Part shown: positions 1-42,994 of the stretch, one piece after another
Numbering within the stretch: position 1 is the stretch's first letter
Layout: each line of letters opens with the position of its first letter
DNA from: Chloroflexota bacterium
Lineage (GTDB): Bacteria > Chloroflexota > UBA6077 > CF-72
Length of the DNA stretch: 42,994 bases
Assembly: GCA_019239775.1 (NCBI GenBank)
Contig: JAFAZN010000082.1
Coordinates: forward strand, 1 to 42,994
Reading direction: 5' to 3'
Notes under the pieces: generated by a model
Databases searched by the model: none
What the model saw: only the letters and a program-made list of their open reading frames with translations
What the model was told of the DNA's origin: nothing
Program-made: the position numbers and the translations under genes

Positions 1-76
1 ACGCCCACGTCAACAGCCACTCCAACAGCCACTCCAACGGCCACGCCAACAGCCACTCCAACGGCCACGCCAACCT
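1..76 (+). repeat. 12-bp tandem repeat encoding a TATP linker
   Basis: About six degenerate copies of a 12-bp unit of the type CCAACRGCCACN lie in frame and encode Thr-Ala-Thr-Pro. It is a linker-coding minisatellite inside the gene, likely prone to copy-number change. It continues beyond the left edge of the window. Confidence 0.8.
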
Positions 77-1497
77 CACCTCCACCGCCAGGCAGCAGCA
101 ACAGCACCAGCGGTGGCAGCAGCCACAGTGGTGGCGGCGGCGGTGGCGGTGGCGGAGGCGGCGGCGGAGGCGGTGGCGGCGGCGGCTCCAGCAGCAGCCA
201 CTCTGCACCAGCGCCCGTAAACCTCGGCGGCGGAGGCGGCGGAGGCGGTGGTGGTGGCGGCGGCGGTGGCGGCGCCTCGTCTCTCGCCTTCGCGCCCCTC
301 CCGGTTGCGCCTGTCGCTGCGCCAGCACCGGTCGTCGTGACCCGGGCCAGCACACCGCTACCCAGCACGCCGACTCCGGTTCCCGCCAAACCCAGCCACT
401 CCACCCAGCTTGCGGCATCCGACGGAGGCAGCCTCGCCGTCCCGGATCTGGGCCTCAGTCTGTCGGTGCCCGCGGGAGCGCTCGGCGGCCAGGATGCGGC
501 GCTGCAAGTCGAACCAATCACCACGCAACCTGGGCCGAATGCAGGCTTCATGGCGGGCGACCGGGCGTTCGAGCTTTCGATCAGCAGCTCAAGCACCGGT
601 GAGCAGTTGACCAGTTTCCCGGCGCCGATCGTCCTGGAGTACGCGCCGAGCGCGGCCGAGCTGGCGCTAGCCAATGGCGATTTGTCGCGCGTTTCGCTCT
701 CATACTGGGATGGTTCGGCGTGGGTCCCCGTGCCGTGCAGCCCATCGGGACAGCAGCTGGCGTGCACGCTCACGCATATGAGCTTGTTCCAGCTGATGAT
801 CAGCCCGCTCACGCTGACAGCCCAGGATTACGACTTAGCAGATTTAGCAGGTCACTTCTATCGCCAGACGAATGGCTTCGACGGCTCCGGCGAGGCGGGC
901 TACGCGATCACCGACGACGCCGAGGCGCCGTTGTGGACGGAGTTCCAGCGGCTAGGCGGAGTCGAAGCGCTGGGATACCCGGTCAGCAATCGCTTCACCT
1001 ACCAGGGCTTGCCGACGCAGGTGTTCCAGAAAGCCGCGTTGCAGTGGCAGCCGGATCTGGAGATGGCAGTTCCGGTCGATGTCTTCGATAACGTGAATCC
1101 GGCAACCGACGCATGGCTCGACATGTACCGCCAGGTGCCGCCATCACCTGAGTGGAGCACGGATGCGAACCAGGATTGGGACCAGGTGGTAGTTGAGCAC
1201 GAGTCGCTGCTGGACGCCTTTCCGCCGCTGCACGACCTGTATTTCAGCGATCCGGACCCTGTCATGACCTACGGTTTGCCGTTGTCAGTGCGGCAATACG
1301 ATTCGATGGTGGTGGTGCGCACCCAGCGCGCAGTGCTGCAGCTCTGGACGGTTGATACGCCCTGGGCGGCCGCGGGAACGGTCGTTGTCGGCAACGCCGG
1401 TGATATCGCCAAGGAGGCCGGCCTGTGGCCATCGCAGGCCATCATCCCGCAACTCCCACCAACCGCGGAGACACCCGAAGTCGCACTAGACAACTAA
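1..1497 (+). CDS. Secreted Gly-rich protein with ZU5-like and GGVxxLGYPVS-repeat domains (5' truncated)
   Basis: The reading frame is open from base 1, so the true start is outside the window; the GTG at 337 is only an internal codon. The visible 498 residues start with a TATP linker, then two almost pure glycine runs (about residues 44-61 and 77-90), then a proline/alanine stretch. A beta-rich domain follows (about 140-265) with an SVPAGAL motif, resembling ZU5/GAIN-type autoproteolytic domains. The C-terminal part holds a repeat with the core GGVEALGYPVS followed by QVFQKAALQW, and a second one near LQLWTVDTPW. The same core is found in the protein at 34262-36118. The linkers point to an exported, surface-exposed protein. 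Function is unknown. It is followed by a hairpin terminator at 1505-1535. Coding status is certain, domain naming moderate. Confidence 0.8.
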   Translation, partial: TPTSTATPTATPTATPTATPTATPTSPPPPGSSNSTSGGSSHSGGGGGGGGGGGGGGGGGGGSSSSHSAPAPVNLGGGGGGGGGGGGGGGGASSLAFAPLPVAPVAAPAPVVVTRASTPLPSTPTPVPAKPSHSTQLAASDGGSLAVPDLGLSLSVPAGALGGQDAALQVEPITTQPGPNAGFMAGDRAFELSISSSSTGEQLTSFPAPIVLEYAPSAAELALANGDLSRVSLSYWDGSAWVPVPCSPSGQQLACTLTHMSLFQLMISPLTLTAQDYDLADLAGHFYRQTNGFDGSGEAGYAITDDAEAPLWTEFQRLGGVEALGYPVSNRFTYQGLPTQVFQKAALQWQPDLEMAVPVDVFDNVNPATDAWLDMYRQVPPSPEWSTDANQDWDQVVVEHESLLDAFPPLHDLYFSDPDPVMTYGLPLSVRQYDSMVVVRTQRAVLQLWTVDTPWAAAGTVVVGNAGDIAKEAGLWPSQAIIPQLPPTAETPEVALDN

Positions 1498-1504
1498 CGT
1501 CCTA

Positions 1505-1535
1505 TGGCGGCTCCGTTCTGACGCCGGAGCCGCCA
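1505..1535 (+). terminator. Hairpin after the Gly-rich protein gene
   Basis: An 11-bp perfect inverted repeat (TGGCGGCTCCG, 9-nt loop, CGGAGCCGCCA) begins 8 nt after the stop codon. No T-run follows, so it is a terminator-like or 3'-end-stabilising hairpin and not a classical intrinsic terminator. Confidence 0.6.
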
Positions 1536-1597
1536 CCTCCACGCAGAGACACCTCCGTGGGTGACATACGTCCGTGGCTGTGGGCTAAAACTCACGC

Positions 1598-2731
1598 GTG
1601 AAGGTTCTCGCAGTGCAGGTTGCCAACGGCTTTTCGCCCGAGGCACGCGTCCTGGCCAGCCTTCTCGGGCATAGCCCGTCCATGGACGTCCGGGTGTTGC
1701 ACCATGACTGGCCGGGCGATCACGAGAGCGCAAACCGCTTCGCTAAGGCCGCACGGGCTTCTGTCATGCGATGCGATTTCGGGTGGCGTCCACCTCCACA
1801 ACCACTGCCGCGCAAGATTCTCGCACGCGCACAGCTGCTGCTCGCCGAGCGGTCCGCCGTCAACCTCACGCAACAGTACCGGCCAGACGTTATCGTTTCC
1901 AGCCAGCAAGTCTGGGACTGCACAGTCGCAACATCTCTATCGAGCAAGCTCCACATCCCCCAGGTTGTGCAGCTGCACTATTCCGTCGGCTGGTGGTTGG
2001 GGAAATTGCCGCTGGCGCGCTTGAAGACGTGCGACCTGGTTATTGCCATCAGCGACTTTATCGCCGAGCAAGCCATAGCCCACGGCGTTCCCAGGCAACG
2101 CATTACTACCATCAAAAACACCGCGGTCTTACCAGCACCAGACCTCACAGCGCGTGACGACGTCCGCATGGAGTTGGGCATTCCTGCGAACGCGTGCATT
2201 GTCGGGTTCGTGGCGCGCCTGGATCCTTTCAAAGGTCACACAGAAGCGATTGACGCGTTCGCCCGCGTGGCTCGGTCCAGACCGGATCTGCACATATTGA
2301 TCGCCGGCCGCGGTGAGCTCGAGGCAGAACTCAAGATGCAAGCCAGCACCACCGCGGTCAGTGAGCGAATCCACTTCGTCGGGTACCGCACAGACGTCCC
2401 GCGTCTCTTAGCAGCGATGGATATCTTCGTGCACCCGTCGTACAACGAACCGTTCGGTCTTGCCGTCCTCGAGGCGCAAGCCGCTGGACTTCCAGTTGTC
2501 GCCTTTCGCAGTGGCGCTACAGCTGAGGTTGTCTGCGACGGCGAGACCGCGCTGCTCTCAGCTGAAGGCAATATTGACGAGCTTGCGGAGCTTTTGGCTC
2601 AACTCGCTGATGACGCGGAGGTGCGCACGCGGATGGGAACTTTGGCTCGTGAGCGCGTGCAACGCGAGTTTTCGCCGGTGGCTGCTGGAGTGCAATTCGA
2701 AACCGTTTTGCGCAACCTAATTCGCAAGTAA
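1598..2731 (+). CDS. GT4-family glycosyltransferase
   Basis: 377-residue glycosyltransferase with the GT-B fold of CAZy family GT4. The C-terminal Rossmann half has VGFVARLDPFKGH (donor-binding strand), the IAGRGE strand, HFVGYRTDVPRLLAAMDIFVHPS, and the EPFGLAVLEAQAAG segment carrying the EX7E motif of retaining enzymes. No membrane segment is seen, so it should act on a lipid-linked glycan at the cytoplasmic face. The GTG start at 1598 lacks a clear Shine-Dalgarno but has CTAAAACT about 5-13 nt upstream, so a leaderless mRNA is possible. It stands alone on the plus strand, outside the main minus-strand island. Donor and acceptor sugars cannot be read from the sequence. Confidence 0.9.
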   Translation: MKVLAVQVANGFSPEARVLASLLGHSPSMDVRVLHHDWPGDHESANRFAKAARASVMRCDFGWRPPPQPLPRKILARAQLLLAERSAVNLTQQYRPDVIVSSQQVWDCTVATSLSSKLHIPQVVQLHYSVGWWLGKLPLARLKTCDLVIAISDFIAEQAIAHGVPRQRITTIKNTAVLPAPDLTARDDVRMELGIPANACIVGFVARLDPFKGHTEAIDAFARVARSRPDLHILIAGRGELEAELKMQASTTAVSERIHFVGYRTDVPRLLAAMDIFVHPSYNEPFGLAVLEAQAAGLPVVAFRSGATAEVVCDGETALLSAEGNIDELAELLAQLADDAEVRTRMGTLARERVQREFSPVAAGVQFETVLRNLIRK

Positions 2732-3279
2732 CGAAAGCTGCGCAAGATTCCGTTCCACCACGTAACACCACTGCGGTTAACTGCGGGCGCATGTAACCGA
2801 TCCGGGTAAGTCACTCCACGTTTTCGGCATGTGCGGTGCAGTCAAGATCTCACTGCAACGGTGGGCGTCGTGCCCGCGGTGGAAGTCGAGTGGATGGAGT
2901 ACCAAATGCGGCGACAATCGCGGTTCTGTGACGCGGATGTAACGGTCCGTGAACGTCTCCAAGAGCCTCAACAGAACGTTACCCCATGCATAACACGTGT
3001 AACGTGAATTAGATCCGCAATACGCTCGCGTGGCACATCCGCTGCGTGTGATTTGAGTAACGGAATGTTCATTTCACGCCGGCAGAATAACGGACCTACT
3101 CGTGCATACGTTCACATGGAGGTGCCACGGTCCAGCGGCAGCCGCCACTAAGCGCGAGCGTCATGGTAAATAGCCAACCGAGGACCCGCAGGCTCCCTCT
3201 GCACCAGGGCAGCAACTCCTCCACGGCCAACTAACTCGGATACGGACCCCCGTTTGTTTGCTGTCTAAGGAGACACCTT
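2732..3279 (+). promoter_or_regulatory. 548-bp regulatory gap with a cluster of GTAAC motifs
   Basis: No convincing gene is present. GTAAC occurs on the plus strand at 2728, 2762, 2793, 2939, 2999 and 3057 and on the minus strand at 2978-2982; ATAACG at 3087 is a near match. Six of seven point towards the downstream gene. The copies at 2939 and 3057 are extended to GTAACGG. About 220 bp separate the last copy from the ATG at 3280, so a long leader is possible. The last part holds a strong Shine-Dalgarno, AAGGAG, 7 nt before the ATG. I recognise no riboswitch family in the leader. Confidence 0.55.
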
Positions 3280-5442
3280 ATGAGAAGATTGCCCGTTGCA
3301 TTCGCTGCTGTCCTGCTTATTGGCGTGACGGCCTATCAATGGACCAGACCTGAACAGCCGCTCAGTGCACCAGCGCAAGTCCTTGCATCCGGCTCGTGCG
3401 GTCTCGCGCAGCCTGCCTTCTGCGATCCACTGAATCAGCCCACCGCCAACGGACCCGATATCCGCAGTGGCGATCTCAATGGCGTCGTCTGGGGTGTCTC
3501 TCGCGGCACTTCCAATGACGATCCAGGTCAGGGCGCCGACTACTACTGGTCGCAAGCTACGGCCACTATCTGCGGCCAGACGTCCACCTTTTCGCCCGAC
3601 CGCGACATCCGTATCTGCAACGGTCAGCTCTTCGAAACCGTCGACGACGGTGGTGGCTTCACCATCCTTGGCATGTACCCGCGGCAGCCCTTCGATATAG
3701 CCGGCCGCACTGGTACCGTCGCTTTTGACGTCTCGGCCGATTCGCAGTGTTCCCACTGCGCCTGGCCGGCCATTGTCTACACCGATAAACCAGATCCGGC
3801 TCCGTACGATGCGCAGGACGCGCCCGCGAATAGCTTCGGCATCTCCTTCGATGCCACTCCGGGCTTCGCCTGCGCCGACTCCAACCACACCACGGTCATG
3901 GACTCCTGGATCACCCAGAACTACGCCGAGTCCCCGGTTGCCTGGAACGCCACCGGTTGTGTGGTCAAGGGCGTCGCAGGCGGTCCGTTGAACCACATCG
4001 AGCTCCGCATGTCACCGACGCACGTCGAGGTTTGGGGGACCGATCCCGGCGCGAATAACCTCCACCAGCTCGGCTTTGCCGACCTCCAGATGCCTCTGAC
4101 CCGCGGCCTCGTGTGGATGGACGACGTCCACTACAACGCCAACAAAGACGGCAACCAGGGCACCCACACGTTCGCGTGGGCTAATTTTGGCTTCGATGGC
4201 CCGCTGCTGCCACGCGACCTCGGCTTCGACGTCAAGGACAACCAGAATAGCGGCGGCTCGAACTACGAGATGCTCGGCTACCGGCTCCAGGGCTCACTCA
4301 CGTTGAATATCAACAACGTGACCGGCATCAACAATGCTTCGGCAGCCCTCCTCGAGCTCAACTTCACTCCACACAACGTCGACACGTTGATCTATTCCGT
4401 CAACGGCCACGCTGCCCATTCACAGCCATGGCCCTACAACACCAACCAGACGTTCCAGTCCAAGACGCTGAATGTGCCTGTGCCTCTCAATGAGCTTGTG
4501 CCTGGCACCAACACGGTCGTCTTCAGCAACAACACCAACGACATCATGAGCATCGCCAACGTCGACCTGATCCTCGTCGGCGCCGGCGGCATCGTCCCGC
4601 CCGCTGGTGGCGGCGGCACTCCTCCAACACCTGTCCCAGCGGCAACCAGCACGTCGGTACCATCAACGCCGGTTCCGCCGACGCCGGTCCCACCAACACC
4701 TGTGCCACCCACGCCTGTCCCTGCGACGACAAGCACACCAGTTCCGGCGACGCCTGTACCACCCACGCCTGTACCACCCACGCCGGTGCCTCAGGGTTCA
4801 AACCCGCCATCCTTCAAGCAGACCAGCAACGCAGTGCCGCAGAGTTCTCAGCAAGTCGTGCAGGTCAGATACAACAACCCGCAGACGGCCGGTGATACCA
4901 ACATTCTTCTGATTGGCTGGAACGACAACACCAGTAGCCTCGTCGGCGTCAGCGATAGCGCTGGCAACAGTTATCAGGTCGCGGTGCAGGTCGCGCGTGG
5001 CCAGAAACTCAGCCAGGCCATCCTGTACGCGAAGAACATCAAGGCCGCGCCAGCCGGCAACACGGTGACGGTCCGGTTCAACGAAGCTGTGCCATTCGCC
5101 GACGTGCGCATTCTCGAATACGGCGGTCTGGATCCGAACAATCCGTTTGACAGCGGCTCATCGGCAGCCGGTGCCGGCGGCATGGCGACCAGCGGTGGGG
5201 TCACGACCCATGCGCCAAACGAGCTCATCGTGGGCGGCGGCATGACCAATGGTGGCTTCGCAGGTTCGGGTCAGTCCTACACCACGCGTGTGATCACGAA
5301 CCCCGACGCCGACATCGCCGAGGACCGGACTGCCGGCGCGGCTGGTCAGTACTCCGCGACGGCCCCAGTCAACGACGTGTACGTCATGCAGGCCGCGGCG
5401 TTCCGCGCACCAAGCGGTCCGTCACCTGCGGTGCACAATTAG
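3280..5442 (+). CDS. Large secreted multidomain surface protein
   Basis: 720 residues. The N-terminus is a signal peptide (RR, then a hydrophobic stretch at residues 5-18). Residues about 35-320 form a Cys-containing beta-rich domain resembling secreted lectin/hydrolase-like modules, but I cannot name the family. Residues about 325-440 look like a galactose-binding-type beta-sandwich (PVPLNELVPGTNTVVF). A VPPTPVP linker spans about 450-508. The C-terminal module (about 510-712) has NPQTAGDTNILLIGWND, SDSAGNSYQ, VRILEYGGLDP and DIAEDRT, a module recurring in secreted proteins of soil bacteria. The protein is probably exported and cell-surface or matrix associated. Start choice is supported by AAGGAG 7 nt upstream. 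Its stop overlaps the stop of the convergent acyltransferase by 4 bp. Confidence 0.8.
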   Translation: MRRLPVAFAAVLLIGVTAYQWTRPEQPLSAPAQVLASGSCGLAQPAFCDPLNQPTANGPDIRSGDLNGVVWGVSRGTSNDDPGQGADYYWSQATATICGQTSTFSPDRDIRICNGQLFETVDDGGGFTILGMYPRQPFDIAGRTGTVAFDVSADSQCSHCAWPAIVYTDKPDPAPYDAQDAPANSFGISFDATPGFACADSNHTTVMDSWITQNYAESPVAWNATGCVVKGVAGGPLNHIELRMSPTHVEVWGTDPGANNLHQLGFADLQMPLTRGLVWMDDVHYNANKDGNQGTHTFAWANFGFDGPLLPRDLGFDVKDNQNSGGSNYEMLGYRLQGSLTLNINNVTGINNASAALLELNFTPHNVDTLIYSVNGHAAHSQPWPYNTNQTFQSKTLNVPVPLNELVPGTNTVVFSNNTNDIMSIANVDLILVGAGGIVPPAGGGGTPPTPVPAATSTSVPSTPVPPTPVPPTPVPPTPVPATTSTPVPATPVPPTPVPPTPVPQGSNPPSFKQTSNAVPQSSQQVVQVRYNNPQTAGDTNILLIGWNDNTSSLVGVSDSAGNSYQVAVQVARGQKLSQAILYAKNIKAAPAGNTVTVRFNEAVPFADVRILEYGGLDPNNPFDSGSSAAGAGGMATSGGVTTHAPNELIVGGGMTNGGFAGSGQSYTTRVITNPDADIAEDRTAGAAGQYSATAPVNDVYVMQAAAFRAPSGPSPAVHN
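4648..4796 (+). repeat. Degenerate tandem repeat encoding a VPPTPVP linker
   Basis: Repeated CCACCNACGCCNGTN-type units encode an alternating PTPVP linker that separates the lectin-like half of the secreted protein from its C-terminal module. Confidence 0.75.
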
Positions 5443-6599
5443 GCCGCGCTCGGCGCGAGCGCTCTTGATAACCGTTTACGTAGGCGGCCGCAGGGCCGCT
5501 CTACGTAGCGGTACATCAAAGTCGCTAGACCAAGCGTCATCCCAAATGAAAGTACGCCGACGACCAGTGGATGCCAGTGCGTCCACTGGTTTATGGCGAA
5601 CAGGATGGTAGGATGCATCAAGTAGATGGAGTACGAGACCACTCCGACGTAGCGGACTGGCTTCAGGTTGAGCAGCCGCATCAACGGCCATTCGGGAAAA
5701 CGGATAGCCACCACAAACAGCGGAACGAGTGAAAGTCCCTGGAGCGTGTACCTGACCGTGTCATCAAAGGCAGGGTTGGTATCTAGGAAGCTCACCAGCA
5801 GTCCCAGAAGCCCTAGTGGAAACAGCAGATACTTCCACCACTGTGATTTGATCCGTGTTTCATCCAGGACCGGGTTGCCGTAGACGGCAAGGATGCAGCC
5901 AAACAGGATGGAATCCACTCGAGTATCACTGGCAACGTAGGTACGGTCGTGGTCTGCGCCGAGCAGCAAGATGAGCGCGAGGCGCCATGCCATCACGAGG
6001 CCACAGAGACCGAGAAGGATCAGCATCTGGCGCGTGCGCGAAGACACGAAGCGCCGCAACGCGATGTACACCACAGGGAAGACCAGGTAGAAGTGCTCCT
6101 CTACCGCCAGTGACCAGTAGATCCACGTGCCTGGCGCGCGCCCATCCCACCAGCCGTTCTGAACGATGTAGTAGTTGCTCAGATACAGCGCTTGCGCCGC
6201 GAATCCGCCTACGCTTACAGAGCCCTCGATCAAGCCAGCGATCGCCAGAGCGGAGGCCGCGAGCAGCACGATGTACATGGGTGGAAAGATCCGCAGCACG
6301 CGGCGTAAGTAGAACGCGCGCAGGCTCACGCCACCAGTGCGGTCGAACTCCATGCGCAGCAGCGTGGTGATCAGGTAGCCGCTCAGGAAGAAGAACGCGG
6401 TGACCCCGAAGTTGCCCGGCACGCGATCGTTCAGTCCTGCGTGTGCCAGGAACACCAGCATCACCGCGGCTGCGCGGATACCGTCTAGCGACGGAATGTA
6501 AAAACCGTCACTGACGCCTTTTGCCGCGGCTTTGACGACTGCTTCGCGCGGTCGAACGGCGATTGCAGCCGGGGCGGCCAGCACGCCTTCAGCAGCCAT
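5439..6599 (-). CDS. Acyltransferase 3 family (OafA/YrhL type) membrane O-acyltransferase
   Basis: 386-residue integral membrane protein with about ten hydrophobic segments. The acyltransferase-3 signature is visible: SLDGIRAAAVMLVFLAHAG near residue 37 with the catalytic-type His, FGVTAFFFLSGYLITTLL, and FYLRRVLRIFPPMYIV. The C-terminus keeps YSIYLMHP and YRYVERP. The family moves acetyl or other acyl groups from cytoplasmic donors onto sugars of extracellular glycans, so it probably O-acylates the polymer made here. It is the last gene of the 11312-5439 operon, 2 nt after the polymerase stop. It lacks a SGNH esterase domain. Its stop overlaps that of the convergent secreted protein. Confidence 0.9.
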   Translation of the reverse strand: MAAEGVLAAPAAIAVRPREAVVKAAAKGVSDGFYIPSLDGIRAAAVMLVFLAHAGLNDRVPGNFGVTAFFFLSGYLITTLLRMEFDRTGGVSLRAFYLRRVLRIFPPMYIVLLAASALAIAGLIEGSVSVGGFAAQALYLSNYYIVQNGWWDGRAPGTWIYWSLAVEEHFYLVFPVVYIALRRFVSSRTRQMLILLGLCGLVMAWRLALILLLGADHDRTYVASDTRVDSILFGCILAVYGNPVLDETRIKSQWWKYLLFPLGLLGLLVSFLDTNPAFDDTVRYTLQGLSLVPLFVVAIRFPEWPLMRLLNLKPVRYVGVVSYSIYLMHPTILFAINQWTHWHPLVVGVLSFGMTLGLATLMYRYVERPCGRLRKRLSRALAPSAA

Positions 6600-6601
6600 G
6601 C

Positions 6602-8119
6602 TCAGCCCACCACCGACGACGAGGCTTCAGGAGTTGGGAGATAAATTCGTTCAAGGACTGCCAGACCGCCAAGCATCACGCCCAGCACGACAGGGATACG
6701 TGGATTGGTCAAGCCGAGGTCGACCCAGCAGAAGGCGAGGCTCATCAGGATCGCGCTCATCGCCAGACTGGCGAACACGCGCGCGTCTGGGTCACGTATT
6801 TTCCGCATCAATGCCGCGGCCCTCGCCAGACCACGGCACATGACGATGAAGAACAAGATGAAGCCGAAGACCCCGACTTTCATCCACACCCACAAAATGT
6901 CGTGGTGCGCCTCGTAGTTCCAGAATGGGAAGAACGAGATGTCAGGAATTGGCACGATCTGCAAGAACGGTCGGCCAAAGCCGACTCCGAGCAGCAGATT
7001 GGATTGAATGGTTGCCCGGACGTTGATCGCCTCCAGGTCGCGCGCCATATTGGAGGCTGCATCACGTGGATCGGGATTGCGCAATGAGCGCACCGCTCGA
7101 GCCGGCTGTCCCAGCATGCTTGTGTTGTTCCAGAACAGCGGCATATAGATCGCTGTGCCAATCAAGATCGGCACCGCGATCAACATGAAGGCCTTGCGCT
7201 TGATTACCCACAGCACCAGCGCGTATCCGCCGAATGCGATCATGACCGCGATGTAGCCGGCACGGCGTTCGCTCGCGAGCATGGTGTATCCGGCCACAAT
7301 TAGTGCGATCGGACCGAGCAGCACCTGCCATTTCGAGCCGCCAAACGCCAGGCGTGCGAACACGAGCATCATCAGCAGGCCCCAGATGACCACGTCCTCG
7401 TGCGAGTAGTAGGTCTCGGGAATGGTGCCGAGCAGTCCGTTATCGATGAGTGCGATCTTCCGCCACATGCCTTCGGCAGCGGACCATGCCACGCACACGA
7501 ACACGAGCGTCATCAGCGTGTTGATGTGGCCGCGCGTGCGAATGGTGTTGACTGTCAGCACGTAACACAACACCATCCAGAACAGGAAGCGAGACTCCCA
7601 GAAGGCGAAATTGAATATGCCTTCTTGCGCGAGGCCGCGTACCACACCCACGATCAAGAGCAGGCCGAACAAGAACATCGGCTTGCCAATGTCGCCAGCG
7701 CGCAGGCCGACTCGACGATAGCGATTCATAAGTTCGCCAGCCAACCAGACGGTGGTGACCAACAGCAGCAGGATCTCCATCGGCACCAGAATCAGCCCCG
7801 TGAATCCGGCACTCTGCTGGAGTGATGCGTTCATGAGTCCGCCTGGCGTCATCATCTGGTCGCCGCTGGCGGTTTCGAAGCCGAGCTCCAGGCCCAGCAG
7901 TGTGTACAAGCCGAAGCGTGGGCGGATGATCAGCGCGACCAGCGCAACCCAGATCAGGAAGCCAGACACCGTGGCGATATCGAACGCCAGCACCAACCGG
8001 ATCAAGCTCAGCGATGCGACGATGACGCCGCAAATGAGCACGGCCATTCGCCGTCGCTGGGTCGATTCGATCCAGGACGTCGAGAACTTGCGGGCGTCGA
8101 TAACGGTAGCTGCTGCCAT
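6602..8119 (-). CDS. O-antigen ligase/polymerase (Wzy/WaaL-like)
   Basis: 505-residue polytopic membrane protein with about 11-12 hydrophobic segments and a long loop at about residues 340-395 that includes ASERRAGY, SMLGQPARAVRSL and LLGVGFGRPF. The loop and the G[VF]G motif followed by AHHDILWVWMKVGVFGF are typical of the O-antigen ligase/Wzy superfamily (Wzy_C). It would polymerise lipid-linked repeat units or ligate the polymer outside the membrane. The ATG at 8119 is preferred to the TTG at 8122. It lies between the 48-aa membrane protein gene and the acyltransferase gene in a tight operon with Wzz and the CpsD-like ATPase, which favours a polymerase role. Confidence 0.85.
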   Translation of the reverse strand: MAAATVIDARKFSTSWIESTQRRRMAVLICGVIVASLSLIRLVLAFDIATVSGFLIWVALVALIIRPRFGLYTLLGLELGFETASGDQMMTPGGLMNASLQQSAGFTGLILVPMEILLLLVTTVWLAGELMNRYRRVGLRAGDIGKPMFLFGLLLIVGVVRGLAQEGIFNFAFWESRFLFWMVLCYVLTVNTIRTRGHINTLMTLVFVCVAWSAAEGMWRKIALIDNGLLGTIPETYYSHEDVVIWGLLMMLVFARLAFGGSKWQVLLGPIALIVAGYTMLASERRAGYIAVMIAFGGYALVLWVIKRKAFMLIAVPILIGTAIYMPLFWNNTSMLGQPARAVRSLRNPDPRDAASNMARDLEAINVRATIQSNLLLGVGFGRPFLQIVPIPDISFFPFWNYEAHHDILWVWMKVGVFGFILFFIVMCRGLARAAALMRKIRDPDARVFASLAMSAILMSLAFCWVDLGLTNPRIPVVLGVMLGGLAVLERIYLPTPEASSSVVG

Positions 8120-8130
8120 CAAAATCTGGC

Positions 8131-8277
8131 TCAGTTCATGAAGCCGGTGTGGGCGAGATACACCACCACCATCCCGATGGCGAGTGCGCTGACAACGCGC
8201 ATCTCACGATGCTCCCACTTCTGGCCGAACAGGCCGAACAGAATCGACCCGAACAGCGCGAGCAGCATGATGTTCAT
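8131..8277 (-). CDS. 48-aa small membrane protein embedded in the polymerase operon
   Basis: A short frame of 48 codons plus TGA fits almost exactly between two longer genes: its ATG is 6 nt after the ATPase stop and its stop is 11 nt before the polymerase ATG. The product has two hydrophobic segments (residues about 2-18 and 30-46) joined by a charged loop, QKWEHREMR. Spacing typical of the operon, the absence of any other use for this stretch and the membrane topology all support a real gene. No family is recognised. A role as a small partner of Wzy or Wzz is inference from position only. Confidence 0.65.
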   Translation of the reverse strand: MNIMLLALFGSILFGLFGQKWEHREMRVVSALAIGMVVVYLAHTGFMN

Positions 8278-8283
8278 TGCGCG

Positions 8284-9081
8284 TTACGCCCCGATCAGGC
8301 GCTGCAACCAGGTTGGAATCGAGGTCTGCGTGCCGTTGAGCACCACGCCGCGAAGCTTGCCCTCCTCGAGCTGCTCGAGCGCCTTGGTGACCAGGTTCAT
8401 CGGAGTGACACCGGAGCGCGCCACGCAGATGGCGCCATCCGCGAGGTCCGTCAGCAGCACCGAATCGCTATTGGCAAGGATAGGTGGCAGATCGAGAATG
8501 ACGACCTCGTATGACTGGCGCATGCTGTCGATCAGGGCGGCGATGCGGCTGGATCGCAGTGGTCGACCGACGTGACGCACCTGACCACCCACCGGCACGA
8601 TGTGCAGGTTGTCCAGATAGGTTGGACGGATGGCCGCCTGGAGGGGTTCGCCCGCGGAGACACAGTCCACCAGGCCAGGGGTTGCCGCGACGTCGAAGTC
8701 CTGCGCCAGGGCGGGACGTTGGAAGTCCGTTTCTACCAGCAGCACGCGGCGATCCGGAAAGTCCTGGGCGATGGTTGTCGCCAGGCCAACCGCCACGGTG
8801 GTTTTGCCCTCACCAGCAATTGCGCTGCAAACTGCGAGGACTTCGGAGGTGAAGCCGACGCCGGCCCGCGTGTAGATGCCGCGGAAGACGTCGTCCACGC
8901 CGGAGAAGTGCCATTCGCGTGGCTCCTGCCGGTTAAGGCCCAGCGCGCCGTTGTTCCGGCGCTGAAGGTAGCCGCCCTCGGCCGGGCCGTTGGTTTTGCC
9001 GTGCGTCCAGTCCGCGGCGGTCTCGGCGGTCGGATCGGTAATGTCCGTCATGTCGGTGTCCAGATACTCCTGCGTCGCCAT
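8284..9081 (-). CDS. CpsD/CapB-like tyrosine-kinase-type P-loop ATPase
   Basis: 265 residues. The P-loop is SAIAGEGKTTVAVGLA (about 85-100), the Walker A' segment is VLLVETDFQRPAL and Walker B is VVILDLPPIL, the arrangement of bacterial tyrosine kinases and MinD/ParA-type ATPases in polysaccharide operons. The family pairs with Wzz to control chain length through ATP binding and Tyr phosphorylation. The usual C-terminal tyrosine cluster is missing: the protein ends TSIPTWLQRLIGA, and the few tyrosines lie near the N-terminus. Walker A' has ETD in place of the common DAD/DxD. It follows wzz by 3 nt, the split Wzz + kinase arrangement known from Firmicutes. ATPase assignment is firm, autokinase activity is unproven. 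Confidence 0.85.
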   Translation of the reverse strand: MATQEYLDTDMTDITDPTAETAADWTHGKTNGPAEGGYLQRRNNGALGLNRQEPREWHFSGVDDVFRGIYTRAGVGFTSEVLAVCSAIAGEGKTTVAVGLATTIAQDFPDRRVLLVETDFQRPALAQDFDVAATPGLVDCVSAGEPLQAAIRPTYLDNLHIVPVGGQVRHVGRPLRSSRIAALIDSMRQSYEVVILDLPPILANSDSVLLTDLADGAICVARSGVTPMNLVTKALEQLEEGKLRGVVLNGTQTSIPTWLQRLIGA

Positions 9082-9084
9082 GGA

Positions 9085-10158
9085 TCAGCGTGCCCCCCGA
9101 GCAGCGGGCAAAGCCATGCCAGCCGCGGCCCCAATGGCCCGTCGTGTCGCGACGGTGCGCAATTTCTTGGGAACGCGTTTGACAGTCAGGCTTGGCACCG
9201 CACCCAGCAGACGCAGACCCGGTGCGAGATCCGCTTCGTCGCGCGCCGAACGATCCGCGGCGACGAACAGGACGAGCAGAAGGGCGCTGAGCCCCAGACC
9301 GCTCACGAGCGCTGCGATGGGATAAACGATGAGTTTCCGAAGTGAGCGCGTTGGCGCAGTCGGCATCTTGGCCTGATCGAGCACCTGGAAGCCGAGCTGG
9401 GCGCCCTGCAGCGCCGCGGCCGAATCACGCTGCGCCGCCTGCAGATTCGTCTGCGCACTGTTGAGATCACTCTGAGCCTGCTGGACAGCCGTGGTGAGCT
9501 GAGCTAGCTTCGGATCCAGCAGCGCGGCCATATCCGGTGTGGTGGTGGTTGGGTCCAGTCCAACGTTGGCGTCACCCGCGGCGGCTTGCGTCGCGAGATA
9601 CCGCCGCAGATCCGCGGTCGCTTTGCTAAGCGTCTGCTGCGACTCCTGGATGTGCGACTGGTAGTAGGCAACGGCAAGGCCGGATTGATCGGTCATATCC
9701 GCCTGGACCTTTTCCTGGTACGCGTTGACCAGGGAGGTCGCGACTTCGTAGGAAAGCAAACCGGTTGGCGCGGACACCGCCACGATCAGCAGATGGTCGC
9801 TGGGACGATCGATGCTAATGGTGTGCGTCAGAATGTCGTCGATTCGAGCTTCGCCGGCACTCGACCCAACCAATGGAGCGAGCGTTGTCGTCCGCCTGGC
9901 GACGTCCACCTCGAACGGGTGGGTATGCAGCAACTCGGTCATGTGGTTCGCTTGTACCTGGGCAGGCGTCACCCACTGGTTGGACCCATCCTGGTAATTC
10001 AGGTAGGTCGGGTGATCAACCCAGATGGCAACGTACGAGTCGTACACCGTGGGCGCCGTCGCGACAACGATCGGCGTGACAACCGCTGGTATGAGGATCG
10101 GCGGCAGCAGCAACAAGAGCTTGTGCCGAAAAAATGCCTCCAGTATTCGTCGAATCAT
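9085..10158 (-). CDS. Wzz-type polysaccharide co-polymerase (chain-length determinant)
   Basis: 357 residues with the Wzz topology: an N-terminal membrane helix (about 13-38), a long extracytoplasmic part and a second helix (about 285-312) followed by a basic cytoplasmic tail. The central part carries predicted coiled coil (residues about 165-275, rich in Gln/Ala, including QQAQSDLNSAQTNLQAAQ). Wzz proteins set the length of Wzy-made polymers and recruit the kinase, which here is the separate product encoded 3 nt downstream. The start ATG overlaps the stop of the preceding glycosyltransferase gene as ATGA, implying translational coupling. Confidence 0.85.
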   Translation of the reverse strand: MIRRILEAFFRHKLLLLLPPILIPAVVTPIVVATAPTVYDSYVAIWVDHPTYLNYQDGSNQWVTPAQVQANHMTELLHTHPFEVDVARRTTTLAPLVGSSAGEARIDDILTHTISIDRPSDHLLIVAVSAPTGLLSYEVATSLVNAYQEKVQADMTDQSGLAVAYYQSHIQESQQTLSKATADLRRYLATQAAAGDANVGLDPTTTTPDMAALLDPKLAQLTTAVQQAQSDLNSAQTNLQAAQRDSAAALQGAQLGFQVLDQAKMPTAPTRSLRKLIVYPIAALVSGLGLSALLLVLFVAADRSARDEADLAPGLRLLGAVPSLTVKRVPKKLRTVATRRAIGAAAGMALPAARGAR

Positions 10159-11312
10159 GCCGCTCTCCTCGTGTGCTGCTGAGCCAGACCCAGGTCGACG
10201 ACCAGGTCCAGCAAAGCGCTGTTATTGCGTTGCGCGTCGAATTTGGCGCGTGCGAGGGCATGACCCACGCTGCCCATGCTGTCGCGGCGCGCTGGATCAT
10301 CGACCAGCGCTGCCACCGCGGCGCGAAGCGCGGCCGCGTTGCCAGGTTCAATCAGAAGTCCGGATGCACCGGGTGTTACCGCCTCGGAGAGTGCGCCGAC
10401 GTCGGTCGTGATGACCGGTAGTCCGGCGGCCGTCGCTTCCATCAGCACTACAGCCAAACAATCGGCATATGTGGGCAGGATGAACAGGTCGGCCTGCGCG
10501 AACTGCCGCAGTAGTTCGGGGCTGTTGGCCTGCAAACCACGATGCACGAACACGTTCGGCTGCTCCTGGACATTGGCACCCGTCACCAGGTGCAGCTCAC
10601 ATCGCTCAGCGAGATACGGATCCCGCATCAACTCGAGGAGGAGTGGTCCACCCTTGCGCTGGAAGTCTCCGCCGACAAACAGCAACCGAACCCGCCCGGC
10701 CGCCGAAGAAGAGTCCACCTCAGAGGTGCGTCGCTCTCCAATGGCGAAGTAGTCCGGTGCCGCACCGGGTGCCAGAACGCGAATCTTGTTGCCGTCGATG
10801 GCGTAGTCGTCAATGACGGACCGTTTGGTCCATTCCGACCATGTCACCAGTTGCGCGGCGTCTTGAAGCGCAAGTTGGTTGAGGCGGAACTTCTGCCGAT
10901 CGACGAAGCCGTTGCCGGCCGCGCGGTGGCCGTACGCTGCGCCCACGCTGTCGTAATTGATTGGGGTTGCGTCCAGCGAAACAATTGTTGGTGTCTGGCG
11001 CATGTGCGTCCGAGAAAACAGCGAAGTGACCTGCGTGTGGAACACGATTGCGTCCAGCGACTCGCGAGCCTGGATGCCGTCGAGCGCGCGGCGTGCTCGC
11101 CAGCTGGCGCGCACTGACCAGTTGCTCCGCATGAGCGGTACGAATCGAGCCCGCCCACTCACCGCGAACGGGATTGGCACCCACTCGGGCGTCACATCCG
11201 TCCGCAGCGCTGCGTAGCTGCGCAGGTTGCGGTAGTGGGTCACATGTCCGAGTGTCTGCTCTACGACAAATGCCGTACGGACAGCGCGACTCGGACGCAC
11301 TTGCTGCTTCAT
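10155..11312 (-). CDS. GT4-family glycosyltransferase, first gene of the polymerase operon
   Basis: 385 residues with a GT-B fold. Visible are LLFVGGDFQRKGGPLLLEL, HRGLQANSPELLRQFAQADLFILPTYADCLAVVLMEATAAGLPVITTDVGALSEAV (GT4 acceptor-to-donor region with a diverged EX7E, here D-C-L-A-V-V-L-M-E). It closely resembles the protein at 18955-20079 (shared VGGxFxRKGG, NSPELLR, ADLFxLPTxAxC), so the two are probably paralogues. It leads the operon running to 5439. The ATG lies only about 10 nt after a -10-like CAGAAT and has no well-placed Shine-Dalgarno. The repeat at 11361-11377 lies 48 bp upstream. Confidence 0.9.
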   Translation of the reverse strand: MKQQVRPSRAVRTAFVVEQTLGHVTHYRNLRSYAALRTDVTPEWVPIPFAVSGRARFVPLMRSNWSVRASWRARRALDGIQARESLDAIVFHTQVTSLFSRTHMRQTPTIVSLDATPINYDSVGAAYGHRAAGNGFVDRQKFRLNQLALQDAAQLVTWSEWTKRSVIDDYAIDGNKIRVLAPGAAPDYFAIGERRTSEVDSSSAAGRVRLLFVGGDFQRKGGPLLLELMRDPYLAERCELHLVTGANVQEQPNVFVHRGLQANSPELLRQFAQADLFILPTYADCLAVVLMEATAAGLPVITTDVGALSEAVTPGASGLLIEPGNAAALRAAVAALVDDPARRDSMGSVGHALARAKFDAQRNNSALLDLVVDLGLAQQHTRRAA

Positions 11313-11322
11313 CCTGGCCTAG

Positions 11323-11328
11323 ATTCTG
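11323..11328 (-). promoter_or_regulatory. Candidate -10 element CAGAAT
   Basis: Matches the xAxxxT rule of sigma70 -10 elements and has the same 32-bp distance to its repeat as the elements at 18889, 23396, 24990 and 23519. Transcription would start about 4-5 nt before the ATG at 11312. No -35 element is visible, as expected for an activator-dependent promoter. Confidence 0.45.
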
Positions 11329-11360
11329 TGGCCGACCCGCCACACCCGCCGTCGATGCCT

Positions 11361-11377
11361 GGTTGAGAAACGGTTGA
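11361..11377 (-). promoter_or_regulatory. Direct repeat site S1 (GGTTGA-N5-GGTTGA)
   Basis: On the plus strand two perfect GGTTGA hexamers start 11 bp apart (11361 and 11372), which reads TCAACC-N5-TCAACC towards the gene. It is 48 bp upstream of the ATG at 11312. A -10-like CAGAAT lies at 11328-11323, exactly 32 bp beyond the repeat. Proposed activator site for the polymerase operon. Confidence 0.65.
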
Positions 11378-11385
11378 CCGCATCG

Positions 11386-11943
11386 CTATCCGCCCGAGCT
11401 GGTGGCAATGAACGTTGGGCCACCGCTACTGTGCATTTCGATCGTCGGTCCGCGGTCGGCAAATGGCGACTCATCCGCAGCCCAAACGAAGGTCAACCAC
11501 ACGAGGAACACCACGATGGAGACCAGCGCTGCGATGGCCGCAACCAGCAGCACCAGACGGCCCGTCAAGGACGGAGCTTTTTCTACGGAAGGGTGGCTGG
11601 CCCGCTGCCTTGCAGCCACAACATCGGCGCGACTGCGAACTGCTAGCGCGGCGCCGGGCTTCACCGGATGCGAGGCGATTGTCGGGATCATGCGCTCGCG
11701 CCGTCGTTCTCGGGCGCGCTGGAGGTCGTACGTGGCCCGCCTACCGGTGTCGCTGAGGACGTGGTAGGCGGTGTTGATGTCGCGAATCCGCCGCTCGGCG
11801 GACGGGTCCTTTCTTACGTCGGGGTGCCAGGTGCGTGCCAGCACCTTGTACGCGGCCTGAATAACTTCAGGGCTAGCATTGGCACTCACCTCGAGCATCT
11901 CATAGAGGTCGACGCCGCCGCGCTCGGGCGACGAATCGGCCAT
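11386..11943 (-). CDS. J-domain (DnaJ-like) membrane protein
   Basis: 185 residues. An N-terminal J domain (about 12-72) has DLYEMLEVSANASPEVIQAAY, the diagnostic HPD tripeptide in RTWHPDVRKD, and INTAYHVLSDTGRRATYD. A basic linker with many Arg follows, then one membrane helix (about 127-152) and a short Gly/Ser tail outside. J domains stimulate Hsp70 ATPase, so this should recruit DnaK to the membrane. No zinc-finger or substrate-binding DnaJ domains are present. Its ATG overlaps the stop of the adaptor gene as TGATG, so the two are translationally coupled. The reason for pairing a J protein with a secretion-type adaptor is unknown. Confidence 0.85.
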   Translation of the reverse strand: MADSSPERGGVDLYEMLEVSANASPEVIQAAYKVLARTWHPDVRKDPSAERRIRDINTAYHVLSDTGRRATYDLQRARERRRERMIPTIASHPVKPGAALAVRSRADVVAARQRASHPSVEKAPSLTGRLVLLVAAIAALVSIVVFLVWLTFVWAADESPFADRGPTIEMHSSGGPTFIATSSGG

Positions 11944-13844
11944 CAGGACGTCAGTGTCACGACCTGGCCCTCGCTCAGGCCGCTGACAATCTCAACCTTG
12001 TCGTCCGCGGTAATCCCAACCTGTACGTTGGTAATCTTCTTGTTGGCGCCATCGACGACCTCGACGTAGGTTTTGCCGGCAGTCGTGCGCAGGGCCGTCT
12101 TGGGCACGACCAGCACGTCGGTCTTTTGCTGCACCGTCACTTTGGCGGTCACCGGGATCCCAAACCGCGGGGCACCACTCGCCGGCCAGTCAGCCTTGAT
12201 ATCAGCGGTCGCATTGCCGCCGCTCTGCGCGGCTGTTGTCATCTTGGCCACCGAGCCCGGGATGGTTACCGGCGTGCCGTTGCCCGAATCGAGGGAGATG
12301 TCGGCGGACTGGCCAACACTCAATTGCGCCGCTTCGTCGTCGCTCAACTGGAGGCGCACGATGGGAGATCCAGGCTGCGCCAGCGTAATCGCTGGTTTCG
12401 CCGAGGTGATCGTGTCGCCCGGCTTGACCTTTACGGACAGAACCGTGCCTGTGAACGGAGCGATGATCTTGGACTGGTCAAGCTGGTTCTGCAAGCTGGC
12501 GACATCCGCGTCGTCCTGCGTCACGGCTTCCTGCAGGGAGCCGAGGTCGACTCCACCCGGATCGGTTGGAGACTGAACCGCCGTCTGTGCTGCAAGCAAA
12601 TTCTGCTGGGCGCGACGGACCTGGTCCTGCGCGTCGGCAAGCTCGAGCGGAGTCGGATGGCCGTTGAGCGAATCGACTCGCGCTTGCGCGTCGGCGGCAG
12701 CGTTTGTCGCGGCGTCAACTGCCGCCTGCGCTGCGTCCAGCGTCTGCTGGTCCGCCGGGTTCCCCAGCGCAGCAAACTTCGCGTTCGCCGCGGACAGCGC
12801 GTCCTGAGCCGCTTGTGCTTTCTGGGTAGCCGTCTGCACGTCATAGTCGGCCGGCGGGGTCTGGAGTTTGTCGAGCTTGTCCTGGGCTTGCTGCACCGCA
12901 AGCTGGGCATCTGCCACGGCGCTGTCGTGCGCCAGCTTGCCCGCGGCGGGGTCCAGCTTTGGATCTGGCTTGGATGAGATGGTCAGCTGCAGATTGGTCT
13001 TGGCGCGATCGACGTCGCGCTGCGCTGCTTGAATGACCATCGGGTCCGGACCCCGCAGGAGGTTCTGCAGGTCGGCATTGGCCTTCTCGGCGGCGATCTG
13101 CGCATTCTGTACGTCGAGCTGCGCCTGCCGCACCGTCGCCGAGTCTGGCAGGTTATTGAGCTTGTCCTGCGCAGCTTGCGCTTTTTGCAGCTGCGCCACG
13201 GCATTGACCAGGTTCTGCTGCGCGGCGTGCTTGTCGGCGTCCGACGGGCCAGCGAGCACCTGGTCCAGTTGCGCCTGCGCCTTGCGTAGGCCGGCTTGAG
13301 CATCCTGAATTGCTTGCTGCTGTTGCTGTTGTTGCTGTGCCGCGCGTTGCGCGCTGGTTTTCTGCTGAGCCGCGAGCTGGGCTCGCGCCTGAGCCAGGTT
13401 GGCCTTCGAGGTCTGCGCGCGCGCTTGTGCCGCGTCGAGCGACCGCTGCAGTTCGACCGTGTCGAGCTGGAGCAGGACATCGCCTTCATTCACGGCCTGG
13501 CCGGCCTTGACCTTGACGTCCTGGACCTTGCCGGAGCCTTGATAAACGATCGGGACTTCGACGGGAGCCGAAACCACGCCATCGATGGACATCGTCTGGG
13601 CGATGGCATCCTTTTTCACCAGCGCCTGGCGCGGGCCAAGCTGCGTGGTCGCCACCGAGTTGGCGGGGATAGCCACTGTCGGGCCGGCTTGGACCACGCT
13701 GTCGGCCGGGACTGTGCCGCTGGCAGCGGTTGTTCCGTCGGTAGTGTTGGTCAACCTGGGCAACATGCCGCAGGCGGTGGACAGCGACAGGGTGAGCAGA
13801 CCCGCCACCGCGAATTTCCTGGACCAGTTGGTACGAGTCGTCAC
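11943..13844 (-). CDS. HlyD/MacA-type adaptor lipoprotein with a very long coiled coil
   Basis: 633 residues. The N-terminus is a lipoprotein signal (LSLSTAC, lipid Cys 25). A lipoyl-like half motif (GSGKVQDVKVKAGQAVNEGDVLLQLD, about 103-128) is followed by some 325 residues of Ala/Gln-rich helical hairpin (about 130-455) with a run of eight or nine Gln near 170, then the second lipoyl half (IIAPFTGTVLSVKVKPGDTI), a beta-barrel and a membrane-proximal domain. Typical membrane fusion proteins have 350-450 residues, so the hairpin is greatly extended. No transporter is adjacent: it shares an operon only with the J-domain gene. In this island it might serve polymer or protein export (inference). 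GTG start with GAGGAG 11 nt upstream. Confidence 0.85.
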   Translation of the reverse strand: MTTRTNWSRKFAVAGLLTLSLSTACGMLPRLTNTTDGTTAASGTVPADSVVQAGPTVAIPANSVATTQLGPRQALVKKDAIAQTMSIDGVVSAPVEVPIVYQGSGKVQDVKVKAGQAVNEGDVLLQLDTVELQRSLDAAQARAQTSKANLAQARAQLAAQQKTSAQRAAQQQQQQQQAIQDAQAGLRKAQAQLDQVLAGPSDADKHAAQQNLVNAVAQLQKAQAAQDKLNNLPDSATVRQAQLDVQNAQIAAEKANADLQNLLRGPDPMVIQAAQRDVDRAKTNLQLTISSKPDPKLDPAAGKLAHDSAVADAQLAVQQAQDKLDKLQTPPADYDVQTATQKAQAAQDALSAANAKFAALGNPADQQTLDAAQAAVDAATNAAADAQARVDSLNGHPTPLELADAQDQVRRAQQNLLAAQTAVQSPTDPGGVDLGSLQEAVTQDDADVASLQNQLDQSKIIAPFTGTVLSVKVKPGDTITSAKPAITLAQPGSPIVRLQLSDDEAAQLSVGQSADISLDSGNGTPVTIPGSVAKMTTAAQSGGNATADIKADWPASGAPRFGIPVTAKVTVQQKTDVLVVPKTALRTTAGKTYVEVVDGANKKITNVQVGITADDKVEIVSGLSEGQVVTLTS

Positions 13845-13907
13845 GGTCTATCAGTCTCCTCTGTCAACCTGCGCACACATGGCATTCATCGATACGTCGT
13901 GAGTGCC

Positions 13908-13913
13908 ATCCTA
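13908..13913 (-). promoter_or_regulatory. Candidate -10 element TAGGAT
   Basis: TAGGAT lies 42 bp beyond repeat S2, that is 10 bp (about one helical turn) further than at the other promoters of the set. It would give a leader of about 55-60 nt containing the GAGGAG ribosome site of the adaptor gene. Confidence 0.4.
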
Positions 13914-13955
13914 GCTACGGCCCGTTGAGAGGCCTGGCGTGCACTTTTGCGAGAC

Positions 13956-13972
13956 GATTGAGATTTGGTTGA
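13956..13972 (-). promoter_or_regulatory. Direct repeat site S2 (GATTGA-N5-GGTTGA)
   Basis: Two hexamers start 11 bp apart (13956 and 13967) in the same orientation to the downstream gene as the other sites of the set. It lies between the EpsI-like gene and the adaptor gene, 111 bp upstream of the GTG at 13844. Confidence 0.6.
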
Positions 13973-13981
13973 GCCGCCTCT

Positions 13982-14590
13982 TTACGAGGCGTACCAGCCT
14001 GAGATCCGTGGGAAGAGTGTGTCCGCGAGCTGGCTGGCTTGCTGCGCAACCGCCGCGTCGTCATTCCCCGTCAACGCGCTGGTGAGGTAGAGCTTGTAGT
14101 AGTCGTTCGCCAGCGCCATCACGCTGTCAAACACCGAAGCGCCCCAGGCCACTGGGCCGTTTCCGAGCAGGCCGCGCCGTTCACCATATGCGTACACCAC
14201 CAGCCAGCGCTCCTCGCCGCGCGAGGCAATCAACGCCTGATAGCGACCAGGCGCCTGAAACGACGAGACCTCGTAACCGCTTCCCAGGAATGGCACGTCG
14301 GCGCCCGCAAGGAACAGCTTCGGACTGGTGTTGGTCACCACCGTCAGCGTGGTAGGCGGCGCATCTGCGCGGAAGTAGGCGCGAGTAACAAAGGTCGCGC
14401 CGTTGGCGGACTCCAGCGTCTCAGGCCCAACGCCCCAATCGGGGACGGCGTACAGCGCATCGGCCGTGGGCCAGCGCGGGTCCTGTGCTGGCCGAGGCCC
14501 ACCGATCACCGTCGACACCGTCGCAGCGAACAGGAGAACCCCGATCAGTACGAAGGACCGTTGATAAAAGCCGTTGATAAAAGCTTGCAT
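13982..14590 (-). CDS. EpsI-type exosortase-associated protein
   Basis: 202 residues. One N-terminal membrane helix (about 12-30, SFVLIGVLLFAATVSTVIGG) is followed by an extracytoplasmic domain with WGVGPETLESANGATFVTRAYF, VVTNTSPKLFLAG and RWLVVYAYGERRG. This layout and its position right after an exosortase gene match the EpsI/exosortase C-terminal-associated family, which in other bacteria is often fused to the exosortase. Here it is a separate gene whose start overlaps the exosortase gene by 46 bp. It is the last gene of the unit beginning at 18828. The family assignment rests on context plus topology more than on a diagnostic motif. Confidence 0.7.
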   Translation of the reverse strand: MQAFINGFYQRSFVLIGVLLFAATVSTVIGGPRPAQDPRWPTADALYAVPDWGVGPETLESANGATFVTRAYFRADAPPTTLTVVTNTSPKLFLAGADVPFLGSGYEVSSFQAPGRYQALIASRGEERWLVVYAYGERRGLLGNGPVAWGASVFDSVMALANDYYKLYLTSALTGNDDAAVAQQASQLADTLFPRISGWYAS

Positions 14591-15396
14591 CCGACCAACC
14601 GGCTGATTAGCAGCAGCCCACTCAGCGCGAGCCCGAAGAGGACCAGGCTCGACGCGCCATGAAAGAATCCAACGGCGGCGTCCTGGCCCAGCCAGTTCGC
14701 CACCAGTAGCACCAGCGTTACGCGCGCGGTGTTGGCCAGGAGAACGAGCGGCAACACGCTAAAGAAGACGGCCACACGTCCAGGCAGCGAACCACGTGTC
14801 GCATAGGTCCATAACGCGGCGAGCGCGAGCAGCGAGAGCAGCGAGCTCATGCCCGAGCAGGCCTCGGCGACCACGAACGCAAATGTCTGCGACTGAATCA
14901 CCAGGCCTTCGCGCACGATGTGCAGGCCAAGCGCCTGTCCCGCAAAGGCGGCTCCGGTTGCCGTGATGTTCTGGAGCGCAAAGCCCAGTGAATTGAGCAA
15001 ACCTCGGTAGAGGCCGAGGCCAAAAATCAGAAACGCAATTGGAAATGCCAGCACCCGCGCGGCGCGCCAGCCCCACAAGTACACAACCGTGCCAAATAAC
15101 AACGGACTGATTGCGATGCCGCCGAGCGCATTAATGCCCATGCGACGACTCACGAGCGTGAGGACTAACGCGAATGCGACGATGGCCAGACCAACGTTCG
15201 AGCCGCGGCCGATGCTCGCGAACAGCGCCTTGCGCTGCCACCAGACCATGCCAAGTGCCAGCGGGGTGATGAGAAAGCCATAGCTGAACTCCTCGTCCAG
15301 CGACCAGACCGCCACCGCATGCACGTACGCCGGCACGATAAAAGCGGCAAGCGCTGCCAGGACTCCAATGCCCAGCAGCGCTCCCTTGAATCGCAT
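14545..15396 (-). CDS. Exosortase (XrtX-like transpeptidase-type membrane protease)
   Basis: 283 residues with about eight membrane helices. All three catalytic positions of exosortases/archaeosortases are present: Cys 180 in AEACSGMSSL, Arg 225 in ANTARVTL and His 246 in FFHGASSLVLF. The family cuts C-terminal tripartite sorting signals (PEP-CTERM and relatives) and anchors the protein outside the membrane. ATG at 15396 is preferred to the TTG at 15399. The upstream neighbour (15401-16168) carries a tripartite C-terminus and the downstream neighbour is EpsI-like, so enzyme, substrate and partner are consecutive genes. Confidence 0.92.
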   Translation of the reverse strand: MRFKGALLGIGVLAALAAFIVPAYVHAVAVWSLDEEFSYGFLITPLALGMVWWQRKALFASIGRGSNVGLAIVAFALVLTLVSRRMGINALGGIAISPLLFGTVVYLWGWRAARVLAFPIAFLIFGLGLYRGLLNSLGFALQNITATGAAFAGQALGLHIVREGLVIQSQTFAFVVAEACSGMSSLLSLLALAALWTYATRGSLPGRVAVFFSVLPLVLLANTARVTLVLLVANWLGQDAAVGFFHGASSLVLFGLALSGLLLISRLVGCKLLSTAFINGPSY

Positions 15397-15400
15397 CAAC

Positions 15401-16168
15401 CTACGCGTCGTCTCGCTTACGCGCTGCGCGAAGTCGCATCAGTCCGTAGCCAACCAGGCCAAGCGCGCCCGAGCCGAACAGCGCGATGCTATCGAGCTCT
15501 GGGGTTTGTGCCCAGACGCCAGGGCTGAAAGCGGGCGAACCCGCGTACGTATTGGTTGGCTGACCGCCCGTGCCGGTGCCCGTACCCGTCAGGAGCGAGC
15601 CGCCGTAGGCCGATGTCAGGATAACTGCCTGACGGCCAATGAACGCGAACGTGGAGTTGGGATCCAGCGGGTACGCGGTGTCGATGGTCACGTTGGCGTA
15701 GCCGTAGGGCACCGAGATTGCCGCGGCCTGGCCTGAAACCGTGCCCGTGGCGGTATCGATGCTGCAGTTCGCGACCTGGGATGGAGAGTTGACCGACGAT
15801 TGTGCACCGCTGGGGTCAAAGCCAACTCCGCTCACGCGGAGCGTCGCGTTGGTCACCGGGTTTGCGAGGACCGCGCAGATGTCGACGGTCGCGCCGGTGA
15901 CTGGCTGGTTGCCGTTAGGACCGGCGCATACGACCTGAACCTGGAACGTACCGGAGAAGCCACCGCTGTTCGCAACTGGCTGCATGATGATGCCCTGGTG
16001 CCCATTCTGGTTCTGCGAGAGTCCAAGCATCCATACCTGAACGCCAGATCCGCACGTACTGCTCTGCGCGGCCACCGGGGTCGCCGCGACCAGACCGAGT
16101 CCGAGCAGGCCGAATATCGGGGCTGCCCACGCAAGCCGCGTTAGCCGCGAGAAACCGGAACCCGTCAT
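15401..16168 (-). CDS. Candidate exosortase substrate with PELDS-type C-terminal anchor
   Basis: 255 residues from the ATG at 16168; upstream in-frame codons to 16360 run into the previous gene and lack signal-peptide character, so I reject the longer start. Signal peptide about residues 1-34 ending PVAA/Q. The mature part is a beta-rich domain with VQVVCAGPNGNQPVTGATVDICAVL, including paired cysteines. The C-terminus is tripartite: TPELDS at 222-227, a hydrophobic stretch 228-244 rich in Gly/Leu, and a basic tail RLRAARKR. That is the design of PEP-CTERM proteins, but the motif is PELDS and not the usual PEP. It is 4 nt upstream of the exosortase ATG. GGAGG lies about 14 nt before the start. 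Confidence 0.75.
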   Translation of the reverse strand: MTGSGFSRLTRLAWAAPIFGLLGLGLVAATPVAAQSSTCGSGVQVWMLGLSQNQNGHQGIIMQPVANSGGFSGTFQVQVVCAGPNGNQPVTGATVDICAVLANPVTNATLRVSGVGFDPSGAQSSVNSPSQVANCSIDTATGTVSGQAAAISVPYGYANVTIDTAYPLDPNSTFAFIGRQAVILTSAYGGSLLTGTGTGTGGQPTNTYAGSPAFSPGVWAQTPELDSIALFGSGALGLVGYGLMRLRAARKRDDA

Positions 16169-16304
16169 ACCTATTTCTTTCGCCTCCAAAAGAGAAAACA
16201 CTTTGTCGCGAGATAAATAACCGAGTTCGATCAGCGAAACGTTGTGCGGTGTTACCGATTGCGGTTGAGTCCAGCCTCCCTTCTGGACCCGCTTCCGCGG
16301 ACGG
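16169..16304 (-). promoter_or_regulatory. Intra-operon leader with two hairpins upstream of the exosortase substrate gene
   Basis: This 136-bp gap is the largest inside the operon. On the minus strand two hairpins follow the transferase stop: CCGC-GGAA-GCGG and GTCCAG-(8 nt)-CTGGAC. No T-run follows, so they may be RNA processing or stabilising elements that raise expression of the substrate relative to the enzymes. A single GGTTGA is present on the plus strand at 16263, without a partner at 11 bp. Confidence 0.4.
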
Positions 16305-17783
16305 TCAGTACGCGCCGCGGTTCGTGAGAACCGCTGGAATCGTGCGCAACAGGATCTCAATATCCAGGCCGATGGACCAGTTGCGAATGTAATGCAGATC
16401 CAGGCGCACCATGTCGTGGAACGGCACTTCGCTGCGGCCGCTCACCTGCCAGAGGCCCGTCAGACCTGGCACAGCGCGCAGCCGACCCAGCTGCCATTCC
16501 TCGTATTCATCTACCTCCGCCGGAATCGGCGGCCGCGGTCCAACCAGGCTCATTTCACCGCGCATCACGTTGAATAGCTGTGGCAGCTCGTCCAGGCTCC
16601 AGCGCCGGATGAACTTGCCCACGCGCGTGACGCGTGGATCATCTTTCATCTTGAAGAGCGGACCGCTCGCCTCGTTCTTTTCGCGCAGGTCACTCAACTT
16701 GCGATCGGCGTTGACGATCATGGATCGGAACTTGTACATGCCGAACTGCCGACCGTTCTTGCCCACGCGTACCTGGCGATAGAACACCGGGCCCGACGAG
16801 TCCAGCTTGATGGCAATTGCCACCGCCAACAGAATTGGCGAGATCAAAAGCAGACCTAAACTCGTCGCCGCAAGGTCGACCACGCGCTTGATCCAGCTCA
16901 CGGACGCCGCCGGTGCAAAGCCGATGTAGCGGCGTCCACCGAACTCCTGGAGCTCGAATCGCTGCGGCAAGAGCTCGCCCAATTCCGGCAGGAACTTGAT
17001 CGTCACTGGCCTGTGAAAACCGCGGTTGACGATGTGTGTCACCTGTTCGCGTCGGTTGGTGGGGAGTGCAATCACGACCTCGTTGACGCCGTGCGCCTGC
17101 ACGATTTGCTCGAGCTGGGCAATTGGGCCGAGCAGGGGCAGATTTGGACTTCGCTCCAGCTCGCTACCGTTGTCGACGTAGCCGACCACGTGGAACTCGC
17201 CCTGCAGCTCGGCCGCCAACTCCTGGCCGAGGCGATTGGCACCAACAATGAGCACCCGATCCGGAATCGCGATGGCGTCCCGAATCCACGTGTACACGCG
17301 CGGAACGAGGGTGTGCCAACCAATCAGGATGGCAACGGCCGTCAACCAGCCGGTCGATAGCCACAAGCGTGAGAACGCCTGCTCACCCAGGAAGTAACTG
17401 GCCGCCACGGCCAGCACGAGTGCGGTGGAGATCGAAGAAACGATCCCTCCGATGCGCGCTGACCAGCTCTGAGGCTGTTGCAAATCGAACAGTCCGTGCG
17501 TCGCGAACAGAATGCCGGTACCAGCCGCTATCAGGGCAGCCATCCAGCTGTATTGCTCGACGCCCAGCGCAATAAATGTCAGGTCCGCGGCGACGAACCG
17601 GCTCCAGTACGCCAGCATGAACGCGCCGAAGACCAGCCCGAAATCGAGCAGCAGCAAGCACGCACCACCAGCCGTGGGCAGAGCGCGGCCGATGCGCGAG
17701 CGCATCGGCGACCATGCGCCGTGGTCCCCCACAAACGCTGGCGCCCATTGCTCGGTTTCCGCCCGCAGCTCAACCGTCGTCAC
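16305..17783 (-). CDS. Polyprenyl-phosphate sugar phosphotransferase (priming glycosyltransferase)
   Basis: 492 residues from GTG 17783. Four to five membrane helices (about 40-170), a Rossmann-like central domain (VLIVGANRLGQELAAEL), one further helix (about 300-325), then the bacterial sugar transferase domain: GPVFYRQVRVGKNGRQFGMYKFRSM, RRWSLDELPQLFNVMRGEMSLVGPRPP, PGLTGLWQVSGRS. This is the WbaP/CpsE/EpsE architecture, which moves a hexose-1-phosphate onto undecaprenyl phosphate and starts repeat-unit synthesis. The start is set by the 4-bp GTGA overlap with the small gene upstream and AAGGA 6 nt before it; the longer frame up to 17930 lies inside that gene. The sugar cannot be told from sequence. 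Confidence 0.93.
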   Translation of the reverse strand: MTTVELRAETEQWAPAFVGDHGAWSPMRSRIGRALPTAGGACLLLLDFGLVFGAFMLAYWSRFVAADLTFIALGVEQYSWMAALIAAGTGILFATHGLFDLQQPQSWSARIGGIVSSISTALVLAVAASYFLGEQAFSRLWLSTGWLTAVAILIGWHTLVPRVYTWIRDAIAIPDRVLIVGANRLGQELAAELQGEFHVVGYVDNGSELERSPNLPLLGPIAQLEQIVQAHGVNEVVIALPTNRREQVTHIVNRGFHRPVTIKFLPELGELLPQRFELQEFGGRRYIGFAPAASVSWIKRVVDLAATSLGLLLISPILLAVAIAIKLDSSGPVFYRQVRVGKNGRQFGMYKFRSMIVNADRKLSDLREKNEASGPLFKMKDDPRVTRVGKFIRRWSLDELPQLFNVMRGEMSLVGPRPPIPAEVDEYEEWQLGRLRAVPGLTGLWQVSGRSEVPFHDMVRLDLHYIRNWSIGLDIEILLRTIPAVLTNRGAY

Positions 17784-17968
17784 AGGGATCCTTTCCTCCA
17801 GGCGCGCACTCTCAGCGCCAGATATGCGAACGGAAACCACACCGCGACCCAGTACAGGCCGCCGACCACCAGCGTCACCAGAGACGTTGTTACGCCCTGC
17901 GCGTGACTCGGATTGGAGCCGTCGCTCCAACCGATCTCGTCGAGCATGCCGGCGATTCGCTCGTTCAT
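17780..17968 (-). CDS. 62-aa small membrane protein coupled on both sides
   Basis: A frame of 62 codons plus TGA. Its ATG overlaps the stop of the WecG/TagA-like gene (ATGA, 17968-17965) and its stop overlaps the GTG of the priming transferase (GTGA, 17783-17780). The product has an acidic N-terminal part (MNERIAGMLDEIGWSDG), one strong membrane helix (about 28-52, with GGLYWVAVWFPFAYLAL) and a basic end RVRAWRKGSL. Two exact 4-bp overlaps in the same operon are strong evidence of a real gene. No family is recognised. Co-production with the priming transferase suggests a partner of that membrane enzyme (inference). Confidence 0.75.
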   Translation of the reverse strand: MNERIAGMLDEIGWSDGSNPSHAQGVTTSLVTLVVGGLYWVAVWFPFAYLALRVRAWRKGSL

Positions 17969-18828
17969 GCCTCGGCTGCCAGGGTTGGAGTCGGCTTCGC
18001 CCCGCGTGTAGCGAGCATCACTGCCGCAAACGTCGGCAGATCGTCGATCAAATACCGTCGCCACAGTCGCGCCGGCTCCTGGACCAGGCGGAATGCCCAT
18101 TCCAGGCCGAGCTGCTGCATCCACCTGGGTGCGCGTTTGACTGCGCCGGCGTAGATGTCGAAAACGCAGCCCACGCCCATTGAGACGGGGACGTGCAGGC
18201 GGCTCATATGTTCGCGAATCCACACATCCTGGCGCGGCGCGCCAAGCGCTACGAACAGAAAGTGCGGCTGCGCCTCCTGGATCAGTTGGACGATGTACTC
18301 GTCCTCCTCGTCCGACAGCGACCCCTTGCTGGGCGAGTACGTACCCACCACGTTCAGGCCCGGATAGATGGCCCGCAGGTTTCTGGCAGCCTCTTCCGCC
18401 ACACCCTCTGCGGCACCGAGGAAAAACACCCCCAGGCCTTGTTCGGCGGCGATTTCGCAGCAGGCGCCAAACAGCTCAACCCCGGCCACACGCTCGGTCA
18501 GTGGAGTGCCCGTGTACCGCGACAGCCAGACCAGCGGCATGCCGTCCGGCACCGCCAGATCGACCTGGTTGAGCATGTCCATGAACTCGGGCCGCCGCCG
18601 CGCGATGCTCACGAAGTCGAGGTTGACCGTCGCAATCTGGTGCGAGCCGCCCGACGTGAGGAAGCGCTCGATGCGGTCCACGGCGCTATCGAAATCCACC
18701 TGGTCGACCATCACCCCGCCGAGGTTGACCCGCGGTCGTATCAGGCTGACGTTCTCCGTGTTGAAGAGCGTCACCGTAGGTAGAGGCTCTGAAGCCGTCC
18801 CTGTCAGTGCTAAAGCTTCAGTAGCCAC
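17965..18828 (-). CDS. WecG/TagA/CpsF family glycosyltransferase (GT26)
   Basis: 287 residues from GTG 18828. GT26 signatures: INLGGVMVDQV-like start, IATVNLDFVSIARR, VPDGMPLVWLSR, ERVAGVELF, GVFFLGAAEGVAEEAARNL, LFVALGAPRQDVWI and GVGCVFDIYAGAVKRAPRWMQQLGLEW. The family adds the second sugar (ManNAcA, ManNAc or similar) to a polyprenyl-linked primer, so it should act right after the priming transferase encoded two genes downstream. A TTG at 18843 would extend it by five codons, but GGAGG sits inside that extension, 8 nt before the GTG at 18828, which fixes the start. First gene of the unit ending with the EpsI-like gene. Confidence 0.92.
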   Translation of the reverse strand: MATEALALTGTASEPLPTVTLFNTENVSLIRPRVNLGGVMVDQVDFDSAVDRIERFLTSGGSHQIATVNLDFVSIARRRPEFMDMLNQVDLAVPDGMPLVWLSRYTGTPLTERVAGVELFGACCEIAAEQGLGVFFLGAAEGVAEEAARNLRAIYPGLNVVGTYSPSKGSLSDEEDEYIVQLIQEAQPHFLFVALGAPRQDVWIREHMSRLHVPVSMGVGCVFDIYAGAVKRAPRWMQQLGLEWAFRLVQEPARLWRRYLIDDLPTFAAVMLATRGAKPTPTLAAEA

Positions 18829-18888
18829 GAGACTCGCCTCCAAACGGTTTGCGCGTATGCGGGGGTAGCGTTGGGGTCAACGTCACCA

Positions 18889-18894
18889 ATTCTT
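18889..18894 (-). promoter_or_regulatory. Candidate -10 element AAGAAT
   Basis: Lies exactly 32 bp beyond repeat S3 and fits xAxxxT. It would give a leader of about 55 nt carrying the GGAGG ribosome site of the GT26 gene. Confidence 0.4.
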
Positions 18895-18911
18895 GGGCTG
18901 GACGGTCACTA

Positions 18912-18927
18912 GCGCTGTTCACAGCGC
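18912..18927 (-). terminator. Hairpin after the GT4 gene
   Basis: GCGCTG-TTCA-CAGCGC, a perfect 6-bp stem with a 4-nt loop, starts 27 nt after the stop at 18955. It abuts repeat S3. No T-run, so strength is uncertain. Confidence 0.4.
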
Positions 18928-18943
18928 ATTGATTTCTGGTTGC
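18927..18943 (-). promoter_or_regulatory. Direct repeat site S3 (CATTGA-N5-GGTTGC)
   Basis: Two hexamers start 11 bp apart (18927 and 18938), with one or two mismatches each to GGTTGA. Same orientation to the downstream gene as the other sites; 98 bp upstream of the GTG at 18828. Confidence 0.5.
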
Positions 18944-18954
18944 GCCGCGTGGGC

Positions 18955-20079
18955 CTAGACGACCGAGACCGCGGGCGCGGCGCTGCGCGCTCCGAAACGT
19001 TTTGCTTCGCCAAGAACGAGATCAACGATGGTTGCGTCGTTCTTGGCACCATCGAAGCGCTGCTCAGCAACCGCGCGCGCGCGACGGCCCATCTCAAGCA
19101 GCCGCCCACGGTCCACAAGCGCCTCTTCCAGGGCTTGCGACAACGACGCGGCCGTGGGCTGGATCAGCCAGCCAGTTGCGCCATGGTCGACGATGTCGGC
19201 CGCCCCGCCGACGTCGCTCATGATCGCCGGCAGCCCCGAAGCCAGCGCCTCAACCGTGGCGATGCCAAAGCACTCCGCCCGCGTGGGCAGCACGAAGAGA
19301 TCCGCCTGGGCATAGAGACGCAACAACTCGGGCGAGTTCGCCTCGGTGCGGTGGACGCGCATGCCCGGCGTGGCTGGCACCTCGTCGCGCGTGACCACAT
19401 CCAGCTCACACCGGCCTGCAAACCGCCCGCGCAGCACGTCCAGCAACAGCATGCCGCCCTTGCGCTCGAAATTGCCGCCCACAAACAGCAGGCGCAGCGG
19501 CCCCTCACGCTGAACGCGCTCCGTCGGTCGCCACTGGGAGAGGTCCACGCCAGGCGGCAGCACGCGGATGCGATCGCGCGGGATGCCGAGCCTTTGCAGG
19601 CCGTCGGCTGCCCAGTTTGACCAGGGCGTGAACAACGTGACGTTGCGAAACAACGCCCGTTCCATCAACTGCCCAGATCGGCGGCGCCAGCCGGAATGCG
19701 GCTCGCGGTTGTAGTAGATTGGCGCCCACTCTTCGAGCTGGTCGAAAGTGCAATCGAGATCCTGAATGCGCGGCCGCCGCAACGGCCCGACCTCCGACCA
19801 CATGAACGGCGCCGCCACCTGCGCCACCGACGACCAGATGACATCCGGCCGCGGCATGGTCGCCATGGCGCTCGCCTCGACTGTGGCTCTCAACCGGCCC
19901 TTTACACCCGCGGGCAGCAGGGGTAATTGCTCAATCCGCCCACCTGATTGCCACCCGGTCACTGCGCGATACGTCCCCCGGATGCGCACATCACCTGAGG
20001 TATGCGCCACAAGGTTCTCGAACCGGGTCCGGTGACCCGCGTAGGCGAGGCCGAGGAACAGGACGCGCGGCGGCGTCAT
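18955..20079 (-). CDS. GT4-family glycosyltransferase
   Basis: 374 residues, GT-B fold. N-terminal half has RVLFLGLAYAGHRTRFENL. The donor half has LLFVGGNFERKGGMLLLDVL, VHRTEANSPELLRLYAQADLFVLPTRAECFGIATVEALASGLPAIMSDVGGAADIV with EX7E (E-C-F-G-I-A-T-V-E). Closely related to the enzyme at 10155-11312. It overlaps the stop of the GT2 gene upstream by 4 bp (ATGA) and is the last gene of the epimerase/glycosyltransferase unit starting at 23388. Confidence 0.9.
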   Translation of the reverse strand: MTPPRVLFLGLAYAGHRTRFENLVAHTSGDVRIRGTYRAVTGWQSGGRIEQLPLLPAGVKGRLRATVEASAMATMPRPDVIWSSVAQVAAPFMWSEVGPLRRPRIQDLDCTFDQLEEWAPIYYNREPHSGWRRRSGQLMERALFRNVTLFTPWSNWAADGLQRLGIPRDRIRVLPPGVDLSQWRPTERVQREGPLRLLFVGGNFERKGGMLLLDVLRGRFAGRCELDVVTRDEVPATPGMRVHRTEANSPELLRLYAQADLFVLPTRAECFGIATVEALASGLPAIMSDVGGAADIVDHGATGWLIQPTAASLSQALEEALVDRGRLLEMGRRARAVAEQRFDGAKNDATIVDLVLGEAKRFGARSAAPAVSVV

Positions 20080-21266
20080 CGAGCGGTGCGGACCCAGCTC
20101 GTCGCGCTACCGGTCACCAGTGCTCGGCCGTACAGCCCCACCTTCCAGGCGATGTACACCGGCGCCGCACTGAGCGCCAGATACATGCTGAGTGGCGCAC
20201 GCACCATGAGCAGGCCCGCCATCAAGTAGGCGACCTGGCCGACCAGCGAGGCAGCCGCCAGCAGCGCAATCTCGGGTGAGCCAACCACCGCGGCCAGGAC
20301 CATGCACAGCCCACCGAGGGCGAATGGGACCGACAGTGGCGGGATGAGTTGTTCGGCCGCTGCATCCAGACGCAGCAAGCTCGCATGCCGAAGCCCGTCG
20401 AGCACCAGTCGCGGCACGTGCTGACGCACCAGTTGCAGACGGCCGCGCTCCCAGCGTGCGTTCTGACTTGCTGCCTGCGCAAGGCTCACTGGCATGTCGG
20501 CGTACACGGCTGTTTCAGGCGCGAAGTCCACACGAATGCCCGCGCCAACCAGGGCTAGATGGAACTCCACATCCTCGGCGAGCGTGAACCAGTTCCAGGA
20601 AAAGCGCTCCAGGACGGGCGCGGCAAAGCACATGCCGTTGCCCTTCAAGCCGCACGAAAAGCCAAACAGCGATCTGCCGAGCGGCCGCACGTAATGCACC
20701 GCCGCCAGTGCGGCATAACGGAGTCCTGCTACGCGCGATTGATGCGCGTTCTGAACCGAGTAATACGCCTGAATGACCTTGCTGCCGGCTTCCAGGCGCG
20801 CGTCCATGGCTCTGAGGAAATTCGGCGCAACCACTGTGTCGGCGTCGAGCACGGCGAGCGCGTCATACGCCTGTGCCTCATCGCGTAACCGCTGCAGCAG
20901 CCACCTGAGTGCGAAGCCCTTCGCCCGTTCGCGATCATCGACGCGCTCGTAGACGCGTGCTCCAGCCGCCCGCGCAATTGACGCCGTCGCATCCGTACAG
21001 TTGTCCGCCACGACGCACACGTCGTACTGCTCACGCGGATACTGCATCTGCGCAAGACTCTCCAGCAGCCGTCCGATCAGCGCTTCCTCGTTGTGCGCCG
21101 GCACCAACACGGCGAAACGCCTCGATCCACCTGCTGCAGGTGGCCCGTGTTTTGAGGCGAAGGCTGCCGCGACCGTCAGCACCACGAGGTACGTCGTCAG
21201 AAGCGCGAGCGCAATAGCCACGATAGCTAAGGCCGCCTGTGCGGCGAGAGCCACGGCGGGCATCAT
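20076..21266 (-). CDS. GT2-family membrane glycosyltransferase
   Basis: 396 residues. An N-terminal membrane helix (about 8-35) precedes a GT-A catalytic domain with VLVPAHNEEALIGRLL, VVADNCTDAT, the DxD in VLDADTVVAPNFL, TLAEDVEFH and QNARWERGRLQLV (the QxxRW motif of processive or membrane GT2 enzymes). Three to four helices follow at the C-terminus. The QxxRW motif and C-terminal helices resemble polymer-forming or polyprenyl-linked enzymes; it could add a sugar or make a short homopolymer. Coupled by ATGA overlaps to genes on both sides. Confidence 0.9.
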   Translation of the reverse strand: MMPAVALAAQAALAIVAIALALLTTYLVVLTVAAAFASKHGPPAAGGSRRFAVLVPAHNEEALIGRLLESLAQMQYPREQYDVCVVADNCTDATASIARAAGARVYERVDDRERAKGFALRWLLQRLRDEAQAYDALAVLDADTVVAPNFLRAMDARLEAGSKVIQAYYSVQNAHQSRVAGLRYAALAAVHYVRPLGRSLFGFSCGLKGNGMCFAAPVLERFSWNWFTLAEDVEFHLALVGAGIRVDFAPETAVYADMPVSLAQAASQNARWERGRLQLVRQHVPRLVLDGLRHASLLRLDAAAEQLIPPLSVPFALGGLCMVLAAVVGSPEIALLAAASLVGQVAYLMAGLLMVRAPLSMYLALSAAPVYIAWKVGLYGRALVTGSATSWVRTAR

Positions 21267-22432
21267 TCCGCGGAGGCCACCACCGGCACGCCGCGGTGCG
21301 CGATGCGGCGCGGAGGTGCTTCGGCAATGGCGGCATCCACTAGCTCGCGCAGACGCGCCGCGTATTGATCGACCGTTGTCAGTTGCTCCACCGTGCGTCG
21401 CCCCGCGGCGCCGAGTCGCGCGCGCTCTTCTGGATGCTCGAGCAAATAGGCGATGGCTCGCCGCAGCGCTTGCGGATCCGAGGGCGGCACATAGAAGCCG
21501 CTGGGCTCCAGCGCCACGCCGGCCTGTTCAGCCACCGCTCGCAGCAAGCTGCTGGGGCGCGTTCGCGGCTGAGCTCCGCGGGTAATGGTGCGCCGATCCT
21601 CGACCACGTCGGTCTGCCCAACACTGTGCGTAACCACCACGGGCTTACCCATCGACATGGCTTCGAGGATGGTGGTAACGCCCGCCTGAAAATCCGTGTC
21701 GTCCAGCGGCACAACCACAATCGCCGAACGCGCATACAACGACCGCAGCGCGTCATAATCGAAGGAATCGACCGTCACGTTGCTGGGCTGTCCGCCGCCA
21801 TCAGCAGTGTTGCGCCGCTTCGACCAGTGGCTGGCGGCTCCAATGACGACCTTGGCATCCAACCCTTCGACCGCCGCCATCAGGGTCGGATAGTCGCGGA
21901 ACTCGAGGCCGGCGCTGCAGATCAACCGTTCCTCAGCGGCCGCCTGTGGCCGCCAGAACTCGGTGTCGACCTGATATGGCACCAACGCGAGCTTTCGCTG
22001 CTCAATGCTCAGATCCCGCGTACCGAGCTCGAATTGGCTGCGAGCATGCAAGGCGATGCGCGAGATGTGGCTCTGCACGCGCAGGAAACGGAAGAACGGC
22101 CGCTTCTTGGCCGCGGTGATGCGATGCCCAATGGTGACGTGCGCCGTCCTGGCATTGACGAGCTTCAGCAGCAGCGCCAGTGGAATGCCGATGTGCTCCC
22201 CGTCGGTGAGAATCGCCTCAACGTCGTTGCGCCGGCGGAACGCCAGCCACGCCTGTGCCGCCGCCATACCCAGCACACGCTTCACCGCGCGCGCGGACAA
22301 AGACTCCTGGACCGAGGCGTAGTCAATGACTTCAGCTTCGAGCTTGTCCGCCAGGACGCAGTAGTCTTTGCGCGGACCGGTTGGCGAGACATTGGCCAGC
22401 GTGGCGCTGATCACCAGCAGGACTTTCGGCAT
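21263..22432 (-). CDS. GT4-like glycosyltransferase
   Basis: 389 residues with a glycosyltransferase-B layout but a diverged N-terminal half (VLLVISATLANVSPTGPRKDYCVL, KRVLGMAAAQAWLAF). The donor side has LICSAGLEFRDYPTLMAAVEGL, VDSFDYDALRSLYARSAIVVVPLDDTDFQAGVTTILEAMSMGKPVVVTHSVGQTDVV, where TDFQAGVTTILEAM occupies the EX7E region without the first Glu. ATG at 22432 with AGAGAGG 8 nt upstream. Second gene of its unit, 14 nt after the epimerase stop. A sugar-transfer role is likely; specificity is unknown. Confidence 0.82.
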   Translation of the reverse strand: MPKVLLVISATLANVSPTGPRKDYCVLADKLEAEVIDYASVQESLSARAVKRVLGMAAAQAWLAFRRRNDVEAILTDGEHIGIPLALLLKLVNARTAHVTIGHRITAAKKRPFFRFLRVQSHISRIALHARSQFELGTRDLSIEQRKLALVPYQVDTEFWRPQAAAEERLICSAGLEFRDYPTLMAAVEGLDAKVVIGAASHWSKRRNTADGGGQPSNVTVDSFDYDALRSLYARSAIVVVPLDDTDFQAGVTTILEAMSMGKPVVVTHSVGQTDVVEDRRTITRGAQPRTRPSSLLRAVAEQAGVALEPSGFYVPPSDPQALRRAIAYLLEHPEERARLGAAGRRTVEQLTTVDQYAARLRELVDAAIAEAPPRRIAHRGVPVVASAE

Positions 22433-22446
22433 TTCGGCGACCTCTC

Positions 22447-23388
22447 TTAAAGACCCGCCGCCGTTACGGGGGCCGGTATCAGGTGCCCGAGGTGCATGAG
22501 TGGATCGAGCGGCGGGGCGATGCCCAGCATCTGCCGCATCCGCTCGACATTGGCCACAAAACGCGTGACCTCCATCGATCGTGCTGGCATCAGCCGGATA
22601 TGCGGCTGGCCGGTCACAAACCGACCGATCCGCCGTGCGACATCCACGATGCGAGTGCCCGTACCACTGCCAATGTTCATCGGCGGGAGTGGACCTTCCA
22701 GAGCGGCGACACCGACAAGGGCGTCGATGACCTGCTCGATCCAGACGAAGTCGACGATTTGCTTGCCGCCATAGACCAGCAGGTCGCGACCCGCCAGCGC
22801 CTGGTCGATCCAGGTGGGGATCACGCGACCGATGTCGCGCGGTCCATACACGTTGGCCAGTCTCAAAATGCCGACTTGAAGTCCGAGCTCGCGACGGAAT
22901 GCGCGGCAGTAGGCTTCACCAGCCAACTTGCTGGCTCCATACGAGTTGACTGCCAGTAAAGGCGAGTCTTCGTCGACCGGCAGAGTGATCGGCTCGCCAT
23001 AGACCTCACGCGAGGAGGAAAACACGACGCGTTCGACGCCGAGCTGGCTCGCCGCGCTGAGGACGTTGAACGTCCCGATAACGTTGCTTCTAAAGGTATA
23101 TTCGGCGTCGGCGACGGCGCCCATGACTGTGGATTGAGCAGCGAGGTGGTAGACAACCTGCGCACCGCGCAAGACATCGCGAACCGCCTTCGCGTCGGCG
23201 ACGTCGCCCTCGATGAACTCGAGGCGCGTGTCCGCGCGATGCTGGGCGATGTTCGCCAATCGGCCTCTCGACAGATTGTCGAACACGACGACCTCGCCGC
23301 TATCGATCCCCAGCAGACGATCGACCAGGTGGCTCCCGATAAATCCTGCGCCACCAGTCACGACGATTCTCTGCACCCGCTGCGGCAT
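22447..23388 (-). CDS. NAD-dependent sugar epimerase/dehydratase (extended SDR, GalE-like)
   Basis: 313 residues from ATG 23388. N-terminal Rossmann motif VVTGGAGFIGSHLVDRLL, EFIEGDVAD, VYHLAAQSTV, FSSSREVYGE and the catalytic NSYGASKLAGEAYC (Tyr-X3-Lys). The Ser-Ser-Arg in place of the common Ser-Ser-(A/S) precedes VYG. These enzymes interconvert UDP-, GDP- or dTDP-sugars, so it supplies a precursor for the polymer. The ATG is preceded by no Shine-Dalgarno but by a -10-like GATACT 7 nt upstream, suggesting a leaderless transcript. The frame seven codons further upstream is therefore rejected. First gene of the unit running to 18955. Confidence 0.9.
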   Translation of the reverse strand: MPQRVQRIVVTGGAGFIGSHLVDRLLGIDSGEVVVFDNLSRGRLANIAQHRADTRLEFIEGDVADAKAVRDVLRGAQVVYHLAAQSTVMGAVADAEYTFRSNVIGTFNVLSAASQLGVERVVFSSSREVYGEPITLPVDEDSPLLAVNSYGASKLAGEAYCRAFRRELGLQVGILRLANVYGPRDIGRVIPTWIDQALAGRDLLVYGGKQIVDFVWIEQVIDALVGVAALEGPLPPMNIGSGTGTRIVDVARRIGRFVTGQPHIRLMPARSMEVTRFVANVERMRQMLGIAPPLDPLMHLGHLIPAPVTAAGL

Positions 23389-23395
23389 GATGGCC

Positions 23396-23401
23396 AGTAT
23401 C
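23396..23401 (-). promoter_or_regulatory. Candidate -10 element GATACT
   Basis: Exactly 32 bp beyond repeat S4, xAxxxT, 7 nt before the epimerase ATG. Transcription would begin at or within 2 nt of the ATG. Confidence 0.45.
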
Positions 23402-23433
23402 CAGACCAATTTCTCCGCGTTGTGTTAGGTGCC

Positions 23434-23450
23434 AGTTGAATTGAGGTTGA
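23434..23450 (-). promoter_or_regulatory. Direct repeat site S4 (AGTTGA-N5-GGTTGA)
   Basis: Hexamers start 11 bp apart (23434 and 23445); the spacer itself contains another TTGA. 45 bp upstream of the epimerase ATG, in the divergent region shared with the acyl carrier protein gene. Confidence 0.6.
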
Positions 23451-23469
23451 GGCCATACATTTCGGCTGC

Positions 23470-23486
23470 TCAACCAAAAACACACC
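23470..23486 (+). promoter_or_regulatory. Weak divergent copy of the repeat facing the acyl carrier protein gene
   Basis: A perfect TCAACC (23470) is followed 11 bp on by CACACC, a poor match. Yet CAGACT at 23519-23524 lies exactly 32 bp beyond, and the ATG at 23534 is 47 bp beyond, the same geometry as S1, S4 and S5. Suggests a diverged site on the plus strand. Confidence 0.35.
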
Positions 23487-23518
23487 GACGCCGAACGTGG
23501 ACTGGCGCGGGTGTATAT

Positions 23519-23524
23519 CAGACT
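23519..23524 (+). promoter_or_regulatory. Candidate -10 element CAGACT for the acyl carrier protein gene
   Basis: Fits xAxxxT and the common 32-bp spacing. TATATC at 23514-23519 is an alternative -10 overlapping it. Either would put the start of transcription within about 10 nt of the ATG at 23534. Confidence 0.35.
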
Positions 23525-23533
23525 TCGGACGTT

Positions 23534-23788
23534 ATGCGCGATGAACTTGAAGTGACCGAGCAGGTGCGCTCGATCATGGCCGAGACCTTCGGCCTGGACG
23601 AGGACGAGCTGCCCGAGGACCTGACGCAAACCACGTTTTCGGCCTGGACCTCGCTGAAACACATGCTGCTCATGGCTGGCCTGGAAGAGCGCTTCAGCAT
23701 CGAACTCAGCATGGATGAGATGCTGGCGATGAAGTCGCAGGCGGATATCGTCCGCATCCTGCGCAGCCGCGTCACCGCCGCTGTGTGA
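23534..23788 (+). CDS. Acyl carrier protein
   Basis: 84 residues with the four-helix carrier layout: EVTEQVRSIMAETFGLDEDELPEDLTQTTFSAWTSLKHMLLMAGLEERFSIEL-type sequence. Ser 40 in AWTSLKHM stands at the phosphopantetheine attachment site (usually DSL; here TSL). It resembles the carrier proteins found with acyl- or aminoacyl-transfer systems in glycan clusters more than the FabD-type ACP. It overlaps the acyltransferase gene by GTGA, so the pair is coupled. No AMP-ligase or ketosynthase is nearby. The ATG at 23534 is chosen because the longer frame from 23429 would cover the promoter region and lacks ACP-like sequence. Confidence 0.85.
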   Translation: MRDELEVTEQVRSIMAETFGLDEDELPEDLTQTTFSAWTSLKHMLLMAGLEERFSIELSMDEMLAMKSQADIVRILRSRVTAAV

Positions 23789-24393
23789 CAATTTCGTCGA
23801 TGACCGCGCCCGGTGTGGTTCAGTCGCGCAGTCGCGCGGCGTACTACCTGGCCCACGCCCTCGGCGACCTCCACCTTGCCTACCGCCTGGCCAACCTGGC
23901 GTGCAGCGTGGTTCCCGGCTTCGCCAGTGGTGTGCTGCGCACCCGCCTGTACCGGCTGGCCGGCATCGGCATCCATCCAACGACGTACATCACCGGCAAC
24001 CTCGAGCTGGTCGGCGGCGAAAGCGACGGCTTTTACGGACGGCTAACAGTTGGACCGGGCGGGGTCATTGGCAACCACGTCACCATCAATCTCGACGCCG
24101 AGGTCCGATTGGAACAAAACGTCAGCCTCGGCCCATTTGTGAAGATCTACACCGCAACCCACCCCATCGGGCCCGGGTCCAACCGACGCGTGGGTCAGGT
24201 GCTCGCGAAACCAGTGCGCGTCGGTAGAGGCAGCTGGATAGGCCTCGGCGCCATGATCCTGCCGGGTGTCACGATCGGCAACGGCTGCATCGTCGCCGCC
24301 GGCGCGGTGGTGACCACCGATATGCCTGACAACAGCTACGTCGAAGGAAACCCCGCGAAAGTAGTCGACCAACTACCGTGGGGAAACCGCTAG
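23785..24393 (+). CDS. Left-handed beta-helix acyltransferase (hexapeptide repeat, CysE/NodL type)
   Basis: 202 residues. An N-terminal helical part (ALGDLHLAYRLANLACSVVPGF) is followed by hexapeptide repeats from about residue 85: VGPGGVIGNHVTINLDAEVRLEQNVSLGP, the catalytic-type His in IYTATHPIG, then WIGLGAMILPGVTIGNGCIVAAGAVVTTDMP and VEGNPAKVV. This is the trimeric WbbJ/NodL/Maa-like family, using acetyl-CoA or acyl carriers to O- or N-acylate sugars. Translational coupling to the acyl carrier protein suggests an acyl-ACP donor (inference). GTG 23785 overlaps the preceding stop; ATG 23800 is a possible alternative. Stop codon shared in a CTAG with the convergent gene. Confidence 0.9.
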   Translation: MTISSMTAPGVVQSRSRAAYYLAHALGDLHLAYRLANLACSVVPGFASGVLRTRLYRLAGIGIHPTTYITGNLELVGGESDGFYGRLTVGPGGVIGNHVTINLDAEVRLEQNVSLGPFVKIYTATHPIGPGSNRRVGQVLAKPVRVGRGSWIGLGAMILPGVTIGNGCIVAAGAVVTTDMPDNSYVEGNPAKVVDQLPWGNR

Positions 24394-24977
24394 AACTCGC
24401 GGACGACTCGCGCCGGGTTGCCGGCAACCACCGTGCGCGGCGGGACGTTCTTGGTCACCACCGCGCCAGCCGCCACCACCGCATCGTGCCCAACCGTGAT
24501 GCCCTTCAGGATGATCGAGCGGTTGCCCAACCATGCCCGGTCCTCAATCACGATCGGCCTGCCGGTGGTGTCCCATGCCTTGTCTTCCACTCGGTGAAAA
24601 TCGCAGTCCATCACCATTACGTGGGTGCCAATCAAACAGTCGTCGCCGATTGAAACGCGCGACGCGGCGACGATGGACGAGCCAGAGTTGATGAAGACGT
24701 TGTTGCCAACCTCCAGCACCGCATCTGGCAGCGTGACCAGCTCCAACATCGCCACGGTGGAATCAAGACGAACGCGATCACCGAAGATCATGCGTCCGTC
24801 GTTGACAATGTGCGCTCTGCCGCGGAGCGTGATGCGCCGACCGCGCAGCTCAGCGCCGCGCAACTGGAGTCGTGCATTCACAAACGGCCCAACGAGCGCC
24901 AGCTTGTGCAATAGCCCCTGTGCGCCTGAACCCTCCGGAACCCGCGATGGTAGTGCCAGACCGTCCGTGGCGTGCAT
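24390..24977 (-). CDS. Second left-handed beta-helix acyltransferase
   Basis: 195 residues from ATG 24977. Hexapeptide repeats: LRGRAHIVNDGRMIFGDRVRLDSTV, VLEVGNNVFINSGSSIVAASRVSIGDDCLIGTHVMVMDCDFH (His next to the usual active-site position), AWLGNRSIILKGITVGHDAVVAAGAVVTKNVP and VAGNPARVV. Monocistronic. It probably O- or N-acetylates a sugar of the polymer; together with the DegT aminotransferase, N-acetylation of an amino sugar is possible. The longer frame to 25229 would read through the repeat and promoter region and has no family-like sequence, so the shorter start is used. No Shine-Dalgarno; a -10-like CAGTAT is 12 nt upstream. Confidence 0.88.
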   Translation of the reverse strand: MHATDGLALPSRVPEGSGAQGLLHKLALVGPFVNARLQLRGAELRGRRITLRGRAHIVNDGRMIFGDRVRLDSTVAMLELVTLPDAVLEVGNNVFINSGSSIVAASRVSIGDDCLIGTHVMVMDCDFHRVEDKAWDTTGRPIVIEDRAWLGNRSIILKGITVGHDAVVAAGAVVTKNVPPRTVVAGNPARVVREF

Positions 24978-24989
24978 CGTTCTGGGCAG

Positions 24990-24995
24990 ATACTG
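24990..24995 (-). promoter_or_regulatory. Candidate -10 element CAGTAT
   Basis: Exactly 32 bp beyond repeat S5 and aligned with CAGAAT of S1 over the wider CAGNATCT. Transcription would start about 6 nt before the ATG at 24977. Confidence 0.45.
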
Positions 24996-25027
24996 GCTCG
25001 GGTTCCGAAGGGTTGGCGTTCGTCGTC

Positions 25028-25044
25028 GGTTGAGATTCGGTTGA
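25028..25044 (-). promoter_or_regulatory. Direct repeat site S5 (GGTTGA-N5-GGTTGA)
   Basis: Two perfect hexamers start 11 bp apart (25028 and 25039), 50 bp upstream of the ATG at 24977. With S1, the best copy of the set. Confidence 0.65.
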
Positions 25045-25054
25045 CTCGGCTTGC

Positions 25055-25820
25055 TTACTTCACGCTGAAGGCCGCCGCGGAGTTGTTCCAGTTGTACAGC
25101 GTGCCCCAACCGGGCGAGAAAACACCGACCTTCACTCTGTAACCACCCTGCGCAGCCGTCGAAGGTACGGCCCACGTCAGCTGATAGGAACGTGTCTGGC
25201 CAGCACTGAAGGCCTGGTTGTCCCACCACTGCTGCGCAACCTTGGTCCCCGATACGGTGTAGACCTCGACGTCCACCAACGCGTGGGTGCCCGCGCTGCT
25301 TTGGACGGAGGCGCCAATGGTTTCAGTTCCACCACGTGCGACCGTTGCGGGCGAGGCCGTGCCAGTCGAGGCAAAGCTCGGGGCTTTATTCACAGGAGTG
25401 GGCGTGTTGGTCGGTCGCGTGGTCGGAGTAAACGTCGGCGTTGGTGCGGTTGTCGGCGTGAACGTCGGCGTGGCTGTCGCCGTCGGTGCAGTTGTCGCGA
25501 CCGACACCGATCCCGCATTGGCGTTCCACGCGTAGAGCGTGCCCCAACCAGGTGAGAAGATGCCGACCTGGATGCTGTACGCGCCGGTCGCCGCGTTTGT
25601 CGCCACGCTCCAACTCGTCTGGTACGTGCGCGTCTGTCCAGCACGGAACGACTGGTTGTCCCAGAACTGTTGCGCGACTCTGCTGCCGCCAGACGAGTAG
25701 ACCTCCACGTCGACCAGCACGTTCGCGGCCGCGCTACTGGTGACTGACGCGGTAATGGCCACTGTCTGTCCCGGTGCGACGGTCGAAGGTGAAGCCGTCG
25801 CAGACGACGTGTACGTCGCA
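25055..25820 (-). repeat. Intragenic duplication of a roughly 100-residue beta module
   Basis: The two C-terminal modules share about half their residues, including DNQxFxAGQTR, and the invariant FSPGWGTLY; they are separated by a repeated Thr/Pro linker. This is a tandem domain duplication, diverged at DNA level. Confidence 0.7.
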
Positions 25821-27310
25821 GGCACGGACGTTTGCGTTGGCGTTGGTGTGGCCGTGGGACCGCCGCCACCACCGCTGCCAAGTGAGACCGGATTCTGATA
25901 GTACGATTGCGCCGACATCCGGATGAACCCGCCGTCGTCATCCGAGACGGTCGCCGTGTGGTTGTTGCAAATCTGGCCGGAGCTGACACCGTCCGTTGTA
26001 CAGATCGGGGCGAAGTTCACCACGCCGTCGTTGTCGGAGTCGCCATAGCCGGTATTACCTGAGTTACCTGGCGCGAAAATCGCGCCAGTCACGCCAATCC
26101 CGATCAGTTCCTGGATGTGGCTGAAAATGTACTCCGGCCGGTTGTCCTGGTAATGGTCGTTGGTGTTGTTTTCTGTATCGAAGTACTGGTTGCCGACAGG
26201 CACCTGCCACAACAGCAGCGACTTCCCACCATCCGCGGTGCTGGTGGACTGCAGGTATTGCTCCCATCGGTGGAAATTTGGCAGCGAGACGTTCAGACGG
26301 TCCCACCACCGATTCTGCCCATACAACGCCTTGTACTGCCCGGCATCCCGGTCCAACGGATCGTTGAAGAGCAAGTCGTGCGGACCTGCCTTACTCAGAA
26401 ACGTTCCGACCTGGGTTCCCAGGGCGGCCACGTTCGTGTTGGGGTTCGAATCCAGACCGATGTCGTCGCCGGTTGCCCAGGAGCTCACGTCCAGCCCCAG
26501 GAGGACGTTCGGCGCGTACAGGTCGCGCAAGTGCGCCAACGCCTGGATAAATCCCGCGTACGTATTGGGATAGGCGGCAACTCCGGAATAACCAGAGCTG
26601 GACACCGAGGCTTTCAGCAGCGACGGATCGTTCCCTTGACCTGTGCAAAAACCGAAACACGTGCCGTTGTTGGCCGCCTGAACCGCGTATCCTCCGACGA
26701 AGTCCGGCTCGACATTCACCAGGGCGGTTTTACCGAAACCAGAAATGCCTGAGTAAGTCCCTGGACCGAGGCGTTGCATCAACAGCGCGAAGTTCTGGTA
26801 GTACGCCGACATCAAACTCGACGTGTTCAGGTTCGTGATGTCTTTCTGGTTTTCCGCGCAACTGCCGCAGGAACCACTGCTCTGCAGCAGCTCATAGTAC
26901 GGAAAGACCGGAATGTAGCCGTGCTGTGCGGACTCGTTGGCGTAGTTCAGCGCGAACGTTCCGTTGGCATTCCATGTTTCCCAGCCGCTGCCGGTGTTGA
27001 CTCCACCCGCCAGATACTGCATGCGGTAGTCCCACGGAATGCCGGTCTGCGGCATCCACGCATCACCCTGGCCTGCTCCAACACCGAAGGCGAAGTGCGC
27101 CGGTAGCTGGCTCGGCGCCGCAACCACCTGCGTCAGACTCACTGGTGGCGCACCACTAATAAGGTACGTCGCCGCGGTGATGAGCAGAGCGACGGCGCGC
27201 CACTGCCGCGCGACATACCGACGAAGTACGCGTGCGAGATTGTCCACGCCGTGACGGACCGGCAAGCCGCTTGCCAGTTCGACGGCAGTCAGCGCTCGAT
27301 ACCGCGCCAT
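25055..27310 (-). CDS. Secreted glycosidase-like protein with two C-terminal beta modules
   Basis: 751 residues from ATG 27310 (GTG 27247 is a plausible alternative giving a shorter signal-peptide n-region). Signal peptide helix at about residues 40-56. The N-terminal 440 residues look like a TIM-barrel carbohydrate-active domain (VNVEPDFVGGYAV, LLGLDVSSWATGDDIG, LLLWQVPVGNQYFDTENN), with acidic residues at strand ends, but I cannot name a GH family. A TPTPTQT linker leads to two homologous modules (about 507-601 and 650-750), each with LVDVEVY, QxxxDNQxFxAGQTR and VGxFSPGWGTLY, separated by a TPTFTPTT linker. Likely exported and bound to the matrix or cell wall, possibly trimming or remodelling the polymer. 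Monocistronic. Confidence 0.78.
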   Translation of the reverse strand: MARYRALTAVELASGLPVRHGVDNLARVLRRYVARQWRAVALLITAATYLISGAPPVSLTQVVAAPSQLPAHFAFGVGAGQGDAWMPQTGIPWDYRMQYLAGGVNTGSGWETWNANGTFALNYANESAQHGYIPVFPYYELLQSSGSCGSCAENQKDITNLNTSSLMSAYYQNFALLMQRLGPGTYSGISGFGKTALVNVEPDFVGGYAVQAANNGTCFGFCTGQGNDPSLLKASVSSSGYSGVAAYPNTYAGFIQALAHLRDLYAPNVLLGLDVSSWATGDDIGLDSNPNTNVAALGTQVGTFLSKAGPHDLLFNDPLDRDAGQYKALYGQNRWWDRLNVSLPNFHRWEQYLQSTSTADGGKSLLLWQVPVGNQYFDTENNTNDHYQDNRPEYIFSHIQELIGIGVTGAIFAPGNSGNTGYGDSDNDGVVNFAPICTTDGVSSGQICNNHTATVSDDDGGFIRMSAQSYYQNPVSLGSGGGGGPTATPTPTQTSVPATYTSSATASPSTVAPGQTVAITASVTSSAAANVLVDVEVYSSGGSRVAQQFWDNQSFRAGQTRTYQTSWSVATNAATGAYSIQVGIFSPGWGTLYAWNANAGSVSVATTAPTATATPTFTPTTAPTPTFTPTTRPTNTPTPVNKAPSFASTGTASPATVARGGTETIGASVQSSAGTHALVDVEVYTVSGTKVAQQWWDNQAFSAGQTRSYQLTWAVPSTAAQGGYRVKVGVFSPGWGTLYNWNNSAAAFSVK

Positions 27311-27323
27311 TGCAGTAACAAGG

Positions 27324-27340
27324 CGTTGATAGATCGTTGA
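27324..27340 (-). promoter_or_regulatory. Direct repeat site S6 (CGTTGA-N5-CGTTGA)
   Basis: Two identical CGTTGA hexamers start 11 bp apart (27324 and 27335), same orientation to the minus-strand gene as S1-S5. Only 13 bp upstream of ATG 27310, and no -10-like hexamer at the common spacing, so either the true start of the glycosidase gene is further downstream (GTG 27247) or this copy works differently. Confidence 0.45.
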
Positions 27341-27375
27341 GTGGATAGATGCGATTCGGCGACAATCAGCGCAGG

Positions 27376-28470
27376 ATGCACGTTCCACTGGTCGATCTGC
27401 AGGCGCAGTTCCAGCTCGTCCGTGGCGAGGTCATGCACGCGATCGAGGACGTCTTCGACTCGATGCACCTGTTCCTGGGACCCCAGCTGCATGCCTTCGA
27501 GGAGGAATTCGCTGCGTACTGTGGTGCCGGCTCCTGCGTCGGCGTAGCCAACGGGACCGATGCGCTCCACCTGGCGTTGCGCGCCGCCGGGATCGGTCGA
27601 GGCGACGAAGTGGTTACGGTTGCACACACATTTTTCGCCACCGCGGAAGCTATCGTCATGGCCGGCGCGACGCCGGTCTTTGTCGACGTGGATCCTGAGA
27701 CGTACCTGATGGACGTCTCGCAGGTGGAGGCCCGCCTCACGCCGCGTACGCGCGCCGTCATTCCCGTCCACCTGTACGGCCAGATGGTGGACATGGATCC
27801 GCTAATGGACGTCGCCAGGCGCCACAACCTGGTGGTTATCGAGGACGCCGCCGAGGCGCACGGGGCGGAGTATCGCGGCCGCCGTGCCGGTTCAGTCGGA
27901 CACCTCGGCTGTTTCAGCTTCTATTACTCAAAGAACCTTGGCGCCTACGGCGAATCGGGCGCCGTGACCACCTCAGACCCTGACCTGGCTCAGCGTCTTC
28001 GTCTGTTGCGCGATCACGGTTCGGTGGAGCGCTACCAGCACGAGGAATTCGGATTCAACTCGCGCATGGACGAAATCCAGGCAGCCGTGCTGCGCATCAA
28101 GCTCCGCTACCTCGACGAATGGAACATCCAGCGCCAACAACACGCCGAAGCGTACGCACAATTGCTGGCAGACGGGCCTCTACGCCTGCCGTGCGTTGCA
28201 CCTGAGCGCAACCACATCTGGTACGTCTACGTGGTTGCCACTCCGGAGCGCGATGTCCTACGCCGGAAACTCGCCGACGCGGACGTCGGTACTGGCGTCC
28301 ATTTCCCGGTGCCAATCCACCTGCAGCCGGCCAGTAAGTCCCTTGGGTATGTCGCGGGAGACCTACCGAACACCGAACGCGTCGCGCGTGAAGTGCTGTC
28401 GCTGCCGATGTACGCGGAGCTACGCCCCGAGCAAATCGAGTGGGTTGTAAAGGCGATCCGATCTACGTAA
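27376..28470 (+). CDS. DegT/DnrJ/EryC1/StrS-family sugar aminotransferase
   Basis: 364 residues from ATG 27376 (ATG 27349 possible). PLP fold-type I signatures: VPLVDLQAQF, GVANGTDALHLALRAAGIGRGDEVVTVAHTFFATAEAI, PVHLYGQMVDMDPL, VIEDAAEAHGAEYRGRRAGSVGHLGCFSFYYSKNLGAYGE with the PLP-binding Lys in YYSKNLGAYGE, and RLLRDHGS, FNSRMDEIQAAVL. The family transaminates keto-sugars (for example 3- or 4-keto dTDP/UDP-sugars) with glutamate, giving amino sugars for extracellular glycans. Product feeds the polymer pathway. A strong hairpin lies about 100 nt after the stop. Confidence 0.93.
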   Translation: MHVPLVDLQAQFQLVRGEVMHAIEDVFDSMHLFLGPQLHAFEEEFAAYCGAGSCVGVANGTDALHLALRAAGIGRGDEVVTVAHTFFATAEAIVMAGATPVFVDVDPETYLMDVSQVEARLTPRTRAVIPVHLYGQMVDMDPLMDVARRHNLVVIEDAAEAHGAEYRGRRAGSVGHLGCFSFYYSKNLGAYGESGAVTTSDPDLAQRLRLLRDHGSVERYQHEEFGFNSRMDEIQAAVLRIKLRYLDEWNIQRQQHAEAYAQLLADGPLRLPCVAPERNHIWYVYVVATPERDVLRRKLADADVGTGVHFPVPIHLQPASKSLGYVAGDLPNTERVAREVLSLPMYAELRPEQIEWVVKAIRST

Positions 28471-28574
28471 CGAAACCGAGTTGAATGTTTCCGATTCGTG
28501 TGGGTTTGCGTGCTCACCGAAAACGTAGACTTTGACATCGAACACCCGGGCGGGCGTGAGCTGAAGGGGTCCAG

Positions 28575-28596
28575 CAAACGCCCAACCGGGCGTTTG
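28575..28596 (+). terminator. Probable terminator of the aminotransferase gene
   Basis: A 9-bp perfect stem, 4-nt loop (CAAACGCCC/GGGCGTTTG), followed by GTTATCT, a weak T-run. Confidence 0.55.
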
Positions 28597-28708
28597 GTTA
28601 TCTAGCCCATAGGTGAGTTCTGCTTCTCTTCCAAAGAGATGGTTTTTGTCTGTGCGAAGGAGCGCTCGGCGGCAAAAGCCCAGAGCGCTTCAACCCAGTC
28701 GAAGTAAA

Positions 28709-28724
28709 CCAGGAAGAATCCTGG
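28709..28724 (-). terminator. Probable terminator of the cupin gene
   Basis: Read on the minus strand, CCAGGA-TTCT-TCCTGG is followed by TTTACTT, 12 nt after the cupin stop. It competes with the alternative stem 28713-28732. Confidence 0.5.
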
Positions 28725-28736
28725 ACTTCTTCTAGG

Positions 28737-29072
28737 TTAAGTAAGCGGGATTGTGGCCGTAATTCGCGGCTGGTCGCCGATCACACGGGTGGTGTGACCT
28801 TTGCCCGTCAGGTCCTCTGCCAGGTTGACGTGACCTGGACCGAAGCGGTGCACCGTACCGTCGCCAAGTCCGATCTCTACCTGACCAGAGAGCGTGATCA
28901 CGAACTGGCGCCGCGGCGCCGGATGCCAGTCGATAAAGTTGCCCGGTGGCGCCGAGCGGAATTGAATCCCTTCGGCCTTTTGCATCGTCCCGAGCTCGGG
29001 GTGCGTCTCGAGGTTCATGAACTCGATGTGCGTCTGGCCATCGTCGCCGCTATACAGACGTGCAATATCCAT
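28737..29072 (-). CDS. Small single-domain cupin protein
   Basis: 111 residues from ATG 29072 (a TTG at 29078 is less likely). A single cupin barrel: FRSAPPGNFIDWHPAPRRQFVITLSGQVEIGLGDGTVHRFGPGHVNLAEDLTGKGH-type sequence, with His in DWHPAPRRQF and in the second motif GHVNLAEDLTGKGH. Cupins of this size bind a metal or small ligand and range from sugar isomerases to sensory proteins. Sequence alone gives no substrate. It is flanked by terminators on both sides, so it is an independent unit between the amino-sugar gene and the two-component genes. Confidence 0.8.
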   Translation of the reverse strand: MDIARLYSGDDGQTHIEFMNLETHPELGTMQKAEGIQFRSAPPGNFIDWHPAPRRQFVITLSGQVEIGLGDGTVHRFGPGHVNLAEDLTGKGHTTRVIGDQPRITATIPLT

Positions 29073-29104
29073 ACGCAAACGAGGGTATTCCGCTTCACAT
29101 GAGA

Positions 29105-29137
29105 AAAGGGAGGACCCTTGGCAGGGATCCTCCCTTT
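29105..29137 (-). terminator. Strong terminator of the kinase/regulator operon
   Basis: A 10-bp perfect outer stem (AAAGGGAGGA/TCCTCCCTTT) plus an inner CCCT/AGGG stem with a one-base bulge. On the minus strand it is followed by TCTC after four T, so it ends the response regulator transcript just before the cupin gene. Confidence 0.75.
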
Positions 29138-29268
29138 GACGTCCATCGAGCGAGTCAGCCCCGTCCCTCGGACCTTCGAATGAACCCGTTTGTGGGGGTG
29201 TCCAGAGTTCCCACCCCGGGGCGACGCAGGTCGGTCCCGCGGGTCACAAGCCGTGGGCAGAACCGTCG

Positions 29269-29952
29269 TTATCCGCGCGAGAGGCTGTACCCCACGCCCA
29301 GGATCGCCTTGATCCCGCGCTTGCCCGACGGCGACAGCTGCAGCTTCTTGCGAATGTGGCAGATGTGGGTCTTGAGCAGGTTGGAGTTGCCCTCGTCGTA
29401 GTAGCCCCAGGCGTACTCGATCAGGCGGCTGTACGGAATAATCCGGCCTTCGTTCAAGGCCAGCATGTACAGGATGCGGAACTCCAGCCGCGTCAGCTGG
29501 ATCGGCTTGCCGGCCTTGGTTACTTCGTGCGACTGGATGTCGAGCACCAGGTCGCCAACGGTCACCTGCGAGGCAGGCTGGCGATACGGGTCGGTCTGGC
29601 AGCGGCGCATGACCGCCTTCATGCGCGCCGCGAGCTGCTTGGCGCTGAAGGGCTTGGTCATGTAATCGTCGGCGCCAATTTGCAGACCGCGCAGGATGTC
29701 CTCTTCCTCGTCTCGCGCCGTGAGCATGATGATCGGTGTCTTCGACTCGTGGCGGATACGCCGACAGACTTCGAAACCGTCGATCTTGGGCAGGTTACCG
29801 TCGAGAAGGACGATGTCGGGGTTTTCACTCTCCCAGCGCTGCAGCGCTTGCTGCCCATCAACGGCAGCAAGGACGTTGTAGCCCTCGCGCCGCAGCGCGT
29901 AGGTCATCAGATCCAACAGATCGACGTCGTCGTCAACAACCAGAACTTTCAT
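29269..29952 (-). CDS. OmpR/PhoB-family response regulator
   Basis: 227 residues. Receiver domain: VLVVDDDVDLLDL, phospho-acceptor Asp 51 in VLLDGNLPKIDG, Thr in MLTARDEEED and Lys in MTKPFSAKQL. The winged-helix domain (about 130-225) has LTRLEFRILYMLALNEGRIIPYSRLIEYAWG, HICHIRKKLQ and GVGYSLSRG. OmpR-family proteins bind tandem direct repeats spaced about 11 bp. It follows the kinase gene by 26 nt in an operon and is followed by a strong terminator. Candidate regulator for the repeat sites in the polysaccharide island, as are the two other regulators here. Confidence 0.93.
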   Translation of the reverse strand: MKVLVVDDDVDLLDLMTYALRREGYNVLAAVDGQQALQRWESENPDIVLLDGNLPKIDGFEVCRRIRHESKTPIIMLTARDEEEDILRGLQIGADDYMTKPFSAKQLAARMKAVMRRCQTDPYRQPASQVTVGDLVLDIQSHEVTKAGKPIQLTRLEFRILYMLALNEGRIIPYSRLIEYAWGYYDEGNSNLLKTHICHIRKKLQLSPSGKRGIKAILGVGYSLSRG

Positions 29953-29978
29953 CGGCGTAACTGTCCTTACTCCTTGGG

Positions 29979-30809
29979 CTAAGAAACGATGCTCAGATGC
30001 GATTTCGCGGATACGGTGCGGCCAACTGTAGGCAGCGAGAACCAGAAGCGAGCGCCACCGCCACGGCGGCTTTCGACGCCCACCTGTCCGTTGTGGGCTT
30101 CAACGATGGACTTGACAATCGACAGGCCGAGACCGACGCCGTCCTTGCCCATGCCCGCCGTGCCTGGAGCACGGTAGTAGGGCTCAAACAGTCGTTGCGC
30201 CTGTTCGATTGAAACGCCAGGTCCTCGATCGGCTACTGCCACGCGCACCGTGCCACCTCGGATCGAGATCGTTACATCGATTGAGGAGTTCGGAGCGCCA
30301 AACTTGCTGGCGTTCAGTATGAGATTGATGAGCACCTGACCAAGGCGCCGGCTGTCGGCGATGACCTCGGGCAGGTCGCTGGCCATTCGAACACGCAGCC
30401 GCTGGCCGCGCTGTTCGAGCAGCGGTCCGACGACCGCCTGGACGTCGGCCATGACGTCCACCAGACTGAGTGATTGACGATGCAGCTGGAGCCTTCCCTC
30501 GCGGATAGTGGCGGCGCACAGCAGATTTTCGACGAGCCCCTGGAGCCATAGCGTGCGGCGGTGCATGGCTCCTAGCATGCTCTTGACCTGCTCAGGATCG
30601 AGGTGCGAGAAATCCTCGGCGAGCAGCTCTGAAGAGGTAGCCAGGGCAGTGAGCGGGCCACGTAGTTCATGCGCGACGGTTGCGAGTACCGTGAGCTCAT
30701 GGTGTGGCGCCGGCTGCGGGGCGCTAGATCCAATTCCTGGGGCGGCATCCGGACCAGTTGCCACGGTGACTCCCATTCTCGTCGCGGACCTCCTTCCCGT
30801 TTCCTGCAT
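29979..30809 (-). CDS. Soluble sensor histidine kinase without an input domain
   Basis: 276 residues. No membrane helix and no PAS or HAMP: about 38 Pro/Ala-rich residues lead directly into HisKA (VLATVAHELRGPL, phospho-His 47), followed by HATPase with the N box in LINLILNASKFG, the G1 box VADRGPGVS and G2 GVGLGLSIVKSIVEAHNG. The lack of a sensor means the signal must come from a partner protein or from the unusual N-terminal tail. It lies upstream of its regulator gene. Upstream of it is a 289-bp gap with several GTAAC motifs. Confidence 0.92.
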   Translation of the reverse strand: MQETGRRSATRMGVTVATGPDAAPGIGSSAPQPAPHHELTVLATVAHELRGPLTALATSSELLAEDFSHLDPEQVKSMLGAMHRRTLWLQGLVENLLCAATIREGRLQLHRQSLSLVDVMADVQAVVGPLLEQRGQRLRVRMASDLPEVIADSRRLGQVLINLILNASKFGAPNSSIDVTISIRGGTVRVAVADRGPGVSIEQAQRLFEPYYRAPGTAGMGKDGVGLGLSIVKSIVEAHNGQVGVESRRGGGARFWFSLPTVGRTVSAKSHLSIVS

Positions 30810-31098
30810 GTTCAGCGCTCGGAATCATACGCATCGCGAGCGTAAACATCCGTTACAGAGGCCGTAACAGTTTCGTACACTCGGCGCGCTGGAAGAACAG
30901 GCGCGTTACAAACTCGACCGCGATGTTGCGCGGATGTTGACTCGCCTGTTGCCCATCGCACGCCGCACAGCCTATTCCTGAGTTCAGCCTTTGGGCTGTG
31001 AGCCAGTTCGCAACCCAGCTGTGAACTGCTTCACAACATCACCCGGTTGAGCCTCAACCTGGGTTACGTTTCTCACATTGTGTTACACGACAGTTCGA
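30810..31098 (-). promoter_or_regulatory. Promoter region of the kinase/regulator pair with GTAAC motifs
   Basis: 289 bp without a gene. GTAAC reads towards the kinase gene at 31086-31082, 31067-31063, 30909-30905 and 30856-30852, and in the other direction at 30864. The copy at 30856 extends to GTAACGGATGTTTA, very like GTAACGGAATGTTCA at 3057. The pair 30852/30864 forms an inverted repeat with a 7-nt gap. An inverted pair GGTTGA-GCC-TCAACC at 31045-31059 may be a hairpin or an operator. Confidence 0.5.
31045..31059 (-). promoter_or_regulatory. Inverted repeat GGTTGA-GCC-TCAACC
   Basis: Uses the same hexamer as the island's direct repeats but in inverted order with a 3-nt gap, flanked by CCC/GGG. 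It could be the terminator hairpin of the upstream regulator gene (stop at 31099) or an autoregulatory operator. Confidence 0.35.
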
Positions 31099-31824
31099 TC
31101 AGACGGGTTCCGCGTCCAGCGTGGGCTCCGCGTCGAGCGTGGCCTTCAGCAGGACGCCGACGCCCGGGATCGTGTGCAGCAGGTTTGGCCGCGCCGGGTC
31201 TTGCTCCAACTTGCGCCGCAGTCGGTGAACCGTCACGCGGACCACGTCCGAACCGCCGGGATCCTGGTAGCCCCACACCTGCTTGAGCAGATCGGCCGTC
31301 GCCACCACTCGCCCGGCGTTGGACATGAGGCAATGCAGCAGGCGGAACTCGGTCACCGTGAGCGAGACCGCCCGGCCGTTTTTCATAACCGAGTGCTCGG
31401 CCAGATCGAGCACGATCGAACCCACCTCGAGCCGAGTCTCGGGCACCTTCCGGGTGGGCCACTCCTGGCCACTGCGCCGCAGCTGGGCGCGAATCCGAGC
31501 GATCAACTCCCTGTGCGAAAACGGCTTGGTAAGGTAGTCGTCGGCGCCTGCTTCCAGCCCACGGACCTTATCCTCCTCGGAGTCGAGGGCGGTCAGCATG
31601 ATGACCGGAAGCGCCGACCGTCTGCGCAATTCCTTTAAGACATCCAAACCCGACGAGGCGCCCAGGTTGATGTCGAGCACCACCAGGTCGGGCTTGCGTT
31701 CGTCAAACAGCCGCACGGCCGACGAACCATCGTGGGCCGCAACAGGATCCAAGCCAGCGCGCTTGAGCGCAAACGCCAGCAGATCGATCAGCTCGCGGTC
31801 GTCGTCAACGAGAAGGATGCGCAC
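31099..31824 (-). CDS. OmpR/PhoB-family response regulator
   Basis: 241 residues from GTG 31824, which places RILLVDDDRELIDLL at the usual N-terminal position and leaves 2 nt after the kinase stop; a start at 31863 would overlap the kinase gene by 37 bp. Receiver: Asp 51 in VVLDINLGASSG, MLTALDSEED, LTKPFSHRELIARI. Winged helix: LTVTEFRLLHCLMSNAGRVVATADLLKQVWG, VTVHRLRRKLE, TIPGVGVLLK. NLGASSG replaces the more common MLPxxDG after the phospho-Asp. Pairs with the PAS kinase upstream. Confidence 0.92.
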   Translation of the reverse strand: MRILLVDDDRELIDLLAFALKRAGLDPVAAHDGSSAVRLFDERKPDLVVLDINLGASSGLDVLKELRRRSALPVIMLTALDSEEDKVRGLEAGADDYLTKPFSHRELIARIRAQLRRSGQEWPTRKVPETRLEVGSIVLDLAEHSVMKNGRAVSLTVTEFRLLHCLMSNAGRVVATADLLKQVWGYQDPGGSDVVRVTVHRLRRKLEQDPARPNLLHTIPGVGVLLKATLDAEPTLDAEPV

Positions 31825-31826
31825 GC

Positions 31827-32993
31827 CTACGCTCGGCGCGCGGCGTTCGGCAGGGTGAACCACACGCTGGTGCCACTGCCCAGCTCGCTGTCAATGCCGA
31901 TGCTGCCGCCGTGGGCTTCGACGATGCCTTTGGCGATGGCCAGGCCAAGGCCAACGCCCGGCGCATCCGTATCCGATCGAACGCGATAAAAACGCTCGAA
32001 CAGCCCTGCCTGCTGCTCAGGTGGAATGCCAGGCCCCTGGTCGACGACGCTTATACGAACCATGTTAGCGTTGGCGGTCGCGACGAGACGGATGATCGAG
32101 TGCTCGGGACTGTACTTTGAGGCGTTGGCCAGCAGGTTTGTCAACACCTGACGCGCATAGCGTTTGTCAGCCAGAACGGGGGTGGCGTCCTCCGGCAGCG
32201 CCAGCTCAACGCGCTGGCCTCGACCCTCGATTGAGGGGCTGACGATATCCAGCGCATCCGCAACGATCGCGCCCAACTCGACCGTCCGCGGTGCTACCAC
32301 GAAATGGCCAGACTGGATGCTGCCCGCGCTGAGCAAGTCTTCCATCAGCGTGCGCATCCGCCGGGCCGTGCGTCGCGCCGTGCCCAGCACCTGGTCGAAC
32401 TCCTGGGCGGTGAGGCGCGCATAGTCGGTGTCGAGAATCTCGAGCGCGTTGTCGAGCACCATCAACGGGCCGCGCAGCTCGTGTGCCACGCTGTAGAGCA
32501 GCTGCTCGCGCAATCGATTGACCTCAGCATGCCGCGAGATGTCGTGCACGACGTAGACCGCGTAGCCGTGGTCGTCGGCGTCCGTCAGCACGGTGCGGCT
32601 GACTTCGAGGTCGACCGTGCGCCCCGTCGCGTCCGCGAGCCGACCCTGTGCCTCAGCGGCCCCCGCATCACGTGGGCCTGGGGCAAAGGGCAGCACGTCG
32701 CAAATATTGCGCCCGTACAGGCGCGCCGGACTGCCGAAGAGCGCGATGGCTGCGGCGTTGAACCCGGTGACGCGACCCGTCATGGACGTGGTCACGATCG
32801 GGGTCCGAAGCGCGGCGAACAGCTCGCGTCGCTGCGCCTCGTGTGACGCCAGTGCGCGTGGACTGAACGGGCCTTGCGCTCCGCTCAGAGCAGCCTCCTC
32901 TGCCGCGCGCGAGACCTCGAACGCGTCCCAGTCTGCATTGGCGACCAACCCTGCCGCGGGTGCGGGCTCGTCAGGCACGTTTGGTCTTTCCAA
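31827..32993 (-). CDS. PAS-domain sensor histidine kinase (soluble)
   Basis: 388 residues, no membrane helix. A PAS domain (about 55-155: LRTPIVTTSMTGRVTGFNAAAIALFG, YAVYVVHDIS) precedes HisKA (LLYSVAHELRGPL, His 171) and HATPase (VLTNLLANASKYS, VVDQGPGIPPEQ, GVGLGLAIAKGIVEAHGG). It should sense an intracellular cue such as redox state or a ligand through PAS. The listed start is TTG 32993; GTG 32978, with GGAAAG 7 nt before it, is equally possible. Its transcript leads directly into the response regulator. Confidence 0.92.
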   Translation of the reverse strand: MERPNVPDEPAPAAGLVANADWDAFEVSRAAEEAALSGAQGPFSPRALASHEAQRRELFAALRTPIVTTSMTGRVTGFNAAAIALFGSPARLYGRNICDVLPFAPGPRDAGAAEAQGRLADATGRTVDLEVSRTVLTDADDHGYAVYVVHDISRHAEVNRLREQLLYSVAHELRGPLMVLDNALEILDTDYARLTAQEFDQVLGTARRTARRMRTLMEDLLSAGSIQSGHFVVAPRTVELGAIVADALDIVSPSIEGRGQRVELALPEDATPVLADKRYARQVLTNLLANASKYSPEHSIIRLVATANANMVRISVVDQGPGIPPEQQAGLFERFYRVRSDTDAPGVGLGLAIAKGIVEAHGGSIGIDSELGSGTSVWFTLPNAARRA

Positions 32994-33296
32994 TCCTTAC
33001 CTTATATGTGGGTATACGCTCGCGCGGGTCGATCGGACCATAAGGCGCGCTTGGGGCTTCGTCAAGGACTCTACCGTGACGATCCCATTCGGGAACTTGC
33101 GTGTGTCAGGTACCTTTCTGCGAAGTCCATACCTTAGCGGGAATTCACCAGAATCCCAATCAGTCCTCAACCAGCCGCGCAGATAAACCTGCAACTGTTA
33201 ACCACCTGCACTGGCGTGGTGCGCCTGTGGAGGAGGGCTGAACTCAGTTGACGATGACACAAACCAGATCATGTCGAGAAGGACGGCAACCAGCAC
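32994..33296. promoter_or_regulatory. Divergent promoter region between kinase and third regulator
   Basis: 303 bp without a confirmed gene. It separates the minus-strand kinase operon from a plus-strand regulator. CCAATC-N5-TCAACC at 33156-33172 is a degenerate relative of the island repeat, oriented to the plus-strand gene, but no -10 lies at the common spacing. GGAGGAGGG at 33231-33239 precedes a 16-codon frame (33254-33304) that overlaps the GTG start of the regulator. Confidence 0.4.
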
Positions 33297-34127
33297 GTGG
33301 GTAGAAGTTCTGGATTCGGACACGATCTGAGTGCGGACGGTCAGTCGACAAGGGCGACCATCCTGCTCGTTGAGGACGACGCCGCCATCGCCTTCATGCT
33401 CACCGACGTGCTCGAGTCCACCGGCTACGCCGTCACCGTCGCGGGCACTGGCGCCGCGGCGCGTGCGCAGGTCGAGCAACAGCCGCCCGACTTGATCATT
33501 CTCGACCTGGTGCTGCCCGACGAGGACGGCCTTGTCCTGTGCAGCGTGCTCAAGAACATGGCCAGCGTGCCCATCCTGATTTGCAGCGGTACCCAGCGCA
33601 GACGCGACGCATTCTTGAGCCTGAAGCTCGGCGCGGACGACTTCATCTCCAAGCCCTTCGACGTGTATGACTTGCTCGCGCGTGTGGAAGTCCTGCTGCG
33701 CCGCGCCGCCCACCACACCTCTGAGCCGATGCCGCACCGCGGCCCCATTCGTATCGGCGAGCTGCAGATCGATCATGCGCTGCACCAGGTGACTCTCGGC
33801 CAGGTGGTGCTGCAGTTGACGCCGACCGAATATCGGCTGCTGACCGTGCTCGCGGCGCGGCCAGATCAGGTGGTGCCGCGCGATGCACTGGCCAAGCTCG
33901 TGTGGGGTGATCCCGACACGGGCACGAGCCGCACGATTGATGTGCATATCGGGCGCCTGCGCGTGAAATTGGCCCAGGCAGGGCGCACTGCGCCGCAAAT
34001 CATTTCCGTGCGCGGCTTTGGCTACAAGATCGTCAGTAGCAGCTCGCCCGGCCCACCCCACCACGCCAGTGAAGCCGATACCAACAACCACCTGAGCATT
34101 GCGCCCACAGAATCAAGCTACCTCTGA
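33297..34127 (+). CDS. OmpR/PhoB-family response regulator (orphan)
   Basis: 276 residues from GTG 33297. Receiver: ILLVEDDAAIAFML, Asp 70 in LIILDLVLPDEDG, LICSGTQ in place of the common (M)LTA, Lys 119 in ISKPFDVYDLLARV. Winged helix: LTPTEYRLLTVLAARPDQVVPRDALAKLVWG, IDVHIGRLRVKL, SVRGFGYKIV. A 30-residue polar tail follows (HHASEADTNNHLSIAPTESSYL). No kinase is next to it in the same direction, so it may be driven by one of the two kinases on the other strand. Shine-Dalgarno support for the GTG is weak. Confidence 0.92.
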   Translation: MGRSSGFGHDLSADGQSTRATILLVEDDAAIAFMLTDVLESTGYAVTVAGTGAAARAQVEQQPPDLIILDLVLPDEDGLVLCSVLKNMASVPILICSGTQRRRDAFLSLKLGADDFISKPFDVYDLLARVEVLLRRAAHHTSEPMPHRGPIRIGELQIDHALHQVTLGQVVLQLTPTEYRLLTVLAARPDQVVPRDALAKLVWGDPDTGTSRTIDVHIGRLRVKLAQAGRTAPQIISVRGFGYKIVSSSSPGPPHHASEADTNNHLSIAPTESSYL

Positions 34128-34261
34128 CCCACCTGCAGGACACATCCTGGTGTTGAGCGAAGAAATTCGTTCGAACGGCTCGTAACACACGTTTACTCGG
34201 CGGCGTTGCACCCAGTACGCTTGGATCCCAGCCGACCGAGGGGAGGGCAACCACGATCATC

Positions 34262-36118
34262 ATGGTGCCACTGCAGGCAGGAGGCAGCCGGCTCTGGCGA
34301 GCCTTTGGGCGTTCACGTCGCGCGCCTCTGAGTAGCGCGCTTGCCATCGCGCTCATTCTCGCCGCGATCCTTGGCCAGTCCTCACTCGCTACCGCACAGC
34401 AAACAACGCCGACCAGCCAGGACCCGAGCTTCTTTCCAGCGACTGGCTACCGCATCAGCTCACCCGCCATTCTCGATTTCTTTGACCGCCACGGCGGCGT
34501 GCGGACCTTGGGCTATCCCGTCTCCAGCGAGTTTCCGATGCTCGGCCAACGCGTGCAAATCTTCCAGCGTGCGGTGCTGCAGGAAGACAGCGACGCGAAC
34601 GTTCAGCCGCTGAACATTCTGAGCAGCGACATCCTTCCAATTACGCATATTGACGGCCTGAGCCTGCCGCCTGAGGACCCGGACATTGTGGCTAGTGCGC
34701 CAACACCGGACTCCTCCGATTACACCACCCAGGCGCTGGCCTTCATCAACGTCTACGTGCCCGACAGCTGGAATGGCTTGCCCGTAAATTTCCAGCAAAC
34801 GTTCCTGAATACCGTCACGTGCGCTGATGCGTTCGGCACCGATACGTGTGACTCTACGCAGTTACCCACGCTGGACCTCGAGATGTGGGGCCTGCCGACC
34901 AGCCTGCCCACGAGCGATCCGCTGAACTCGGACTTCGTGTACCAGCGCTTCCAGCGCGGGATCATGCACTTCTCGCGCAACAGCGGCCTGACGCAGGGCC
35001 TGCTCCTAGGAGATTGGCTCAAGCGGGTCATGATCGGCGTCGACCTCTCGCCCGACCTTAATAGCGAGGTTCGCCAATCGCGGTTCTTTGCGCAGTACGC
35101 ACCGTCGCGGCCGCTGGCCCTCGATCGCCCAACTGACTTGCCAGATACGTCGTTGGCCCAGGCATTTCGCTCGGACACGTTGACCGCGGCCGGCCAGGGC
35201 CTGGCCCAGCAGGCCGAACCAACCTTGCCGACGAACGTCGCCCAGACGGCCACCTCGGTCGCATTGACCTCGACGGCCGTTTCGGCCACCCAGGTAGCAC
35301 TGACCGGCCAGCAGAACCTCCTCACGGCCACCGCGCTGGCGCTGACCGCGACGGCTTCGACCAACAACCAGAACCTGACACCCACCTCGACGCCGGTTGG
35401 TGTGGTCAGCACGATCCCGGTGGTCAACATCGGTTGCCTCGGCGACGAGCAGATGTGGTTCGTGCCGCGTAAGCCGAATGTGGGCGTCCACGTGCAGATT
35501 TCAGTGACCTCGCAGCGCCACCACGATGCGCGCGCGATGGCCCTGGGCGGTCCCGTGGATCCCGGCCCGGTCGTCGAGCACCAGGGCCCGCTCGGCTTCA
35601 TCTGGACCTGGACCGTCATTCCGCCGGTCGAAGAGTTCTACCAGTGGACCTTCTACGCCGACGGGCTGCGGCCGTGCATCACCTCCGGCTTCAACGCCTT
35701 CGCGCCGCTCGGGGCAACGCCGACACCCACGATTACCCCGGTGCCGACCAACACCCCAGGTACGGCAACGCCGACGCCAACGCAGACGCCAGTGCCAGCC
35801 CCGGCCATCTCAACCGCGACACAGAGTGGCACGTGCGGCTCGGTGATCACCGTCGTCGGGGCGAATTTTGGCACGCCACCTTCGAGCTTCGGCACCAGCG
35901 TGCAGCTACTCGGAGGTCCAGCCAACGCTGGCACGCCGAAGCTCCTCAACCTGGTCGGTGGCTCGAATACACAGCTGACCGCGACGCTGCCCAGCAACGG
36001 CCTCGTCGCGGGCAGCGGCTACTTCCTGGTCGTTACTAACAACGGCGGGACATCGAACACTGCTTCGTTCACCGTGACGGTGCCAGCCTCGAACGGCACA
36101 CCGCAGACCACCTGTTAG
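34262..36118 (+). CDS. Secreted protein with GGVxxLGYPVS repeats and TIG-like C-terminus
   Basis: 618 residues. Signal peptide (RSRRAPLSSALAIALILAAILGQSSLATAQ). Domain 1 (about 55-260) has FFDRHGGVRTLGYPVSSEF, QIFQRAVLQ, and WGLPTSLP with YQRFQRGIMHF, the same repeat type as the protein at 1-1497. A Thr/Ala-rich region (about 315-380) follows, then a domain with CLGDEQMWFVPRKPNVGVHVQI, a TPTPTITPVPTNTPG linker (about 485-515), and a C-terminal Ig/TIG-like module (CGSVITVVGANFGTPPSSF, LLNLVGG, YFLVVTNNGGTSNTASFTV). Surface or matrix role likely, function unknown. Monocistronic, ending at the hairpin 36127-36149. Confidence 0.82.
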   Translation: MVPLQAGGSRLWRAFGRSRRAPLSSALAIALILAAILGQSSLATAQQTTPTSQDPSFFPATGYRISSPAILDFFDRHGGVRTLGYPVSSEFPMLGQRVQIFQRAVLQEDSDANVQPLNILSSDILPITHIDGLSLPPEDPDIVASAPTPDSSDYTTQALAFINVYVPDSWNGLPVNFQQTFLNTVTCADAFGTDTCDSTQLPTLDLEMWGLPTSLPTSDPLNSDFVYQRFQRGIMHFSRNSGLTQGLLLGDWLKRVMIGVDLSPDLNSEVRQSRFFAQYAPSRPLALDRPTDLPDTSLAQAFRSDTLTAAGQGLAQQAEPTLPTNVAQTATSVALTSTAVSATQVALTGQQNLLTATALALTATASTNNQNLTPTSTPVGVVSTIPVVNIGCLGDEQMWFVPRKPNVGVHVQISVTSQRHHDARAMALGGPVDPGPVVEHQGPLGFIWTWTVIPPVEEFYQWTFYADGLRPCITSGFNAFAPLGATPTPTITPVPTNTPGTATPTPTQTPVPAPAISTATQSGTCGSVITVVGANFGTPPSSFGTSVQLLGGPANAGTPKLLNLVGGSNTQLTATLPSNGLVAGSGYFLVVTNNGGTSNTASFTVTVPASNGTPQTTC

Positions 36119-36126
36119 CAGGCTCG

Positions 36127-36149
36127 CCGGCGCGCGTTTTCGGCGCCGG
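36127..36149 (+). terminator. Hairpin after the secreted protein gene
   Basis: CCGGCGC-(9 nt)-GCGCCGG, 8 nt after the stop, followed by only two T. Terminator-like. Confidence 0.5.
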
Positions 36150-36193
36150 TTAGCACTGCAACCTTAGTTAGAGCTTGGACGTCTAAGCCCCAA

Positions 36194-36228
36194 CCACTTA
36201 TAGTGGGCAAAACGAACGAGCGCTCGTT
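36194..36228 (+). promoter_or_regulatory. TetR-type operator with a second small palindrome
   Basis: A perfect 14-bp palindrome AACGAGCGCTCGTT (36215-36228) lies 54 bp before the GTG of the TetR gene. Just upstream, CCACT-TAT-AGTGG (36194-36206) contains TATAGT, a candidate -10. The palindrome downstream of that -10 is the expected place for an autorepressor site. Confidence 0.6.
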
Positions 36229-36282
36229 TTTCTTGGAAAGCGGCGCATCGCAAGCCTTTGCAGGGAGGCGTCCAGCCCTAAC

Positions 36283-36960
36283 GTGCCCAAAATCTCGGCG
36301 GCCCACGAACAACAGCGCCGCGCCCAGATCCTCCAGGCGGCCATGGCCTGCTTCGCGCGTCAGGGCTACCGTGCCACCTCCATGGACGACGTCGTCCGCG
36401 AAAGTGGCCTCTCGGTCGGCGCCATCTACTCGTATTTCGCCTCGAAAGAGGAGCTGTTCCTCGCGATCTGCGACGAACGCAACGATCAGACGCTGGCGTA
36501 TCTCAACGACCTCTTTCGGCGGCCCGGCCCGATGGCCGACAAGACCCGCACGGCCGTCGACTACTTCTTCACGCTGCTGTCGGATGAGCTGCTCACGCTT
36601 GCCCGAGTGAACGTCGAGTTCATGACGGAAGCTGGTAAGTCCGAGCCGATTCGCGCCCGCCAGGAGCGGCGCTGCGAAAGTGTGCGCCAGTTCATGCGCT
36701 GGTTACTGTCCGAAGCGCAACAGGAAGGTGAGATCCGCGCGGACGTCGATATCGCGGCCGCTGCTGAGCTGATGATGATGCTCAACGAAGGCATCCTGCT
36801 GCTGTCGTCGGTCGGGCTGCGCAAGGTCAGTCTGGACGCACTCAAACCCGCATACGTGTCGCTGCTCAACGCTGGCCTCTCGAGCCCGTCGAGCGCAATG
36901 TTCACTTCTCCACCCGTTCTGGCGACGCCAAACGGCTTCCACTCCAAAGGAGGCGCGTGA
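36283..36960 (+). CDS. TetR/AcrR-family transcriptional repressor
   Basis: 225 residues from GTG 36283. N-terminal helix-turn-helix: RRAQILQAAMACFARQGYRATSMDDVVRESGLSVGAIYSYFASKEELF (about 11-58), the canonical TetR_N domain. The C-terminal ligand domain is helical with NVEFMTEAGKSEPIRARQERRC, similar to regulators of efflux systems. It is 3 nt upstream of the adaptor gene and presumably represses the adaptor/RND pump operon and itself through the palindrome at 36215-36228. Confidence 0.93.
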   Translation: MPKISAAHEQQRRAQILQAAMACFARQGYRATSMDDVVRESGLSVGAIYSYFASKEELFLAICDERNDQTLAYLNDLFRRPGPMADKTRTAVDYFFTLLSDELLTLARVNVEFMTEAGKSEPIRARQERRCESVRQFMRWLLSEAQQEGEIRADVDIAAAAELMMMLNEGILLLSSVGLRKVSLDALKPAYVSLLNAGLSSPSSAMFTSPPVLATPNGFHSKGGA

Positions 36961-36963
36961 TCC

Positions 36964-39423
36964 ATGCGAGCTCCCACCACCTCGAATTCGATGAAGGCCC
37001 TGATCGTCGCCGGAGCGCTCACGAGCAGCCTCCTGGTCGCGGCCTGTGGCCAGCAAAAGCCGTCCGCCGCGGCGCCGACGCCGACACCGGTGCCGGCCGC
37101 CGCCGTCACGGCACAGGCCGCCAGCCGCGGCGACATCCAACAGACGCTGTCGTACAGCGGGGACATCCGCGCCCGCGAGCAGGTCAGCGTCCTGCCCAAG
37201 GTCTCGGGCCGTGTCGACAGCCTCATGGTCGACGTCGGCAGCCGCGTCAAGGCTGGTGACGCCCTGGCCGTGCTCGAACAGGACAGCGCTCAGATCACCG
37301 CGCTGCAGGCGCGCGCCTCACTGGCGGCCGCCGAGGCCAAGCTCGCCACGCTCCAGGCCGGCGCCAGGGCCGAGGACGTCACCTCCGCGCAAGCCCAACT
37401 GATCCAGCAGCAGGTCAAGCTGCAGAACATGCAAGACGGCGGACGTGCCGAGGATGTTCAACTGGCGCAGGCCGCGCTCGAAGCGCAGCAGGCCCGCCTC
37501 GACCTGATGGTGCAGGGTGGACGTCCCGAAGCCGTCCAGCAAGCACAGGACGCGCTCGACGCGGCGAACGCCAAGCTCACCGCGCTGCAGAAGGGCGCCA
37601 CGAACGACGTGGTGCAGGCTGCACAAAGTGCAGTCGACTCCGACAAAGCCGCGCTCGCCAGTGCCGAAGCCGCATTCGCTGCGCTTGGCGGCAACAACGC
37701 CGCGGACATGCAGTCAGCCCAGAGCCAGGTCGACACGCTGACGGCCAGTGTGGCCGCCTCGCAATCGGCGCTGGACTCCGCCAACGCCGCGCTCAAAAAC
37801 CTCCAGGGCACCGCGCCCGCCGACGTCCAGCAGGCACAGTCAGCCTATGACCAGGCCGTCGCCCAGCTAAAAGTCGCTCAGGCGGCGCTTGACCAGGGGA
37901 ATAACCCGACGCAGGCGTCGATCGCTCAGGCGGAAGCCGCCCTCGAACAGGCACAGGCCCAGCGGCAATCAGCTGAGGCCAATCAGACCGCGCTCGAGCA
38001 AAGCGTCGCGCAACCGTGCGCGGACAGCGTGAACCCGCTCACCGGTCAGAAAATCTCGCACAACTCCACGGCGTGCGGCGATGCCAAGGCTGCCGCAGAC
38101 GGAGCCGTGCAGGCTGGCAACGCCGCGGTGGAGGCAGCGCAAGGTCAGCTGGACCAGCTCAAGCGAGGTGGTGCGCCAGCCACCAAGGCGCAGCTGCAGG
38201 CAGCTGTCGATCAAGCCAACTCCAACGTCGCGGCTATGAAGCTGCGGCTGGATGCACTCAAGAGCGGCGGCATCGATGCCCAGCGCGCGCAGTTCCAGGC
38301 GCAGCACGATCAAGCGCAAAGCCAGCTCACTGCCAGCCAGCAAAACCTGGTGGTAGCGCAAGCGCGGCTGGATGCCATCAAGAACGGCACCCAGGATGCG
38401 CAGGTCAAGAACGCGCAATCGCAGGTGACTGCCGCCACCGAGCGGCTCAAGAGCGATCAGGCTCGCCTCGATCAGCTCAACGCCGGACCAACGGACGAGG
38501 ACTTGCAGCAGGCCCAATCAGCTGTCGATCAGGCGACGCAGCAGCTCGCGCTGGCTCGCCAACCCAGTACGGACCAGGACATTCGCGCGCAGCGTGCCGC
38601 GGTCCAGCAGGCTCAGCTGCAGCTGACCAAGGCACGCAGCCCCTACACCGATGCCGATCTTCAGCAACAACAGCAGGCGGTCGCCGCCGCCGAAGCGCAG
38701 CTGCACAAGGCGCAGAACCCGTACACGGACGACGACCTGAACGCGGCCAAAGCGACCGTCGATCAGGCGCAGGCACAGCTTGACCTCGCGCAGATCGGCG
38801 TTCGCGACACGACCATCACCGCGCCCGTTGACGGGGTCATTTCAGAGCGGCTGGTTTCGGCTGGTGCGCTCGTCAGTCCGCAAACGCCGATCGTGACGCT
38901 GGTTCCGCCTTCGCTCGAACTGGTCGTCAACGTAGATGAGTCTCAGCTTGGCCAAATCGCCGAAGGTCAGTCCGTCCAACTCCAGGTGCCAGCGTTTCCG
39001 AACCAGACGTTCGACGGCACGGTCAAGACCATCTCACCGACCATCGACAGCAAGACCCGCACGGCCGCCGTGCGCATCGAACCAGCTGATTCAGGGAGCC
39101 GGTTGCGCGCTGGCATGTTCGCTCGCCTGAACATCGTCACGGCCCAGAAGCAAAATGCGCTGGTCGTGCCGAAGGCCGCGGTCTTGTCTGCCGCACCGGG
39201 CACTTCGAACAACCAGCCGATGGTTCTGACGATCGATCCCACGGGTGTGGTGCATCGAATGCCGGTCCAGCTCGGCCTGCAAAACGATCAGCAAGCTGAA
39301 ATTCTCAGTGGCGTCGACGATGGCCAGCTGGTCGCCACCAGCAGCCTGAGCGACCTCGCCGACGGCGATATTGTCTCGCCGCAACTTCAAACCACGACCA
39401 CTGCCGATGTTCTCCATCGGTAG
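36964..39423 (+). CDS. RND-pump adaptor lipoprotein with repeat-extended hairpin
   Basis: 819 residues. Lipoprotein signal ending LLVAAC (Cys 28). Membrane-proximal and lipoyl halves: VSVLPKVSGRVDSLMVDVGSRVKAGDALAVLEQD (about 75-107) and ITAPVDGVISERLVSAGALVSPQTPI (about 618-643). Between them lies a 480-residue helical hairpin, several times the usual length. Both arms are built of 26-residue repeats: residues 132-235 (four copies, [GA]xRxEDV type) and 507-610 (four copies, PxTDxDL type). The tip holds Cys 352 and Cys 371, a possible disulfide. A beta-barrel and C-terminal domain follow. AAGGAGG lies 8 nt before the ATG. Pairs with the RND transporter. Confidence 0.92.
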   Translation: MRAPTTSNSMKALIVAGALTSSLLVAACGQQKPSAAAPTPTPVPAAAVTAQAASRGDIQQTLSYSGDIRAREQVSVLPKVSGRVDSLMVDVGSRVKAGDALAVLEQDSAQITALQARASLAAAEAKLATLQAGARAEDVTSAQAQLIQQQVKLQNMQDGGRAEDVQLAQAALEAQQARLDLMVQGGRPEAVQQAQDALDAANAKLTALQKGATNDVVQAAQSAVDSDKAALASAEAAFAALGGNNAADMQSAQSQVDTLTASVAASQSALDSANAALKNLQGTAPADVQQAQSAYDQAVAQLKVAQAALDQGNNPTQASIAQAEAALEQAQAQRQSAEANQTALEQSVAQPCADSVNPLTGQKISHNSTACGDAKAAADGAVQAGNAAVEAAQGQLDQLKRGGAPATKAQLQAAVDQANSNVAAMKLRLDALKSGGIDAQRAQFQAQHDQAQSQLTASQQNLVVAQARLDAIKNGTQDAQVKNAQSQVTAATERLKSDQARLDQLNAGPTDEDLQQAQSAVDQATQQLALARQPSTDQDIRAQRAAVQQAQLQLTKARSPYTDADLQQQQQAVAAAEAQLHKAQNPYTDDDLNAAKATVDQAQAQLDLAQIGVRDTTITAPVDGVISERLVSAGALVSPQTPIVTLVPPSLELVVNVDESQLGQIAEGQSVQLQVPAFPNQTFDGTVKTISPTIDSKTRTAAVRIEPADSGSRLRAGMFARLNIVTAQKQNALVVPKAAVLSAAPGTSNNQPMVLTIDPTGVVHRMPVQLGLQNDQQAEILSGVDDGQLVATSSLSDLADGDIVSPQLQTTTTADVLHR
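37357..37668 (+). repeat. Four 78-bp (26-residue) repeats in the ascending adaptor arm
   Basis: Residues 132-157, 158-183, 184-209 and 210-235 align without gaps; each starts xG[AG]R or KGAT followed by EDV/EAV/DVV and an Ala/Gln-rich helix ending in Leu. They lengthen the helical hairpin by one unit each. Confidence 0.8.
38482..38793 (+). repeat. Four 78-bp (26-residue) repeats in the descending adaptor arm
   Basis: Residues 507-532, 533-558, 559-584 and 585-610 align without gaps, each starting with (GP, PS, PY) TDxDL/I and running into a Gln/Ala-rich helix. Same period as the ascending arm. Confidence 0.8.
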
Positions 39424-39453
39424 TCCCGCCACCTCTAAGGAGCACGAACCCCT

Positions 39454-42400
39454 ATGTGGCTAACAAGTACAGCGATCAAGCGGCCGCTGTTCATGCTGAT
39501 GGTGATCGGCGCCCTGCTGGTCGTCGGCCTCGTCTCATGGACAAAGCTCGGCGTCGACCTGTTGCCGGCGCTCGACTTCCCAATCGTCGTGGTGACGACG
39601 CAGTTCCCAGGCGCCAGTCCGGATGCCGTCGACACGCTGGTAACCAAGCCAGTCGAGGACGCCGTCGCCACCATCAACGACATCGATTACATCCAATCGA
39701 CCTCCGTCGAAGGCGTCTCGTCCGTGGTGATCTTCTTCACGGACAAGGCCGCCAAAGACAGCTCGATCGACGTCGAGCGGCGCGTGAGCGCGCTGCGCGG
39801 GCAGCTTCCGACGGACGCAAAAGACCCGTCCGTCGGCAAGTACGACCCAAACGCCCAGCCCATTTTGCTGCTCACCATGAGCGGCAACCGTGACCTCGGC
39901 GCCCTCCAGCGCCTTGGCGAGGACAAGGTCCAGAAACGATTGGAAGCCACCTCAGGTGTGGCGCAGGTGAGCCTCGTCGGTGGGCTCGTCCGCGAGATCC
40001 AGGTCCAGGTTGATCAGCAGAAGCTACAGGCCCGCGGTCTCAGCATCCTGCAGGTCAACCAGGCGCTGGCTGGCGACAACGTGAATGTACCCGCGGGCAG
40101 CATCACCCAGCAGGGCAAGGACTGGACGGTCCGCCTGGACAACCAGGCCCAAACGCCGCAGGAGCTGAACAACGTGCTGGTCTCCAGCACGGCGAATGGC
40201 CCTGTCTACCTCAAGGACGTCGCGACCGTCGTCGACACCTTCAAGACCGTCAGCACGATTCAGCGCACCAACGGCCAATCGGCCGTCGGCATCACCGTGC
40301 TCAAGCAGTCGAGCGCGAACACCGTCGCGACCGCCGACGCCGTCAAAGCCACCCTGCAGGCGATCCAACCTGATCTGCCCCAGGGCGTGCACATCGACGT
40401 CGCCTACGATGCCTCGATTTTCACCCGCAGCAGCCTCAACGACGTCACGCGCGAATTGAGCACGGCCGTCGTTCTGACAGGCCTGGTGCTGCTGGTCTTC
40501 CTGCACACGTTCCGCAGCACGCTGATCGTGCTGCTCGCGATCCCGACCAGCCTCATCGCCACGCTCGGCGTCATGTACTTCCTCGGACTCAGCCTCAACA
40601 TGATGAGTCTGATGGGCCTGACGTTGACCGTCGGCATTCTCGTGGACGACTCGATCGTCGTCCTCGAAAACATCTTTCGCCATCTCCAGATGGGTGAGGC
40701 GCCGCGCGAGGCGGCGGTCACAGGCCGTGGCGAGATCGGCTTCGCCGCCATCGCCATCACCCTGGTCGACATCGTCGTCTTTGCGCCGATCGCGTTCATG
40801 TCGGGCATCACCGGTCAGTACTTCCGCCAGTTCGGTCTGGTGATCGTCTCGGCCACGATCTTCTCGCTGTTCGTTTCGTTCACCTTGACGCCGCTGCTGG
40901 CCAGCCGCTGGTACCGGGCGGGTGAACACGGTGAAGCGAATATGGCTGCGCCCACGCGGAACCCGCTCGTTCGGTTCGGTCGCTTGTGGGACGCCGGCTA
41001 TGCCCGTCTAGCCCGCGGGTACGCCCGCGTGCTGCGCTTCGCTATTGGCCGTTGGACTCGATGGGCCGTCGTCGGCATCAGTCTGCTGTCGTTCGTCGGC
41101 GGGATCATGCTGGTTGCCACCGGCATCCTCAGCACCGAATTCTTCCCGTCCGCGGACAACGGTGCGCTGACGGTGAACCTGGAGATGCCCGCGGGCACCA
41201 CGCTCGATGCCACGAACGCGGCGACGCAGAAGCTCGAGGAGCGCGTTCTCGCCTGGCCTGAAGTCACCGAGGTCTTCACCTCAGTTGGCCAGAGTGGCGG
41301 CTTCGGTCCAAGCCAGTCGCGCTTTGCCACCATGCAGGTCCAGCTCGTCGACAAGGCCCAGCGCAGCCGCACGCCGGACGATCTGACGAAGGTCGCCCGC
41401 ACCTATGGCGCGGACATTCCCGGCGCCAAGGTGACGGCCAGCCCGGTTAGCCAGTTTGGCGGCGGCGGCGGCAAGGCAATTTCGGTGCGCATCCAGGGCG
41501 AGGACCAGACCATCCTCAGCTCGCTTGCGACTCAGGTTGCGGACGTCGTGCGTCGCACGCCGGGCACGGCTGACATCGACGACGGTGGCGTGACTGGCGA
41601 CCCCGAGCTGGTGGTGAATGTCGATCGCCAGCAGGCGGCCGACCTCGGCCTCACGCCGAGTCAGGTCTCGAGCGTGCTGCGCACGGGCCTGGCTGGCAGC
41701 ACCGTTTCAACCTTCCGTCCGCAAGGCACGGTCGGTTGGGATATCAACGTCATCCTGAACCCGGATGAGCGGCAGCGCGTCGACCAGGTTGGCCAGATCC
41801 CGATTGTCACGCCCAAGGGAGAGACGATCCAGCTGAGCCAGATCGCCAGTGTCAGCAGCGCGACCGGTCCGACGCAGGTCGATCGCCGCGACCGCCAGCG
41901 TTCGGTGTACGTCTCGGCTGACCTGAACGGGCGCGTCGCTGGGGACGTCGCCAAGGACATCCAGGCTGGCCTGGACAAAATCGCGGTGCCCAGCGGCTAC
42001 ACGGTCACCCAGGGCGGCGATGCGCAGAGCCAGAACGAGACGTTTGGTCAGATCCTGACCGCGCTGGGGCTCAGCGTGCTGCTGATGTACATGCTGATGG
42101 TCGCGCTGTTCGAGAGCCTGGTGTTCCCGCTCATGATCATGTTCAGCCTGCCGCTGGCGGTGGTCGGCGCCTTCGGCCTGCTGGCGCTGACCGGAAACAC
42201 GCTGAACATGCTCAGCATGATCGGCATGATCCTGCTCACGGGTCTGGTCGGGAAAAATGCAATCTTGCTGGTGGATTACACCAACACGCTGCGCAAGCGT
42301 GGGCTCGCGCGCAACGACGCGCTGCTCCAGGCGGGTCCAACCCGTCTGCGGCCGATCCTGATGACCACCTCCGCCTTGGTGCTGGCGATGTCGCCGATCG

Positions 42401-42666
42401 CCTTGAAGCTGGGTGAAGGCAGCGAGTGGCGCGCGCCGATGGCCGTGACCGTCATTGGCGGGCTGCTCACCTCGACGTTGCTGACGCTGGTGCTGATCCC
42501 GGCTGTGTACACGATCATGGACGACTTCACCGGCGCGGTCTCGCGTGCAACCCACGTGCGAGTGCGAGTACCCACCTGGCGTCCCGCCCGCAGAGGCCAC
42601 GTCGAAGAGCCCGAACCCCAGCGCACTCCCCCCGTCCGAGTCCCCGCCGGCTCAGGCGCCGACTAG
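39454..42666 (+). CDS. RND-family efflux transporter (HAE1/AcrB-like)
   Basis: 1070 residues, typical AcrB length, with 12 expected membrane helices in two halves. Proton-relay residues are kept: Asp 398 and Asp 399 in GILVDDSIVVLENIF and Lys 934 in GLVGKNAILLVDYTN. Porter-domain sequences include QFPGASPDAVDTLVTKPVEDAV and the second-half FFPSADNGALTVNLEMPAGTTLD. The first helix is IKRPLFMLMVIGALLVVGLVSW. The C-terminal tail is rich in Arg/Pro. It should export drugs, lipids or glycolipids with the adaptor encoded 30 nt upstream. No outer-membrane channel gene is present. AAGGAG lies 11 nt before the ATG. Confidence 0.95.
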   Translation: MWLTSTAIKRPLFMLMVIGALLVVGLVSWTKLGVDLLPALDFPIVVVTTQFPGASPDAVDTLVTKPVEDAVATINDIDYIQSTSVEGVSSVVIFFTDKAAKDSSIDVERRVSALRGQLPTDAKDPSVGKYDPNAQPILLLTMSGNRDLGALQRLGEDKVQKRLEATSGVAQVSLVGGLVREIQVQVDQQKLQARGLSILQVNQALAGDNVNVPAGSITQQGKDWTVRLDNQAQTPQELNNVLVSSTANGPVYLKDVATVVDTFKTVSTIQRTNGQSAVGITVLKQSSANTVATADAVKATLQAIQPDLPQGVHIDVAYDASIFTRSSLNDVTRELSTAVVLTGLVLLVFLHTFRSTLIVLLAIPTSLIATLGVMYFLGLSLNMMSLMGLTLTVGILVDDSIVVLENIFRHLQMGEAPREAAVTGRGEIGFAAIAITLVDIVVFAPIAFMSGITGQYFRQFGLVIVSATIFSLFVSFTLTPLLASRWYRAGEHGEANMAAPTRNPLVRFGRLWDAGYARLARGYARVLRFAIGRWTRWAVVGISLLSFVGGIMLVATGILSTEFFPSADNGALTVNLEMPAGTTLDATNAATQKLEERVLAWPEVTEVFTSVGQSGGFGPSQSRFATMQVQLVDKAQRSRTPDDLTKVARTYGADIPGAKVTASPVSQFGGGGGKAISVRIQGEDQTILSSLATQVADVVRRTPGTADIDDGGVTGDPELVVNVDRQQAADLGLTPSQVSSVLRTGLAGSTVSTFRPQGTVGWDINVILNPDERQRVDQVGQIPIVTPKGETIQLSQIASVSSATGPTQVDRRDRQRSVYVSADLNGRVAGDVAKDIQAGLDKIAVPSGYTVTQGGDAQSQNETFGQILTALGLSVLLMYMLMVALFESLVFPLMIMFSLPLAVVGAFGLLALTGNTLNMLSMIGMILLTGLVGKNAILLVDYTNTLRKRGLARNDALLQAGPTRLRPILMTTSALVLAMSPIALKLGEGSEWRAPMAVTVIGGLLTSTLLTLVLIPAVYTIMDDFTGAVSRATHVRVRVPTWRPARRGHVEEPEPQRTPPVRVPAGSGAD

Positions 42667-42675
42667 CATTGCATC

Positions 42676-42711
42676 GTCACGCGGCGGGCCACAGAAGCCG
42701 CGCCGCGTGAC
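42676..42711 (+). terminator. Terminator hairpin of the efflux operon
   Basis: An 11-bp perfect stem GTCACGCGGCG/CGCCGCGTGAC with an inner GGC/GCC pair, 10 nt after the stop codon. No T-run. Confidence 0.6.
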
Positions 42712-42772
42712 ACTTGCCCGCCGGAATAGCGCGGCGGCGTGACGCCCCCGAGTTCATACTGGCGTCCAAACG

Positions 42773-42994
42773 ATGAGTACGCTTGACCACCTGCGGCGAT
42801 TGCGTCAACACTTTACGCAGGAACAGGCCGAGGACATCCTGGCCGTGATTGAGACGCATTCGGTGACCCGCGACTACCTCGACAGCTCGCTAGCGCTGAC
42901 GCGCGAGCATCTCGACCACAGGCTTGGCCTGACCCGCGCGGAATTTGAGACGCGCCTGGAAGCCATGGAGAAACGGCTGATCATGTGGGGCATC
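42773..42994 (+). CDS. Coiled-coil protein, 3' truncated
   Basis: 74 codons are visible and the frame is open to the window end. The sequence starts MSTLDHLRRLRQHFTQEQAE and continues with IETHSVTRDYLDSSLALTREHL and TRLEAMEKRLIMWGI, a heptad-like charged helix resembling DUF1640/CCDC90-type coiled-coil proteins that end in a membrane helix. The MWGI at the edge may be the start of that helix. Function unknown. No strong Shine-Dalgarno is seen. Confidence 0.6.
   Translation, partial: MSTLDHLRRLRQHFTQEQAEDILAVIETHSVTRDYLDSSLALTREHLDHRLGLTRAEFETRLEAMEKRLIMWGI

Follow-up and report, generated by a model that had tools for sequence, protein, structure and literature searches.

A probable exosortase system with a TPEL[DS]S sorting signal in an exopolysaccharide operon of Chloroflexota

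Exosortases are a class of protein-sorting enzymes whose acceptor in bacteria is, to our knowledge, not known. The closest described relative of the system presented here is the XrtA-type exosortase EpsH with its PEP-CTERM substrates (Haft 2006, PMC1569441), which was reported as confined to bacteria having an outer membrane. Exosortases have since been tied to the crossing of that membrane (PMC1569441, PMC12188702, PMC11980579), and papers from 2025 still assign them to Gram-negative bacteria (PMC12188702, PMC11980579). Our locus shares with the PEP-CTERM/EpsH system (PMC1569441) a PF09721 enzyme with Cys/Arg/His, several unrelated substrates per genome, substrates with a signal peptide and a C-terminal tail of motif, helix and Arg residues, and a location within an exopolysaccharide operon with an EpsI-like gene downstream. 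However, its motif, TPELDS, has no second Pro and falls below the PEP-CTERM models, its enzyme reaches 145 bits where the XrtA cut-off is 208, its EpsI-like partner is devoid of the HxPxxC of the EpsI proteins compared, and its host has no Omp85, whereas PEP-CTERM has been described only in outer-membrane bacteria (PMC1569441). The archaeosortase ArtA and its PGF-CTERM substrates (PMC7157517) are likewise comparable in having a related enzyme, a tripartite signal, several substrates and no outer membrane, but they are archaeal, use another motif and involve a lipid anchoring that has been demonstrated for ArtA, where the acceptor proposed below is a guess. Sortases and their LPXTG substrates also combine a C-terminal tripartite signal and a Cys/Arg/His enzyme with a seemingly one-membrane cell; they differ in that their fold is unrelated to the exosortase, which is a multi-spanning membrane protein, and LPXTG does not occur here. 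Our literature search, which covered few subscription journals, found no paper on Chloroflexota exosortases.

The window, which is the whole stretch of DNA that was analysed (42,994 nucleotides), belongs to a soil Chloroflexota genome (G000), and it was compared with two further species of the same genus (G001 and G002), with a genome of another Chloroflexota class (G230) and with a member of the family of G230 (G300). A preliminary description had placed an exosortase with a Cys/Arg/His triad in a polysaccharide locus of a probable Chloroflexota bacterium, next to an upstream gene for a signal-peptide protein ending in TPELDS, a Gly/Leu-rich helix and RLRAARKR, and all of this is borne out (Table 1). 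The exosortase is the sole PF09721 match of its genome (162.5 bits, threshold 25.7) and scores 136.7 bits against the general exosortase model TIGR02602 of NCBIfam (cut-off 105.55), while its triad, located in membrane segments and numbered from the ATG at 15396, occupies columns that almost all of the ten other Chloroflexota exosortases in the alignment share (11 enzymes in total); both enzyme family and triad are established by computation. Among the named NCBIfam subtypes (XrtA, B, C, D, V, W, T and others) its best score was the 145.4 bits obtained with XrtA, and it falls under every cut-off, as do the exosortases of G001 and G230. Identity among these three enzymes is 56-60%, against 21-31% with the eight other Chloroflexota exosortases compared; the three form one clade with a support of 100/100, and they share a signature in which EEFSYG replaces the [ST]HG of the others and an extra YRGLL stands where the others have PLPF. 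The G000 enzyme belongs to an unnamed exosortase subtype, which is sampled here from three genomes only (G000, G001 and G230), all of them draft assemblies. No solved structure matched it by sequence. The substrate gene lies upstream, with 4 bp between its stop codon and the exosortase ATG, and the C-terminus of its product, WAQTPELDSIALFGSGALGLVGYGLMRLRAARKRDDA, consists of TPELDS, the helix IALFGSGALGLVGYGLM and, at the very end, RLRAARKRDDA. NCBIfam and Pfam searches with this protein returned no family match, and its structure prediction had a pLDDT of 31.

Table 1. Coordinates of the sorting genes and of the surrounding polysaccharide operon in the window
Feature	Position	Strand	Basis or remark
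WecG/TagA/CpsF glycosyltransferase	17965..18843	-	PF03808, 221.7 bits
Exopolysaccharide sugar-phosphate transferase (polyprenyl glycosylphosphotransferase)	16305..17930	-	TIGR03025, 421.8 bits (cut-off 295.55)
Putative substrate of the exosortase (255 aa), outside known families	15401..16168	-	ORF; G001 orthologue at same place
N-terminal signal peptide region of substrate, MTGSGFSRLTRLAWAAPIFGLLGLGLVAATPVAAQ	16064..16168	-	by inspection
TPELDS motif of sorting signal	15488..15505	-	invariant in six genus tails
Hydrophobic helix of signal, 17 residues, IALFGSGALGLVGYGLM	15437..15487	-	sequence, tail alignments
Basic tail RLRAARKRDDA	15404..15436	-	sequence
Exosortase, unnamed subtype, 283 aa	14545..15396	-	PF09721, TIGR02602; alternative TTG start at 15399 (ORF 14545-15399)
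Cys180 codon, presumed nucleophile (EACSGMSS)	14857..14859	-	sequence; conserved in alignment
Arg225 codon (NTARVT)	14722..14724	-	sequence; alignment
His246 codon (FFHGASS)	14659..14661	-	sequence; alignment
EpsI-like protein, N-terminal membrane helix and alpha/beta domain	13982..14590	-	overlaps exosortase end by 46 bp
HlyD/RND-type adaptor	11943..13844	-	TIGR01730, 128.4 bits (cut-off 94.9); same place in G001 and G230
DnaJ-domain protein, C-terminal membrane segment	11386-11943	in minus-strand operon	kept in G001
Glycosyltransferase family 4	10155..11312	-	PF00534/PF13692; synteny
Polysaccharide chain-length-type protein	9085..10158	-	TIGR03007, 36.9 bits, below cut-off; synteny
AAA_31 ATPase, chain-length partner kinase type	8284..9081	-	PF13614; synteny
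Wzy/O-antigen ligase-type protein	6602..8122	-	PF04932

The substrate had been called a dedicated one, a term that we abandon because each genome encodes at least three tail-bearing proteins. With a tail HMM, whose starting model was built from two sequences, three proteins were found in G000 and three in G001, the tails lying on three contigs in each. The two further G000 proteins (E 6.5e-11 and 1.9e-9) have unrelated bodies, one of them (contig C424) having Gly/Pro-rich repeats followed by the tail TPELDSLSLMASGLFGIGGFALMRWRARKPRR, and the other (contig C110) being a 98-aa protein with a signal peptide and the tail TPELDSLVLFGTGLAGVAGYGALRWRMRRR. Signal peptides were assigned by inspection in the window protein, in the proteins of C110 and C269 and in the G230 substrate, and the frames of C424 and C403 run to the contig ends. 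Conceivably, such a tail could be an ordinary C-terminal membrane anchor that is never processed and that lies beside an exosortase by chance, since many membrane anchors consist of a helix followed by basic residues and cleavage of the tail is predicted from the enzyme family. This is nevertheless very unlikely: TPELDS is invariant in all six genus tails, despite bodies that are largely unrelated; the tail of the window substrate is 68% identical to that of its G001 counterpart as against 29% for the rest of the protein; tail and exosortase track each other within the genus, G002 (93% complete) having neither; and in G006, G009 and G028 the exosortase gene has a neighboring substrate gene whose signal is related. 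Members of the order other than G002 that have no exosortase are likewise without the tail, and among relatives lacking the enzyme the tail HMM gave no match below E 0.02. The TPELDS signal is real and is not a product of chance. In 84,980 species genomes, a degenerate DNA pattern encoding PELDS[ILM]x[LF]FGx[GA], that is, the motif and the start of the helix, was matched four times; three of these matches are real tails, all in the genus relative Chloroflexi bacterium CF_72 (G001), while the fourth, in Erythrobacter, reads PEFDCIGLFGAGA inside a long frame and not PELDS. Further tail matches were rejected as well, as the one on C381 of G001 (E 0.001) is a dehydrogenase-like frame with no tail, those in G322, G175, G399, G163 and G324 fall on membrane segments inside the proteins, some 242 residues before the C-terminus, and the one in G231 is internal too. 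The C403 protein of G001 (L044:934-4247) contains many Ig-like repeats, and its frame shifts shortly before the TPELDS tail, perhaps owing to a frameshift or an assembly error.

The signal had been portrayed as PEP-CTERM-like with a different motif. The difference in motif stands, as the six TPELDS tails matched neither TIGR02595 nor PF07589, although control tails from G028 and G191 did, and the two TPELSS tails did not match TIGR02595. The comparison with catalogued signals that had been proposed gave the same result, with none of the catalogued CTERM models above cut-off for the TPELDS tail. What does not stand is a complete separation: proteins adjacent to exosortases end in IPELST (G006), IPEADS (G009) and the classical VPEPGS (G028), and PEPAT signals occur in G191, G038 and G360. 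Because these Chloroflexota relatives bridge the gap with IPELST, IPEADS and classical PEP signals, TPELDS belongs to the PEP-CTERM kind as one variant within a continuum, served by its own enzyme subtype, and is no separate kind of system. The exosortases that accompany these other signals resemble the TPELDS subtype in arrangement and share its phylum, three of them having an adjacent substrate gene, but they lie outside its clade at the low identities given above. The IPELST enzyme of G006 is among these, and the boundary between the motifs is therefore not a strict one. One may therefore ask whether the locus is a plain PEP-CTERM/exosortase system whose motif drifted by lineage with no real change in enzyme specificity, an explanation that is favored by a weak residual similarity of the TPELDS tails to PepA PEP-CTERM ends (E 0.04-0.12), the intermediate motifs, the identical helix-Arg architecture and an enzyme above the cut-off of the generic exosortase model. 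We regard it as possible but rather doubtful, since TIGR02595 and PF07589 do not match, and since the TPEL[DS]S genomes have their own enzyme clade and signature, with a pairing that spans two classes.

The distribution of enzyme and signal was followed in a sample of 400 Chloroflexota genomes by a profile search with PF09721, which matched in 31 of them, 11 having a compact EpsH-type exosortase (above 100 bits). A C-terminal PEx-type signal was verified in nine of these 11 genomes compared with one of the 389 others (Fisher p 8e-16), the C-terminal position having been checked for the top-scoring matches alone, so that weaker tails may be missed. TPEL[DS]S tails in particular occur in all three subtype-positive genomes and in one of the remaining 397, which bears out the co-occurrence that had been proposed for checking. 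G230, despite belonging to another class, encodes a TPELSS tail, a subtype exosortase and the same operon block. The exception is G300 (89% complete, 330 contigs), whose TPELSS tail is located at the edge of a contig and in which we found no exosortase. According to the preliminary description, PELDS-tailed proteins in genomes devoid of an exosortase would speak against the pairing; this situation arises once, in G300, while all three subtype genomes keep the pair. As for the substrates themselves, the G300 tail protein (L104:2-250) has Gly/Asn repeats and TPELSS, and the TPELSS substrate of G230 (L103:1498-2907) has a lipobox-like N-terminus, VIAGLGAC, and may therefore be anchored at both ends. 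The suggestion of a new enzyme/signal pair is supported by the distinct clade and by the presence of TPEL[DS]S in all three of its genomes, and it is very probable that they encode a complete exosortase-type sorting system in which an unnamed enzyme subtype is paired with this signal, with cleavage and the use of an acceptor being predicted.

The exosortase sits among exopolysaccharide genes (sugar transferase, WecG, GT2, GT4, Wzy and chain-length type), and the operon is conserved. In both G000 and G001 it runs sugar transferase, substrate, exosortase, EpsI-like, HlyD, DnaJ, GT4, chain length and AAA, while the G230 block comprises exosortase, EpsI-like, HlyD, GT4, chain length and AAA, the DnaJ-domain gene not being found between the same genes. 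This synteny also bears on whether the window contig might be a contaminant that came from a diderm bacterium instead of Chloroflexota. The assembly does contain about 5% contamination, but this origin is extremely improbable and is rejected because of the synteny: the whole operon is syntenic with that of another assembly from this genus, with tails on three contigs in each, that relative was deposited as Chloroflexi bacterium CF_72, and the operon block recurs in a third Chloroflexota genome of another class (G230). The near-equal distances between the G000, G001 and G230 enzymes, a comparison made on the exosortases alone, suggest that the block was transferred between Chloroflexota classes. 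The EpsI-like partner gene is present in all three subtype genomes. Its product had no Pfam or NCBIfam match; profile comparison with the DUF3485/EpsI proteins encoded beside the other exosortases of the order gave E 3e-5 and a probability of 73%, and the HxPxxC motif of these proteins is absent from it. Its AlphaFold model (pLDDT 75) predicts an N-terminal helix and an alpha/beta domain, and no solved structure matched the predicted fold at E 0.001. G005 encodes the sugar transferase (58% identical) and WecG with neither exosortase module nor tail, indicating that the polysaccharide locus can exist without the module. A second large HlyD-type adaptor, of 819 aa, is encoded elsewhere in the window (36964-39423).

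No Omp85/BamA was found in any of 29 genomes of the class or in any of 20 Chloroflexota genomes carrying an exosortase or tail (44 different genomes in all), and the same search was positive in seven of seven outer-membrane control genomes. Among the Omp85-free genomes are four with classical PEP-CTERM signals and exosortases (G028, L048; G191, L080; G038, L081; G360, L082). Given this absence from 44 genomes, Chloroflexota exosortase systems probably function in cells that lack an outer membrane, contrary to the rule in the literature, a judgment made from gene absence and not from microscopy. Certainly, the absence of Omp85 alone is no proof of a single membrane. A 2022 study interpreted the same gene pattern as favoring a single membrane and described the envelope of the Chloroflexi as still debated (PMC8871954).

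Several steps can be proposed for the operation of such a system. Firstly, the family and the sequences suggest that substrates are exported by Sec, after which the C-terminal helix would hold them in the membrane with the basic tail inside. Secondly, as expected for the family, the catalytic Cys of the exosortase, located close to the outer surface of the membrane, would cut at or next to TPELDS, and the new C-terminus would be passed to an acceptor. This acceptor could be, as a guess, a lipid, an undecaprenyl-linked glycan or the polymerised glycan of the same operon. With an outer membrane probably absent, processed proteins would be expected to remain on the outside of the one membrane or in the wall and the exopolysaccharide that the operon makes. 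The presumed users of the system are at least three proteins per genome, namely the one encoded in the operon and others encoded elsewhere. We suggest, only tentatively, a more specific picture of a distinct exosortase/signal pair of single-membrane bacteria that links surface proteins to the polysaccharide of its own operon, or to the lipid-linked precursor of that polysaccharide, and that has moved as a block between classes; if this were true, an exosortase would take over the job that sortase performs in other monoderms. Exosortase systems in an Omp85-free phylum, some of them with classical PEP signals, separate the enzyme reaction from outer-membrane transport and should thereby make it easier to study, and the TPEL[DS]S subtype offers a clean pair for testing the motif choice of exosortases.

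Other exosortases of the phylum were encountered as well. A larger type, with frames of 550-810 aa, occurs in G076, G130, G148, G309, G183 and G319 (L059-L065), where directly adjacent proteins end in PEAP or PEVP signals, such as VPEVPLAVLIPVGMLLVVAGYMVIARRR; the five tails scanned were under all NCBIfam cut-offs, and the three enzymes scanned were under the subtype cut-offs. In G269 (L085:2333-5431), two tandem proteins ending in DPPTWALLAGGAAALGFY-VLSRRRRR adjoin an exosortase and perhaps carry another type of signal.
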